Of a DNA stretch of 64,000 nucleotides, positions 1 to 64,000 are shown one piece after another (position 1 is the stretch's first letter; each line of letters starts with the position of its first letter). The DNA comes from Solen grandis (taxonomy: Eukaryota; Mollusca; Bivalvia; Adapedonta; Solenidae), in NCBI GenBank assembly GCA_021229015.1, contig CM037787.1, positions 39,751,037-39,815,036 of the forward strand, written 5' to 3'. The translations under genes were made by a program, and so were the position numbers. The notes under the pieces were generated by a model. That model did no database searches. It worked only from the letters and a program-made list of their open reading frames with translations, and was not told the DNA's origin.

Positions 1-490
1 TTCTGACCAATTGAGAATTGATCAAAATGTGGTCTAGTGTGTAAACAAATTTTTCTAAGATTTGCCTACTGACCTACTTTTGGATCACTGACCCATTTCA
101 AAGGTTCAAGATATATCAGACAAACATTCTGACCAAGTTTGAAGAAGATTGGATCAAAATTGTGGTCTAGTGTGTAAACAAATTGTTGCCCAGCTGACCT
201 AGATCCAACTACCTGTTCAGGGTGCTAAAACAAAATTAAATTTTGGATAAAAATAAAACTAAATGTTTAAATTTGCCTACTGACCTACTTTGGATCCAAA
301 CTGACCCATTTCGAAAGGGTTCTATTTATCAAGACAAATTCTGACCAAGTTTGAGGAAGATTGGATCAAAATTGTGGCCTCTAGTGTGTAAACATCAAAA
401 TTGTTGACGGACGACGCACGCTGGACGCCGGACAATCAAGTATCCCAAAAGCTCACCCTGAGCTATGCTCAGGTGTGCTAAAAAAAAGTT
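1..490 (+). repeat. Degenerate dispersed repeat with terminal hairpin
   Basis: Two to three imperfect repeats carry phrases such as GACCTACTTT, TTCTGACCAAGTTTGA and GTGTGTAAACA. They are followed by a GGACGACGCACG-type linker (about 405-430), a terminal hairpin (AGCTCACC ... GCTCAGGTG, about 450-475) and a run of A. The same 3' end occurs near 23485-23530, 25270-25320, 26045-26085 and 31110-31155. The copy is cut by the window edge. It has no coding potential. The family resembles repeats I associate with bivalve genomes; the mobilisation mechanism is unknown. Confidence 0.7.
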
Positions 491-589
491 AAATGTTTGG
501 TATTAATGGTAAATAAAAAAACATAAAAAATTGTTTATAAAAAATGCCTGTTAATAATAACCAATAAAGGCATGCTTATAACTGATAAT

Positions 590-1838
590 AGACACTGCGT
601 CTTATCGCTGTAGAGTGCAAATTCAGTAATACTGATGAACTGATCCGTGATAGAGTAGTCTTTGGGTCAAACTCACCCAAAGTGAGGGAAAAGCTCAGTA
701 ATGAAGGATATGATCTCACCTTAGACAAGGCTATACAAATTCCCCAAAATGTGGAGTATAGCAAAGAACAATTGAGGGCAATCGATGCTTCAAACTTCCG
801 TACACAGGACAGTGTACGTCTTGTTGGGGCAAGACGTTTGCCGAAAAAGAAACGGGATCAAAGCCATCATAGCCATCATTGTTTCCACACGAGAAGTAGG
901 GTTCTTCAACATGTGACAACTGTGGTGGGCGATGGCAGACTGCTAAGCGCGTGGAAAGACTTGCCTCAAGTGCAACTCAACCACTTTGCAAAAGTATGCC
1001 ATGCGAAGGATAATGATCACTTAGTAGATGTACGTGAAGTACCTTTCAATGGTTATCACAGAAAAAGATCTCAAAGTTGACGAAGACAAAGTCAAGGCCA
1101 TACTGTCATTAGAGTATCCAACGAGCAGGTCTGAGCTAGAGACTGTTCTTGGACTAGTTAACTATTTGCAGAAATTTTCTCCAAATTTGTCAGATATTAC
1201 AAACCAGTTACGCATGCTACTAAAAAAAAGATGTAGAATTTGTAATTGACCAAACACAAAAGGATGCTTTCAACAAGATGAAACATCTGGTCTCACAATG
1301 TCCTGTCTTAACTTATTTTGACAATGACAATTTGCAAGACGGAAGACCAATTGCATTTGCTAGCAAGAGGTTGACGCCAACACAGAGTGCAAATGCAAAC
1401 ATAGAATGTGAAATGCTGGCAATAGTCTTTGGGTGCCAAAGATTCCATCAATATGTTTATGGCTGCAAGGTCATAGTTCATAGTGATCATAGGCCCATTC
1501 CTGCTATCATGAAGAAAGCGCTACCTGCAGCACCCCCTCGTTTGCAGAGAATGCTTCTCATGATTCAGAAATATGACATTGAGGTCAAATAACTGCCTGG
1601 GAAATAATTTCCCATTGGTGACTTACTGTCACGTCAACCAATGAAATCCAAACTTGAGGAAATGGAAAGCAATAATCTGTATGTACACACTGTTGTGCAA
1701 ATTTTGCAGACGAAAACTAGCTCAGCTGAGAACGGATACAAGCAATGATTCACAAATGCAAACCTTAAAACAGACTATAGAGATTGGGTGGCCCGAAATA
1801 AGGCAGGTGTACCCAGGTTCCATGATTGAGTATTTTAA
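590..1838 (+). pseudogene. Ty3/gypsy gag-pol remnant, internally deleted
   Basis: Broken pieces of an LTR-retrotransposon polyprotein run in one direction. About 600-840 reads as the end of Gag (SPKVREKLSNEGYDLTLDKA). About 905-1008 holds two zinc-knuckle halves (CDNCGG and CLKCN...HFAKVC) in different frames, so an indel lies between them. About 1028-1249 is the end of the reverse transcriptase connection region (LKVDEDKVKAI, then LGLVNYLQKFSPNLSDI). About 1278-1592 is RNase H ([33 protein letters not shown]), and about 1595-1640 keeps the GDLLSRQP tether. Protease and the whole RT palm are absent, and the first catalytic Asp region of RNase H is deleted (YFDNDN joins LQDGRP). A further piece before the gap (QTLKQTIEIGWPEIRQ) is pre-integrase linker. 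No LTR is visible. It is a dead fragment. Confidence 0.88.
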
Positions 1839-1938
1839 NNNNNNNNNNNNNNNNNNNNNNNNNNNNNNNNNNNNNNNNNNNNNNNNNNNNNNNNNNNNNN
1901 NNNNNNNNNNNNNNNNNNNNNNNNNNNNNNNNNNNNNN
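1839..1938. other. Assembly gap (100 N)
   Basis: Exactly 100 N. It lies between the gypsy remnant and an AT-rich tandem array, which is a plausible reason for assembly failure. Translations crossing it are meaningless. Confidence 0.99.
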
Positions 1939-2466
1939 TTACTGTTATATTATTATATTTTACTGATATATTACTGTTATATTATTATATTTTACTATTA
2001 TATTACTGTTATAATTATTATATATTTACTGTTATATTATTATATTTACTGTTATATTATTATATTTTACTGATATATTACTGTTATATTATTATATTTT
2101 ACTATTATATTGTTATGTTTTACTGTTATTATATTTACTGTTATATTATTATATTTACTGTTATATTATTATATTTACTGTTATATTATTATATTTTACT
2201 GTTATATTATTATATTCATTCTTTATATACTTATCAAAATTACTGTTATATTATTATATTTTACTGTTATATTATTATATTTTACTGTTATATTATTATA
2301 TTTTACTGTTATATTATTATATTTTACTGTTATATTACTGTTATATTATTATATTTTACTGTTATATTATTATATTTTACTGTTATATTATTATATTTTA
2401 CTGTTATATTATTATATTTTACTGTTATATTATTATAATCATTCTTTATATACTTATCAAAATTAC
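1939..2466. repeat. AT-rich tandem array, 20-21 bp unit
   Basis: About 25 copies of a unit of the type TACTGTTATATTATTATATT, with length variants. A spacer with CATTCTTTATATACTTATC interrupts it near 2218 and recurs at its end near 2440. Open frames here (runs of Tyr, Leu and Ile) are artefacts of the repeat. The array begins at an N gap, so its true length is unknown. Confidence 0.93.
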
Positions 2467-3583
2467 TTAATTTTGATGATATGATGATACAGTAAAAATA
2501 AAAAAGTGGAAAAAAGAAGAATTACATCTCTCGACACAAGAATATAGCCATAGACTTGGCATTCTGCAGTTATCATCATTATTGACTTTAGCATTCAACA
2601 GACAGGATTTCATTATCTGATCTTTTGATTCTGACCACAAAATAAATGGATATGGAATAAAGACACTGTAATATATACCTGCATAAAAGCAAATGTAGAA
2701 TGCAAATAAACACCCTATGTTCATGGTAAAACATTCTGTTTGAGAACTTAATGACTCACAGCATGGACCCCCCCAGGACATGTACATGACAGAAACAAAT
2801 TAACTATAATCATAGGTGGTAAACAGCCCTACCAGTTTTACAATACTGATAATTACAGGGGACTCTCTGAGGCTTCCCGGAATGTGCTTGTCGCTGAAGA
2901 GTTCAAAGCGTTTTAGAGAGTAGCGTCAGTTTGATATCTAAGGCTCTACTTACAGCTCCTGGGTTGTGTACTGGGTGTAAAACAAATTTTGATGAGTTTC
3001 ATGTTTAAGTTCATTAAGCTTTAGATGTAAAACACTTAAGCTTAATGGGTATTGGATATACATGTAATACACATTCTGATTGGCTGTTTAAAGGTTGATG
3101 TTTTGCTGATAGAAAATATATTATTTTCATTCAATCAATTTATATGATTTCTTTATTGAATCAATCATCAAATACAATTAATTGAAATTTAATATCCTAA
3201 GTCATGAAAATCCCTCCCCCTCAAAAAATTCCCCCAAAAAACAACAAACAAAACAATAATAGACATATACATGTGTTTGTTTCTTGACTGAAACAACCCA
3301 TACAATTGATAGATTTCATATTTTAATATCATCTTGTTCACATTGACTTTTAATCAAGATTTCCAACAATAGACACAGGTCTTGCCGACTGAAAATTAAT
3401 TAGAATAGTTCTAATTATCTTCTACATATTATGTTGCCTTGGAAACCGTGAATAGTTAGAAATGGGGAATACTGTAACAATCTTGTAATCTCCTTTTATA
3501 TAGGAGTGACAAACTAACGTAAACATGACTATTAAAATGTCCAGGCTCGAATTCCAACAGCAATACTTAGCACTAAATTATAC
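2467..3583. other. Unannotated AT-rich DNA
   Basis: I see no gene, RNA or clear repeat. A 106-codon minus-strand frame at 2467-2787 has no recognisable motif and no splice context, and is not called. The end of this stretch (about 3530-3583) resembles sequence upstream of the MITE at 50649. Confidence 0.5.
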
Positions 3584-3763
3584 TTAACCCTTTCCCTCAT
3601 ATAGACTCATTTTGCAGAAAACCACAGTTAAACCTTACCAAATTTAATTACAAAATCCTCATTTCCAGACCACTGAGGAGCAGCGAACAGCATAAAACCT
3701 GATCTGGTTTTATGCTGTTCGCATAGGTCTTTTCATGGTGTCCTCTATGAGGGAAAGGGTTAA
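3584..3763 (-). mobile_element. TTAA-type MITE copy A, hairpin collapsed
   Basis: It begins TTAACCCTTTCCCTCATA and ends TATGAGGGAAAGGGTTAA, so inverted termini of about 16 bp are flanked by TTAA. At 180 bp it is shorter than the usual 240. The central hairpin has lost its tip (CCTGATCTGG remains), and a segment between the left terminus and the CAGAAAACC motif is also missing. TTAA duplication with CCC...GGG ends is the hallmark of the piggyBac superfamily; no transposase is present, so the element is non-autonomous. Confidence 0.88.
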
Positions 3764-4034
3764 TATACACATTCCACTATTCTAATTTTATTTTCAAGTA
3801 CATTACTAACCTGAAACCAATCTAACAGTATTTGTTAAGAATGAAATATCTAGATATATCTGGACATTTTATTAGAGAAACAAGATTGATGAAATTCGCC
3901 CTTAAGTATTAGTTAGTGCTAACAATTGTTGGTGGAATTTGACCCAGAAATAAATTTTAAGCTGGTATTACATGAAGCTCAACGTCATTGTTTGTACTAC
4001 AGTTTCTCTATTTACAAGAGATAAACTCTCTAGA
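3764..4034. repeat. Low-copy paralogous segment (pair with 50880-51110)
   Basis: Sequence around 3800-3950 (AGTACATTACTAA, then TTAGAGAAACAAGA, then TTGGTGGAATT) recurs in diverged form at 50940-51100. Both copies directly follow a MITE. It is probably an old duplicated repeat of unknown class. Confidence 0.5.
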
Positions 4035-4092
4035 GTACAGTCTAACTGAAATACTGTTGGTGAGATATTAAACCCAATAAATAAACAAACTT
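4035..4092 (+). repeat. SINE 3' tail fragment (CATGATATC family)
   Basis: AACTGAAATACTGT followed by ATTAAACCCAATAAATAAAC matches the reverse complement of the 3' tail of the SINE at 16190-17545. Only the last 60 bp are recognisable, as expected of 5'-truncated insertions. Confidence 0.6.
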
Positions 4093-4190
4093 AACTGATG
4101 CAGAGCCAATTTCATCATAATTGCTTTTCTCATAAAAACACTTTAAAATTCAAATATTTCATTTCTTAAGAAAAACATAAATACTAGTTA

Positions 4191-4432
4191 TTAACCCTTT
4201 CCCTCAGAGAGGATACCATGAAAAGACCTATGCGAACAGCATAAAACCAGATCAGCCTGCGAGTAACTCGCAGGCTGATCAGGTTTTATGCTGTTCGCTG
4301 CTCCTCAGTGGTCTGGAAATGAGGATTTTACAATTAAATTTGGTAAGGTTTAAGTGTGGTTTTCTGCAGATCAGGCTTTATGTGGTACCTACTGAGTGCG
4401 TCAAAATGAGTCTATATGAGGGAAAGGGATAA
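4191..4432 (+). mobile_element. TTAA-type MITE copy B, full length
   Basis: A full-length copy starting TTAACCCTTTCCCTCAGA and ending ATGAGGGAAAGGGATAA (one change in the right TTAA). The central hairpin has arms around GCCTGCGAGT / ACTCGCAGGC, flanked by GAACAGCATAAAACC and GGTTTTATGCTGTTC. The opposite half carries the conserved block TTTCTGCAGATCAGGCTTTA. It lies 430 bp from copy A in opposite orientation. Confidence 0.92.
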
Positions 4433-4734
4433 GGAAATAATTTATGTGAACATAATCATGTACTTGAATTTTTCATAAAACAAGAATAATGGTGGTGGAA
4501 TTTATGTATCCACTGAAGAGTTGATTTTATTATAAGCAGAATATTTTTTTTAAATAAAATAATGTCCTGACAATTGTGGTGATGTGGAAGATCTTCTATT
4601 TGAAAACAATCTCAATTCAAGATGTTTCTTGCCTATCATAAAACTAAAAATAATTTTGTGCATTTTAGAAAAAATTGAAAAGTGCCAACTGTTACGGCAA
4701 TGAAAATACACACAAACATTAAAGTAAAGTTATA
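4433..4734. other. Unannotated AT-rich DNA
   Basis: No feature seen. Confidence 0.5.
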
Positions 4735-4960
4735 ATAATAATCTTTATTTAAGTCACAAGGTACTAACAAGCAAGCTTTTGAACCAAACACACAGACGGT
4801 GGTGTATTGGCTAACTATGGGAGGAAACTGGAAAACCTGTGGAACACCCACCAGTCCCATCTTGTGACCACCTACCATCTCATAAAATACCCTGGATGGG
4901 AATCAAACCTGGGCCGCATGGTAAGAAGCCAGTGTGCTAACCACCACACTAACCGGACAG
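4735..4960 (-). mobile_element. tRNA-derived SINE, family 1
   Basis: On the minus strand the right end reads like a tRNA: an A-box-like GTGGTTAGCACACTGG and a B-box-like GGTTTGATTCC about 35 nt later. A tRNA-unrelated body with GTGACCACCTACCAT on the plus strand and a 3' end rich in AATAAAGATTATTATT follow. The same body and head recur at 34630-34765, where the head is expanded into a minisatellite. Length (about 225 bp) and architecture fit a Pol III-derived SINE. Confidence 0.75.
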
Positions 4961-5805
4961 CAAGCACCTGTACCTTATGTAACGATCAGTGAACACCAAA
5001 TATCAAGATGAAAAGGTCAGTATGAACTAATTTCCTTATCCATTATGCCATAGAGGAATAAAAGAGGAATCAGTATTATCTGATTTCAATTATAAACATA
5101 CATTGTTAAGTTTTTCTCATCCGGATGGAAAATTCGATAATTGGAACAACGATGACCAACCATGAAACTATTCTAAGTACAGAGAGAAATAAAAGAAGAT
5201 GGAAAATTTTGTGGGCAGCCCTCTGTCCTATTTCTATTAACAGACGATTAACCTAGCAGAGAAATGGCAAGGATAAAATAAATCCAATATCTACAGTGAT
5301 TTATTAAAATACTTATTGTGCACCTTATATCACATGATCAATTTGAATTTACTAGAAAAATCTGAAAATTATATTCCCAGCTAATTAATTGCCATTTTTC
5401 ATTAAGTAGAAGAAAATTCAGCTGCCATCTGATTCCGAAGATGATTATTTTTGTAATAATAGCAGAACTGACTTTAAATGGAGAAAAACTCTCAGATGTG
5501 AAGCTTTCAGGTCAATTGAATAATCAAGTAATTTCCCATGTAGAGACATATCACTATCATTTCTATAATCACTTGTGTCAGATATATCACACAAGGGACT
5601 CATAGTGTTCCTCTCTATGGATCTACTTTCATCACTGTAAAGGACTTGTATTAATACACCTGTTGTATTAATCATATAGATACACTTGTTTACACTACTG
5701 TACTTCCCTTGTATTGTTACAATCACCTGCACACCAGTATGACTGTATGTGTCATACTTTCTGTGCTAGGAACCTGAGTAATAATATATCAAGCAATGTT
5801 TACCG
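4961..5805. other. Unannotated DNA
   Basis: No supportable gene. The minus-strand frame at 5445-5732 (95 codons, containing SDTSDYRNDSDMS) has ordinary composition but no recognised domain and no splice context that decides it, so it is not called. Confidence 0.45.
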
Positions 5806-5945
5806 TAAATTTACCTCATGAATATTTATGAACAAATTTATGACTTGACTGAACTTTAAAAATGGTATATGCAACAATAGATTTTTCTTTGCCACAAAGC
5901 TGTGCAGATTCTGAGCTATGAGTAAACCAAGTAGACCCTAATCAG
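5806..5945 (+). repeat. Dispersed repeat D, copy 1
   Basis: Shares an ordered set of blocks with copies at 27001, 32080, 33695 and 45005: CCTCATGAATATT, TTTATGACTTGA, TTTCTTTG, GCAGATT, GAGCTA, then a purine stretch ending near ATCAG. Length is about 140-160 bp. No terminal inverted repeat is obvious. Class unknown. Confidence 0.6.
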
Positions 5946-7740
5946 ACAGTTCCAGGAATGAACTGTCTAGTCCGGGTCAGCTCTGTTTGCCTGGGGAACG
6001 TCACGGTACAGGTGCAGGGTTAAATACCAACAGGATTTTATAACACTGAGAGAACCAGCCAGGAGCACAAATCTTCCAGAATAAATTCTCTTTCATTGAA
6101 TGCAACATAAACTGCAACCTTCTCATTTTCTTTTTTTTAAATGGCTTTTGATGGATGACATTGTTGTAAAGTTCTGAATGTGTTAAGTTAGGAAACTGTT
6201 AGTTAATTAAATCCAACCTCTCTTTAGTACATTTTCCTTGCTCTGAATGAAGTATTAACCTTCTTTTAGGAGTTATAAACAGGAGACTTAACACTTAAGG
6301 TAGGAAATAGAATCCAATGGATTAATGAGAGTTGCTTGAGGGTTATTTTGTATAATAAGATAGATTATCTCTTACTATGGTTGGTTTAAGGTAACCCATC
6401 ACTGAATTGTGATCATGATATATTAAGTGAACATGGGAATTTCATAGTATATGCAAGACTTTAAAGACTTTGAGCAAAAGAGCCAATAACTCCAAGTCAA
6501 TGGATGCTTGCATCTGCAATGAAGTCCTTTAAATTTAAGCATTTACAGGAACATGTTTATAATCAAATGATGGATGGAATATCTTAAATAGAGGTTCAAA
6601 GAAATAAAAATAAAAAAACTCAAAAGGCATTCAGAGATAAGGAAGCTTAGTTTGAAAATGATGAACAGCACCCTTCTTATTGTTTTTTTTTTTCCACATT
6701 GAAATATTTTTATTATTTTTTTAAGGGGGGAGGAGGGAGAGAGATATTTTTTTGTCAATTCATGACTGATTTAAACACCTGGTATATGTGGTCAGGTATA
6801 CCAAGGACAAAAGACATGGCTGTTTTATCAGAACATGATCAGTGGTTAACAAGAGTGTCCTGTAATGTCCGTCTATCCGATCCATTTCTCTCTGCTCGAT
6901 TATTTTCTACCAATTCTTTACCTCTTCCTGAATTATTCAAACTGCCCGTATCTGGAACAATTCACGTCATGTGACACGACTTCCGTGACACGACTATTTG
7001 TTCCAAATAATCCAATCAATATCCAGGTCATTACCCACGTCATGGTAACCATGCCATTGCATACTGCCTCTCACTTGTTGATGACCAAATCTGGTTGCTA
7101 TGGTAGCAAGACCAGGAGATAATGACACTTTGAGTGCCTCCAAAGATGTTGCTGACCACTGTAAAAATACAGACTGTCATCTTTTTTATGAGACAGACAC
7201 CACCACTTAGCTGAGAAAATCTTATTTGCAAGAAATTGGAAAATGTTTCTTTTCTTGTAATGAGATTGTCATGTGGAGACAAATTTGTGTTATGAGGCAT
7301 GTAACTAGGTAACTAGGATATGACATGTATACTGTACTACAGCATGTTCAAACCGCTACTGGTTGCTCACATTAGCTTATGGTTGCAATTTGGTTTCAGT
7401 GTTTTTTTGGTCAAAATATATGGAGAATATAGGCGGCATTCCCCCCTGCTTGGAATATACATTTTTCCCCCCATTTGTTTTTCATTTTCCCCCTCCATGA
7501 TTATGAGTTTACATACCATATTGTGTGCATGGACTCACTGCTGTAGTTAAATGCTATATTCTTAATAAAACTGTAAAATGTTATATCAATGTTCTTTTTC
7601 TTCTTTTATGCAATAAAACTTAATTAAATTAGAGTAAAATACAACAAAATGCCCAAATTATAAATAGCAGAAAAATTCCCATATTAGCTTGTTCACGCAA
7701 TTTTTCACCCTCCTATGGGCCTGGACCCCTTTCCCACCAA
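5946..7740. other. Unannotated DNA with homopolymer runs
   Basis: Holds poly-T near 6681 and a C-rich/T-rich patch near 7440-7500. Short open frames at 6543-7550 overlap one another on both strands and show no domain. No gene called. Confidence 0.45.
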
Positions 7741-7745
7741 AGTGA

Positions 7746-7790
7746 AAACAAGAAATATCTTTAAAAAAGATATTCGGCGTAGGATGAAAG
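7746..7790 (+). repeat. Hairpin-headed repeat start (AACAAGAAATATC type)
   Basis: AACAAGAAATATC followed by TTTAAAAAAGATATTCGGCG forms a short hairpin (ATATCTTT / AAAGATAT). The same head recurs at 59051-59095. The shared prefix AACAAGA plus hairpin also begins two other dispersed families (30000 and 24310). Confidence 0.5.
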
Positions 7791-9304
7791 AAAAACGAGA
7801 TTTCCAGTCTTCTAGAACATTCCGAGGAAAAGCGCGCGAAAGACCGACGCACAACAAATTTAGTACGCTCTAGAAATAGTTCAGTATTTTTTCTATGAAA
7901 TATACTTATTTATAGACGGTAATACAAAAAATTATATCTGTAAATAGGCTTGTTTGATATTTGTTCATATCATTATTGCATATGACAATTATGATATAAA
8001 AGCGTTATTAGTTGTTTTGGTTTTGGCGAATTAATTTTCAATGAGAGCATCTCGGCAGGCTGGAAGAATTCAATATACATAGTAATTAAGGGGTTTCATG
8101 TCATAACACGGTGGATTCTTTTTTGTTGTTTTAAATCATTTTCACAAAGTAGCATTCCTCAATTGATGGAAAAGGATTGTATTTAACTTACTGAAATCAC
8201 TTTCATGTTTACATCAAAAAGAAAAGTAATAACACCAAGCTGAATGATATATACAAGCTGCACCCCTTATTTACAGTAATTTTATAGTCCATAACGATGC
8301 GTTAACCAATAACAGGAGTCCTTTTATTCAGCTTAGAATTATTTACCGCTGTTAGCGTACATTTGATTGGTTTAAGATGCGAGTTGAAATCGAAATTATA
8401 CAGCTACGCCGAAAAAAAACACTGGGTTCCCTGCTTGTATTCTATACACTGAGATGTAACGGCTCACATGAGTGAGTGTTAAAGTTAAGGTACTTGAATG
8501 AAGGGCAGATGTACTGTCCAGTGTCTGGAACAAGTTCACAATGGTATACAATAAACTGGTCAGCTGTCCAGTCTACAGAACAGAATAAACTAGTGGACTG
8601 TCCAGATTTGTTTATGGTGTTTTTTTTTTTTTTTTTTTTGTTTTTTTTTTGTAAAACCACGGACTCATATCAATGATAATAATGGTTAAGTATGGTTAAT
8701 TATGGTTAATTATGGTTAAGTTAATACAATATAAACGACCATGTGACTCATTCGATCCATATGGAAATAATTGTATGCCGTATCTATAAATCAAATAATC
8801 ATAAGAAAACAATTTCAGCTCATGTAATGTTTTTGTGATAAAAGATTTTATTATGAGATAAAACATGATTTCAAAATATATGACAATAACTCACAATATA
8901 TAACATTTACTTTTTTTTTTAATTCTACATTTACATTCTCTAGGGTTTTCAACACATCAATTTCCATTTCTCTGCCTCTACAGATTTATATGATTTCTCT
9001 AAGCTCTGTCTGAAATGATTTGTCTCCCTTGATCCCAGACTTCTTTGTCTCCATTCATTTCCCTGAGGTTGAACAGATCCAATATTAAATTCAAAATTTC
9101 AAGTTCTTGATATACAGCCGAAACAAAATATCAATAAATCTTCTCATATTTACTTCAAAGTCTGTTTATCTTTATCCATTTGCAAATTTAATATGGAATT
9201 AAAATATGTATGGTGGGACCGAGGATGTTCACTAAAAGGTTGCCATGGTAATAAATAATGTGATATCACAACATTAATATTGTGATGCATTGTGTCTGTG
9301 AAAA
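7791..9304. other. Unannotated DNA
   Basis: Contains a T-run at 8621-8650 and a short TGGTTAATTA-type tandem near 8680-8720. No gene seen. Confidence 0.45.
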
Positions 9305-9500
9305 CATTGGAATTTGTTGCTGTATCTGTATTTATTCAACCTGAGTGTTTGTTGCGGTGGACAACAACAACAGTACTTCAGGTCTCTAAGGACCCTGTGT
9401 ACTTGAGGCAGGTATAGCGCTGTTTCACTGTGATATACCGTAGACAAGTGGCATGATACCACACCCAGTCACATGATCCTGGCCTTGTGTCTATCAATCT
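9305..9500 (-). mobile_element. SINE fragment, family 2 (CATGATATC)
   Basis: Aligns by eye with the body of the SINE at 16190: the order CAGTACTTCAGGTC, GTACTTGAGGCAGGTATAG, AAGTGGCATGATACCACAC, CCAGTCACATGATCCTG matches. The tRNA head is missing or too diverged to see. Confidence 0.6.
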
Positions 9501-9983
9501 GGACTATATTCAGTAACACAAACATGCATGACCTGATCAGGTGTCTGTATCATTCAGCTGCTTGTACCAATAGTGAAGAGGAAAGGGAAATGAACTACCA
9601 AGCACCTGAATGATTGCTAACTTCGATGAGCACTGGTGTTACTGAACACACCTCTTGTACTACCCTGGTGACCTGAGCTAACAAGTTTTTTTTTTTAGTT
9701 AGTTCCATGAAACTTATACAAAGAATATAAATAACATTTCAAAATAAAAACTCAAAACACCAAAAGCCTTTCAGAAGCTTTAGTCAGGTCAGACTATAAG
9801 CACCTAACTACAGAGGCCTCCTTAAAACCTTTAAACCAGGTCAATGTCGGAGTTTGGTCAGGTTTATTCTGGTTGACATTTATTGTCAAATCAATCGTTG
9901 TGTAGTCACAAACTTATATGTGTAAAAGTGTTTTTTGTTTTATCAATGCTTCACCGATGACCATTTCACTATACCAGGTTTGA
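9501..9983. other. Unannotated DNA
   Basis: Nothing supportable; one T-run near 9685. Confidence 0.45.
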
Positions 9984-10400
9984 TTTGCTGACTTAAACTG
10001 ACCAATCAGTGACTGGCGTAAAATTTCAAATGTATGTTTATTTCCCATTGAACAAAGTGTGGAATCAAACAGCAGCATGTAGATTAACCCTTTCCCTCAT
10101 ATAGACTCATTTTGACGCACTCAATAGGTACCACATAAAGCCTGATCTGCAGAAAACCACAGTTAAACCTTACCAAATTTAATTATAAAATCCTCATTTC
10201 CAGACCACTGAGGAGCAGCGAACAGCATAAAACCTGATCAGCCTGCGAGTTACTCGCAGGCTGATCTGGTTTTATGCTGTTTGCATAGGTCTTTTCATGG
10301 TGTCCTCTATGAGGGAAAGGGTTAAATGTTCCGGAAATGCTGCCTGATTTACAAAGGCTTATGTCTCATCTTGGGGTGAAATTGTCTATACTGGCATCAT
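9984..10400 (+). repeat. Paralogous segment interrupted by MITE copy C
   Basis: The flanks 9984-10083 and 10326-10400 together match the uninterrupted segment at 44480-44655 (GACCAATCAGTGACTGG, ATGTATGTTTATTTCC, AGCATGTAGATTA, then GTGAAATTGTCTA). The 44-kb copy reads AGATTAGGTGTTC where this copy reads AGATTAA, MITE, TTAAATGTTC. This is a natural empty site for the MITE. Confidence 0.75.
10084..10325 (-). mobile_element. TTAA-type MITE copy C, full length
   Basis: A full-length copy (TTAACCCTTTCCCTCATA to GAGGGAAAGGGTTAA) with a complete central hairpin and both TTAA sites. Its insertion point is proven by the empty paralogue at 44480-44655. Confidence 0.95.
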
Positions 10401-10925
10401 ACATGCACACATCACTCAGCAACCTCACACCGTCACATCCATCATTTCTAATTAGTGGGGGTATTCATTGAGTTACTTATCAGCTCTAGCTGAATTTATC
10501 ATCATACCATAATAATTATTGTCCCTTCTGAAATAAACAATTAATCTTATCTATCTGATTTATATTGGCTCCACTATCATCTTTCAACCACAGTGAACAT
10601 TATTGCTGAAGTGTGTATATATATATATATAAATATATTTAAAATTTTAAACTATGGAGAGGGAGATGTGTATTATTTACAGGGATTTATCTTTCCTAAT
10701 TTTCATTCCATTTTATACTTAAGAAACCTCACTACTAACTTCTCCAGGCATCAATATCAATATTTCATAATCTATACATTGTATACCTGTCTGTGTTTTC
10801 ATTTGTGTGAATACATTTTGTGAAATCAATGCATCAATAAATGCTTCAATATTACCTGCCACATTTAGTACTGGTTATTTCAGTTATTTTTTATTTATTT
10901 GTGGGTAGATATATGATTATCATTT
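10401..10925. other. Unannotated DNA
   Basis: A short AT microsatellite lies near 10614-10640; otherwise no feature. Confidence 0.45.
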
Positions 10926-11060
10926 TACCTAGTGTTCTGTAGTTAGCCACAGGCATGATGTGAAAGTAAAATTGTACTGCCCTGAGCTGGAATTGAACTT
11001 GGGACACTCGGTATGCAAATCAGACTCTCTCGTCACCACAAAACTTAGCTCCATGACAAA
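10926..11060 (-). mobile_element. tRNA-like SINE fragment
   Basis: On the minus strand GTGGTGACGAGAGAGTCTGA, then AAGTTCAATTCC (B-box-like) about 25 nt further, suggests a decayed tRNA-derived head. The body is short and diverged. Confidence 0.4.
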
Positions 11061-12423
11061 GAAATACAAGTGTCTATTTATACATCTTATGTAATGACAT
11101 GTCAGATAGAGTTCCCAGTATACTGATGCCAAGGCTATCAATTCTGAAACTAACGTGGTTCTAACCCAGTGTTAACTGACACACTTTATGAACAGCCCAT
11201 TTATTTATATATCCATGAAGATTAAAAAAAAACAATATAAATCATAACAAAACAGCTGCACAAAATAAATAACCTGTATTTCCCACCAAGAACTTTCAGA
11301 TGATTTATGACAAAATATAAAACATCATATTTCCCATAATCCTCCAGTGGTCTTGAACTGTCACAAAAATAATGCAGACACAGTCTACATCTTCAGCAGC
11401 TGCTGTATTTACCTTAAAAATCATAGAACCAGTCTGGCTTAATAAAAACAGAAATACATTGTAGAATATTTATCTTTTTTTCCTCTCCAACCATTACAAA
11501 TGGATCCCTGTTTGTGACCACAGTGCCTGCATGTGTGACTTTTAAACACAAAGATGGACTGATCTTTAATGTAAATTAATGTAGCTGGTATAATAATAAA
11601 TCATGCTGCAATATTATACAGTCAACTTCTATCCTAAAATGATATTTCACACGTAAAGCAAAAGCATAATGGATTTCATAACATCACACTTCCTTTTCAT
11701 AATGCACCTTGCTTGGAAATAAAGCCAGTACTATCTTAATACTCAACGAACCCAGAGCCACTCCCTCTATGGATATTGAACCCAATAACACCTCTATCAG
11801 TGACCTACAACAACATACAAGGGCCATATATCTGTTGTTACCAGGCCAGCTATCTTCATTGTCCTTGAATCAATAACTTCTTCCTCATCAGGAAGGACAG
11901 GCTTACAATTCAATGAAGATGTATTGGAATCGACGAGGATGCCCTAGCTTGCCCAGGAGATTTGTCCTCTCATAATTCCATCTGGCAGGAATGAATAAGT
12001 TACGGTAATCTGCGGATCAGTCGACTAGATACGGACATTATGTCTATATTTGATATTCTGAGAAATCACATTCTAATGACTGCCCATAAAAAGAGTATAT
12101 CAGGAAATAAAACTAGACATTTTTATTCACTATTAATTATCACTGTATGTAATGTGACATCAAAGAAGGGCCTCATGGTAGGTGTATAGATCAGCCTGTT
12201 TCTCTTTCCAGGTAGGGTATGGTTGACTTATCTTTTAGATTAGTTTGGCATCTCACAGACATTATTTCAGTAATTTGGGGACTTCCTGTGTCTATGTATG
12301 ATAGGCATTATAAATGTTGTCTCGCTGTAATACCATGAAGGCTTACAAGCATCTGGTCACAATCTGTAGACTGGACTGGAAGCACCATTAATGTGCAGAG
12401 TGGCCAATAATGGAGGTAACATT
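11061..12423. other. Unannotated DNA
   Basis: No gene, no clear repeat. The block 11870-11990 is less AT-rich, but no exon with matching splice sites and open frame could be supported. Confidence 0.45.
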
Positions 12424-12664
12424 TTAACCCTTTCCCTCATATAGACTCATTTTGACACACTCAATAGGTACCACATAAAGCCTGATCTGCAGAAAGCCAA
12501 ACTCAAACCTTACCAAATTTAATTGTAAAATCCTCATTACCAGACCACTGAGGAGCAGCGAACAGCATAAAACCAGATCAGCCTGCGAGTTACTCGCAGG
12601 CTGATCTGGTTTTATGCTGTTCGCATAGGTCTTTTCAAGGTTTCCTCTATGACGGAAAGGGTTA
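12424..12664 (-). mobile_element. TTAA-type MITE copy D, perfect hairpin
   Basis: Full length. Unlike most copies, the hairpin stem is perfect at the position where others carry a mismatch (CCAGATC pairs with GATCTGG). The right terminus is slightly decayed (ATGACGGAAAGGGTTA). A minus-strand frame through it (12424-12669) is an artefact. Confidence 0.92.
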
Positions 12665-13084
12665 TACAAGTCAAAATTCTTAATTCATTGCGTTCTTTCA
12701 TGTAACCTACATTCAAATTTACACTTCCATTAGCTATATTTAACTCACAGCGTTCTCTAAGTAATTCCTTGACAACTGAAAATTCCACTGACAGGTATCT
12801 TTGTCTGCATACAATGGATGGCCTAATACAACCAGTACCCAACAATCAGATTATCTGGAATAAAAATCTTCTACAAATGAAATCTGATACTCCTTTATGA
12901 AACCGAACACACATGTGAATTAGCTTTTAAGGTTTTGTGACTAAGGATTTAGAGTGATAATGTACCAGCAGCCTAAATGTCCAAAGACAAACTGCTACAG
13001 TAAAAGCCCTGATATCTTACTCCATTAACCCAACAAATTACACAGTCAATCTTTGAGACCTGAATGTATTTACTTATTTATCTT

Positions 13085-13262
13085 ACGTTATTTATTGAGA
13101 ACAAGTTCTCAGAAATTATATTAATCTCTCTCAACAGTTCCTGGCTTGGACCAATAATTTACGCTCCAGACAGTCCTGAAATATCCTAGCCCCCAATGCG
13201 ATTTGAACCCACAACCTTCTGATGGGCAGTCTGACACGTTACCGCAGGACCACAATGTCCTT
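13085..13262 (-). mobile_element. tRNA-derived SINE, family 3
   Basis: On the minus strand GTGGTCCTGCGGTAACGTG (A-box region) and GGTTGTGGGTTCAAATCGC (B-box region) form a tRNA-like head, followed by a body containing, on the plus strand, CAACAGTTCCTGGCTTGGAC. That body recurs in diverged form at 60890-60940. Confidence 0.65.
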
Positions 13263-13274
13263 GATAAATGTCTA

Positions 13275-13515
13275 TTAACCCTTTCCCTCATAGAGGACAC
13301 CATGAAAAGACCTATGCAAACAGCATAAAACCAGACCAGCCTGCGAGTAACTCGCAGGCTGATCAGGTTTTATGCTGTTCGCTGCTCCTCAGTGGTCTGG
13401 AAATGAGGATTTTGTAATTAAATTTAGTAAGGTTTAACTGTGGTTTTCTGCAGATCATGCTTTATGTGTACCTATTGAGTGCGTCAAAATGAGTCTATAT
13501 GAGGGAAAGGGTTAA
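13275..13515 (+). mobile_element. TTAA-type MITE copy E, full length
   Basis: TTAACCCTTTCCCTCATAGA to TATGAGGGAAAGGGTTAA with a complete central hairpin. It inserted 12 bp from the tRNA-like head of a SINE. Confidence 0.95.
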
Positions 13516-13775
13516 GTAAACTTCAGATTACTATTCTTGTATATATGTTCACATCTATCAGTACCGGCTGGAGATGCACACATTTCTGGAAAGGCTATTT
13601 CATTAAGAGGAACTGAGTTTAATCAAGGAAATATATTTCAAGCAATTTATTGTCGAAGTAAATTTAAAATCAATCAATTTCAAAATGAAGAAGAAAATGT
13701 TGATTGATACTAACTCACAGCTAATCTAAATTAAATAAGCATCAACAAGCAAGAAATATGTACTCAGAAATATAA

Positions 13776-14016
13776 TTAACCCTTTCCCTCATATAGACTC
13801 ATTTTGATGCACTCAATAGGTACCACATAAAGCCTGTTCTGCAGAAAACCACAGTTAAACCTTACCAGATTTGATTACAAAATCCTCATTTCCAGCCACT
13901 GAAGAGCAGCGAACAGCATAAAACCTGATCAGCCTGCGAGTTACTCGCAGGCTGATCTGGTTTTATGTTGTTCGCATAGGTCTTTTCATGGTTTCCTCTA
14001 TGAGGGAAAGGGTTAA
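13776..14016 (-). mobile_element. TTAA-type MITE copy F, full length
   Basis: Both TTAA ends and the hairpin are present. It lies 260 bp from copy E in opposite orientation, so E and F form a large inverted pair. Confidence 0.95.
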
Positions 14017-14608
14017 CAAAAACAAAATATGCCCTAAAAAAGTTCTCATAAGCAATTAACCTTTAAGCTATTATCTATGTACTTTGTTAATTTCTCACTT
14101 TCCTTTAAAGCTCAGAATTTCTCCAGGCTTCTTAATAAGTTGCTCACTTAATTATTCTGCAAAATGGCCATTAACTATAATAACCTACTTCTGAGACAGG
14201 AACCTGGTTGCCATGGATACATCTATCTATATCACCACAATATTTTAATCAAATTAGATAAAGTATACCAGTACCTCAACTGGGAGTTCGATAATAAACA
14301 AATTTAAAATGCTTCAGGAGACAATGTTGTTACTTTATGTATCTAGCAACCATTGAGCTTTGATGAATAAAGCATGATCAAAAGTATGTTAACAAAACAT
14401 ATATCCAAAAAAATAAATATACATTTTGTACCGAGTCAGCATGTTTTCAATTTTGGAATCTTTTGTTTGTTGTTGATTTTGAATCTACCATTATGTGACA
14501 TATTTTTATCAGTCATAAAGTTTTTTTTTTTTGGGTTTAAAGCTTAACCGGAACATATTTTATGATTTTGATATGTTGCTAGGCATCACCCAAGGCAGTT
14601 CCTCTCAC
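14017..14608. other. Unannotated DNA
   Basis: No feature beyond a T-run near 14521. Confidence 0.45.
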
Positions 14609-14686
14609 CTGACCTGGCCATTGTAGGTCATCTTATAAGTTTCTGGCGTCTTAAAGTTTATCCAGAAGCCACCAACAAAATAAAAC
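14609..14686 (-). CDS. Possible coding exon (unidentified)
   Basis: On the minus strand this 78-bp segment is open between an acceptor-like GCGGATCAG and a good donor (CAG|GTGAGA). It reads FYFVGGFWINFK followed by TPETYKMTYNGQV, with both boundaries in phase 2. The preceding polypyrimidine tract is weak. The phase would fit after the transmembrane exon at 28926, but the residues do not resemble a juxtamembrane segment of that protein. No family recognised. It could equally be chance or a repeat. Confidence 0.22.
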
Positions 14687-16189
14687 CTGATCCGCACATC
14701 AGAGATTTAAATTTGTCATGATAAGTGATTCACCCCCATCCACCTCCTCTGTTTTAAATTACTGTTTTTTTTCTCTCTCTCAAAATATCCCACACTTTCC
14801 TGCACATGATTTTAAGAATCCCACAGTCCATCCTACAGCTACATCTGAATCATCTTTTATGAGAAAATAACCATGGTTGTCTATACAATGATTAATGGAT
14901 AGCAAAACAATCCTGAGTGGACAGCCTACAGAGATAATTGCAGTTAATTAGAAAATCAACAAGAGTGTCCCTGAAATAGCACCAGGACTGCCGAGTGTGT
15001 GTCGTCAAAAGTCTGCAGGGCACCCCTATAACACAAGACATTCACTTACCAAGACAAGATATTTTATTTTGAACTTATTTTTCCAACCCAGACAAACTTA
15101 AGAGGTTACTGTGACCTTGCAGTAGTATTCTATTTGGGATGAAAATCAGTGTATAGTTTAAAAAATACAATAACTCATTTCCAGTGACATTCACTTTCAT
15201 ATGATATACTATTTTTTTTTAAAAATTTTGAGCACAGAGAGGGGTGGCTGGCTTGATGAATTTTACTAAATTAAATAACTTTCATCAAAGACAATGATGT
15301 GAGACAGTAAGAACTTTGCTAAAAAGATTCAAATTAACTTCAAAATATTTTCCAAATTGAATATACATCCTACAGAAAATTTTCATAACCAGGCTACCTT
15401 TGGGACTTAGTGAAATGATTCTGAAAATGACGTAAGCTGACAGTCATGTTAAATAATGAATCAGAAAAAGAAAATCAGACTTGAAAATAGTGGTATTCAA
15501 ATTGGCTCACATTCTATCCAGTAGTTACATTGGAATAACAGGTAGTCAATGGCTGACCTGGTTTACACAAAAGAATAGATGACTTTGGTTTCCAAAATGT
15601 TTGTTAGAAACTGAGCTAGCAAAGAATGTGAAAGGCAGGGCATAAAATTTCATTGCTACTTAAGAGGAGGTCTTAAAATGTGTACGGAAGAGGTCTTTAT
15701 GCGAGATATTTCTGCACATGCATCAAGGTCAGGTGATGTAATCTCCTGGCAGTCTGTACAGTACCTTACAGTCCATTAATTAAGATAATTATGTTGGATA
15801 CGGCACTAAAATACTAATGAAGAAGCCTGTGTATGAAGATATATCCTCTGAACAGAAGTAAATGTTGAATGAACTGCAGAAAGTAACCAGGCATGAGATC
15901 TGAGGCTTTTACTTATAGTATATTGATATTACCATGGTAATGTTGGTATTTGGTTATGAAAATGAGGTCACATGACGGGTGAGACAGCTGTGATGTGTCA
16001 ACAAGAAGTGGCTCCACACCTTCTTTAATCTTTGTTTGACATCAATACTGTTTTGAGGAAGTAGTTGTTTAATTGATTGGTAATATGGGAAATACAGGAC
16101 AGGAAGCTTGTCACAGATGGGTGCATGGTCTTGCTTTCTGGACACTGAAAAAAACATTTGTTTTGGATGACATTTAATTAATTGAATCT
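14687..16189. other. Unannotated DNA
   Basis: No supportable gene. The 67-codon minus-strand frame at 15954-16157 has no recognised motif. Confidence 0.45.
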
Positions 16190-17545
16190 TCCTGTTTGTT
16201 TGTTGGGTTTAACATCCTACTGACAGTATTTCAGTCATTTGGAGACGATGTCTACTTGAGACAGATATAGTGCTGCCACACTGCAGTATCATGCTGTAAA
16301 CAAATGGCATGATATCCCGCCCAGTCACATTATCCTGACACCAGGTCAGCCAGTCCTGGAACTACCCTTGTATGCTATCAGGGTTTTTTTTTAGGAACAG
16401 GGGAAGACGCTGGACGCTGGTCAAAAGGGGAAAAATCACGCGAAAAATACAAATTTGGGGAAAATTCAGTATATTATTTACTCTTCATTTTGCATGAATA
16501 AACACAGTTTATGCCACTTACTGTCTTTTTTACTTTCATTTATAAGTGGTCTATTTAGCCTACAAAGGCATGTCTCTTTGTTTTCTGTCCTTAAACATAT
16601 CAACAATAAGTTCATAGTCATTTCATTTCTGGATTTAAAAAGTTCGCAATATTTACACATGTAACCTTTTTTGGACGAACTATAATACAGCCAAGTATAC
16701 CGAGATTCATAAATTTGTTGGCTGAAACGACGACTGTCTGTTTTTGTTTCTTTTGATGTTGAACTTTCAATTTTAATTGGAGAGTCAGTAACTGATGTAG
16801 TTTTAGTTTTGATGCGCTGTTCTGTTCAAAAATGAGGTAGGTCATAACTGTACATAGTACATGTTGTGTTTGGATCATGAGTCGACGAGATATGGCCATT
16901 CCGTTTCACTTAGGTATTTTTCATCTGCATTTGTCTTCATTTTTCTTACCAGTCACTTTCGGACTTGCAGAACGCCGACTTAAAAAATGTATCGTAATTG
17001 TTTGGTATTAGATCAATTGTTTTATTTTTTATTGTAATTTTTCAGTTGTGACATGATGACATTAAAACCGGGAAATAAACACTGTTTTGTTTTCGCTATC
17101 GTATAACAAGTTTCTCTAATCGGTACAATTGGTACCATTATCGCAAAAAGCGAGCGTTGAATGCTAGGACGCAGTGAATGTCTATTTTTAGTAACACTGT
17201 CAGACAATAACTCGGTATGGTGTGTACATAGTTTATAAACAAAAACTCATTAAAAAAGCGCTGATTTAAGTTGAAATAAATTTTTAAAAGTAGAAATTAA
17301 GCATTTAATTACTTTTTGATAAAAAATTAATACTTTACAAGGGGAAAAGTGGTTTTCAATGGGGAATTTTTATCCAGGGGAAGACGCCGACTATCGGAGT
17401 CAGTTTGTTAAGAAAAAAAAACCCTGGCTATATATATAACAGTACCATTTTAACGACTTTGGTATGTCACAGTCAGGGCTTGAACTCATGAACTCCCACT
17501 CCCGAGGTGGACAATCTAACCACTCGGCCACTAGGGACGGTCAAA
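16190..17545 (-). mobile_element. tRNA-derived SINE, family 2, split by a nested element
   Basis: The SINE body lies at 16190-16378 and its tRNA-like head at 17427-17545, with a 1048-bp element inserted between. On the minus strand the head has a leucine/serine-like A box (GTGGCCGAGTGGTTAGA) and a B-box-like GAGTTCAAGCC. The body has the CATGATATC...CCAGTCACATTATC block, and the 3' tail is GTTAAACCCAACAAACAAAC. The same family occurs at 9305, 4035 (tail) and 55380, where its middle is amplified. Confidence 0.78.
16379..17426. mobile_element. Nested 1.05-kb element with CAGGG inverted ends
   Basis: Left end CAGGGTTTTTTTTTAGGAAC; right end AAGAAAAAAAAACCCTG, an inverted terminus of about 14 bp. 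A 5-bp direct repeat GCTAT flanks it (16374-16378 and 17427-17431). Inside each end is a direct repeat of AGGGGAAGACGC. CAGGG termini are seen in hAT elements, but their target duplication is normally 8 bp, so the class is uncertain. Minus-strand frames at 16478-16899 (one starting MCKYCELFKS) show a CxxC pair but no confirmed transposase domain. Confidence 0.6.
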
Positions 17546-17799
17546 TCTACCTGTACATTACAGACCATGGCTTGTAATTCTTATATTTGTGGGGCTGACC
17601 ACGAAACTGTTCGGTCTCCTTACACCTCAGTATGCTTGTATTAGACATAAATAACCACACTTCCTATTGAGTCAATGGACATTTCCAATTTTTATAGATT
17701 ATCAATTCATCCAATGGCTATACACTGTGCCCTCATGTGATCAATGTTTATTTTACACAAAAACAACAACAAAACAATAAGAACAATTGGATTTGCTTT
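17546..17799. other. Unannotated DNA
   Basis: No feature seen. Confidence 0.4.
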
Positions 17800-17990
17800 T
17801 GCAGGCCTTTTTTTTTAGATGTTGGAAAAGGGGCCTTAATATCACATTTTGGGGAAAATATCACTATTTTTTTTTTCATTGGGGAAAGAAAAATCTTGGG
17901 GTAGGATGCAAATTTGTGGAAAACTACATGATTTTAAAAAAAAAAATTCAGAGAGGAAGGCACCTATGAACGGCCCCTGATAAAGAAGGG
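17800..17990 (+). repeat. Possible truncated relative of the nested CAGGG element
   Basis: Begins CAGGCCTTTTTTTTTAGA and contains TTTTGGGGAAAATATCAC and CATTGGGGAAAGAAAAATC. These resemble the GGGGAAAA-rich interior of the element at 16379-17426. It ends near CGGCCCCTGA just before a minisatellite. Confidence 0.35.
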
Positions 17991-17997
17991 AAAAAAA

Positions 17998-18565
17998 GCA
18001 TCTGTGAGAAGTTGATCTAAACATGAAGTGAAATGAATCTTCAACAAAAGCATCTGTGAGAAGTTGATCTAAACATGAAGTGAAATGAATCTTCAACAAA
18101 AGCATCTGTGAGAAGTTGATCTAAACATGAAGTGAAATGAATCTTCAACAAAAGCATCTGTGAGAAGTTGATCTAAACATGAAGTGAAATGAATCTTCAA
18201 CAAAAGCATCTGTGAGAAGTTGATCTAAACATGAAGTGAAATGAATCTTCAACAAAAGCATCTGTGAGAAGTTGATCTAAACATGAAGTGAAATGAATCT
18301 TCAACAAAAGCATCTGTGAGAAGTTGATCTAAACATGAAGTGAAATGAATCTTCAACAAAAGCATCTGTGAGAAGTTGATCTAAACATGAAGTGAAATGA
18401 ATCTTCAACAAAAGCATCTGTGAGAAGTTGATCTAAACATGAAGTGAAATGAATCTTCAACAAAAGCATCTGTGAGAAGTTGATCTAAACATGAAGTGAA
18501 AATGAATCTTCAACAAAAGCATCTGTGAGAAGTTGATCTAAACATGAAGTGAAATGATTTCAAAA
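17998..18565. repeat. Minisatellite, 52-bp unit, about 11 copies
   Basis: The unit starts GCATCTGTGAGAAGTTGATC and contains AAACATGAAGTGAAATGAAT. Copies start every 52 bp (17998, 18050, 18102 and so on). They are almost identical, apart from one extra A in the tenth copy, so expansion or homogenisation is recent. A shortened, decayed unit follows at 18555-18605. Confidence 0.95.
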
Positions 18566-18609
18566 AAATCTGTAGAAGTTGACAAAAAAAATTCAACAAA
18601 AGCAGAGAG

Positions 18610-19195
18610 TTGCACTTATATTTTCACAGCAAATATTGAACATGTTGAACATGATATTTGCCAAGCTAGAAAAAACAACATGGACTACAGAAAGAGATTT
18701 GTCTATTTTTTCTCATAAGGCAAAGATTTATTCAGCTTCATTTTTCCCAATGTTTTATGAGCAATTTACATAACGCTACAAGTCACGAGGGTATTGCTAA
18801 GTTTACTGCTGTTACCATTTACCCTTATATTTTATTCATAAGCTTCTTCCAGTCACGCAATTATCTAGAATCACAGAATAAGAATCTCCTCATTGCATCA
18901 AAAAAATGCAATAAAATCTGACAGGAGTTTTAAAAACAAAATATTACTGTGGAAATACAGAAATATAATGACTGGTAATGTGTACATGAAATTTGTGTGC
19001 ATGCATAAATCCTACAGAAAATGCATAAATGATTTTTTTTGTTTCACAGAATAATTTAGAAACATAATGAATGAATCAGCAAAATTTCAAACATAAAGTT
19101 TAGTCTCTAGTTCTTGTCACATATTCTGCCATTCCAATGAAGTTTATTGAAATGTTTCAATAGTCTTTGTCAAAACTCACATCGCATGACTTTCA
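18610..19195. other. Unannotated DNA
   Basis: No feature seen. Confidence 0.4.
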
Positions 19196-19199
19196 ATAA

Positions 19200-19850
19200 A
19201 CTAGAAATGTGTCCAGAAGACACAGATGCCCCAACCCAGCGCATTTTCCAAAACAAAGGCCAACATCCATGTGCACAAGTCATGTCCTGAGTAATATATC
19301 CATGAAATTTAAAGTCTTAGCACAAATATCTTCAGAGTTACCTGTGTCACAGTTTTGTGATGGATGGAAGGACAAAAGTAAATCTGTATGCCTCACTTTT
19401 TGGTGGGGGCATAAAAAAGCACTGGCAAATGAAGAAGAGAGCACAGCAATAAAACTGGCCAATTAAAATGCCCAGATGAACAAGTGTATGCCCTGAATAA
19501 TATATCCATGAAGCTTCTAGTTTGTAATATAAATACTTTTGGAGTTGTGGGCTCCATAAAATTTTAAATTCCATATTTTTCCTAAACAAAGGCCCATAGT
19601 CCTGTCAATGTCAACGGTGATCTGACAAAAATACCCAGGTGCACAAGTTTATGTCCTGAATAATATATTCATGAAGTTTCAAGTCTGTTGTACAAATACT
19701 TTCAGAGTTACATGTGTCACAAGCATAAAATTCCATATTTTTCTAAATAAAGGCCCTTAACTCTGTCAACTTCAATGAAGGTTCAATAAAAATACCCAGG
19801 AGCACAAGTTCATGTCCTAAATAATATAACAGAGGCTTTTCAGTAATCTG
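19200..19850 (+). repeat. Dispersed repeat with three to four internal units
   Basis: Diverged direct units of roughly 170-190 bp share AGCACAAGT..ATGTCCT, AATAATAT..CATGAA, AATACTTTCAGAGTTAC and TTTTCTAAA.AAAGGCCC. One unit carries a GGACAAAAG...GGGGGCATAAAA end near 19370-19415, as at 38100-38210. Confidence 0.6.
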
Positions 19851-20016
19851 TAACTAAATTATAATCATAGTCCTTCAAATGCTTATAAAAATTTCAGTGA
19901 AGATGCAAGCATCCACTATCATGGAGTAATTGTTTTTATTGCTCTAAGTCTATAAAAGCTTGCATTCATTACAAAATTCCCACAATCACTTGATGGACCA
20001 TGATGAGAATTTAATG

Positions 20017-20164
20017 TGTAGCCGGGTACAGGTATTTGGTGATAAATCAATAGGCAATAAGACATGAGTGTCTCGATAGCTCAGTGGTAGAGCGCAGGAA
20101 CGGTAGTCCTGAGGCCCTGGGTTCGAGTCCCGGTCGAGCCATGATTTTTTCACCACCTGTTACA
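20017..20164 (+). repeat. 5' LTR of the TRIM
   Basis: 148 bp, TGTAGCCGGGTACAGG to CACCACCTGTTACA. It holds the tRNA-like unit at 20070-20141 and T6 at 20145-20150. There is no obvious TATA box; the internal Pol III boxes are the only recognisable promoter. Confidence 0.9.
20070..20141 (+). tRNA. tRNA-like gene inside the 5' LTR (anticodon position GGT)
   Basis: 72 nt fold by inspection into a complete cloverleaf. Acceptor GTCTCGA pairs with TCGAGCC (6 of 7), with discriminator A. The D arm is GCTC/GAGC with loop AGTGGTA, the anticodon stem CAGGA/TCCTG with loop ACGGTAG, the variable loop AGGCC, and the T arm CTGGG/CCCGG with loop TTCGAGT. A box TAGCTCAGTGG and B box GGTTCGAGTCC are canonical. 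T6 follows four bases later. Position 33 is C instead of the near-invariant U, so a decoding role is doubtful. It is more likely a co-opted Pol III promoter or structure. Confidence 0.75.
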
Positions 20165-20166
20165 TT

Positions 20167-20179
20167 TGGCGCCCAACGT
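20167..20179 (+). promoter_or_regulatory. Primer binding site, lysine-tRNA type
   Basis: TGGCGCCCAACGT starts 2 nt after the 5' LTR. Its complement ends in ...GGGCGCCA, the 3' end of the lysine tRNA used by many LTR elements. The match extends for 13 nt. Confidence 0.8.
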
Positions 20180-20198
20180 AAATAACCTACTGTTTGAT

Positions 20199-20324
20199 AT
20201 GGCTACTGCTTCGGCACCTCAAGAACTTTTCACAATGTTCTTTGTCTCAAAGAATTCGGGACGAATTCTAAATTTGGAGGGGGAATATGTAGCCGGGTAC
20301 AGGTATTTGGTGATAAATCAATAG
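20199..20324 (+). pseudogene. Residual short ORF of the TRIM interior (gag start relic?)
   Basis: A 41-codon frame begins MATASAPQEL and runs through the polypurine tract into the 3' LTR. The start resembles the opening of a Gag protein, and the rest (FVSKNSGRIL) is translated PPT-proximal sequence. This fits a large internal deletion of a parent gypsy-type element. No evidence that it is translated. Confidence 0.35.
20276..20285 (+). promoter_or_regulatory. Polypurine tract
   Basis: GGAGGGGGAA, two bases before the 3' LTR, where plus-strand DNA synthesis would be primed. Confidence 0.8.
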
Positions 20325-20435
20325 GCAATAAGACATGAGTGTCTCGATAGCTCAGTGGTAGAGCGCAGGAACGGTAGTCCTGAGGCCCTGGGTTCGAGTC
20401 CCGGTCGAGCCATGATTTTTTCACCACCTGTTACA
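20288..20435 (+). repeat. 3' LTR of the TRIM
   Basis: 148 bp, no difference from the 5' LTR seen by eye, and followed by AATG of the target duplication. Confidence 0.9.
20341..20412 (+). tRNA. tRNA-like gene inside the 3' LTR
   Basis: Same 72-nt cloverleaf as in the 5' LTR, with T6 at 20416-20421. Transcription from this copy would end inside the LTR. Confidence 0.72.
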
Positions 20436-20439
20436 AATG

Positions 20440-22745
20440 ATTGATGGATTACTTTAAGATAAGCTGTATTTTGTTTCAACTTTTTTTTCACATTAAAAAT
20501 AACAATATAGCAACTGCAATGGATAATCTCTTCTAACATTTTCTCTTACAATGAAATTATGCTGCATTTGCTATTTCCTTTCAATTATCTTCTCTCACAA
20601 TGATGGGGCTCCTAGAATCCTAGCGACGGTAAAGACATAACATCAAAATATGAATGCGTCTGAAATAAATCAATCAATTCTAGAGTGTTTCAAGGCCTTT
20701 GAGGATAAGCTACAATTATTAGCTAGACTACACGAGAAAACAATTTCAAGATAGACATCAACTGTCATAATATTTAAATTCCTCTCTCTAAAATTTATTT
20801 TAAAACTATATACTTCATACAGACACATTTGACGCTTTTGCAAAGAGACAAACTTCATTTAGGAGCTCTCTGATCAGCTGGGTCAGCTGTATTTACTCAC
20901 ACTAGATTCTACACAGTTAAGAAATGAATATTCATCAAGACATAACTGTATACATGAATATTCATGAAGTAAAGGGTTAAACCTAGTCTTTCATTCTCTC
21001 CAACTGATCAATTTAAAACTCAAATCTCTAATCAACTCCCCTCCCCATATTTTTTTTCTAAACTGTGATGTTCCTGTCAATGACTTCCTTTACTACCTAC
21101 CACTTTTAGAACATGGAGCTTTTAAGCTGTTGCAGTTGAAAACCTTGCTAATTAAACTTGGGAGAGGATTAATTTCCTTTCATGTTTACCAATATTAGCC
21201 TGTGTATGCCAGGTCACATGATATCCCAGGGAAGCAATTGGATAATCTTGTAATTAATTTGTATTATATATCATTATGGTAACAAAAGAAAGACACATTG
21301 CTTTTTCATTCTCCATAGAGTGTGTGAATTAGTACAGAAAAAAAGTGGGACTGAAGGATCGGAAAATACAAAATCAATGAGTAAAAGATTCCTGCATACA
21401 AGCCATGGCTTGAGTTTTTTTATCACTGAAATCTCTCTTCTCAAGTTCTGTTTAAACATAAATAATACATAATGTTTCATGTAACTTCATATTTTGAAGC
21501 ATGAAAATCTAGTTATAAAGTCCTAACAATCTTCCAGAGAGCTCAAGGCTTTCTCTCAACTGTCACAGTTGTCATTCTGGCACTGTGGAAATGTACACAT
21601 TAAGGCATAAATCTAAGGCATGGATTTTCATGGAGGCAGAGAAAGCAGCAGTGTGTAGACAGTGTGGGAGACAGAACTGTCACTGAAGAAATGTCACTGA
21701 CACAATCTCACATTAGACAAGTGTCTTGGAATATTGGAACATGAGTCAAATACTAGGCCATATTTACATTGCATTAAAACTTATTGAGGGGCTTGTTTTT
21801 ACAATGTATTCTACTTAATGTATCTTTGCATGAAGATATACATTTCCAAATCATTTGAAGTTATGTTTGAAACTATAATTGAGTGTCAATAAAAGGTCAC
21901 AATATCACAACCTATCTGTGCTATATAATGACCCCGTAAGGTCAAATTAAAAAAAAAAAAATATCATTAGAATTTCAAAACACCTTCCCATGTTATCAAA
22001 AGTGGGTGGGGTTCTAATTAAACATGTAACACATATATAATCTCACAATCCTGTCGCTTATCTCACACAGTGACAAGCCCACCAGTATAAACATCTGCCC
22101 ACTACCATCTGTCTCCTATCACCGATATCTCATCTTAACCCTGACCCCCTTTTTCTTCCCATATATACCACATCAAAGGGAAGCCATGCAGAATGGTTCT
22201 GTGGTTCTATTTCAATATTTCCTGATAAGCCTCTTGTTTACTGTCCATTGATCCAGACTATATCTATCCCAAGCAATGATAAGAAATGGACCTTAATACC
22301 ATAACATCACTGGAGTATATTTCTCCCAGCTTTCCCCACATGAATAGAACAATTTTAGATTCAATGAATTACTTCTGAAAGTCATTTTGATTTTAAAACT
22401 GTAGTAACTTCAAGATTTATTTAATTCTAACCAGAACCATTTTCTCTTGATACACTTACAATGGACATATCCCTGTCAGTTCTGCCAGGCAATTCAATTA
22501 AACATCAACTGAATTATATTCAGGCAAAAACAAATCTTCAAAATGTATCAATATTGCCAAGGAATATTGATTAAAATATAAAACTGTATGAGACATTTGC
22601 ACAAAAAAAAACAGTTCACCTACTCAGTGATTAAATGAAGTTTTCAGTTTATATCTCAAGCTATATCATTCTGTTGCCATGAAATCCAAGGTTTCCTTAA
22701 TGGCTGGCTGAGAAATATTGCTTTCATTGCCTTTTACAACATAGT
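20440..22745. other. Unannotated DNA
   Basis: Largely AT-rich with poly-A near 21950. No gene, RNA or clear element. Short open frames on both strands have no motif. Confidence 0.45.
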
Positions 22746-23525
22746 CATACTGAATACAAAATCCTTGCAGAAGAACAGCAATATAATCTTAATTTCAAAC
22801 AAAAAATTTACATGTGGTCCATAAAACCAAGTTAACCCTACTGTGGAACCAATTTTGACCCAAGGGCTTGGTTCAGGTCCACAAGGCCATGTTACATACC
22901 AAATATCTAAACCCATCATCTTGTGGTTTTTACCAAGGATATCTTTTAATAATCTTTCCAATGTAAATCTATATAAAATGAAGTGACCCCTGGGGCGGGG
23001 CCAATTTTAACCCCAGAGTCATGATTTGAACAAGCTTGGTAGATGTCCATAAGGCAATTATATACACCAACTATCTAAACTCCTGGCCTTGTAGTTTCTG
23101 ACAAGAAGATTTTTCTAGATTTTCCTATTTAAGCCTATGTAAAATCATGTGATCCCTGGGGCACTTTTGACCCCAGGGTCATGGTTTGAACAAACTTGGT
23201 AGAGGTCCTCTAGACAATGCTACATGCTAAATATCCAAGCTTTAGGCCTTGCGGTTTTGCAGGAGAAAATTTTCAAAGTTTGCGTTTTTAAAATCTATTT
23301 TTAGCTCCAGCAACCTACTTTTTCAATCAATCAAAATAATTTGAACAATTTTGATAGAGGGCATCAAAAGGATGATTCCTGTGAAGTTTGGTAAAAATCA
23401 ATTTAGCGGTTTAGGAGATGTTGTTCAAAGGAAATTGTTGACACCGGACAGACACATGGACAACGGACAAAAGGGGATCACAATTGCTCACCGCGAGCAC
23501 GTTGTGCTCAGGTGAGCTAAAAAAA
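22746..23525 (+). repeat. Hairpin-end dispersed repeat, copy 2
   Basis: Three diverged units of about 170 bp (CCTGGGGC..., ATTTTGACCCCAGGGTCATG, GGTTTGAACAAACTTGGTAG). They are followed by a GACACCGGACAGACACATGG linker and the terminal hairpin GCTCACC...GCTCAGGTGAGCTAAAAAA at 23485-23525. Confidence 0.75.
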
Positions 23526-23530
23526 ATCAG

Positions 23531-25320
23531 GAACAAGAGGGCCATAGACACCCTAAATTGTTCACCTGAGTATAGGGTTACCCAAGGAAAATCTGTACTA
23601 CAACATTTTGAAATCTGGCCAGTAGTTTTGAAGGAGATGATTATTAAAGTTTTCATAATTCATTTCTTTCCATTTCCAATGTAACCACAGTTCTGCATGG
23701 ATCAAGTTTATTTTAGCAACTTTTGTGAAGGTTCACCCATGGATCATCCCTGCCAAGTTTAATAATATTCTGTCCAGCGGTTTCAGAGGAGATGTCGTTA
23801 TAAGTTTTCACTATATACATAAAGGCAAATTAGCACTGCCCCTGGCGGTCATCATGTTTTTTTACGGATCGGAATAATTTTAGCAATCTTGGTAGATGGT
23901 TACCCAAGAAACATCTGTACCTAAACATTTTGAAAACTGGCCAGTAGTTTTGAAGAAATGTTTTTTAAAGTTTTCATCATTTTTTTCCCCTTTTTGTTGC
24001 CATGGCAACCAGAGTTCTGCATGGATCAGGTTTATTTTAGCAACTTTTGTGAAGGTTCACCCAAGGACCAACCCTGGTTGATGGCATTGTCAAATACCCA
24101 CGGCCAATCAATAGATCATCTATAGGCCGTGGGCTATTACGGTTGGATTTGGTCGTTTTAGGGTGTGTCAAGTTACGCTTTTTCATTGGTTGCATCATGT
24201 TTTTAAAACCAATCATAAATGCGGTTTTTATTCAGGTGCCGGACGCAGTCATTTTTAAATTGTTTACATGACTTTCAAGCCTCCATGCTGAAGAGTGTTG
24301 CATTTAAAAAACAAGAGGCCCATGATGGCCCTAAATCGCTCACCTGAGATAAATAGGTTGACCCAAGGAACATCTGTACCAATTTATTTTAAAATCTGGC
24401 CAGCAGTTTTGAAGAAGATGATTTTTAAAGTTTTCATATTTTTTTTCTTTTTGTTGCCATGGCAACCAGAGTTCTACATGGATCAAGTTTATTTTAGCAA
24501 CTTTTGTGAAGGTTGACCCAAGGATCATCCCTGCCAATTTTAATCAAATTCTGTCCAGTGGTTTCAGAGGAGATGTTGTTTAAAGGTTTCTCTATATACA
24601 TATAAGACAAATAAGCCCCGCCCCTGGCGGCCATGTTTTTTTACGGATCGGAATAATTTTAGCAACTTTGGTAGAGGTTGACCCAAGGAACATCTGTACC
24701 AATTTATTTTAAAATCTGGCCAGTAGTTTTGAAGAAGATGATTTTTAAAGTTTTCATTTTTTTCCCCTTTTTGTTGCCATGGCAACCAGAGTTCTACATG
24801 GATCAAGTTTATTTTAGCAACTTTTGTGAAGGTTGACCCAAGGATCATCCCTGCCAAGTTTAATCAAATTCTGTCCAGTGGTTTCAGAGGAGATGTTGTT
24901 TAAAGGTTTCTCTATATACATATAAGGCAAATAAGCCCGCCCCTGGCGGCCATGTTTTTTTACGGATCCAAATAATTTGAACAATCTTGGTAGACACTTA
25001 CCAAAGGAACATCTGTGCCAAAACATTTTGAAATTCAGTTGGTTGTTTTGGAGAAGAAGACATTTTAAGTTTTTTCTTTCCGTTGCCATGGCAACCAGAA
25101 TTCCAAATGGAATTCAATTCTTTGAACAACTTTGAAAGGGGACCACCCAAGGAACATCCCTGTAAAGTTTTATCAAAATTGACCAAGCGGTTAAGGAGGA
25201 GATGTCGTTTGAAGCAAAATGTTGACGGACGACGGACGGACGGACGACGGACGGACGGACGACGGACGAAGACCGGTCACAATAGCTCACCTTGAGCCTC
25301 TGGCTCAGGTGAGCTAAAAA
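23531..25320 (+). repeat. Hairpin-end dispersed repeat, composite copy 3
   Basis: Two heads of the type AACAAGAGGGCCAT...CACCTGAG are present (23531 and 24310), so two copies are partly merged. Units of about 290 bp contain GGCAACCAGAGTTCTACATG, CCCCTGGCGGCCATG and TTACGGATCGGAATAATTTT. The end has a GGACGGACGACGG-repeat linker (25225-25270) and the hairpin TAGCTCACC...GGCTCAGGTGAGCTA. Between 24090 and 24130 a separate 9-bp inverted repeat (CCCACGGCC / GGCCGTGGG) marks unrelated sequence. Frames on both strands (for example 23896-25295) are repeat artefacts. Confidence 0.8.
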
Positions 25321-25429
25321 TTTTGGTCGATAAATTCATCAATAACTACTGTATTATGATGGTTTGCTTGCCTATTTCCCCTCAGCACGATATCACGTAG
25401 TGAGACAGAATAAATCAGCCGGGGGTATT

Positions 25430-26090
25430 CGTCGATGGGTAGATGGTTACCCAAGAAACATCTGCACCAAAATATTTTGAAAACTGGCCAGTAATTTTGA
25501 AGAAATGTTTTTTAAAGTTTTCATAATTTTTTTCTTACCGTTGCCATGGCAACCAAAGTTCTACATGGACCAGGTTTATTTTAGCAACTTTTGTGAAGTT
25601 TCACCCAAGGATCATCCGTGCCAAGTTTAATGAAATTGTGTCCATCAATTTCAAAGGAGATGTCATTTAAAGTTTTCACTATATACATATAAGGCAAATT
25701 AGCCCCGCCCCTGGCGGCCATGTTTTTTCAGGGATCGGAATAATATTAGCAATCTTTGTAGATGGTTACCCAATGAACATCGTACCAAAAATTTTGAAAT
25801 CTGGCTAGTAGTTTTGAAGGAGATGATTTTTAAAGTTTTCATAATATTTTTCTTTCCATTGCCATGGCAACCAGAGTTCTACATGGATCAAGTTATTTTA
25901 GAAACTTTTGTGAATGTTCACCCAAGGATCATCCCTGCTAAGTTTAATCAAATTCTGTCCAGCGGTTTCAGAAGAGATGTCTTTTAAAGCAAATTGTTGA
26001 CGAGGCACATCGGATGACGCACGATGACGGACGCAGTGTGATCCTAATAGCTCACTATGAGCCCATTGTGCTCAGGTGAGCTAAAGATTA
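25430..26090 (+). repeat. Hairpin-end dispersed repeat, copy 4
   Basis: Same units as the preceding copy (GCCATGGCAACCA, CCCCGCCCCTGGCGGCCATG), a short ACGCACGATGACGGACGC linker and the terminal hairpin near 26048-26085 ending CTCAGGTGAGCTAAAG. Head absent. Confidence 0.78.
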
Positions 26091-27000
26091 GAGCTACAAC
26101 AAAGTGTCTCAGTTGACTACAACATACCCTACCCGCCTACCATAACATGTCTCTGCTACTGGTATATTTAATGATTATAAATAATTTCTCTGACAAACAC
26201 CCCCTCCTTGTAAAACCACCTCCACAACCTCTCCTGAGGACTGAAATATAACAATATATTAAATTTCTGGTGAATTTATGAAATAAATTAGCACACATTT
26301 AAAAACAGGTGTTTTACTGTAATGCAACCAGTTTTTAAGTCAGCCATCAGATTCCTTCACCCTGGGGGGTTTCTATTTCAAGTTATTTCAACGCTACACA
26401 TCTGACATTTTCAATAACAAACTTGATTAGCAAGAACTGTCTGTAATGCATGTCACCAGTTTGTGTTTACTGTTCATGTGTGAATATTGTTTTTCCATCT
26501 CCCTGAATTCAATATGATACTTTTAAATCTCAATATCAAAATGTACGATTTATTTTACAGTAACACCAAACTGAAATTACATTATTCATTAAAAAAAAGT
26601 CTAGAAAATAATCAAATTATTCATCAAGATTAAACCAAACTGTGACAACTTCATCAAAGGGCACAAAGAATTAATTCAAATATAAAGGATTCAGATTTGA
26701 CCAGGAGTCCATTGTTTCCCACATCAATATCAAACATTTACTTAATCACTTATCTATTCATTAAGCAATAGGAAGGCTTTAACTGTGTTCAAACATGTAC
26801 ACCAACGTTACTTGGCACCAAGTCAAACTTAAATACTCAATAATAGACTTCATCATCCATTTTTCAGTATAAAAATATCATACAATTTCATTTATTGACA
26901 AATATTGCTGTCAATAAAGTGATGAGTACAGGTCAATTTAGTCATTTAGTCAAAAACAATGGTAAAATGTGTCCAAACCTATGATAAGATTTTCAGTATT
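26091..27000. other. Unannotated DNA
   Basis: No feature seen. Confidence 0.45.
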
Positions 27001-27132
27001 ACTGTCTCATGAATATTCATGTACATGTTTATGACTTGATGAATATTAATTAACTCAACTTTCACTGCTACATGAAGTAATGGGTGTTTCTTTACCAGAA
27101 TCTGAGCTACAATATTATATAACCAAACAGAT
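27001..27132 (+). repeat. Dispersed repeat D, copy 2
   Basis: CTCATGAATATTCATG, TTTATGACTTGATGAATATT, TCTGAGCTACAATATTATAT, CAAACAGATCAGG: the block order of the family. Its last bases run directly into the 31-bp minisatellite. Confidence 0.65.
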
Positions 27133-27756
27133 CAGGGACCTGTCTGATATCAAGGGCGGCTATCAGGGACCTGTCTGATATCAAGGGCTGCAATCAGGGA
27201 CCTGTCTGATATCAAGGGCTGCCATCAGGGACCTGTCTGATATCAAGGGCTGCTATCAGGGACCTGTCTGTTATAAAGGGCCACTATCAGGGACCTGTCT
27301 GATATCAAGGGCGGCTATCAGGGACCTGTCTGATATCAAGGGCTGCTATCAGGGACCTGTTTGATATCAAGGGCCACTATCAGGGACCTGTCTGATATCA
27401 AGGGCGCTATCAGGGACCTGTCTGATATCAAGGGCCACTATCAGGGACCCGCCTGATATCAAGGGCAGCTATCAGGGACCCGTCTGATATCAAGGGCCGC
27501 TACCAGGGACCTGTCTGATATCAAGGGCCGCTATCAGGGACCTGCCTGATATCAAGGGCGGCTATCAGGGACCTGCCTGATATCAAGGGCTGCTATCAGG
27601 GACCTGCCTGATATCAAGGGCTGCTATCAGGGACCTGCCTGATATCAAGGGCCACTGTCAGGGACCTGTTTGATATCAAGGGCCGCTGTCAGGGACCTGT
27701 TTGATATCAAGGGCCGCTGTCAGGGACCTGTCTGATATCAAGGGCCGTTATCAAAA
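27133..27756. repeat. Minisatellite, 31-bp unit, about 20 copies
   Basis: Unit CAGGGACCTGTCTGATATCA plus AGGGCNGCTAT. Variation is concentrated in the CNGCTAT part and at CTGTCTG/CTGCCTG/CTGTTTG. The first unit grows out of the ATCAGG end of the preceding dispersed repeat. Confidence 0.95.
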
Positions 27757-27894
27757 CATGTCTATATGAGGTATTGTGCGATTTTTTTAACCTGTCACAC
27801 GTGCGTACATTTCACAGTCACTGCACAGAATTTATTTATCTTCGCTTGATTCTCGATACATCCTGTACCGTTTACAGAAATAAATTAGCGAAAG

Positions 27895-27980
27895 GTAAGC
27901 AAATCAACTGTCTGCTGTGGCACAGTGGTAAAGACCATGCGCTTCAATACTGGCGGGTACTGGTTCCATTGGTACTTTTG
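27895..27980 (+). mobile_element. tRNA-like SINE head fragment
   Basis: GTGGCACAGTGGTAAAGACC resembles an A-box region, and TACTGGTTCCATTGG a decayed B box about 35 nt later. No clear body or tail. Confidence 0.4.
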
Positions 27981-28357
27981 TGTGGTAAAATTTCCATTTT
28001 TTCTTCCTTTCTTTCTTTATGTTGTTTACATTCACAGTATTTTTTTTTTATTCTTTTAGATTTTAAATCTCTTCAATTTAATATTTACAATTTATTTCTA
28101 TTTTTATCTCAACTGAAACATTGTTTTCATTTTAATTAAGTTAAGCAGGCATAAACATCCCCCTTAACTGTTACTCATTCTCACTCACTGTTTGTCCTGC
28201 TTTAATTGACGGAGTTGGAGCAAAGGTTTATTCAATATAAGAAACAGAACTATCCTGATTCTTTGATTCTTTTAAAAATGACCGCACACATTTCAAAACT
28301 ATATGTTAAAGATGTAAGAAGTCCTATAAACATCTTCTGAGCCTTATCTTTATCCAG

Positions 28358-28594
28358 TTTATCCCTCATATAGACTCATTTTGAAGCACTCAATAGGTAC
28401 CACATAAAGCCTGATCTGCAGAAAACCACAGTTAAACCTTACCAAATTTAATTATAAAATCCTCATTTCCAGACCAATGAGGAGCAGCGAACAGCATAAA
28501 ACCTGATCAGCCTGCGAGTTACTCGCAGGCTGATCTGGTTATATGCTGTTCGCATAGGTCTTTTCATGGTATCCGCTATGAGGGAAAGGGTTAA
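28358..28594 (-). mobile_element. TTAA-type MITE copy G
   Basis: Right end intact (ATGAGGGAAAGGGTTAA). The left end is decayed to GTTTATCCCTCATATAG, so the left TTAA is lost. Central hairpin present. Confidence 0.9.
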
Positions 28595-28925
28595 GAGGAC
28601 TACACATAACATATTGATGTTTTTGATTTGGAAATATTAAGAAATAGGATTTTCACATGATTCTTGTGGTATGATATATTCACGCCAAGTGGATTTTCAT
28701 AGGCTAACTCTAAATCAATACACATTTATTGATTTATCTTTTTTATAGGTTCTTGTCCAGTAAACAGACTTAAAGACAAAAAAATGAAGATATAGGGCCC
28801 AGTCTATGACCATCTGAATTACAAGCAAGTGTTTAACAATAGATCTGTACTGAATAAGACAACCAGTCTGTCCCAGTAATAAAGGCGCCACCTGGTGAGA
28901 AAGGCACCACTTGGTAATGACTCAC

Positions 28926-28992
28926 CTGTACCAGCAAACTCCGGCCATGATGAGCCCCACTAACCCGGCCACGCTGCACGCAGACACCACCA
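28926..28992 (-). CDS. NPDC1-like protein, transmembrane exon
   Basis: A 67-bp internal exon with a strong acceptor (TTTCTGTTACAG) and donor (CAG|GTGAGT). With one base from the upstream exon it reads MVVSACSVAGLVGLIMAG then VCWYR, a single hydrophobic helix stopped by a basic residue. The pattern of small residues followed by CW.R resembles the membrane segment of NPDC1 (neural proliferation, differentiation and control protein 1; CAB-1 in nematodes), a type I membrane protein of neurons. The frame is continuous with the exon at 29446 (phase 1). The following cytoplasmic exon was not found in the remaining 28.9 kb. The family name is inference; the exon is well supported. Confidence 0.68.
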
Positions 28993-29083
28993 CTGTAACA
29001 GAAACAGGCAACGCTTTAAATAAAACACACAGATGGGGCTAAATAAACTGGTCAAAAAGTAAGAACAATGGGGGATCAATTTT

Positions 29084-29376
29084 ATAAAAAGGTTTATTAG
29101 ATTGAGGAAGAAGACGGACAAAATATGATTTAAGAAAAAAAAGTGTGAAATGACAAGAGAGAGAAAGAGAGCAAAATAGTGTGAAATAAAATATAACAGA
29201 AAGAGGAGAGAAAAATGCAGAGATTTTAAAGAGAGGACAGAGGGAAAAAGAGTAAGAAGAGGTAAAAAAGTAAAAGCTAAGAAGAAAACATACAGAGAAA
29301 TTAGAAATAAATGAGTTAAACAGACTGAAAAAGGGATAAGAGGTGAGAAATATACAGACAGAGGGAGAGAGAGGGA

Positions 29377-29413
<37 letters not shown>

Positions 29414-29442
29414 GGTAAAAAGAGAAGATAGGAAGAGGAACC
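29084..29442. repeat. Polypurine tract (A/G-rich), includes (GA)n
   Basis: About 350 bp almost free of pyrimidines on the plus strand, with (GA)n at 29379-29408. On the sense strand of the NPDC1-like gene it is a C/U-rich intron between two exons. The 155-codon frame across it (29039-29506) is low-complexity Ser/Leu/Phe and not a protein. Confidence 0.85.
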
Positions 29443-29445
29443 TAC

Positions 29446-29583
29446 TTATAAATACAAAGTTGTCCTTAGGAATCAGGATGCCACTGGAGTGAGAGGCAGG
29501 CTGCATGTGAGCCTGAGGCTGTGGCGGTTGTTCATGGACCTTGACCGTGGTTGTCGTTACTGGCGGTACAGTTGTTGTAGGAT
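29446..29583 (-). CDS. NPDC1-like protein, extracellular stalk exon
   Basis: 138 bp, acceptor TTCCAG and donor TATAA|GTAGGT. It completes an Asp codon with the upstream exon (phase 1) and reads PTTTVPPVTTTTVKVHEQPP, QPQAHMQPASHSSGI, LIPKDNFVFI. The Thr/Pro/Gln-rich composition suits an O-glycosylated juxtamembrane stalk. It leads directly into the transmembrane exon. The intron to that exon is 453 bp and mostly the polypyrimidine tract. Confidence 0.7.
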
Positions 29584-29998
29584 CTGGAAGGGAATTAGTG
29601 ATACGCTCAGGACATACGTTTGTAACAGGGAAATTCCTGTTAAGACTAAAGGCAGGTATGTACCAACCTAGGAAATTTCAGCCCGGCCTTTTCCATGCAT
29701 TGTTATGTTAACTTCTCATAAACAGTATCACAAAAACAAACCTAAGTATTCTTATGTGTAAACCATGTCAACCCTTGACTTCCTACTATGCCAATATATT
29801 GGATAGCCTGTAAATATTTTTGAATACATCATTAAATACTGGAAAAGTCCATTAACCTGTTCAAAGTGGTTTAACCTCCCAATGTCCTTGTTTTAAACCC
29901 TTGAGGGGATAAAGTACACAGATGCCTGTAACTATATTGTGCTGGTTAGCGCACTGGCTTTTCAACCATGCAGATAACAAAAAAGGGGCAGATAATTC

Positions 29999-30330
29999 AA
30001 CAAGAGCTGTCAAAAGACAGCATGCTCGACTATTCAAAATGCTTGTTGGTAAATCAAATGAAATCTATTTCAATTCTTGCCCTTCATATACCCTGAATAT
30101 ATTAACAGTAAAATGCCCCTAAATAAGTTTATGAAGTCTAGAATCAATTCCATGCCTAGTTACTGAGACAGAAGCATAATAACACTGTGCATGCAAAAAA
30201 ATCAAGTATCCAAGTAAGAAAAGGGCCATAATTTGTATAAAATTCAGTCCAAGAGTTATCCTCCTTGGTTTTCTGATGCCCCTGAACACACTTCTTAACT
30301 TTCTGGTCAATACCATAAACATAATGCTAA
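29999..30330 (+). repeat. Dispersed repeat with AACAAGAGCTGTC hairpin head
   Basis: Head AACAAGAGCTGTC then AAAAGACAGCATGCTCGACT, forming a GCTGTC/GACAGC hairpin. The body contains GGGCCATAATTTGTATAAAA and a TTGGTTTTCTGATG block. It is a different family from the copy at 30428 but has the same head design. Confidence 0.55.
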
Positions 30331-30427
30331 AACAAACAGAGGAGGCCCGGATTAGACCAATCCCAAAATGAGGGTCTCTTCTGTTGGCTGAAATATACGG
30401 TACTTCAGACTCTAAAAAGAAATTTTA

Positions 30428-31156
30428 AACAAGAGAGCTATGATGGCCCTGAAAAGCTCAACTGATTATAAATGAGCAACATATGTTGGATTTTTCATAC
30501 TGACCTACTTTTTGACCCCACATGACCCATTTTCGAACTTGTCCAAGATTTTATGAAAACAAACATTCTGACCAATTTTCATAAAGATAGGGCCAAAAAT
30601 GTGGCCTCTAGAGTGTTAACAAGGTTTTTCTAAGATTTGACCTCATGACCTACTTTTTGACCCCACATGACCCAATTTTGAACTTGTCCAAGATTTTATG
30701 GAAACAAATATTCTGACCAAGTTTCATAAAGATTCGGCCAAAAATGTGGCCTCTAGAGTGTTAACAAGGTTCTTCTAAGATTTTACCTCATGACCTACTT
30801 TTTGACCCCACATGACCCAAATGCGATCTTGTCCAAGACTTTATAGAAATAAACCTTCTGACCAAAATTCATGAAGATTGGGCCAAAAATGTGGCCTCTA
30901 GAGTGTTAACATGGTTTTTTATAAGATTTGACCTTGTGACCTACTCTTTGACCCCACATGACCCTGTTTCGAACTTCTCCAAGATTTTATGGAGACAAAC
31001 ATTCTGACCAAGTTTCATGAAGATTGGCATAAAAATATGGCCTCTAGAGTGTTAACAAGCCAAATTGTTGATGATGCACGTCGCACAAAGCACGACGGAC
31101 GAAGGGCGATCACAAAAGCTCACCTTGAGCACGTTGTGCTCAGGTGAGCTTAAAAA
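30428..31156 (+). repeat. Hairpin-end dispersed repeat, copy 5 (145-bp units)
   Basis: Head AACAAGAGAGCTATGATGGC, then four 145-146 bp units beginning TGACCTACTTTTTGACCCC (30501, 30646, 30791, 30937). These are followed by a GACGGACGAAGGGCG linker and the terminal hairpin AAAGCTCACC...GTGCTCAGGTGAGCTTAAAA. This is the most complete head-to-tail copy of the family in the window. Confidence 0.85.
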
Positions 31157-32079
31157 TCCATTGTTTCATCCACAATTTAGAGTTTTTAGTAAATCGAAAT
31201 CCATCCCGTCATTAATCAAATGATAAATATTCATGAGATAAAGGGATACTGAATCATGAGTGTTTTCCCGTGCTAATGGACATGCTATTTCTGTTTCCAA
31301 TTATTTGTGTGAAGACCATTTACACTTCACAGTTTGCAGCAGAAACAGATGGAATTATTTATTATTGATTCTATAATCTTTTTTTTCTGTATGAAATATT
31401 TGCACCAATCAACATCTAACATGTTTTTTTTCTTAATACACACTATAGATTAATATCAATCAAATGAAACCAAGAATAAAACTCCTTTAATGGGGGGGAG
31501 GGGTATGTAAGTCTGACAATACCATGTAACTCGATTAAACTTGCACATACATATAACCAACTACAATAATCACAGTTTATATACAATTCTTCTCGGCTGT
31601 ATGATATAATTAAATCAATAGAACATTTTTTTCCCATAAACACCTTATATTTCTGATATAAAACAGCTTTTGGAAAAAAACATATTGGCATTTTTCCTTT
31701 TTATTACATAATAATTGAAACATAAAACTGACATTATAGAATAACATCCCCAGACCTAAATTACATCAGCTTATCAAGGCAACCTGAGACTGTAGGAGGA
31801 AATATACATTTTTGTAATTTAATGGGCTGACTTATGGACTATCAGATTAAAATATAAAAAAGCTTTACAAACATTTGAAAAAAAATATAAAGATACTCTC
31901 TCTGAATATTTTTTGTTGGTACCAATGATGTTGCTTTTTTTGTATTCTTTGTCGTGGGAGGAATCCGCAGTATCAGGGGGAAATCAAGTGACGGGTGGAG
32001 CCAAAGAGTGACTCTGATGGGTGGAGCCAAAAAGTGACTCTGATGGGTGGAGCTAAATTTTACATTAACACTTGACCTC
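31157..32079. other. Unannotated DNA
   Basis: Holds a short direct repeat TGGGTGGAGCC/AAAAAGTGACTCTGA near 31990-32055 (three units). No gene. Confidence 0.45.
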
Positions 32080-32220
32080 AAGAATATTCAGGAATATGAT
32101 TTGATGAATATTAATTGAGCAAGCCTAATATGGTAAATGAAATTACAGGTTTTTTCTTTGTCATGCAGACTATTTAGCTTCAATATTGTATGAGCAAACA
32201 GAGGAGACCCTGATCAGGAA
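32080..32220 (+). repeat. Dispersed repeat D, copy 3
   Basis: GAATATTCAGG, TTTGATGAATATTAATT, TTTTTTCTTTGTCATGCAGA, CAATATTGTATGAGCAAACA, GAGGAGACCCTGATCAGG in family order. Confidence 0.65.
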
Positions 32221-32249
32221 GGAGATGTATTAATAATCTTTATTTTTTA

Positions 32250-32640
32250 AATTCCTTCTCTCTTTTATTCACACTATCTCATTCTTCTGGCTCTCCTTTT
32301 CTCTCTATTTATGTCCCTCTCAATCTCATTTTCTTTCTTTCATCTCAACAACCATTCATTCCTCTTTATTTTTCTCTCTCTCTCTCTCTTCTCCTATTTC
32401 TCTGCCTTTCTCTGCTTCTCCCTTTCTCATCCTCTCTCTGTCTCTAATCTCAATACTTATTTACAATTCCTACACATGATTGTACAACAACCACTACAAT
32501 CTGTATGTAGAACTAGAATAATTTCTCTCTCTTCCTCTTCTCTCTCTCTTTCTCTAATCCTCTCTCTCTGTCTCTCACATGCCCAACTTTCAACCCCCTC
32601 TGTCTCTGATCTCAATATTTATCTTCCATTCCTACACACA
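32250..32640. repeat. Polypyrimidine-rich, (TC)n region
   Basis: About 400 bp of C/T-rich sequence with several (CT)n runs and a duplicated TCTCAATAYTTAT..CATTCCTACACA motif. The 115-codon plus frame through it is low-complexity and rejected. Confidence 0.85.
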
Positions 32641-33126
32641 ACCAGGAGCAGTACATGAACGTTCCTTGATATAACTTCATATAACTTCAACACCGCAGTT
32701 TCCTGTGACAGAATATCTTATTGATTGGAAACACTTGAAGAATCACCAGGAAATCTGCAGTCCCTCCATGCACTTTCCCTAATTTGTTGACAAAGTTCCA
32801 TTCATCAGATTCCCCACAGTGAGAGAAATGTTAGAACTAATGCCTTGGGTTTGTTTTTTAATGATCTGAATTTGTTTTCTTTCAGTGACTGAATTTTGAT
32901 GAAGTTTTGCAGAAACAGGATTATCTCCCTTTTTCCTATTGAAAAGAACAATATCGATTGTGAAAATGTTCTTTTTTTTTTTTTCCATATAAATTTTGTT
33001 TTGGATTGCATTTAGCTTACAGGAAAGAAATTTCTTCTTTCAGTTCTGTTTTTTTTTTTTTCTAATTTGAAAGAATTTTAAAGGTAGATAAGCAGATATA
33101 AAAAATAATTCAGACTCATCTGTGAC
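32641..33126. other. Unannotated DNA
   Basis: T-runs near 32970 and 33050; no gene. Confidence 0.4.
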
Positions 33127-33335
33127 TTAACCCTTTCCCTCATATATACTCATTTTGACGCCCTCAATAGGTATCACATAAAGCCTGATCTGCAGAAAAC
33201 CACAGTTAAACTTTACCAAATTTACTTACAATATCCTCATTTCCAGACCACTGAGGAGCAGCGAACAGCATAAAACCTGTTTTATGCTGTTCGCATAGGT
33301 CTTTCCATGGTGTCCTCTATGAGGGAAAGGGTTAA
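33127..33335 (-). mobile_element. TTAA-type MITE copy H, hairpin lost
   Basis: Both TTAA ends are present. The central stem is reduced to CATAAAACCTGTTTTATG by removal of about 34 bp that formed the hairpin tip. Otherwise near full length. Confidence 0.93.
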
Positions 33336-33345
33336 TAATATGCAA

Positions 33346-33694
33346 ACATCAGGGTTTGATATTGACCTTTTTATTTTGGGGTCATGTGTCCCCTAATGGT
33401 TTGAATTTGGGGGTCATTTAATATTTTTTGGGGAAATGCTGAGTTGAAATACTTATTACTATGTATTATAATCAGTTGCTATTTTGGAGTGTGCACTATA
33501 CGTGGGCAATTACAGTAGTCTGTTAATCTAAACATGCATTTTTTTAGTATTCAATTTTTTGAAAACGAAAATGAAAGTTTCAAGCAATTGGTGGTGCATT
33601 AGTATGGGGTCATTACATGTTTGACTGTGTCAAAACGCACCATTTTGTGCATGAACATCAATCCCACAAAAACTGTTTATTTGATTAACAATTT
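33346..33694. other. Possible hAT-like end, otherwise unannotated
   Basis: CAGGGTTTGATATTGACC followed by TTTGGGGTCATGTGTCCCC resembles one terminus of a CAGGG-ended element. No matching opposite terminus was found. Confidence 0.2.
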
Positions 33695-33852
33695 GCCTCA
33701 TGAATATTCATGTTCAAATTTATGACTTGATAAATATTAATTTGCTGACCTGTAGATGCATATAAAACAATGTTTTTTTCTTTGCTATGTAGACTGTATA
33801 TGTAGAATATGAGTTACGGAGGAAAACAATCAGGCCGCCCCTAGAAGGAGTG
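33695..33852 (+). repeat. Dispersed repeat D, copy 4
   Basis: CCTCATGAATATTCATG, TTTATGACTTGATAAATATT, TTTTTTTCTTTGCTATGTAG, GAGTTACGGAGGAAAACAAT, CAGG in family order. Confidence 0.68.
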
Positions 33853-34296
33853 ACTGATCTGGGTCTACGTTTATAATGAACCTTACAGTATCCTAACATA
33901 GATTCTACAAAATCTTATATCAATAAATAACTAAAGCTATCACTGGTACTGGAGGTGACAAACACTCCCTGATAATTACCACATTGACTTCACCGTAAGA
34001 AAGGATACTAATTTTTTTCTTTCTTTCGTAAATTGGCCCACAATCCTATGGGATATATATATTAGAGAGAGTCCCTAGAGTTTACATTGCCTTCAACAAA
34101 ATATAAATTTCTTTAATTAAAACTATTTAATATATAAATTAGATATATAAAAGCTAAACCGCACTTACGGATAATTTTATTATAACAAAAATGTTAAAAC
34201 AGGTTGAATATTTTAGGTGCTTAGCAAACTAGTTGTTCCTTTAGTCCTGATATCTCTAAGGCCAGTGGTAGGCGTCCTAGACTGACGGTCACTTAC
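33853..34296. other. Intronic DNA of the NPDC1-like gene
   Basis: No independent feature. Confidence 0.4.
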
Positions 34297-34386
34297 CCGC
34301 ACCATCGTCCAGTGAAGGGGGCTCCCCCGCTAGATTTAGCTCCTTTATAGAGTTGGCAGCAGGCTCCTCCTGGTAAGTCACTTTTT
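34297..34386 (-). CDS. NPDC1-like protein, acidic extracellular exon
   Basis: 90 bp, acceptor GTCTTTACAG and donor GCGG|GTAAGTG, phase 1 at both ends. It reads (E)KVTYQEEPAANSIKE followed by LNLAGEPPSLDDGA(D). No cysteine and no repeats; an acidic, probably unstructured segment upstream of the Thr/Pro stalk. It lies in a GC-richer island within AT-rich introns, as expected of real coding sequence. Symmetrical phase-1 exons of this kind can be skipped or included without a frameshift. Confidence 0.68.
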
Positions 34387-34552
34387 CTGTAAAGACAGAA
34401 ATGCAAAGATCTCAAAGTCAGTTTCCTCTTGTATTCAAAATTCAATATATTTTATAATTATAGTGTTTAACTGCTGCTTCAGGGAAACATCAATATCCAT
34501 CAGTACTGGAAAAGTACTTGTTTATCATCAACCAGAAACAAAAGTACAACTT

Positions 34553-34555
34553 TAA

Positions 34556-34587
<32 letters not shown>

Positions 34588-34588
34588 G
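34553..34588. repeat. (GAT)n microsatellite
   Basis: About 11 uninterrupted ATG/GAT triplets. Confidence 0.95.
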
Positions 34589-34629
34589 AAGGAGGAAAAG
34601 TCAGAAAGCTAAATACAAACATAAGCTCA

Positions 34630-34765
34630 TATGAGTTTTTGAACTGGCTGCACAGATGGTGGTTTTGTGTGGGAGGAAATCAGACACACCTGTCCGATCT
34701 TGTGACCTGTGACCACCTACCATGCAGGATCAAGCCCAGGCTGCATTGGTGAAAATCCTACATGC
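34630..34765 (-). mobile_element. tRNA-derived SINE, family 1 (body of an expanded copy)
   Basis: GCACAGATGGTGGTTTTGTG, TGGGAGGAAATC, CCGATCTTGTGACC, GACCACCTACCATG, CAAGCCCAGGCTGCATTGGT and CATGCTAACC match in order the SINE at 4735-4960. The tRNA-like 5' portion beyond this point is replaced by the tandem array. Confidence 0.75.
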
Positions 34766-35325
34766 TAACCATAATGCTAACTGGACAATTTCTGTCTACA
34801 TGCTAACCACAATGCTAACTGGACAATTTCTGCCTGCATGCTAACCACAATGCTAACTGGACAATTTCTGCCTGCATGCTAACCAGAATGCTAACTAGAT
34901 AATTTCTGTCTACATGCTAACCACAATGCTAACTGGACAATTTCTGCGTGCATGCTAACCACAATGCTAACTGGACAATTTCTGCCTGCATGCTAACCAC
35001 AATGCTAACTGGACAATTTCTGCCTACATGCTAACCACAATGCTAACTGGACAATTTCTGCCTGCATGCTAACCACAATGCTAACTGGACAATTTCTGCC
35101 TGCATGCTAACCAGAATGCTAACTAGATAATTTCTGTCTACATGCTAACCACAATGCTAACTGGACAATTTCTGCTGCATGCTAACCACAATGCTAACTG
35201 GAAAATTTCTACCTGCATGCTAACCACAATGCTAACTGGACAATTTCTGCCTACATGCTAACCACAATGCTAACTGGACAATTTCTGCCTACATGCTAAC
35301 CACAATGCTAACTGGGCAATTTCTG
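34761..35325. repeat. Minisatellite, 38-bp unit, about 15 copies, SINE-derived
   Basis: Unit CATGCTAACCACAATGCTAA plus CTGGACAATTTCTGCCTG. It corresponds to the GTGCTAACCACCACACTAAC-CGGACAGC head of the family-1 SINE at about 4930-4960. A two-unit pattern (CAGAATGCTAACTAGATAA variant) recurs at 34875 and 35110, indicating block duplication of several units. Confidence 0.93.
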
Positions 35326-35525
35326 CCCATGCATTTTCATACAGAAGTACTGGGCCAGACAATTTATTTGTGATTTATTGGAAGTAACACTGGACAGGTC
35401 AGACTGCCTGTAAGTGAGAACCTTGTTCAAGGTTTGCCAAGGGGTCAGCAGACATGTCTCAACACTGACACCTAAACTGCCAGACAGAATATATAAACAC
35501 TTCCTGCATCACTGAGTGATATCCC

Positions 35526-35697
35526 TTAACCCTTACAATGCTGTGGGCACGTGTGACTGCATTTACAACCAGTGCAGACCAAGATCAGCTTGCACATTTG
35601 TAGAGCCTGATCATGGTCAGCTTTCAGATTTGTGCAGTCTGATCATGGTCTGCACTGTTCGCTAGTCCAATTAAGAATATAAGCATGGCAAGGGTTA
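35526..35697. mobile_element. Second TTAA MITE family, 172 bp
   Basis: Ends TTAACCCTTACAATGCTG and AGCATGGCAAGGGTTAC give inverted termini of about 15 bp with two mismatches. A nested inverted pair CAGTGCAGACCAAGATCAG / CTGATCATGGTCTGCACTG lies inside. The architecture (TTAA, CCCTT, inner stem) parallels the 240-bp family but the sequence is distinct. The right TTAA is decayed to TTAC. Confidence 0.72.
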
Positions 35698-35980
35698 CTC
35701 ACATACACCATGGTATCCCATAGAAAAAGCAAGATCTAACACAAACAATTTGCTTAGATTTACAGTGTCACCTCCTCAGCTCCAAGGTAATGAGAATCAA
35801 CAAACAACACATTAAAACCTGAACAGCCTGTTATTTACCCAAAAGGCAGATTTGGTTTTATACATGTCATGAAAGTCATTTTCTAGGTCGCTCTTGTGAA
35901 GATAAGCATTAAAGAGACTTGTATAACAGTAGCTAGTGACACTGTATACACTGGGACTCAATATATCTGCATTACGTTCA

Positions 35981-36216
35981 CTCTCCCTCATAGAGGACAC
36001 CATGAAAAGACCTATGCTAACAGCATAAAACCAGATCAGCCTGCGAGTAACTCGCAGGCTGATCAGGTTTTATGCTGTTCGCTGCTCCTCAGTGGTCTGG
36101 AAATGAGGATTTTGTAATTTAATTTGGTAAGGTTTGACTGTGGTTTTCTGCAGATCAGGCTTTATGTGATACCAATTGAGGGCGTCAAAATGAGTCTATA
36201 TGAGGGAAAGGGTTAA
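35981..36216 (+). mobile_element. TTAA-type MITE copy I, left end decayed
   Basis: Recognisable from CTCTCCCTCATAGAGG; the TTAACCC start is lost. The right end (TATGAGGGAAAGGGTTAA) and the hairpin are intact. The plus frame at 35896-36117 is translated MITE. Confidence 0.9.
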
Positions 36217-36361
36217 AAGAGATCAATATCGGTCAAAATGAAAATAATGAATTTTGCTGACAACTGCTTGAAATTAATATGTGAGTTTTTCTTACCATTT
36301 ACGGAGACATACTTTTTGTTTATTTCAATTAAAATCGTTACTTCCTGTTTACAAAATGGTG

Positions 36362-36374
36362 TCACTAGGTGGCG
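36362..36374 (+). promoter_or_regulatory. CTCF-like motif in a CpG-rich patch
   Basis: TCACTAGGTGGCG matches the animal CTCF core (CCASYAGRKGGC) except at the first base. It sits about 95 bp upstream of the candidate first exon, within sequence much richer in CpG than its surroundings. A single-motif match of this length can occur by chance. Confidence 0.35.
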
Positions 36375-36467
36375 ATCGGCAAAGTCTTTCCTAATAAACT
36401 AACAATACCTTGATATCAGAGAACCCGCGATACCGCCGGAAACCACCCTACGCAAAACCCGTACGAT

Positions 36468-36528
36468 ATGTCGTCTGAACGGCCCGAAAGAAAGGAATCT
36501 ATCCTCGATTTTTTCAAATCGAAAGAAA
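36468..36528 (+). CDS. Candidate first coding exon, MSSERPERKESILDFFKSKE
   Basis: ATG in a CpG-rich patch (36360-36500) opens 20 codons that end at a consensus donor AAAGAAA|GTAAGT, phase 1. Unspliced, the frame would run 44 codons to a stop near 36600. The basic/charged N-terminus with ILDFFK is reminiscent of the starts of some zinc-finger or transposase-derived proteins, but no domain is present in this piece. No downstream exon was identified. If real, this gene lies inside, and opposite to, the 14.2-kb intron of the NPDC1-like gene. Confidence 0.38.
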
Positions 36529-36599
36529 GTAAGTTGAATTCAAAAAGACCAAAACAACAATCTAAATACCTACGTTATATCCAGGTTAATTCATCTTGT

Positions 36600-38005
36600 T
36601 AGAAACATTATGAATTGTAAAAAAGACGGTTTTCCGCGTCTATGTAAATGACATGGAATTCGGATATTGCTAATGTTCGGATATGGAATTTCTTAGTTGT
36701 TTTATGTTTACGTTCGACGTTGTTTGAATTATTACTAATGTATTTAAGTCAAATAAGTAACAGAACAACGCTTTTGAAAATAAATAACGTGTTCTTTCCA
36801 ATAATTTTATTATATTGTTAAAATTATCCAAAATAGGCACCACAGCGCTATGTCTTCAAGGAGAACAGTAGCAAATGTGGAACATAGAATGTTTATTGAA
36901 CTATTCCCTTAGTGATGTAGCAAGAACTGCTGCTCAGAAATATGCACAAGACAATCACATAAACATGTAATGGATTTTTAAATAAATCCAGTTATACACA
37001 CAACTGCCATCTGTATAGCTTAGAACTTCTATGGTCATGTGCTTATGAGGCATTTTTACTAGTCATCTGTTGCTTACTATTTGGAGATTGTGATTTAATG
37101 AGAGGTAAGGTCTAAAAGACTAAATAATTGTTGTGTAACATCACTGTATCACTGAAAGGTATATTTGTTCCACCTGGAACAATCATAATTTAAGAAGCCT
37201 TCTGCAAATGATACTTTAATTATTACAAAAACAACTTTTGTAACATCAATAGATCATACATATGTGAAATAAATAAAAGTTTAAGTAAAGTATATTTTGT
37301 ACCCTGATTTTTTTGTCTGTACCCCAATTTTTTCAAACCAGTGGGTACATGTACCCCAATTATTGAAAGGCAGTGGGCATGCTGAGCCATGAATGGGAAA
37401 GTTTGAGCTTAAATTTTTTTAGCTAAAAACTGGAATAGGGCACGCAATCCTGGGTGTTGAAAGGAATGATACTCATTTGAGAAACTTGTGCTTGTATAAG
37501 TTTAGTTTTGGTTCCTTTAGGAGGATATACATGGGCTCTAGTATTTTCTGCCATGCATCGGAAACAGTATTGCCTGTTGAATGCTTGCAAGTATTGCCTG
37601 TTGAATGCTTGCTAGTATTGCCTGTTGAATGCTTGCAAGTTTGAAGTTCTATTCTGTTTATCGATCATTCAGTTGTTGGTGCTTTGTTGTTGTTTGCAAG
37701 GAGGCCGGCTTCAAAATTTGTCCTGGCTAATGTACGTTAGAAAGCTGACAATTGTTTTCAGATGTCCGTAATACAGGGGGTCAGGAAATTGTCTGTGGAT
37801 TGTGTTCCTCTAGTGTTTTTAGACTGGTAGGGGTAATCCTGTCATAGAGAACTTGGCTTTGTCTATGTGAGAGTTTTGAGTCCTATGTATTTATGTCTGA
37901 GTTACTTTTTTTACAAGAAATTTTCTCTCTCTCTCATATAGCAGATTTCATTGAGATATTTAATCAAAAGATATTTCATTCAGAATAAATACAACAACAA
38001 AAAAG
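36600..38005. other. Unannotated DNA
   Basis: Contains a three-copy 24-bp tandem (GTATTGCCTGTTGAATGCTT) at 37567-37640 and two copies of TACCCCAATT near 37320-37350. No gene. Confidence 0.45.
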
Positions 38006-38009
38006 TTAA

Positions 38010-38215
38010 TGAACTCCATGATCAAGGTCATTTGAAGGTGGGTAGAGCATATCAAGGTTCATGCACATGTGAGGTTTGGAGGCTTTAGGTGGAAGGAATT
38101 CTGAGTTATAGTCAAGGTTAAAATTTTGAGACAAACAAACAGACAGGCAAACAAACAAACAGACAGACTAACCAAAAACAATTGGCCCTGATCTATCGAT
38201 CTGGGGGCATAAAAA
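38010..38215 (+). repeat. Dispersed repeat 3' end (GGGGGCATAAAA type)
   Basis: Ends with an ACAAACAGACAGGCAAAC linker and GATCTATCGATCTGGGGGCATAAAAAAAAC. A related end occurs near 19370-19415. Confidence 0.55.
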
Positions 38216-38310
38216 AAACTTTTGAGTAAACCAGATCAACCAAAGACTATATTTTATCCAAGCCTTACTACTGGATGGCCTGTAAGTCCATATGAATCTG
38301 TAAACAATGG

Positions 38311-40806
38311 AATGGTCTATCTCTCAGCATCATTGAAATGGTCTATCTCTCAGCATCATTGAAATGGTCTATCTCTCAGCATCATTGAAATGGTCTATCT
38401 CTCAGCATCACTGAAATGGTCTATCTCTCAGCATCATTGAAATGGTCTATCTCTCAGCATCACTGAAATGGTCTATCTCTCAGCATCATTGAAATGGTCT
38501 ATCTCTCAGCATCATTGAAATGGTCTATCTCACTGAAATGGTCTATTTCTCAGCATCATTGAAATGGTCTATCTCTCTGCATCACTGAAATGGTCTATCT
38601 CTCAGCATCACTGAAATGATCTATCTCTCAGCATCACTGAAATGGTCAATCCCTCAGCACACTGAAATGATCTATCACTCAGCATCACTGAAATGGTCTA
38701 TCTCTCAGCATCACTGAAATGGTCTATCTCTCAGCATCACTGAAATGGTCTATCTCTCAGAATCACTGAAATGGTCTATCTCTCAGCATCACTGAAATGG
38801 TCTATCTCTCAGCATCATTGAAATGGTCTATCTCTCAGCATCATTGAAATGGTCTATCTCTCAGCATCACTGAAATGGTCTATCTCTAAGAACACTGAAA
38901 TGATCTATCACTCAGCATCACTGAAATGGTCTATCTCTCAGCATCACTGAAATGGTCTATCTCTCAGCATCACTGAAATGGTCTATCTCTCAGCATCACT
39001 GAAATGGTCTATCTCTCAACATCACTGAAATGGTATATCTCTCAGCATCACTGAAATGGTCTATCTCTCAGCATCACTGAAATGGTCTATCTCTCAGCAT
39101 CACTGAAATGGTCTATCTCTCAGCATCACTGAAATGGTCTATCTCTCAGCATCACTGAAATGGTCAATCTCTCAGCATCACTGAAATGGTCTATCTCTCA
39201 ACATCACTGAAATGGTATATCTCTCAGCATCACTGATATGGTCTATCTCTCAGCATCATTGAAATGGTCTATCTCTCAACATCATTAAAATGGTCTATCT
39301 CTCAACATCACTGAAATGGTCTATCTCTCAGCATCACTGAAATGGTCTATCTCTCAGCATCACTGAAATGGTCTATCTCTCAGCATCATTAAAATGGTCT
39401 ATCTCTCAGCATCACTGAAATGGTCTATCTCTCAGCATCACTGAAACTGAAATGGTCTATCTCTCAACATCACTGAAATGGTATATCTCTCAGCATCACT
39501 GATATGGTCTATCTCTCAGCATCATTGAAATGGTCTATCTCTCAACATCATTAAAATGGTCTATCTCTCAACATCACTGAAATGGTCTATCTCTCAGCAT
39601 CACTGAAATGGTCTATCTCTCAGCATCACTGAAATGGTCTATCTCTCAGCATCACTGAAATGGTGTCTCTCTCAGCATCACTGAAATGGTCAATCTCTCA
39701 GCATCACTGAAATGGTCAATCTCTCAGCATCACTGAAATGATCTATCTCTCAGCATCACTGAAATGGTCAATCCCTCAGCACACTGAAATGATCTATCAC
39801 TCAGCATCACTGAAATGGTCTATCTCCCAGCATCACTGAAATGGTCTATCTCTCAGCATCACTGAAATGGTCTATCTCTCAGCATCACTGAAATGGTCTA
39901 TCTCTCAACATCACTGAAATGGTATATCTCTCAGCATCACTGATATGGTCTATCTCTCAGCATCATTGAAATGGTCTATCTCTCAACATCATTAAAATGG
40001 TCTATCTCTCAACATCACTGAAATGGTCTATCTCTCAGCATCACTGAAATGGTCTATCTCTCAGCATCACTGAAATGGTCTATCTCTCAGCATGACTGAA
40101 ATGGTCTATCTCTCAGCATCATTTAAATGGTCTATCTCTCAACATCACTGAAATAGTCTATCTCTCAACATCACTGAAATGGTCTATCTCTCAGCATCAT
40201 TAAAATGGTCTATTTCTTAGCATCACTGAAATGGTCTATCTCTCAGCATCACTGAAATGGTCTATCTCTCAACATCATTGAAATGGTCTATCTCTCTGCA
40301 TCACTGAAATGGTCTATCTCTCAGCATCACTGAAATGGTCAATCTCTCAGCATCACTGAAATGGTCTATCTCTCAACATCATTGAAATGGTCTATCTCTC
40401 ATCATCACTGAAATGGTCTATCTCTCAACATCATTGAAATGGTCTATCTCTCAGCATCACTGAAATGGTCTATCTCTCAACATCATTGAAATGGTCTATC
40501 TCTCAACATCATAGAAATGGTCTATCTCTCAGCATCATTGAAATGGTCTATCTCTCAACATCACTGAAATGGTCTATCTCTCAGCATCACTGAAATGGTC
40601 TATCTCTCAGCATCATTGAAATGGTCTATCTCTCAACATCATTGAAATGGTCTATCTCTCAACATCATTGAAATGGTCTATCTCTCAACATCATTGAAAT
40701 GGTCTATCTCTCAGCATCACTGCAATGGTCTATCTCTCAGCATCATAGAAATGGTCTATCTCTCAACATCATTGAAATGGTCTATTCATCATGAAATGGT
40801 CTATCA
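38311..40806. repeat. Large minisatellite, 26-bp unit, about 95 copies
   Basis: Unit GAAATGGTCTATCTCTCAGC plus ATCACT, spanning 2.5 kb. Variants (ATCATT, AACATC, TGATCTATCACTCAG, GATATGG) are not random. A block with CAGCACACTGAAATGATC recurs about 1.12 kb apart (about 38655 and 39775), and a GATATGG...AACATCATTAAAATGG block occurs near 39235, 39500 and 39945, showing higher-order duplication. Because 26 is not a multiple of 3, no long frame persists. Confidence 0.96.
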
Positions 40807-41450
40807 AGGTCTCCCACTCTCCTGTAAAGTACTCTCCTGGCAAATTATTTTCAAATTGGGTTTAAAAATAGAACTCTAAAGGATATGATATTGATTTCCT
40901 CCAGAAATTCATTCGTACTTCACTGCCTCATTAACAAAATGAATTAATCTAACATAGACTCTACAAATTTCCTCCTGGCTTGCTAATGAACAATTTCTCT
41001 AGCCTGGTCATAAAGCTCACCTCTACTGGTGCCTAATTGAGGTTCGTTAACCACTATTTGTTTCTGGAACTGTCAACACAGGTCCAGGACTTCATCCATT
41101 TGGATTCAGCTCACAGGAAAATCACCAGAAAAAATGGATGTTATTTTTGGCTAGGTGCGATCATTCGTTTCCAAAATGACAAGAATGTCTGGTTAGCTTC
41201 CCTGGTCAATATATCACAGTCCAAGTTGTGAATTTATTAATGCCATACGTACGTACCACATAGCTTTTATGGTCATAACTCTGGACCAACGGTACCACTT
41301 CCTGTACATTATTCTTTACAATTAACAGATTTTTGTATTTTATTTATCCTTCTTATTTCTGTCTATGACTAAATGAATAAAGAAAATTGATTTAGATACA
41401 TGTATACACATGGTAAATATCTTGCCTGTCAAAGCACACTGAATTTATCA
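40807..41450. other. Unannotated DNA
   Basis: No feature seen. Confidence 0.45.
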
Positions 41451-41691
41451 TTAACCCTTTCCCTCATATAGACTCATTTTGACACACTCAATAGGTACCA
41501 CATAAAGCCTGATCTGCAGAAAGCCAAACTCAAACCTTACCAAATTTAATTGTAAAATCCTCATTACCAGACCACTGAGGAGCAGCGAACCGCATAAAAC
41601 CTGATCAGCCTGCGAGTTACTCGCAGGCTGATCTGGTTTTATGCTGTTCGCATAGGTCTTTTCATGTTTCCTCTATGAGGGAAAGGGTTAA
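41451..41691 (-). mobile_element. TTAA-type MITE copy J, full length
   Basis: Both TTAA ends and the full hairpin. It shares the diagnostic variant GAAAGCCAAACTCAAACC with copy D (12424), so D and J form a subfamily. Confidence 0.94.
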
Positions 41692-42674
41692 CAGAGACTG
41701 ATATACATCCTGTCAATATTGGTGAAAAACGCATGTAAATTACATTTCAACTGGTGATTTCAATCAAGTATTTTGTTCAAGTTGACAAATAATGAATTCT
41801 GATTCTTTATGCTTCTAATTATGTAGGTTTGTTGTTCGTGTTAGAGATTTTAGGTTTCAGAACTGTTATATTCACTTTTGCAGATATGGAATTGCTTGTT
41901 TCCCTTTTCAAGTTAACTCATTCAGACATCTAAATATCATTTTTTTTAAAAATATTTACCAGTGTGTATTTTGAGAAATATTAGATTTTAGAAGAAACCC
42001 CCAAATTTTGAAAAATGACTATAAATTCAAACATACAAAAAGCTGAAATCATCTTTATTTCTGTTAAATGTTGGTAATTTTTTCTGAAAAAAAAAAAAAG
42101 GCAAGTATATAAAGGATATCATACTTACACAGGAAAAAATCGTCATTCTTCCAGTTCTATATTTTATAAATTTTAATTTATTGATTTTCACTAGTGTACC
42201 CAGGCTTTGGATATACACATTTTTAGTGATGTGAAAAATAATGCAAATGTTTATCTGAGTTGTTGATAATTGTAATTTGTTGGAAAACAATACATCAAAA
42301 ATTAATCCATCTAAATATGACCCTATGGCGCAGTCAAAGTGGTTAAAACAATTATATAACAATATGACAACACGAGAAATCAGGTCTCAAAATGAAAAAT
42401 AAAAGGCAAAAATTCATATCAGCATGCTAATCAGACACAGATTATATGCAATAATGTTGGAATACAATACAAATTTATTATCTTTTGCATTTTTAATCAT
42501 GAAATCAATAAAAATGCACCTTTGATTTTGGCACGATGCATTACCTAAACAGGGGACTATACCCTGTATAATAATACAAGCTTGAGTAAATTCATGCTTT
42601 TGATTTAATCATAGCCATTTTAAATAGACTGAGAAACAAGTTCAAACTTTACTTATTTATATCTCGATATTACA
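41692..42674. other. Unannotated AT-rich DNA
   Basis: The 111-codon minus frame at 42027-42362 has no domain and is not called. Confidence 0.45.
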
Positions 42675-42676
42675 CC

Positions 42677-42797
42677 ATTACTTGCTTAAAATGTGCGTGC
42701 ATTACTTGCTCAAAATGTGCGTGCATTACTTGCTCAAAATGTGCGTGCATTACTTGCTCAAAATGTGCGTGCATTACTTGCTCAAAATGTGCGTGCA
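42677..42797. repeat. 24-bp tandem repeat, five copies
   Basis: Unit CATTACTTGCTCAAAATGTG plus CGTG. As 24 is a multiple of 3, it leaves an open frame (MCVHYLLK repeated), which is not evidence of a gene. Confidence 0.94.
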
Positions 42798-42939
42798 AAT
42801 GAAAAGTCACGAAAGTTACCAGTCCTGCTCCCAGGAATCAATTGAGATACAAGTTTTTTTTCCAATTTCAACTTATCTCTATCCATTCTGCTGTCTACCT
42901 GGAAACTACACCATAACTTAAACTTCAGTAAAGTAAAGA

Positions 42940-43065
42940 CTTTACTTACACTAATTGTGTGACCAAATGAACAGTCACCAAATTTTCATCTACTCAAAGG
43001 ATTCAAACTTGGGACCTTATGTTTGCAAGGCAGATGCTATACCTCACAACCGAGGACTAAACTGT
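42940..43065 (-). mobile_element. tRNA-like SINE fragment
   Basis: On the minus strand TTGTGAGGTATAGCATCTGC (A-box region) and AAGTTTGAATCC (B box) spaced as in a tRNA. The distal part has the inverted pair GTAAAGACTTTAC. Confidence 0.5.
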
Positions 43066-43689
43066 GAGTATATTCATGTTACAGTATTAAGATGATAAAA
43101 ATGCAGGCTATCTATAGCAATAAGCATTGCCTTTTTCTGTACAGGGCTGAAAAGTTATTTTTCTTCATTTTCTTTCCCCGTTCGACTCTAAAATAATGTC
43201 ATAATATCAGGAAAAACCTTCAGATCATGAGATATTTACTAAAAATAGTTACTCCCGGAAATGTCTGATTAGTCGTTCAGACACCACGGATAGTGGCGAC
43301 ATAAGTTGATGTTTGCCAAAACTTATTACAGTTCTAAAACCTTAAAAAGGGTTTTAGATTTCTTGAAAATAATAGGTCATTTTCACTTCAGGTGAACTTA
43401 GTCCTTACAATATACAGTACATTGACCTGAAAAAAAGTCAACAATAAAAACAAAGAGAAGAAACAGTTGTGTTGCCAAGATTCTCCAAGTCTAGATCTGT
43501 GAAGTACAAGCCAACTGACAGACTGCCTTTGTTTGATTCCAACCCCATTAATATTGCTGTCAAAGGAATCAATGACGCAAGAGACATCAAACAGAACCAA
43601 GCCAATTGTACAAAACAAAGGAATGTGACACTCCAAGACTTGTTTACCAGCTTTAGAATCTTCACGGGAGATGTTCTTGTGTTCTAACA
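43066..43689. other. Unannotated DNA
   Basis: Overlapping open frames on both strands at 43388-43720 are mutually exclusive and carry no recognised domain. Some of this could be further-decayed LINE sequence. Confidence 0.4.
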
Positions 43690-44470
43690 AGGTATATGAC
43701 TGTAGTGACGGCTTCAACATTTCACTAGCAGACCCACAATACCCAACTTATAATTCGCTGCAACTCTCTTTTATATTTATCATTAAGGATCAATCTTTCA
43801 TTGACATTAACATATTAAGAAAATTCTTCTTTAATGTTTATATATTGGTGTACTATTGAGGGAAACTGTAATCAAACTTATCCCAATGGAATATTAAAGT
43901 TTCAGAAAAGAGCTGCAAGAATTATTTTAGACATAGACTTTGATACCCCATCACAAGAACTGTTCACTGAACTAAAATGGTAAAAAATTCAAGATAAGAT
44001 AAATTACTAAAAATGCACTCGAGTTTACAAATTGTTAAATGATTTCAATCTTTCTTATCTATGTAACGTATTTCCATATGTTGATTATGCTGACAAAACA
44101 TGAAGACCTGTGTTGAACTATTCCAGCGAAGTCTGTGTTATTCAGGTCCAAAAGTTGGGAATTCTTTACCAGCAAATATTTGCACAGCTCCTTCTGTTCA
44201 TCAATTTAAAAAATCTTATATTCAATGAAAATTTCCAGAATGGGACCTTTTATCATACATGTTGTGTTTTGTTGAATCCTTTTTTCATGATTGATATTGT
44301 CAGTTTAAATGGCATGTGGTTTCTAAATTTTGTTATATTATTGTTATGTATGTTGTAATGTATTGTTGAAATTGTATGTTGTAAATATTTATGTTATTTC
44401 TTTTTAAGTGGACCATATGGAAGAATGGTTTATGCCAAATATGTTATAAATAAAGACTTTACTTATTTAC
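43690..44470 (+). pseudogene. Non-LTR retrotransposon (LINE) 3' end, decayed
   Basis: Frames of one strand, broken by stops and indels, give the C-terminal region that follows reverse transcriptase in many LINEs. About 43760-43860 reads SFIDINILRKFF.NVYIL. Then come GNCNQTYPNGIL, KFQKRAARIILDIDFDTPSQ, ELFTELKW and, near 44150-44230, LGNSLPANI-like and APSVHQFKK-like pieces in shifted frames. The sequence ends with an AATAAAGACTTTACTTATTT tail at about 44448-44475. Only the 3' end is present, as expected of 5'-truncated insertions. Clade (CR1/jockey-like) not certain. Confidence 0.8.
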
Positions 44471-44479
44471 TTACTTTAC

Positions 44480-44658
44480 TTGCTGATTTAAACTGACCAA
44501 TCAGTGACTGGGGAAAAATCTCAAATGTATGTTTATTTCCAATTGGAAAAAAAATGGAAAAAAATTACACAAGCATGTAGATTAGGTGTTCAGGAAGTGC
44601 TTGTCTTGCTTTACATAGGACTACATCTCATTTCCAAGTGAAATTGTCTACTGCTCCT
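44480..44658 (+). repeat. Paralogous segment, empty site for MITE C
   Basis: Matches 9984-10083 joined to 10326-10400 without the MITE. TTAG stands where the other copy has the TTAA duplication. Confidence 0.75.
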
Positions 44659-45004
44659 CTCTCTAACAGTGTTTTAATAGGCCCATCCTCTGACCTATTT
44701 GCTGGAATAAGAGGAGAGGGTTAATTCACTGGTTTTCGTTTGTTGCTGCATAAAATTTTACTTTATATGCAAGATAAAACCATGTTAATGTCCTGTCTAT
44801 ATAGCCATGATAAGCACTGACCCTATAATCTGTTGTAACGAGAATGGGTTATAATTCTGTTACCGTTTTATTCAAGAAAACCGTAAAATCCCCATGCATT
44901 CAAAATAATAAGATGAGGCGTAAGATATATTCCCTTGAATGGCATGTCCTGCTGAAGATCATCATGGTGGTCAATACAATGAAATGGTTTTATATAAAAC
45001 ACAT
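44659..45004. other. Unannotated DNA
   Basis: No feature seen. Confidence 0.4.
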
Positions 45005-45188
45005 TTAACCTTTACTTTATGATCAATATTTATGTACATACTTGATGGATATTAAATGACTGAAATTTAAATAGTGTATGAGATAATGGAACTTTCTTTG
45101 CTGTGCAGATTTTACAATCTGAGCTACAATATTGTACAATCTGAGCTACAATATTGTATGTGCAAACAGAGGAGATGTGATCAGTTTG
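45005..45188 (+). repeat. Dispersed repeat D, copy 5
   Basis: Family blocks ATCAATATTTATG, CTTGATGGATATTAAATGA, AACTTTCTTTGCTGTGCAGA, GTGCAAACAGAGGAGATGTG. The unit ACAATCTGAGCTACAATATT is duplicated in tandem. Confidence 0.68.
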
Positions 45189-46688
45189 CCAATGCATCAA
45201 AACAAGTACGTTATAAAAGATGTACACACCATTGCAAAAATGCTATATAATGCAAATTCTCTCGAAGGTCACTTTGACCAATGTCAGGTTATCCTTCCTA
45301 GACAGAAATATTGCATGGTGTTGCCAATTTTTGTATGGTTGCTTGCTTGAGATTAATAATCAATCTTGTCTTGCAGCAAAACAAAAACATAAACACACAA
45401 AAACAATAAGATGAAATCTATTTGTCTGCAAAATTTCCTCGACTGCAAAACAAAAGAGTCTTATAAATCTCTTTTATAGCATTTAGCTTTCATCACATAG
45501 ATGCAAGGAAATGAATTTGCAAGATAATGCAGCAAGCATACAAGTAGAATCCTTGGTAATAGCTTTGTTGGTTGGTTTTTACATCTTACAGGATTCAGTC
45601 ATTTGTATACACCAAGTATCTGTCTCAGACAATAAGCATCTCCAATATCACAGTTCAGACTACTGGCATGGTACCATGAGATTAAGCATTTCATATGTTT
45701 GCAGGATGGACATTCCTATCAAGGTTATGTGCCTGTGAAAGGGAACAAGTCTCTGGATGTTCTTTTTGGTACCATCAATAGTGGTCCTATTAATAAGTCA
45801 CACTCGACGTGACATGTTGTTTTGGGTACTGTTTGTCACGCCTCGGCCGTATGGTACAATGATTTCACCAACTACAGGTACATGAAGTTTGACTACATAA
45901 AAAGGGCACTGATATTTTTTCTTGCATATATTACGCTTTTAAAATGTTTATACCAATATGTTTGCAGAACCAAGAATTTAATTTGATACTTTGAACAAAT
46001 TCTTAATGTTAACATAATTATTTACTTGGTCTAGAAGATAAAGAAGGAGGAGGAAGAAGAAAATAATGACAGTGATGATAATGGTTGACATTGTCATGGC
46101 GATCATAATAAAATGAAGCTATGTAAGGTCTATAAGTCAAGAAGATTCACATTCAAATTTGTTTCATAGAATTCTTGGGATAACTACCAAACCAAATTTA
46201 TCAATATTTATTCAATGATTTCCGTCTGAGAGACAAATGTGGTGATTTCCTGTATCCATTGTCTTGCCTTCCAATAGCCTGTAACCTGATACCAGAAATT
46301 TCTGCTGACTTTGTCAAATCCTGATTTATACATACAAAACTGCCAGATGTTACCACAATGCTTAATGGATTATGTATTTGTTCATGGGGTTCAAACCAAT
46401 CAGAGATCTGAGACAGACTTCAACCTTTTATCATGAAGAACAACCATTTAACCAGTATAAAACTGGTGCAAGTGAGAAAAAGGCTGATCATGCTTTATAT
46501 ATTCATTAATTAGGTCATCATTTAAAAATTGTTGGTTAACAGAATCTATTATGCTACCTGGTGACTAATTAGAACTAGAACTATCACTAAATGTGATTAA
46601 TACCACCGCAATACTGCTTTAGAAATGATGAAGTTATTAGGATTAAGAAGAAGAGTATGAAAAAGACATTTTTACATCAGTTTTTTTT
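45189..46688. other. Unannotated DNA
   Basis: No supportable gene or element. Short frames near 45511-45738 lack motifs. Confidence 0.45.
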
Positions 46689-46689
46689 C

Positions 46690-47330
46690 CAGATTTTTGG
46701 CCGGGTTACACAGGTTGTGCTTGACCATTGTATGAAATTGTTTTGAATTCCAACCAGTAGTTTTAAAGTTAAGCTCCGGACAAGGAAAAGTAACAAAGGG
46801 CAATAACTCTGTAATTACAATAGATAGAGTTATGGTTCCTGTGCACTGCACTTCCTCTTATTGTGGTTGACAATTGTATGAAATTGTTTTGAAATCCAAC
46901 CAGTAGTTTACAACTTATACTCCGGACAAGGTTACAAGTTATACTCCGGACAAGGAAAAAAAATACAAAGGGCAATAACTCTGTAATTACTCTAGATAGA
47001 GTTATGGTTCTTATGCACTGCACTTCCTCATATTGTGGTTGACCATTGTATGAAATTGTTTTGAAATCCAACTTGTACTTTTCAAGTTATGCTCCGGACA
47101 AGGAAAAGTAACAAAGGGCAATAACTCTGTAATAAGTCAAGATGGAGTTATGGTTCTTGTGCACTGCACTTCCTCTCCATGTGCTTGATCATTGCATTAA
47201 GTTGTATTGAATTCCAATAACGCAACGGACCGCTGGACCGACAGACCGACCAACCGACCGACCGACCGACCACCGGGTGACTCCTATATACCCCCCCAAA
47301 CTTCGTTTCGGGGGTATAATAATGTGTCTT
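46690..47330 (+). repeat. Dispersed repeat with 155-bp-type units and GGGGGTATA end
   Basis: Three units share GGGCAATAACTCTGTAATTA, AGAGTTATGGTTC, GTGCACTGCACTTCCTC and CTCCGGACAAGG. A GACCGACCGACCGACCACCG linker and the hairpin-like end TATATACCCCCCC...CGGGGGTATAATAA follow. Confidence 0.8.
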
Positions 47331-47439
47331 TATTCCCTGAATACTTGCTCGTTAGAAGATGTGTTAGAGAGTAGAATAATTCATTTTAAAAAGAAAATTT
47401 TTGGTAATGAAGACTGATTTTTGAAGTGATTATAGATAT

Positions 47440-47725
47440 GAAACCCATTTGAAGACCTACTAATTCCCCTATTTTGAGGTCAACAGGTAAAATGTTAAGG
47501 TCACTGTGACAAAAATTAAACCTGAAAAATAACAAATGACAATAACTAAAAAATTATGAAGGGTAGAGTAATAATTCTTGTGCACTGCACTTCTCCTCAA
47601 TGAGATCTATCCACCTATGAAGTTTCAAGTTGATACCTCAAATACTTTTTGAGTTATGCTCCGGACAAAAATGTGGGACTGAAGTACAGATGGATGGATG
47701 GGCGGAGACAAAAATCTGCCTCCTC
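47440..47725 (+). repeat. Related fragment of the preceding repeat
   Basis: TGTGCACTGCACTTCTCCTC, GAGTTATGCTCCGGACAAAA and a GATGGATGGATGGGCGGAG linker match the family at 46690. The terminal hairpin is not seen. Confidence 0.6.
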
Positions 47726-48340
47726 CAAGGTTTAAAAAAAAATGTATAGCGGCTTTTTAAGGGAGTCATTAACCAGTGTTGCAGAAATGCAAACCTGCAT
47801 TTTCTAATGATGGCATCACTTCTTGAGGGCACCAAGCAAACAAGGAGAAAATGCTGTAAAATCTATCCAAGCTGAACACAGATATAATTAGCCTGATATT
47901 ATACATTCCCCCAAAGCTTCAAATGTGTGTTAGGCTTAAATAAGTTTAACATAGAAAGGCTAATATCATGTTGTTGTTTTTTTCTACAATTTCAAGAGTT
48001 ATATTCCAATCTTTTCTTATGAAAACCTTGGAAAACCTTAGAATATCAAGGATTTTCATCAAAAAATTTGCATAGGGGATTTAATCTAAGGCATGATACA
48101 TTGCGCATCTTAAAATTTTTTGTCATCTTGTAGTGACTTGATAAGGAGGAATGAATGCCTTGTGGGAAAGGTCACATTTACCGGTAAACAGAAAATGTCA
48201 ACAATGAAATTTTCAACTAAGTCACTTAAAGATAACAATTTCATATAAATTGTTGTGGAAAAAACATAAACCGTATGCAAAAAGTCAAACTGAACAAAAT
48301 TATTTCTCAGTCACTAAATGATTAATTTCTTAATAACGAC
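47726..48340. other. Unannotated DNA
   Basis: No feature seen. Confidence 0.4.
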
Positions 48341-48582
48341 TTAACCCTTTCCCTAATAGAGGAAACCATGAAAAGACCTATGCGAACAGCATTAAACCAG
48401 ATCAGCCTGCGAGTAACTCGCAGGCTGATCAGGTTTTATGTTGTTCGCTACTCCTCAGTGGTCTGGAGATGAGGATTCTGTAATTAAATTTGGTAATGTT
48501 TAACTGTGGTTTTCTGTAGATCAGGCTTTATGTGATACCTATTGAGGGCGTCAAAATGAGTCTATATGAGGGAAAGGGTTAA
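48341..48582 (+). mobile_element. TTAA-type MITE copy K, full length
   Basis: TTAACCCTTTCCCTAATAGA to TATGAGGGAAAGGGTTAA. It sits only 53 bp downstream (in gene direction) of the NPDC1-like exon at 48635, close to its splice donor. Confidence 0.94.
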
Positions 48583-48634
48583 TAATGACTAAGGCAAAAT
48601 TAGATAAGTGAAATGAGGACAGTAATGTACATAC

Positions 48635-48714
48635 CATTGCCTGAATAAATATTTTGTGGTATAATATCTTCATTTTCTTGATGTCGTTTTTGCTCCCGTA
48701 AGAGTTGTTTTATC
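48635..48714 (-). CDS. NPDC1-like protein, upstream extracellular exon
   Basis: 80 bp with acceptor GCATTTTCAG and donor AATG|GTATGT. It enters in phase 2, reads IKQLLREQKRHQENEDIIPQ then NIYSGN, and leaves in phase 1, which completes a Glu codon with the exon at 34297. The charged, helix-prone segment would lie between a cysteine-rich N-terminal domain (not found) and the acidic segment. An upstream AG near 48768 would add in-frame stops, so the start at 48714 is preferred. Confidence 0.58.
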
Positions 48715-49404
48715 CTGAAAATGCGATCTATCAATTGTTGTAGTCATCAAGTTCAGACGCTGCAGCTGAAATAAACATGAAACAAACACATTAAGCAGAC
48801 ATACAGTTTATATGTATCTATTATAACATGTTTGTTAATAACAATGGCCTTTAGCTTATGTATGTTTAGTTGACTATGGTACATTTATACAAAGTTACCT
48901 GTATAATGTAGTCCAATACAGCGCGGTATTGAAACTTGGGCCCCAATTATAGTGTTATAATGGAGCTGCACTTTACAATAAAGTACTGTAAATCTTTATT
49001 TAACCTTCAACACATTTTTCTAAACAGTTCTTGACACAAGATAAGAATCCTGGGCTGTAAGGATAGTAAATATAACAATGATACTGACCTAATATTCTGT
49101 GTTAGCTCCCTAACATTGTTATGTTTGGGGTTCAACTCTAGATACTGCATTAAATTGGAACAGTCAATTGAACAAATCATAAAATTAAGATTCTGAGCCC
49201 AATGATGGGCCATGATATATTGGTTCCAAGTTCTAATCTACAATTTATAAAGATAATGAAAATAATACTAGTATTTTATATGTATAGTTTATTTGTATAG
49301 TAATATAAATGACATTTAAATATATAATCTAATAAATTGTAAAACTCTGATAACAAAACTATACCAAACAATATATGTTTCTATATTTGTTTATCTGAAA
49401 CATG
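48715..49404. other. Unannotated DNA
   Basis: No cysteine-rich upstream exon could be found here. No other feature. Confidence 0.4.
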
Positions 49405-49484
49405 GGGGTCTGACACAAAAAAGTGGGTCATAATAATTATGATATATTAAAGTTAATTACGACCCATCTTTTGTGCCAGATCCC
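49405..49484. repeat. Inverted repeat, about 30-bp arms
   Basis: GGGTCTGACACAAAAAAGTG-GGTCATAATAATTA pairs imperfectly with TAATTACGACCCATC-TTTTGTGCCAGATCCC. The loop is about 14 bp. It may be the core of a small MITE or a transcribed hairpin. Confidence 0.7.
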
Positions 49485-50648
49485 TTTGCTGTGAACCTGT
49501 GTTTTTGCATCAAATGGAAAACTTACACTAATCCCCTGTGACAAATTTGTCATAATTAGATATCCTGGTAGACATTCGTATTTTCCAAACAACTATTAAA
49601 CACTTGATTTTTTATTTTAAATATTAAATACTTTTGTGATAAAGTGGGATAATAACATTAAATCAAGAAATTTTGGTGCCATGACCAGGATTTTTGGGCT
49701 ACGATCTCATAGCGCAATGCATAATTGTGTTAGGTTCGCCATACCTGGCATGTGTTTTGTATGCCAAATCGTATGCAACTTTAGTTGTCTTCAGACTATA
49801 TACCATGCTGTTCTCGTGCATCTTATGCTGCAGTTAGGTATACTTGAACATCATGGTTTATGACACTGAGACATCTTCATAGCAGACTGTAAGCCTACGG
49901 TTGCATACGGTTCAGCATACTGAACGCACGCCTGTATTTAACATCAAATATATATATAAATAATACAAAGGAAGTGACGTCATGGCACCAAAGCATCACT
50001 GAATGTCATGCACAATTGCGCAATGTCAACATTATTCCTGACAAACTGTTATATACTGGCTCCTGCAGGGAGAAAGACGGCTTTGCATAAGAAAATGATC
50101 AGTATAGCCTATTTTTATATGTCAATGAGAAAAACACGTATTTCTGGAGATCAATATTTAAGGAAACAAAATTACTGATACAATCTTGAACTTTCAATGA
50201 GGATGCTAACATTGCCTGATTTGAAAAAGTTTAGAGGCTTCAATCAGATTCAACTTGAATCCCATTACTATTAAACAAGATCTGGTCTCCAATGGAAACA
50301 AGTCCCAGCCCTCCAACCTAAACCCCATGAAGATAACCTAGCTATCCATCAGGAACTTTACAGAATGCTGCAAATAATCAGCAAATGAGCACAAAAACAT
50401 TCAGAGGTGCAAAACCATTAATTACAAGCTGCAAAGCTGCAATCTCTCTTCCATTGAAAAGGAAAAAATGTTACCTTAATGGCAGGACTACTTCCTCTGA
50501 ATCCTGTTTCATTTATACTAATTTTAGCTAGCTGTAATTAGCTTGCGACTAATTGGTAAAATAAATGTCAAGTCATAAAACCAGAAAGTGTCCGGACAGT
50601 GTACTTGTACTGCATTTTGCTACTCACATAATGTGTCCTGGCTTGAAT
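49485..50648. other. Unannotated DNA
   Basis: No supportable gene. The 75-codon plus frame at 49636-49863 is Cys/His-containing but matches no finger spacing. Confidence 0.4.
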
Positions 50649-50879
50649 TCTTCCCTCATAGAGGAAACCATGAAAAGACTTATGCGAACAACATAAAACC
50701 AGATCAGCCTGCGAGTAACTTGCAGGCTGATCAGGTTTTATGCTGTTCACTACTCCTCAGTGGTCTGGAAATGAGGACTTTATAATTTGGTAAGGTTTAA
50801 CTGTGGTTTTCTGCAGATCAGGCTTTATGTGGTACCTATTGAGTGCGTCAAAATGAGTCTATATGAGGGAAAGGGTTAA
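50649..50879 (+). mobile_element. TTAA-type MITE copy L, left end truncated
   Basis: Starts abruptly at TTCCCTCATAGAGGAAACC after GGCTTGAATTC. The right end is intact (GAGGGAAAGGGTTAA). Hairpin present with one change (AACTTGC). Frames at 50568-50785 are translated MITE. Confidence 0.9.
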
Positions 50880-51115
50880 TGTTTTAGTAATACTTCAATA
50901 CTTAAAGTAGATCAGAAACACATTCAACCGTTCCTGTTTATTCCAAGTACTTTACTAAAACTGACATGAATAACCTTACTATATTTGTTAATTAATTAAA
51001 TATTTCGGTATTTTAATTAGAGAACAAGAATGATGAAATTTCTTCCTAAGTATTTAAGTGTTACTTAGAGTTAAGTAATGTTGGTGGAATTCAAGCAAGG
51101 ACTTGATACCCAGTC
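50880..51115. repeat. Low-copy paralogous segment (pair with 3764-4034)
   Basis: Diverged match to the segment that follows MITE copy A: AAGTACTTTACTAAAA, ATATTTGTTAATTAA, TTAGAGAACAAGAATGATGA and TTGGTGGAATT in the same order. Confidence 0.5.
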
Positions 51116-51482
51116 TTATACATGGGGGACACAGTTGTTTGCTTCACCAGACATATATGTTTTCTTCAGAAACTTGTTTCCTGACATTAAATGACACGGT
51201 AGATTAATTATTAACATCTTGTATATCTGATAGGGGCCTGGGGAATGTCTAAATGTTGCACTGCCCACAAAGCATGATCAGTGAAGCCATCTCCATTACT
51301 TAATTTAGTTAACATCATATTGATCAATGTCTGCAAAATGCATGAGGCATCTAAGTGCCTATAGTTGTACCCAATACTGGAATCATTGATACATACTGTA
51401 GTTTTCTCGTTTACCACTCGTCCAGTCCACTCTCACAAAGATAATTATCAACATCTTTATATTGAAACATAATCTTTAATAC
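51116..51482. other. Unannotated DNA
   Basis: No feature seen. Confidence 0.4.
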
Positions 51483-51639
51483 TTAAGGTAAAGTCCCTGT
51501 AATGGTTCCACTACATTTTGGACCTCATGGCCTTTCACGGAGATAACCATTTCCTAATGTGTCATAAGGGTGCCTTGGTTATCTTGGTAGAGGTTAGAGG
51601 TCCAAGACGTAGAGAACCATTACAGGGACTTTACCTTAA
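51483..51639. mobile_element. MITE with about 43-bp inverted termini
   Basis: Left TTAAGGTAAAGTCCCTGTAA-TGGTTC...TTTTGGACCTC and right GAGGTCCAAGACGTAGAGAA-CCATTACAGGGACTTTACCTTAA are inverted copies with few mismatches. They are separated by about 70 bp. TTAA (or CTTAAG) is at both ends. It differs in sequence from the CCCTTTCCC family. Confidence 0.82.
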
Positions 51640-51837
51640 GTTTAACTTAAATGTTAAAACTTAACTATACATGCTAGAATTGACAAAGCTCAAATTTACC
51701 CAACTAGTATCATGGTCTCAGACCGTACATGTATTCATGAAATATTTAATATACTTCAGATTTTTTTCTTCTAATATGGTACCATTTATGACACTATAAT
51801 TGCTTTCTTATTTAACATGACATTTTTGGGTTGTCAC

Positions 51838-51938
51838 AACTGGGGATTGAACCCATAACCTCTCAACATATTTTATGACGCCTGTAAGGCATATTTTACA
51901 GTCTTGGGATTGCAGATGTGTGCTATTTTCAACCACTA
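51838..51938 (-). mobile_element. tRNA-like SINE fragment, cut by gap
   Basis: On the minus strand a B-box-like GGGTTCAATCCCC and upstream tRNA-like sequence run into the N gap. Confidence 0.35.
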
Positions 51939-52038
51939 NNNNNNNNNNNNNNNNNNNNNNNNNNNNNNNNNNNNNNNNNNNNNNNNNNNNNNNNNNNNNN
52001 NNNNNNNNNNNNNNNNNNNNNNNNNNNNNNNNNNNNNN
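51939..52038. other. Assembly gap (100 N)
   Basis: Exactly 100 N. It removes the 5' part of the pogo-like transposase. Confidence 0.99.
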
Positions 52039-52738
52039 CTGTCCTTTAGATAAGTCCGTTTTTGGGCCCCTGTCAAGAGAATATTCGGCAGTTTGTACTG
52101 AATTCATGGCAGCAAGCCCAAACAATATGGTGTGCAAATGGGAATGGCCAAATCTTTTTCGCCAAGCTCATAACAAGTCTTTCACACCTGCCAACATCAA
52201 GAGCGGATTTAGGAAGTGTGGAATCTTTCCCACTGATCGTAATGCTCTTCCTGACATTGCAACCGCTCCATCTGAACCGTTTGCAATTGAAGTATCTAAT
52301 GCTGGTGCAGCATGCAGGTCACAAATAGCTGTTTGTGAGTCAGCTGTGACAGATGCAATCTCAGCCTCGTTCACCGCTCAATGTCCAGCTTCAACAGCAA
52401 CTTTGGTGACCGAGGAGGAGTTTATTGCGTCTGTGGCAAATGGGCACGTCCCTAGCTCACGTGATGGGAACGGGGTCATCAATGTTTCGCTGCCGGTATG
52501 GGTTCCAACGAGTGAATGGTTCAACCAAATTGACCATGAGTTCGCTCTTCCAACATCTGTCAGGAAAGAAAACACACATTCTAAAAAAAAGCTAACGAGT
52601 CATCGTGTACTCACAAGTGAGGAAGTACTAATGAAAAAAAGGGAAGCTCAAGAAAAGAAAGAAATTGCATTGCAAATTAAAGAACAGAGAAAAGTTGCAA
52701 GACTTCTTAAATTTGAGGGCAAGAAATCTCAAAAATAA
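52039..52738 (+). pseudogene. Pogo-like transposase C-terminus, 5' part in the gap
   Basis: From the gap edge an open frame of about 233 codons runs to TAA at 52736-52738. It starts PLDKSVFGPLSREYSAVCTE and includes VCKWEWPNLFRQAHNKSFTP and ANIKSGFRKCGIFPTDRNAL. These are typical of the region after the last catalytic Asp in pogo/Tigger/jerky-type DDE transposases. A basic, Lys-rich coiled tail follows (KKREAQEKKEIALQIKEQRK). The catalytic triad and DNA-binding domain would lie in the gap, so intactness is unknown. The surviving frame has no stop, which suggests a fairly recent copy or a domesticated gene. Confidence 0.75.
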
Positions 52739-53535
52739 ATTGATAAGGTCATTTTGTATCTTTATATTACTTAATATAGATCGAGCTCTCTGTTCGTGTT
52801 TTGCATATTTGATGCATAATTAGATCCAATCGAGTAGATTCAACAATAAATATATATCAACAATAAATCATATACTGACCATGTGCCATATGACTTGTGT
52901 CTGTTGTTTCCATAGTAAGAAATACTCATTTATATCCATTATAATTATAAACGTTTCATGTGAAACGCGCACGCACACACACTGGAAAAAATAAAGCACG
53001 TGGGTTCACATAATATGTAAGTTAACACGCTTGAGTACATACCTCTGTTGATTTACACAAACGATGACGTAACGACATGTATGCTGTACGGAGTTACCCT
53101 CCATATGTACGGAATTACCCGACGTCATGTAAACCAACTTTTTGTTATTTTCTTTTTTATTTTAAATTTAAAATCTTTAAAAAAAATTCTAGACAAAATG
53201 TCCGTTAATTATGCCTACCAAAATAATTGTCTAATGCCTTTATAAATTGCATGAACATTTACTCAGTAGGGAAACATAAACACAAATAAAGACATTCACA
53301 GATCATTTGTGTTAAAATGTCCAATTTATTTTGTGTGTACTTTCTCTTGTATATACTTGCATAAATTTGCACGTATAAAGTGTAAATATCCTAAAATATT
53401 CAAATGCGTTTTTTTTTTTTTGTATTTGTATGGACCTCTTTAATTTAAAATGATTGTATCGTTTATGACAATAAGATTTTCTTAATTATGTCCAGTGAAA
53501 CCTCTGAACAAAGGTCACTGGCCAGAACTGAAACA
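52739..53535. other. Unannotated DNA
   Basis: A short direct repeat TATGTACGGAGTTACC/TATGTACGGAATTACC lies near 53080-53120, and a T-run near 53410. No gene. Confidence 0.4.
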
Positions 53536-53539
53536 TGGC

Positions 53540-54310
53540 CTTTACTTGGAGGTGGCTATTATTCAGTAGCTAAATTCTCGGTCACTGGCCTCTGTTCACC
53601 GTCGGGCTCTTATTCAGAGGCAAAATTCCTTATAACTTGGAATCCTCTCGCTGGCCTTTGTTCACCATTGGACCGTTATTCAGAGGTAAAATGAAATAAC
53701 TTTGAATCCTCCCGATGGCCTCTGTTCACCAATGGGCCGTTATTTAGAGGTAAAATGACTTATAACTTAGAATACATTCGCTGGCCTCTGTTCACCATTG
53801 AAACGTTATTCAGAGGTAAAATTCATTATAACTTGGAATCCTCTCGTTGGCCTCTGTTCACCATTGGTCCGTTATTTAGAGGTAAAATGCCTTAAAACTT
53901 GGAATCTATTTCCTGGCCTTTGTTCACCATTGGGCCGTTATTCAGAGGTAAAAGCCTCATTTTTTGGAATCCTTTCTCTGGCCTTTATTCTGGGTCGTTA
54001 TTTAGAGGTAAAATGACTTATAACTTGCAATCCTCTCGCTGGTATCTGTTCAACATTGGGCCATTATTCAGAGGTAAAATGACTTATAACTTGGAATTCT
54101 CTCGATGGACTTTATTCACCATTGGGCCGTTATTCAGAGGTAAAATGCCTTATAACTTGGCATCCTCTCGCTGGCCTATGTTAACCATTGAGCCTTTATT
54201 CAGAAGAAAAATGCGCTATTTATTCAGTGATGGGAATTCTCTCCACTACCCCCGCACATTCCAATGTCCTTTGTTCATAGTCGGGCTGTTTCCAGAGTCA
54301 ATGACCTTTA
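53540..54310. repeat. Minisatellite, 66-bp unit, about 12 copies
   Basis: Unit with TTATAACTTGGAATCCTCTC, GCTGGCCTCTGTTCACCATT and GGGCCGTTATTCAGAGGTAA. Copies are about 15-25% diverged. Since 66 is a multiple of 3, a frame stays open for 145 codons (53899-54336; PLFRGKMTYNLESSRW-like 22-residue repeat), but earlier units contain stops and frameshifts. Confidence 0.9.
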
Positions 54311-54339
54311 CACGGTGGTTGTATTTTTATTTCTAAAAT

Positions 54340-55190
54340 TTTGTTTGGTATCAGGTCACTGGCCTTTGTACAGAGGTTGTCTATTTCAGATTTTAGAATC
54401 ACTAAAAATCGTCGGTGGAAACTTTGTACATGTAGGCTGTATCCAGAGGTGTAGGGGATAATGTGATTTGATTTTGTCATATGTTCGTAAAAGAATTTGT
54501 ACAGATTTTATCACACAGATATTAAATATGGTCCTTCATATTAATTTAATTCTTATCAATACATTTATGAAGAATTTATCTATTAATTAACATTTCCAGA
54601 CGATTTAAAGCAGCTCGTTCACAGATGATCGGTAAAATTATGACATAAATAGCTACTCTCCTTGCTGAGTTTAGTAAAGTGTTTGTTTCCTGATCGTTAG
54701 ATTTAAAAAAAAATAACTACTCTCCCCGTTAAAGTTTTTGTTCCTGACAGATTATGTCACATTGTACAGGTAAAGGCTATTTTCATAAACGTAAATCAGT
54801 TAAGACCCTCTGTGACGGTAAAGCCTGTGATGGGGAAACCATCCATTTTTTACGACCATTGATGGTTGCATTTGGTGACCATGCGTCTGTTGATGGGTAT
54901 TGATAGACGTAATACACATTGTAAAATATAATCTTCCGCCAGTGAACATCTGTGAAGGAGCTGTTTCAACATTGTATAAAATTGTACTTTTGCCTGCTGT
55001 AATATGATTTATTCTTATGTAAATATAGAAACAGTTGATTCAGTATCTATGTAATATATTTCTTCGATGGTTGAGTGATTCCGTTCAACAATCAATAATA
55101 TTTGTATATAAACTCTTTCAACAATGACAAAATAAGTAACCAGGTCAATATGCATGAGCAAGTGATTATGTGTAATTATAAAAATATTAC
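54340..55190. other. Unannotated DNA
   Basis: No feature seen apart from short repeats of the CTACTCTCC type near 54650-54725. Confidence 0.4.
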
Positions 55191-55275
55191 CTATATCTTG
55201 TTTGCTTATTTTATCCCTCGCTAAAATATCACCATTACTTTCGCGTTCGAGTTTAAAATCTGCAACTATTTGGCC
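55191..55275 (-). CDS. Possible coding exon (unidentified)
   Basis: Open between an acceptor-like AAGGTTCAG and a donor ATAG|GTAATA on the minus strand. It reads GQIVADFKLERESNGDILAR then DKISKQDI. The upstream frame stays open for a few more codons (LNIKVQ). Codon content and the pattern of alternating hydrophobic residues look protein-like, vaguely like a strand-helix of an extracellular SEA-type module, but this is too short to assign. The exit phase (1) does not fit the NPDC1-like exon at 48714. Confidence 0.27.
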
Positions 55276-55302
55276 CTGAACCTTTATATTTAGCACAAAA
55301 GC

Positions 55303-55326
55303 GGGTATGTGTGTGTGTGTGTGTTT
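55303..55326. repeat. (TG)n microsatellite
   Basis: About 10 TG dinucleotides. Confidence 0.9.
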
Positions 55327-55381
55327 GTATGTAAAAGTAATAACTCGACTTAACTGAAGGTTTAAGTATCAACGGCAAAGA

Positions 55382-55850
55382 TGGAGACAAGTGGCGTAAT
55401 GTCACACCTTATCACATTATCCAGACACGTGGCATGATATCACACCCACTCACATAATCCAGACACGTGGCATGATATCACACCCACTCACATAATCCAG
55501 ACACGTGGCATGATATCACACCCAATCACATTATCCAGACACGTGGCATGATATCACACCCAATCACATTATCCAGACACGTGGCATGATATCACACCCA
55601 ATCACATTATCTAGACACGTGGCATGATATCACACCCAATCACATTATCCAGACACGTGGCATGATATCACACCCAATCACATTATCCAGACACGTGGCA
55701 TGATATCACACCCAATCACATTATCCAGACACGTGGCATGATATCACACCCAATCACATTATCCAGACACGTGGCATGATATCACACCCAATCACATTAT
55801 CCAGACACGTGGCATGATATCACACCCAATCACATTATCTAGAGTCGTGG
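55382..55850. repeat. Minisatellite, 38-bp unit, 11 copies, SINE-derived
   Basis: Unit CCAGACACGTGGCATGATAT plus CACACCCAATCACATTAT, starting every 38 bp from 55421 to 55801. It equals the GGCATGATATCCCGCCCAGT-CACATTATCCTGACA block of the family-2 SINE at 16300-16340. Partial units with SINE-like variants flank the array, and CCAACCAGTCCAGGATTACG of the same SINE follows at 55880. Confidence 0.95.
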
Positions 55851-56035
55851 CATGTACCACACCGTATCACATCCGGACAAGTGGCCAACCAGTCCAGGAT
55901 TACGGTAATGGCATGACTATATATTGAGAGGAGACAGTGGTCATCATACAGGACGCAAAATATAAAAAAGAAAACAAGAAGATAATGAGAGAATCGTATG
56001 TTCGATCCCTTGTCCCTGGTCGCGTTACAAACGTT
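55851..56035 (-). mobile_element. SINE family 2 remainder beyond the array
   Basis: AGTGGCCAACCAGTCCAGGA, GACTATATATTG and, near 55995-56030, TCGTATGTTCGATCCCTTGT (B-box-like on the minus strand as an imperfect match) continue the SINE whose middle is amplified. Confidence 0.5.
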
Positions 56036-56103
56036 GTTTAATTTACGCATATACATGTACATTGTTGTACCAGATAAACATTCAATTACATAACCTTGTT
56101 TTT

Positions 56104-56360
56104 AGGGTGTACTAGGCCGAGAAAGTTAAGTCGCTGCCTTTAACACTCAACCAGCCGTCACTGCGTGGGTCGTGAGTCCCGACAAGGTCATTCGGATTTT
56201 CATGTGAGGAAGCCTTCCAACTGGCTTGCGGTAGGTCGGTGGTTCTACCCGGTTGCCTCAGTGCATTCGGATCTTCCTCCACCTGTAATTTGCTGGACGT
56301 TGCTATATCACTGAACTAACGCAGCGACGGTAAACACCAAAAGATCAATAAACTTTATTT
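56104..56360 (+). mobile_element. tRNA-derived SINE, family 4
   Basis: tRNA-like head with GTTAAGTCGCTGCCTTTAAC and GGGTCGTGAGTCCC. The body has GAAGCCTTCCAACTGGCTTG and TAGGTCGGTGGTTCTACCCG, and the tail ACACCAAAAGATCAATAAAC. Confidence 0.6.
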
Positions 56361-56705
56361 TTGATATATTAAGATTAATCCAATGGATTTTTTCAGCAAA
56401 TCGTGTGTAATATTTTCCAAGTGCTCTTCATGTCTGCATTGGTCAGTACATGTGTATAAGCTATAAGATAAATAGGATCTGACATGAATTGTTTTTACCA
56501 AACGAGCTCGTGAAAATGTTACTAAGCGAGCCACTTATCAGACCTATACTGATTGTAGATCGCGTTTCGTCGTCATGATATCAGTCAAATACAGCTAGGC
56601 GTTAAATTTCCGTTTTGAACGTGGGGCTCGTGCACGCGGAACGGTAAACGGATGTCATCAGTGATCACACAGTGAAATTCACAACTAAAGTTGACAAGGT
56701 TTACA

Positions 56706-57655
56706 ATGCCACGGTTGTCAAAAGCCGAAAGAAATAGGGCTATTGGAATGCTCCAGGGCGGTGCTTCCGTTGTCAACGTTAGCAGAATTTTTAACTGCCG
56801 CCGCAACACAATTCATGAGCTTGTTAGACGTTTTATACAAACAGGTGGTGTGTCCGATCATCCCAGGTCAGGTAGACCGAGGGCAAGTACCCGAAGGGGT
56901 GATCGTGCCATTATATTAATGCACTTACGTAACCGCTTCAGACCCACGACGTTTACGGTACCTTTGTTTAACGTAAGTGCTCAAACTATTCGCAATAGGT
57001 TACGCACCCAATTAGAGCCCGACGCCCATATACCGGTGGTATACTGACATTACGCCATCGTCAGGCCCGTATGGCATGGGCACGTGCCCACCGTGACTGG
57101 AACACTGTCCTGTTTTCGGACGAATCGCGATTCAATCTGAGTAATGCCGACGGCCTCACATAAGTCTATTGCCGGCAAGGTGAACGGTTCGCGCCCGTCT
57201 GTGGTGGTGGTGGTGACGTAATGGTAGGGGGGGGGGGGGAGAAAACCCGACTGATCGTTCTGCGAGGCAACTTAAATGCCCAAGGGTACATTAACAAAAT
57301 TTTAAATGCAGAAGCTATTCCGTTTTCGAGAATAAATGCTCCAGGTGTTTTCCAGCAGGATAATGTCAGTCCCCACACAGCAAGAATTACACGCGCTCAC
57401 TTAGCAGCAGCAAACGTTAACGTCATGCAATGGACAGCAATGACTCCGGATATGAATCCAATAGAGCATATCTGGGACGGGTTTGGCAGAAACTTTCGCT
57501 AAAGACATGCTCCACAAAATATCCAAGAGCTGACAAATGCATTGATTCATGAATGGAACAATCTTCCCAACGGACTTGTACAACCTTACGTCAATTCGAT
57601 GAGACGATGCGTGGATACACTCATTAGAGCTAGAGGTGCTCACGTCCGATATTGA
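56706..57655 (+). pseudogene. Tc1-like (DD34E) transposase pseudogene
   Basis: Starts MPRLSKAERNRAIGMLQGGA with a helix-turn-helix (NVSRIFNCRRNTIHELVRRF), then a second half (VSDHPRSGRPRAS). After a frameshift near 57040 comes WNTVLFSDESRFNL with the first catalytic Asp. A stop lies near 57163 and a second shift at the G-run near 57229. Then FQQDNVSPHTA (second Asp) and MNPIEHIWD (Glu), 34 residues apart, as in Tc1. A stop near 57500 precedes a tail ending RGAHVRY. The domain order is complete but at least two stops and two shifts disable it. The terminal inverted repeats were not identified. Confidence 0.9.
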
Positions 57656-57659
57656 TTTC

Positions 57660-58580
57660 AATACCAGAACACTTGCACATTATTAAATTGTGATCTAAAG
57701 GGTTAAAATTCACCAGAAAAAAAATGTCAATGCCATTACATCCAAACTGATACATTCAATTGTGACCCCTATCATTGAAATTACGTAATTTAACCAACTT
57801 AAATGGATCATTTACCAACTTGGGAATGGATCATTTTAATATGCCCAAAAGTTGTTGTCATGCTGTATTGTCTATTTCTCTGGAAAAAAAATCAATAAAA
57901 CACACACTGTCAGGTTTCCTATATTGTATAACACGAGCAAACAGGTGCAAGTATTGCTTACCCGATAGAGGGCATTGAGTTTGGTTATCAGGTATTCAGA
58001 TTCTCACGACCAGCCCTAATATGTTGCGATGTGAACATTAAAATGACGCAAAACAAAATCTCAAACTCCGCGCACCGGTTACGTCACGCTACGCTACTTT
58101 AACCACTGCCACCGCACAAGTCACATGATGATAGTTGAAACCATGTGACCAACATTTATAATTTTATGAATTAATTTTATATGATTTGAGTTTTTACTTT
58201 TCTCGAAATCATGAATGTTATTTTCGTGAAATATAACGAAACTGATATGATATATTCAAAACAAATCATTAGTGATAAAAGTAAATCCGGCCTATATCAG
58301 CCGAAATTTACTTCTTGGTGGCAGTGGTTATCGACAACTGTAAGGGGAGGTAACTACTGCGGTGGAGTTTGACAAAATCTTTCTTTAGATAGATAAATAC
58401 ATGTATTCTTTATCCTTATCTTCAATAGTAAAACAGGTTGTTGGATATGCATACTAAGCAAACTTAAAGTAGTATCACTTACAGTATAATTATTATTAAA
58501 GAACATATCGGCTATAAAGCAATTCCATTGGTGATCTTACATGACACTGAAATATGTCATTTACAAACTACAAAAAAATG
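57660..58580. other. Unannotated DNA
   Basis: No gene. GC-richer near 58060-58120. Confidence 0.4.
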
Positions 58581-58582
58581 TT

Positions 58583-58650
58583 CAACGGCTAGGAATCGAA
58601 CCCATGACTCTCTTTGACAATGCCAAAATGGCCACTGGACCGTCGTATAG
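58583..58650 (-). mobile_element. tRNA-like fragment
   Basis: On the minus strand AGTGGCCATTTTGGC and GTCATGGGTTCGATTCCTAG (good B box). The A box is weak. Probably a SINE head. Confidence 0.5.
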
Positions 58651-58735
58651 ATGAAATGTTATCGAATATATTTGTTACCTGGCATGAAATTCCAGCCAGG
58701 TGATGGTCCAAAATATTTCCGAATGATTTGCGATT

Positions 58736-58995
58736 TTTTCGCTTGATCATTGTCTTTTTTCATTATAGTTTATTAAACTCGTAACCTCCAACTTCGACTT
58801 TTTTGCTTGATCATTGTCTTTTTTCATTATAGTTTATTAAACTCGTAACCTCCAACTTCGACTTTTTTGCTTGATCATTTTCTTTTTTCATTATAGTTTA
58901 TTAAACACGTAACCTCCAACTTCGACTTTTTTGCTTGATCATTTTCTTTTTTCATTGTAGTTTATTAAACACGTAACCTCCAACATCGATTTTCA
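58736..58995. repeat. 64-bp tandem repeat, four copies
   Basis: Unit GCTTGATCATTGTCTTTTTT plus CATTATAGTTTATTAAACTC and GTAACCTCCAACTTCGACTT. Starts at 58741, 58805, 58869 and 58933. Confidence 0.95.
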
Positions 58996-59050
58996 AAAGG
59001 TTTGAATTTATTTTGTACTTCCAAAATGCAATCGAATGAAAATAAACATA

Positions 59051-59095
59051 AACAAGAAATATCTTTAAAAAGATACTCAGCCGTGGTAACCAGCT
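59051..59095 (+). repeat. Hairpin-headed repeat start (AACAAGAAATATC type)
   Basis: AACAAGAAATATC then TTTAAAAAGATACTCAGCCG, the same head as at 7746. Confidence 0.5.
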
Positions 59096-60070
59096 TGATG
59101 ATTAGTGTCTGAATGGTTTAACATGTAATAGATTTTTTTTTAATAGTTGTGTAAATCCTGTGTCAGTGCAATAAAAAGCCTGATTTTATTCCGCTTAATT
59201 ACTGTGTGTTTCACAGGAAGTCAGGGTGAAAATAAACGGCCTAACAATCGAAAATCATCATCACTTAGTGATTAGACAGAAAAAAATTAGAACGTTGTGA
59301 AAAGGAAGGGAATTTAAATAATTTTATAGATGTCTAAATATAGCCCCGAAATGTTTTCCGATGACTAAATGTGCTAACATTTTACAGCGTTGCAAGCAAC
59401 TCCGTTCAAAGATGACGTGGCCAGTTATTGTTGAAACATTGAATATTAATGACGCTAAAGACGGCAACGATTATTATGGTGATGATGATGATGACAACGA
59501 TGGTTGGTGGTGATGATGGTGATTGTTTTGGTGGTTTAAGTTGTTTTTTTTGTTGTTGTTGTTGTTGTTGTTGTTTTTTTTGTCTGGGTAATATACATTT
59601 TAGACTGCAATTGGAAATCTTAAGGTAATTTCATCTAGAGTCATCGATATATGCAAGCGTGCTCGAGATGTTGCGATTGAACTTGATAGTACATGTATAA
59701 TTAAAGCAAAACGTTAAATTTGCATTGGTTTTGTTTAAATTTACTGACATATTTTTCACAGTCGTGGGGTAATCCTAAGTCAACAAACTTTACCCTGCTT
59801 AGTTATTAACATATACTAAGACACAGATTGATCTCACAAATATAAAATGTAATGGTCAAAGGGAGGTAACATACACATCACTACTGTTACGGCTAACAAC
59901 AATAATCTCCCATTTAACAGTTTCATATTTGTAATGCAGTATAATATTTGTTATTTTTTGTAATTCTTTTTCATCAAATGCTCGTTCACTCCCTATTATT
60001 ATTTCTTGTTTAATATTCTAACTTAAAATACATGCGTGCCGATCTAATGCTTTGGTTCGCTTTTAATTCT
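59096..60070. other. Unannotated DNA with microsatellites
   Basis: GATGATGATGATGAT near 59480, GGTGATGATGGTGAT near 59507 and (TTG)n at 59549-59573. No gene. Confidence 0.5.
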
Positions 60071-60074
60071 TAAG

Positions 60075-60340
60075 ATAATTATCTCCCTCTTTTTCTTTGA
60101 AAAAGGAAACGACCCAGGGCCTTTCGCTTACGGGGCGAATGCTCTACCTTCTGAGCTACCCGGCCGCTTACATATCATTCTCCCCTATTGTGAGTTATCG
60201 GAACTGTGACATTATCCCCCTCCATTTTAGAATTCGTCCCTGAATTCTAGGAGTTACAGGGTAAATATAACCATGTGCAGGTGTCTTCGACATACCTAGC
60301 ACCGATACCACAGTCCCACAGGCGCCATTTGTAACGGGGT
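60075..60340 (-). mobile_element. Second, diverged tRNA-carrying LTR/TRIM-like element (partial)
   Basis: Read on the minus strand: an LTR end CCGTTACA, then AATGGCGCCTGTGGGAC (primer-site-like), an interior of about 120 bp ending GGGACGAATTCTAAAATGG-AGGGGGATAA, then TGTCACAGTTCCG as the start of the 3' LTR (60211 downwards), which contains a tRNA-like sequence. The interior end shares GAATTC.GGGACGAATTCTA-A.TGGAGGGGG with the TRIM at 20017. The outer limits of both LTRs are not found and no second tRNA-like copy is visible, so it is incomplete or strongly diverged. Confidence 0.5.
60100..60168 (-). pseudogene. tRNA-like sequence in the second element (anticodon position CGT)
   Basis: Minus strand: GGGTAGCTCAGAAGGTAGAG (good A box), anticodon stem TTCGC/GCGAA with loop CCCGTAA, variable loop AGGCC, then CTGGGTCGTTTCC in place of the T arm and a T5 run. 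The T arm is truncated. C at position 33, the variable loop AGGCC and the CTGGG stem are shared with the tRNA-like unit of the 20-kb TRIM. Confidence 0.6.
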
Positions 60341-60885
60341 CATGGAGAACAACAACTCCTGGGTTCCCTTTCATACATTTATTCGAGTATAAATCATACT
60401 GAATATTGTTAGAGGGCCTGGAAACAGATTATAAAACAATAATAAATACATATGAATTGGATTCAGGCAATTCAAAATAGCAGACGCGTTGAAATAAAAA
60501 TACATCTCAAAAATTTATCAAAGTATCTCAGGATATAAATTATAGCACTTACCAGCACTAACTTATTAGAACGACATTACGCCTCTAGTCTGGGAAACTA
60601 CAATAAAGTGGGTACATTGATCTTGACTTTGGGAAAGTCTGATTCCGAAGTGACAGAACAGAAGGGAAATTCATATTTATATGGTCAGGGACAAAGGATT
60701 AAAATCTCACTCACTCAACAATCACCAAAACCATGCACGCTGTACAAACATAATCAGTTGACATAACACAGTTCACAGTGACATGACATTGTGCACATGA
60801 ACAGTTCACAATTCACAACAGACACGACAGAATAATCCAATACAAAATAAACAAGCATATCAATTTAACAAAGACTCCTTTACAA
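60341..60885. other. Unannotated DNA, possible 5' LTR of the second element
   Basis: TTTATTCGAG near 60381 would be a polyadenylation signal on the minus strand close to the LTR end. The rest shows nothing. Confidence 0.35.
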
Positions 60886-61075
60886 TATACTAATCCCTCT
60901 CGACGGTTCTTGGGTTGGACCAGTACTTTGTGCCCGGCAAGGCCATAGCTAGTGGCCTGGTCATTGTATTAATCTAACCAGCGTGCCTCCTATAGCGGGA
61001 TGTAATTTACCAGCCAGACATTTACATCCGGTCTGTAATTTACTGTAGTGTTGCGCCACCAATCCCCCACAAGGA
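60886..61075 (-). mobile_element. SINE family 3 fragment
   Basis: TACTAATCCCTCTCGACGGT then TCTTGGGTTGGACCAGTACT matches TATTAATCTCTCTCAACAGT... of the SINE at 13085. The distal part is unrelated. Confidence 0.4.
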
Positions 61076-62400
61076 TTTAGTTGATTGAAAATGTGTATGT
61101 ATGATGGTAAGAAATGTGTATAGAATTTTTATCTGACAACGAAAATACAACAAAATGCATACAAAGTACGAAAACGAAAACCAATAGGCTTAGAACACTT
61201 GAAACAATAGAAACCATGGTATGTAGAGGTCTGCCTGTACTAAATGCAGAGAGCCTGCATGTGCGTCAAAAAGTGGTTTGCAGAGGGACCTCCCGTGCAG
61301 CAACAGAACCGACAGTAGGGAGAAGTATCAAGAAATCTTTATAAATATAGGGCAATACATCGTGAAACCCTTTTGAAGAATTTACATAAATATTAAAAAA
61401 ATAATTACGTACCATGTTCATGTTATGAACGTAACCAAAGTAAAAACTCGCTTAAGCCTGTAGAAAATGCCGGGATTGTGATACATGTTGGTACATCACT
61501 AAACTGTTTGTCCGAGTTTCGGATCCAGTCGCTGATAATTGAATGGAGGACACGCATATACACAGCAAATTTACTCTAATGTTCCGTGCAATATTTAATT
61601 TTGAGCAACTCACCTTTTTTAAGTAACCACATATCTTTTCCATGACCCTTCGTCTATCGTGCATTTTGTTTATGGCAGGGAAAACCGTTGCGAACGCAGA
61701 GAGACTGCCGATATAGTTATGCAAAAATTAGTCAATGAATAAAATAAGTATTAAAGTAATATGATTGTGTTTTATACATGTTTTTTTTTTCTGGGTTAAA
61801 ATAGTTTTGACCTTTCTCAAACGGATGCTGGTAAGTCATTCGGATCATCTTGTAGATTTTTACCGAGTTATGCCGGGAATTGCCGAGTGGACAAGATTAC
61901 AGCGATGTGCTGCTATAGACTACCTGGGATTATTTTATACTAATACAATAACGGGCATGCTTAGCTAAGACAAGTATAGAAAATCGAGAACACAGCGCTA
62001 TAAATTGAGTAAACGTATAGTGTTCTCCAAATGAAACATGGCAGTTCATTCTGTCTACGTTATACGATTTTGATGTTTCATGTTTTATAAACACCCATGT
62101 TCACTGACGACTCTCAGACACCATTGTAATGTGAAAGAGACTAAGCACGTAGTGCCATGCGATTCTCCTTCATTATGTAAACGAACGCATTGCTAATTAT
62201 ATTACTAATTATCAAGTAAAAAATTATTCTTTTTTTGAATAAAATTAAACTTTAAAATTTTAGACCTTTTATTTGAACATTCTACTTTTTACTCATCGTT
62301 TCTGAGTCATAAGAAAAATTATTTAAGTTTGTCTGCATTATATAGACGTATTTTTTAAATTTTATTTGTATGCTAAGTACGTCTGAGAGCTACGCCGATA
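61076..62400. other. Unannotated DNA
   Basis: A minus-strand frame near 61610-61725 contains KMHDRRRVMEKICGYLKK followed by a good donor (AAAAAG|GTGAGT). This could be a first exon but nothing else supports it. Otherwise no feature. Confidence 0.35.
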
Positions 62401-62401
62401 A

Positions 62402-62596
62402 ATCTTTCAAACTGAAAACTTGTATGGCTGCATTGCTTGGGCTTCAGGGTATAACGGAACCACTAGTGGACCTGGCCTGCTTTCAACGATCGCTGTTAAA
62501 GATTTTCCTAAACTAAAGATACAAGAAATTCACGACCGACCGTTTCAATGGAAACAACCGGAAATGACACGTGTGTACAAATTGTATCCTCTGTGA
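62402..62596 (+). CDS. Unidentified open frame without ATG, possible last exon
   Basis: 64 codons open between stops, ending at TGA 62594-62596. They include ENLYGCIAWASGYNGTTSGP, GLLSTIAVKDFPKLKIQEIH and DRPFQWKQPEMTRVYKLYPL. An acceptor-like TTGGGCTTCAG ends at 62446 and would leave GYNGTTSG... as the exon start. Composition is protein-like and GC content is locally raised. No family recognised. It may be a terminal exon or transposon debris. Confidence 0.3.
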   Translation: MFQTENLYGCIAWASGYNGTTSGPGLLSTIAVKDFPKLKIQEIHDRPFQWKQPEMTRVYKLYPL

Positions 62597-63655
62597 TAAA
62601 CAAATAAATTATAAATTAAATATTCAAATATTCAAGTTAAGGGAAACCTGTATTTGAGATGTTTCGTAAAAATACAGGCAATGAGTAAAGATAATGTGAA
62701 TGTGTGTGGAATTGGGCCGTTTGTGGTATCTCAGTCCAGCATCGCCATGCTTCTTTAAGGTAAACAAAGTACGTGTATCCAAGTGGTATAGGAACAAGGT
62801 GCCGTGGTTCAGTTGCGGCAGGCATGATTTATGAAGTCTCTTTCAAGAGTTTTAAGTGTGTCCTTATTTTTTTCTGCTCAGTTCCGTGAAATCACAGATT
62901 CTTTTCTTTGCTTGCTTGATCAACATATCAGCATCTTTCTCTCAAGCATTCCCTCTAACATTTCCATAATCCCTTACACCTGCAAATTAACTTATTCCCT
63001 TAAAAAATAAAGAAAGTGTCAAGAAATTACAGGTAGTTTTGCCCAGTAGTTATCGTCTGCAATAAAGAGCAGAAGTTTAAGCCGGTACACTTTACATTCA
63101 GGTATATTTAGGTGCACGTGATGCACGGGTTTTAAAGTATATTTAGGAGAGATTTTATCGGTGTATTGGTCTTTTCAATACGCTCGCCGGACTGGCAAGA
63201 TGTTCGAGGTGGTTGCAAGACGTGTGAGACGTATGGGGTCTTCAAATTAATATCTACAAGCTGTAAGTTATCTTGTATTGATAGAATTTGTTTTCGTCAA
63301 TATTGGCATGAAATTCTGACGATTTTTGACATTAATGCTCTTCAAAATATGTGTATTTTCGCCGAAAATGTAACGACATCTTTGCAAGTAGGGAATTTCG
63401 TTATGTTTTAGGTGGCTTTTAGGGAATGACAAATTCCAGAAACTTTGCGGCCGGGTGTAGCTAGCCATGTATAGTTCTAAAGACAGTCTCTGATGTATGA
63501 GCGATGTCGTGAGATGGTGCCGCGTGCGTTACTACCTATGGGGGACGTGACCTTTGAAGACAAAATGCACGATGTCTGAGATTTTATAGCGCCTTGGTGG
63601 CTTTGTTTAGAAATATGAACTCATGAATAGATAAGACTTTAACACGTGTAACTTG
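62597..63655. other. Unannotated DNA
   Basis: Short frames on both strands (62637-62825, 63166-63411) have no recognised motif. Confidence 0.4.
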
Positions 63656-63662
63656 TTCATTA

Positions 63663-63935
63663 AGCCTGTGTGGCTGACATTTTTGCTGTGTGCTTAAGTT
63701 CGTTGTTGCTGAGTGCTATTGTCTTGTAAGCCTGTGTGGCTGAATTTTGCTTTGTGCTTTAGTCCGTTATCGCGCGTGTTATTGTCTTGTAAGCCTGTGT
63801 GGCTGATTCTGCTGTGTGCCATTGTCCAATAAGCCTGTGTGGCTGATTCTGCTGTGTGCCATTGTCCAATAAGCCTGTGTGGCTGATTCTGCTGTGTGCC
63901 ATTGTCCAATAAGCCTGTGTGGTTGCTTGTGTGGC
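63663..63935. repeat. Minisatellite with 64-bp then 40-bp units
   Basis: All units begin TAAGCCTGTGTGGCTG. The first two (63663, 63727) are about 64 bp. From 63790 the unit is 40 bp (ending GTGTGCCATTGTCCAA) and repeats exactly at 63830, 63870 and partly 63910. The minus-strand frames through it are artefacts. Confidence 0.9.
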
Positions 63936-64000
63936 TGGTATTACTAGCATATTTATGTAATCGTGAATATTACAGTAATTAACCTGTGTAGTCAAATATG

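Follow-up and report, generated by a model that had tools for sequence, protein, structure and literature searches.

The 64,000 nucleotides of DNA analysed here, referred to as the window, contain at positions 20017-20435 two direct repeats that each enclose a sequence resembling a tRNA gene. The question raised by this locus is whether it represents a tandemly duplicated tRNA gene or a small LTR retrotransposon, and, if the latter, whether the tRNA-like sequences serve as Pol III promoters within its LTRs. The first-pass annotation had proposed a miniature element comparable to the Cassandra TRIMs, with a tRNA-gene-like unit in place in each LTR, and the anatomy of the locus supports this comparison well.

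Structure of the element

The element is 419 bp in total length, and its features, together with the flanking duplications, are as follows.

20013..20016, no strand: left target-site duplication, AATG, from LTR comparison
20017..20164, plus strand: 5' LTR, 148 bp, ends TG...CA, identical to the 3' LTR
20070..20141, plus strand: tRNA-like unit of the 5' LTR, 72 nt, anticodon read as GGT (Thr), from Rfam, ARAGORN and the Pol III boxes
20145..20150, plus strand: T6 run of the 5' LTR, candidate Pol III terminator, from the sequence
20165..20287, plus strand: interior, 123 bp, between the two LTRs
20167..20179, plus strand: primer-binding site TGGCGCCCAACGT, 13 nt, 2 bases (TT) inside the 5' LTR
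20276..20285, plus strand: polypurine tract GGAGGGGGAA, 2 bases (TA) ahead of the 3' LTR
20288..20435, plus strand: 3' LTR, 148 bp, identical to the 5' LTR
20341..20412, plus strand: tRNA-like unit of the 3' LTR, 72 nt, from Rfam and ARAGORN
20416..20421, plus strand: T6 run of the 3' LTR, from the sequence
20436..20439, no strand: right target-site duplication, AATG, from LTR comparison

Most of the structural claims made earlier held up, as alignment of the two repeats found 148/148 bases identical, TG...CA ends are present on both LTRs, and AATG lies directly outside each of them. A separate repeat detection returned a direct repeat of 152 nt at 99%, in which the single mismatch is that between the outer AATG and AATA. 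With a local G+C of 36%, the chance of a four-base match at one given place is about 1 in 190. Since the LTRs are identical, the insertion is, on this sequence measure, recent, with an LTR divergence of at most about 2% (rule of three on 0/148). The primer site and the polypurine tract had been described as lying immediately inside the first repeat and immediately before the second, respectively; both are present, but each is set off from its LTR by two nucleotides (TT and TA) and is not strictly immediate. We take TGGCGCCCAACGT to be a primer site of the tRNA-Lys type.

Judging from its reading frames, the element is without sense-strand coding capacity to speak of. No sense-strand open frame of at least 65 aa was found in the interior, and the two open frames of at least 65 aa across the element (66 and 75 aa) are antisense; a database search with the 66-aa frame gave no relative. 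A sense frame of 41 codons (20199-20324, MATASAPQELF...) begins 19 nt past the primer site and enters the 3' LTR, and it is conceivably a relic of the gag start of a partner element.

tRNA-like units and Pol III signals

A run of a tRNA covariance model on the LTR, which had been suggested as a check, favoured the tRNA assignment, as both units match Rfam RF00005 with 55.2 bits against a gathering score of 29 (E 3.8e-9). ARAGORN likewise reports tRNA-Thr(GGT) at 20069-20142 and 20340-20413. The description of each unit as a complete 72-nt cloverleaf stands only in part: the covariance model supports a tRNA, but minimum-free-energy folding of the 72-mer yields no cloverleaf (z -0.55, with 50/200 shuffles equally or more stable), and the second acceptor pair (2:71) is a T-C mismatch. 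As far as these models go, the tRNA reading is supported by the covariance model rather than by free energy. The anticodon loop, ACGGTAG, has a C at the place of U33 (position 33). Because of this C and the mismatch at 2:71, the sequence suggests that the unit is a Pol III promoter module and not a working tRNA.

In the unit of the 5' LTR, the A box TAGCTCAGTGG starts at 20077 and the B box GGTTCGAGTCC at 20120. Both fit the consensus sequences used in our scan, which we presume to be those of the canonical boxes, in agreement with the earlier claim of such boxes in each repeat. Single matches to these consensus sequences occur elsewhere in the window as well (A box: 16 on the plus and 24 on the minus strand; B box: 2 and 1, the LTR units included), and pairs of an A and a B box 30-70 nt apart, counted on both strands, number two, which are the two LTR units. 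The T6 run noticed earlier in each repeat was also found. On its boxes and T6 runs only, the element is a predicted candidate for a TRIMp3, that is, a Pol III-transcribed TRIM.

Three tRNA matches were obtained with Rfam in the 64-kb window at the gathering score, and relaxing the cut-off to E 1 added none; two lie in the 419-bp element and the third in the decayed relative described below.

Assignment to Helenus

The suggestion that such an element might be new did not survive comparison with the literature. TRIMs with tRNA-derived sequence in their LTRs were named Helenus by Kojima in 2024 as a counterpart of Cassandra, and 51 families were described from bivalves (PMC10886601), so that the kind of element is already known, bivalves included. 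Helenus elements range from 311 to 1263 bp in length, those of animals generate 4-bp duplications, the primers of bivalve families include tRNA-Lys among others, and seven bivalve families can encode tRNA-Thr (PMC10886601). Molluscan Helenus have been reported from Pteriomorphia, and mobilisation of animal Helenus by Gypsy elements was inferred by Kojima (PMC10886601).

The present locus resembles these elements in being a TRIM with a tRNA-like unit in both LTRs, a primer-binding site, a polypurine tract and no proteins. Its length falls within the published range, the AATG duplication (one insertion) equals the animal Helenus duplication in size, its unit is of the Thr type as in the seven families, and its 13-nt site, which we assume to be of the Lys type, would agree with the use of tRNA-Lys among the bivalve primers. 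No difference from the bivalve families was found when descriptions, as opposed to consensus sequences, were compared. Set by description and not by consensus letters, the assignment of the 419-bp element to animal Helenus is almost certain. A literature search on TRIMs in bivalves and on tRNA-carrying TRIMs found no further description of the kind in titles and abstract openings, and no Helenus report tied to 'Veneri'; Helenus also figures, along with the term retrotransposon, in a 2026 meeting report.

Two other groups of TRIMs are comparable. Plant Cassandra, according to the accessible parts of its descriptions, is likewise a TRIM whose LTRs each contain a Pol III gene together with a terminator (PMC7215508, PMC10886601). 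Its unit is a 5S rRNA, whereas that of the present element is tRNA-like, and membership in Cassandra was rejected, as the LTR has a tRNA and no 5S by Rfam at the gathering score. Ajax, of nemerteans, also belongs to the TRIMs and is presumed to have a Pol III promoter in its LTR, but it differs from the 419-bp element in having a partial 5S unit, a 5-bp duplication and a tRNA-Leu primer (PMC10886601).

A decayed relative in the same window

Further copies within the 64-kb window amount to one decayed relative, located 40 kb away on the opposite strand.

60110..60345 (about), minus strand: decayed relative, from interior match, junction, Rfam tRNA and reading of the locus
to 60330, minus strand: end of its 5' LTR, from reading of the locus
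60329-60212, minus strand: its interior, 118 nt, from reading of the locus
60211, minus strand: start of its 3' LTR, from reading of the locus
60165-60110, minus strand: its tRNA-like unit, broken in the B box, from Rfam

When the interior of the 419-bp element was compared with the window by blast, a single significant non-self match was obtained, at 60248-60215 on the minus strand. It covers the polypurine block, at 91% across 35 nt (E 9e-7), and scores 43.7 bits, as against a top score of 32.8 bits in 100 dinucleotide-shuffled windows. The junction of LTR end and primer site, TTACANNTGGCGCC, has its sole second occurrence in the window next to this match, within the relative; with up to one mismatch, 0.08 occurrences are expected and two matches were seen in 1/100 shuffles, for a pattern composed after both loci had been read. 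A pattern for the polypurine block was composed after viewing both blocks and is circular, and the 419-bp element needs 3 mismatches to fit it, owing to a one-base length difference; the blast match and its shuffle test are independent of this pattern.

The tRNA-like unit of the relative, which bears an A box, begins 46 nt into the LTR, compared with 53 nt in the 419-bp element. Its Rfam match (29.1 bits, E 0.056) barely reaches the gathering score, and ARAGORN does not list the unit at 60165-60110. Most of the 5' LTR is unrecognisable, and the LTR shows little likeness to that of the 419-bp element beyond the tRNA-like part. We read 60345-60110 as probably the remains of a further Helenus-type element, from a different family. 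Predictions of tRNA genes in such genomes can thus be transposons, as 3/3 Rfam tRNA matches in the window are of the Helenus type.

Transcription, replication and alternative explanations

The preferred explanation, which we regard as very probable, is that of an animal Helenus, a non-autonomous TRIM each of whose LTRs carries a Pol III promoter of tRNA origin. From the arrangement of boxes and T6 runs, Pol III transcription is predicted to start and to stop within the LTR. It would start in the 5' LTR, with its tRNA-like unit or slightly upstream of it, near 20070, and most of the RNAs may end at the first T6. An RNA ending there could not be a template for retrotransposition; the useful RNAs would run past this T6 and end at the second T6, in the 3' LTR. 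The repeated end (R) of such a read-through RNA would be about 75-81 nt, corresponding to the tRNA-like unit itself, with a U3 of about 53 nt and a U5 of about 14 nt. Reverse transcription would presumably be primed by host tRNA-Lys, and the proteins would be supplied in trans by a Gypsy-type element. The tRNA-like unit would then act as a promoter, and a role as a functional tRNA is improbable. Self-priming by this unit was considered and rejected, because what the primer site has in common with the 3' end of the unit is limited to TGGC.

A precedent for read-through may be found by analogy in Cassandra RNA, which is said to begin within the 5S sequence of the 5' LTR and to finish within its counterpart in the 3' LTR (PMC10886601); the ends of that RNA are said to repeat only 18 bp, in contrast to the 75-81 nt predicted here. 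Against the model, the first T6 (20145-20150) is expected to stop Pol III before the primer site. On the particular point that Pol III read-through RNA is the template for retrotransposition, the arguments appear evenly balanced. A more specific version, with a host outside Pteriomorphia and a T6 that splits transcription into abundant tRNA-sized RNA and rare read-through RNA whose R is wholly tRNA-like, is rather doubtful. If the host does lie outside Pteriomorphia, the range of Helenus would be widened. The LTR element at this locus, presumably promoted by Pol III, is complete and young-looking (0/148 LTR differences), and would therefore be suited to testing the transcription of Helenus by Pol III and the passage of its own terminator.

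The same T6, which would block Pol III ahead of the primer site, speaks for an ordinary Pol II TRIM. Under that alternative, an ancestral LTR was struck by a tRNA-derived SINE and the tRNA-like unit is a passenger, and it gains from the origin of Helenus by SINE insertion into an LTR that Kojima proposed, and from his statement that the Pol III function of Helenus is not yet experimentally shown (PMC10886601). However, AATAAA, ATTAAA, TATAAA and TATATA are all absent from the LTR, and the diverged relative keeps its A-box-bearing unit at a like place (46 versus 53 nt). The A and B boxes, moreover, both fit what we take to be their consensus. A Pol II element of this kind is accordingly judged unlikely.

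A real tRNA-Thr gene, tandemly duplicated with no retrotransposition, would agree with the two Thr-GGT calls of ARAGORN, but it would leave the TG...CA ends, the primer site, the polypurine tract, the flanking AATG and the existence, 40 kb off, of a relative that shares its junctions without a place. A GGT anticodon for Thr is seldom used in eukaryotes, and the C at position 33 and the T-C at 2:71 also count against such a gene. The ability of the seven bivalve Helenus families mentioned above to encode tRNA-Thr (PMC10886601) counts in its favour. On the whole, this explanation is highly improbable. Finally, biv-TRIM, published in 2019, demonstrates that a TRIM was already known from bivalves, but in the accessible part of its description it has repeats of 202-218 bp (148 bp here), an interior of 77-80 bp (123 bp here), the polypurine tract GGGGAGA (GGAGGGGGAA here) and no clear primer site (clear here) (PMC6934838), and its TDR F primer is unmatched in the window at up to 3 mismatches. 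Membership in biv-TRIM was rejected and has next to no probability.

Other elements in the window and wider searches

Exact-pattern searches of viral and prokaryote contig collections and a distant blastn search in phages gave no match, and both are uninformative on the family. Pfam families were found in 3/10 open frames of the window, all of them of transposon type. A Gypsy-type RNase H fragment (Pfam RT_RNaseH) at 1224-1592 adjoins an N gap and has 22 relatives in a database search, and a broken Tc1-like transposase occupies 56676-57502 in two frames, with HTH and DDE_3 matches that are each under the Pfam cut-off. A tandem array with a 26-bp unit in about 95 copies extends over 38311-40785.

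The mir-1253 model gave nine matches below its gathering score, in seven places (4224-4304, 10212-10292, 12548-12638, 13900-13988, 28478-28564, 48374-48454 and 50680-50760), two of which are matched on both strands. Three of these matches overlap a repeated open frame, KTYANSIKPDQPASNSQADQ..., and the mir-1253-type matches are probably a palindromic MITE family and not microRNA genes. Five open frames in both orientations (4181-4432, 12424-12684, 35887-36117, 41451-41672 and 50579-50785) share near-identical stretches (KTYANSIKPDQPASN.QADQVLC...) and represent a high-copy host repeat.
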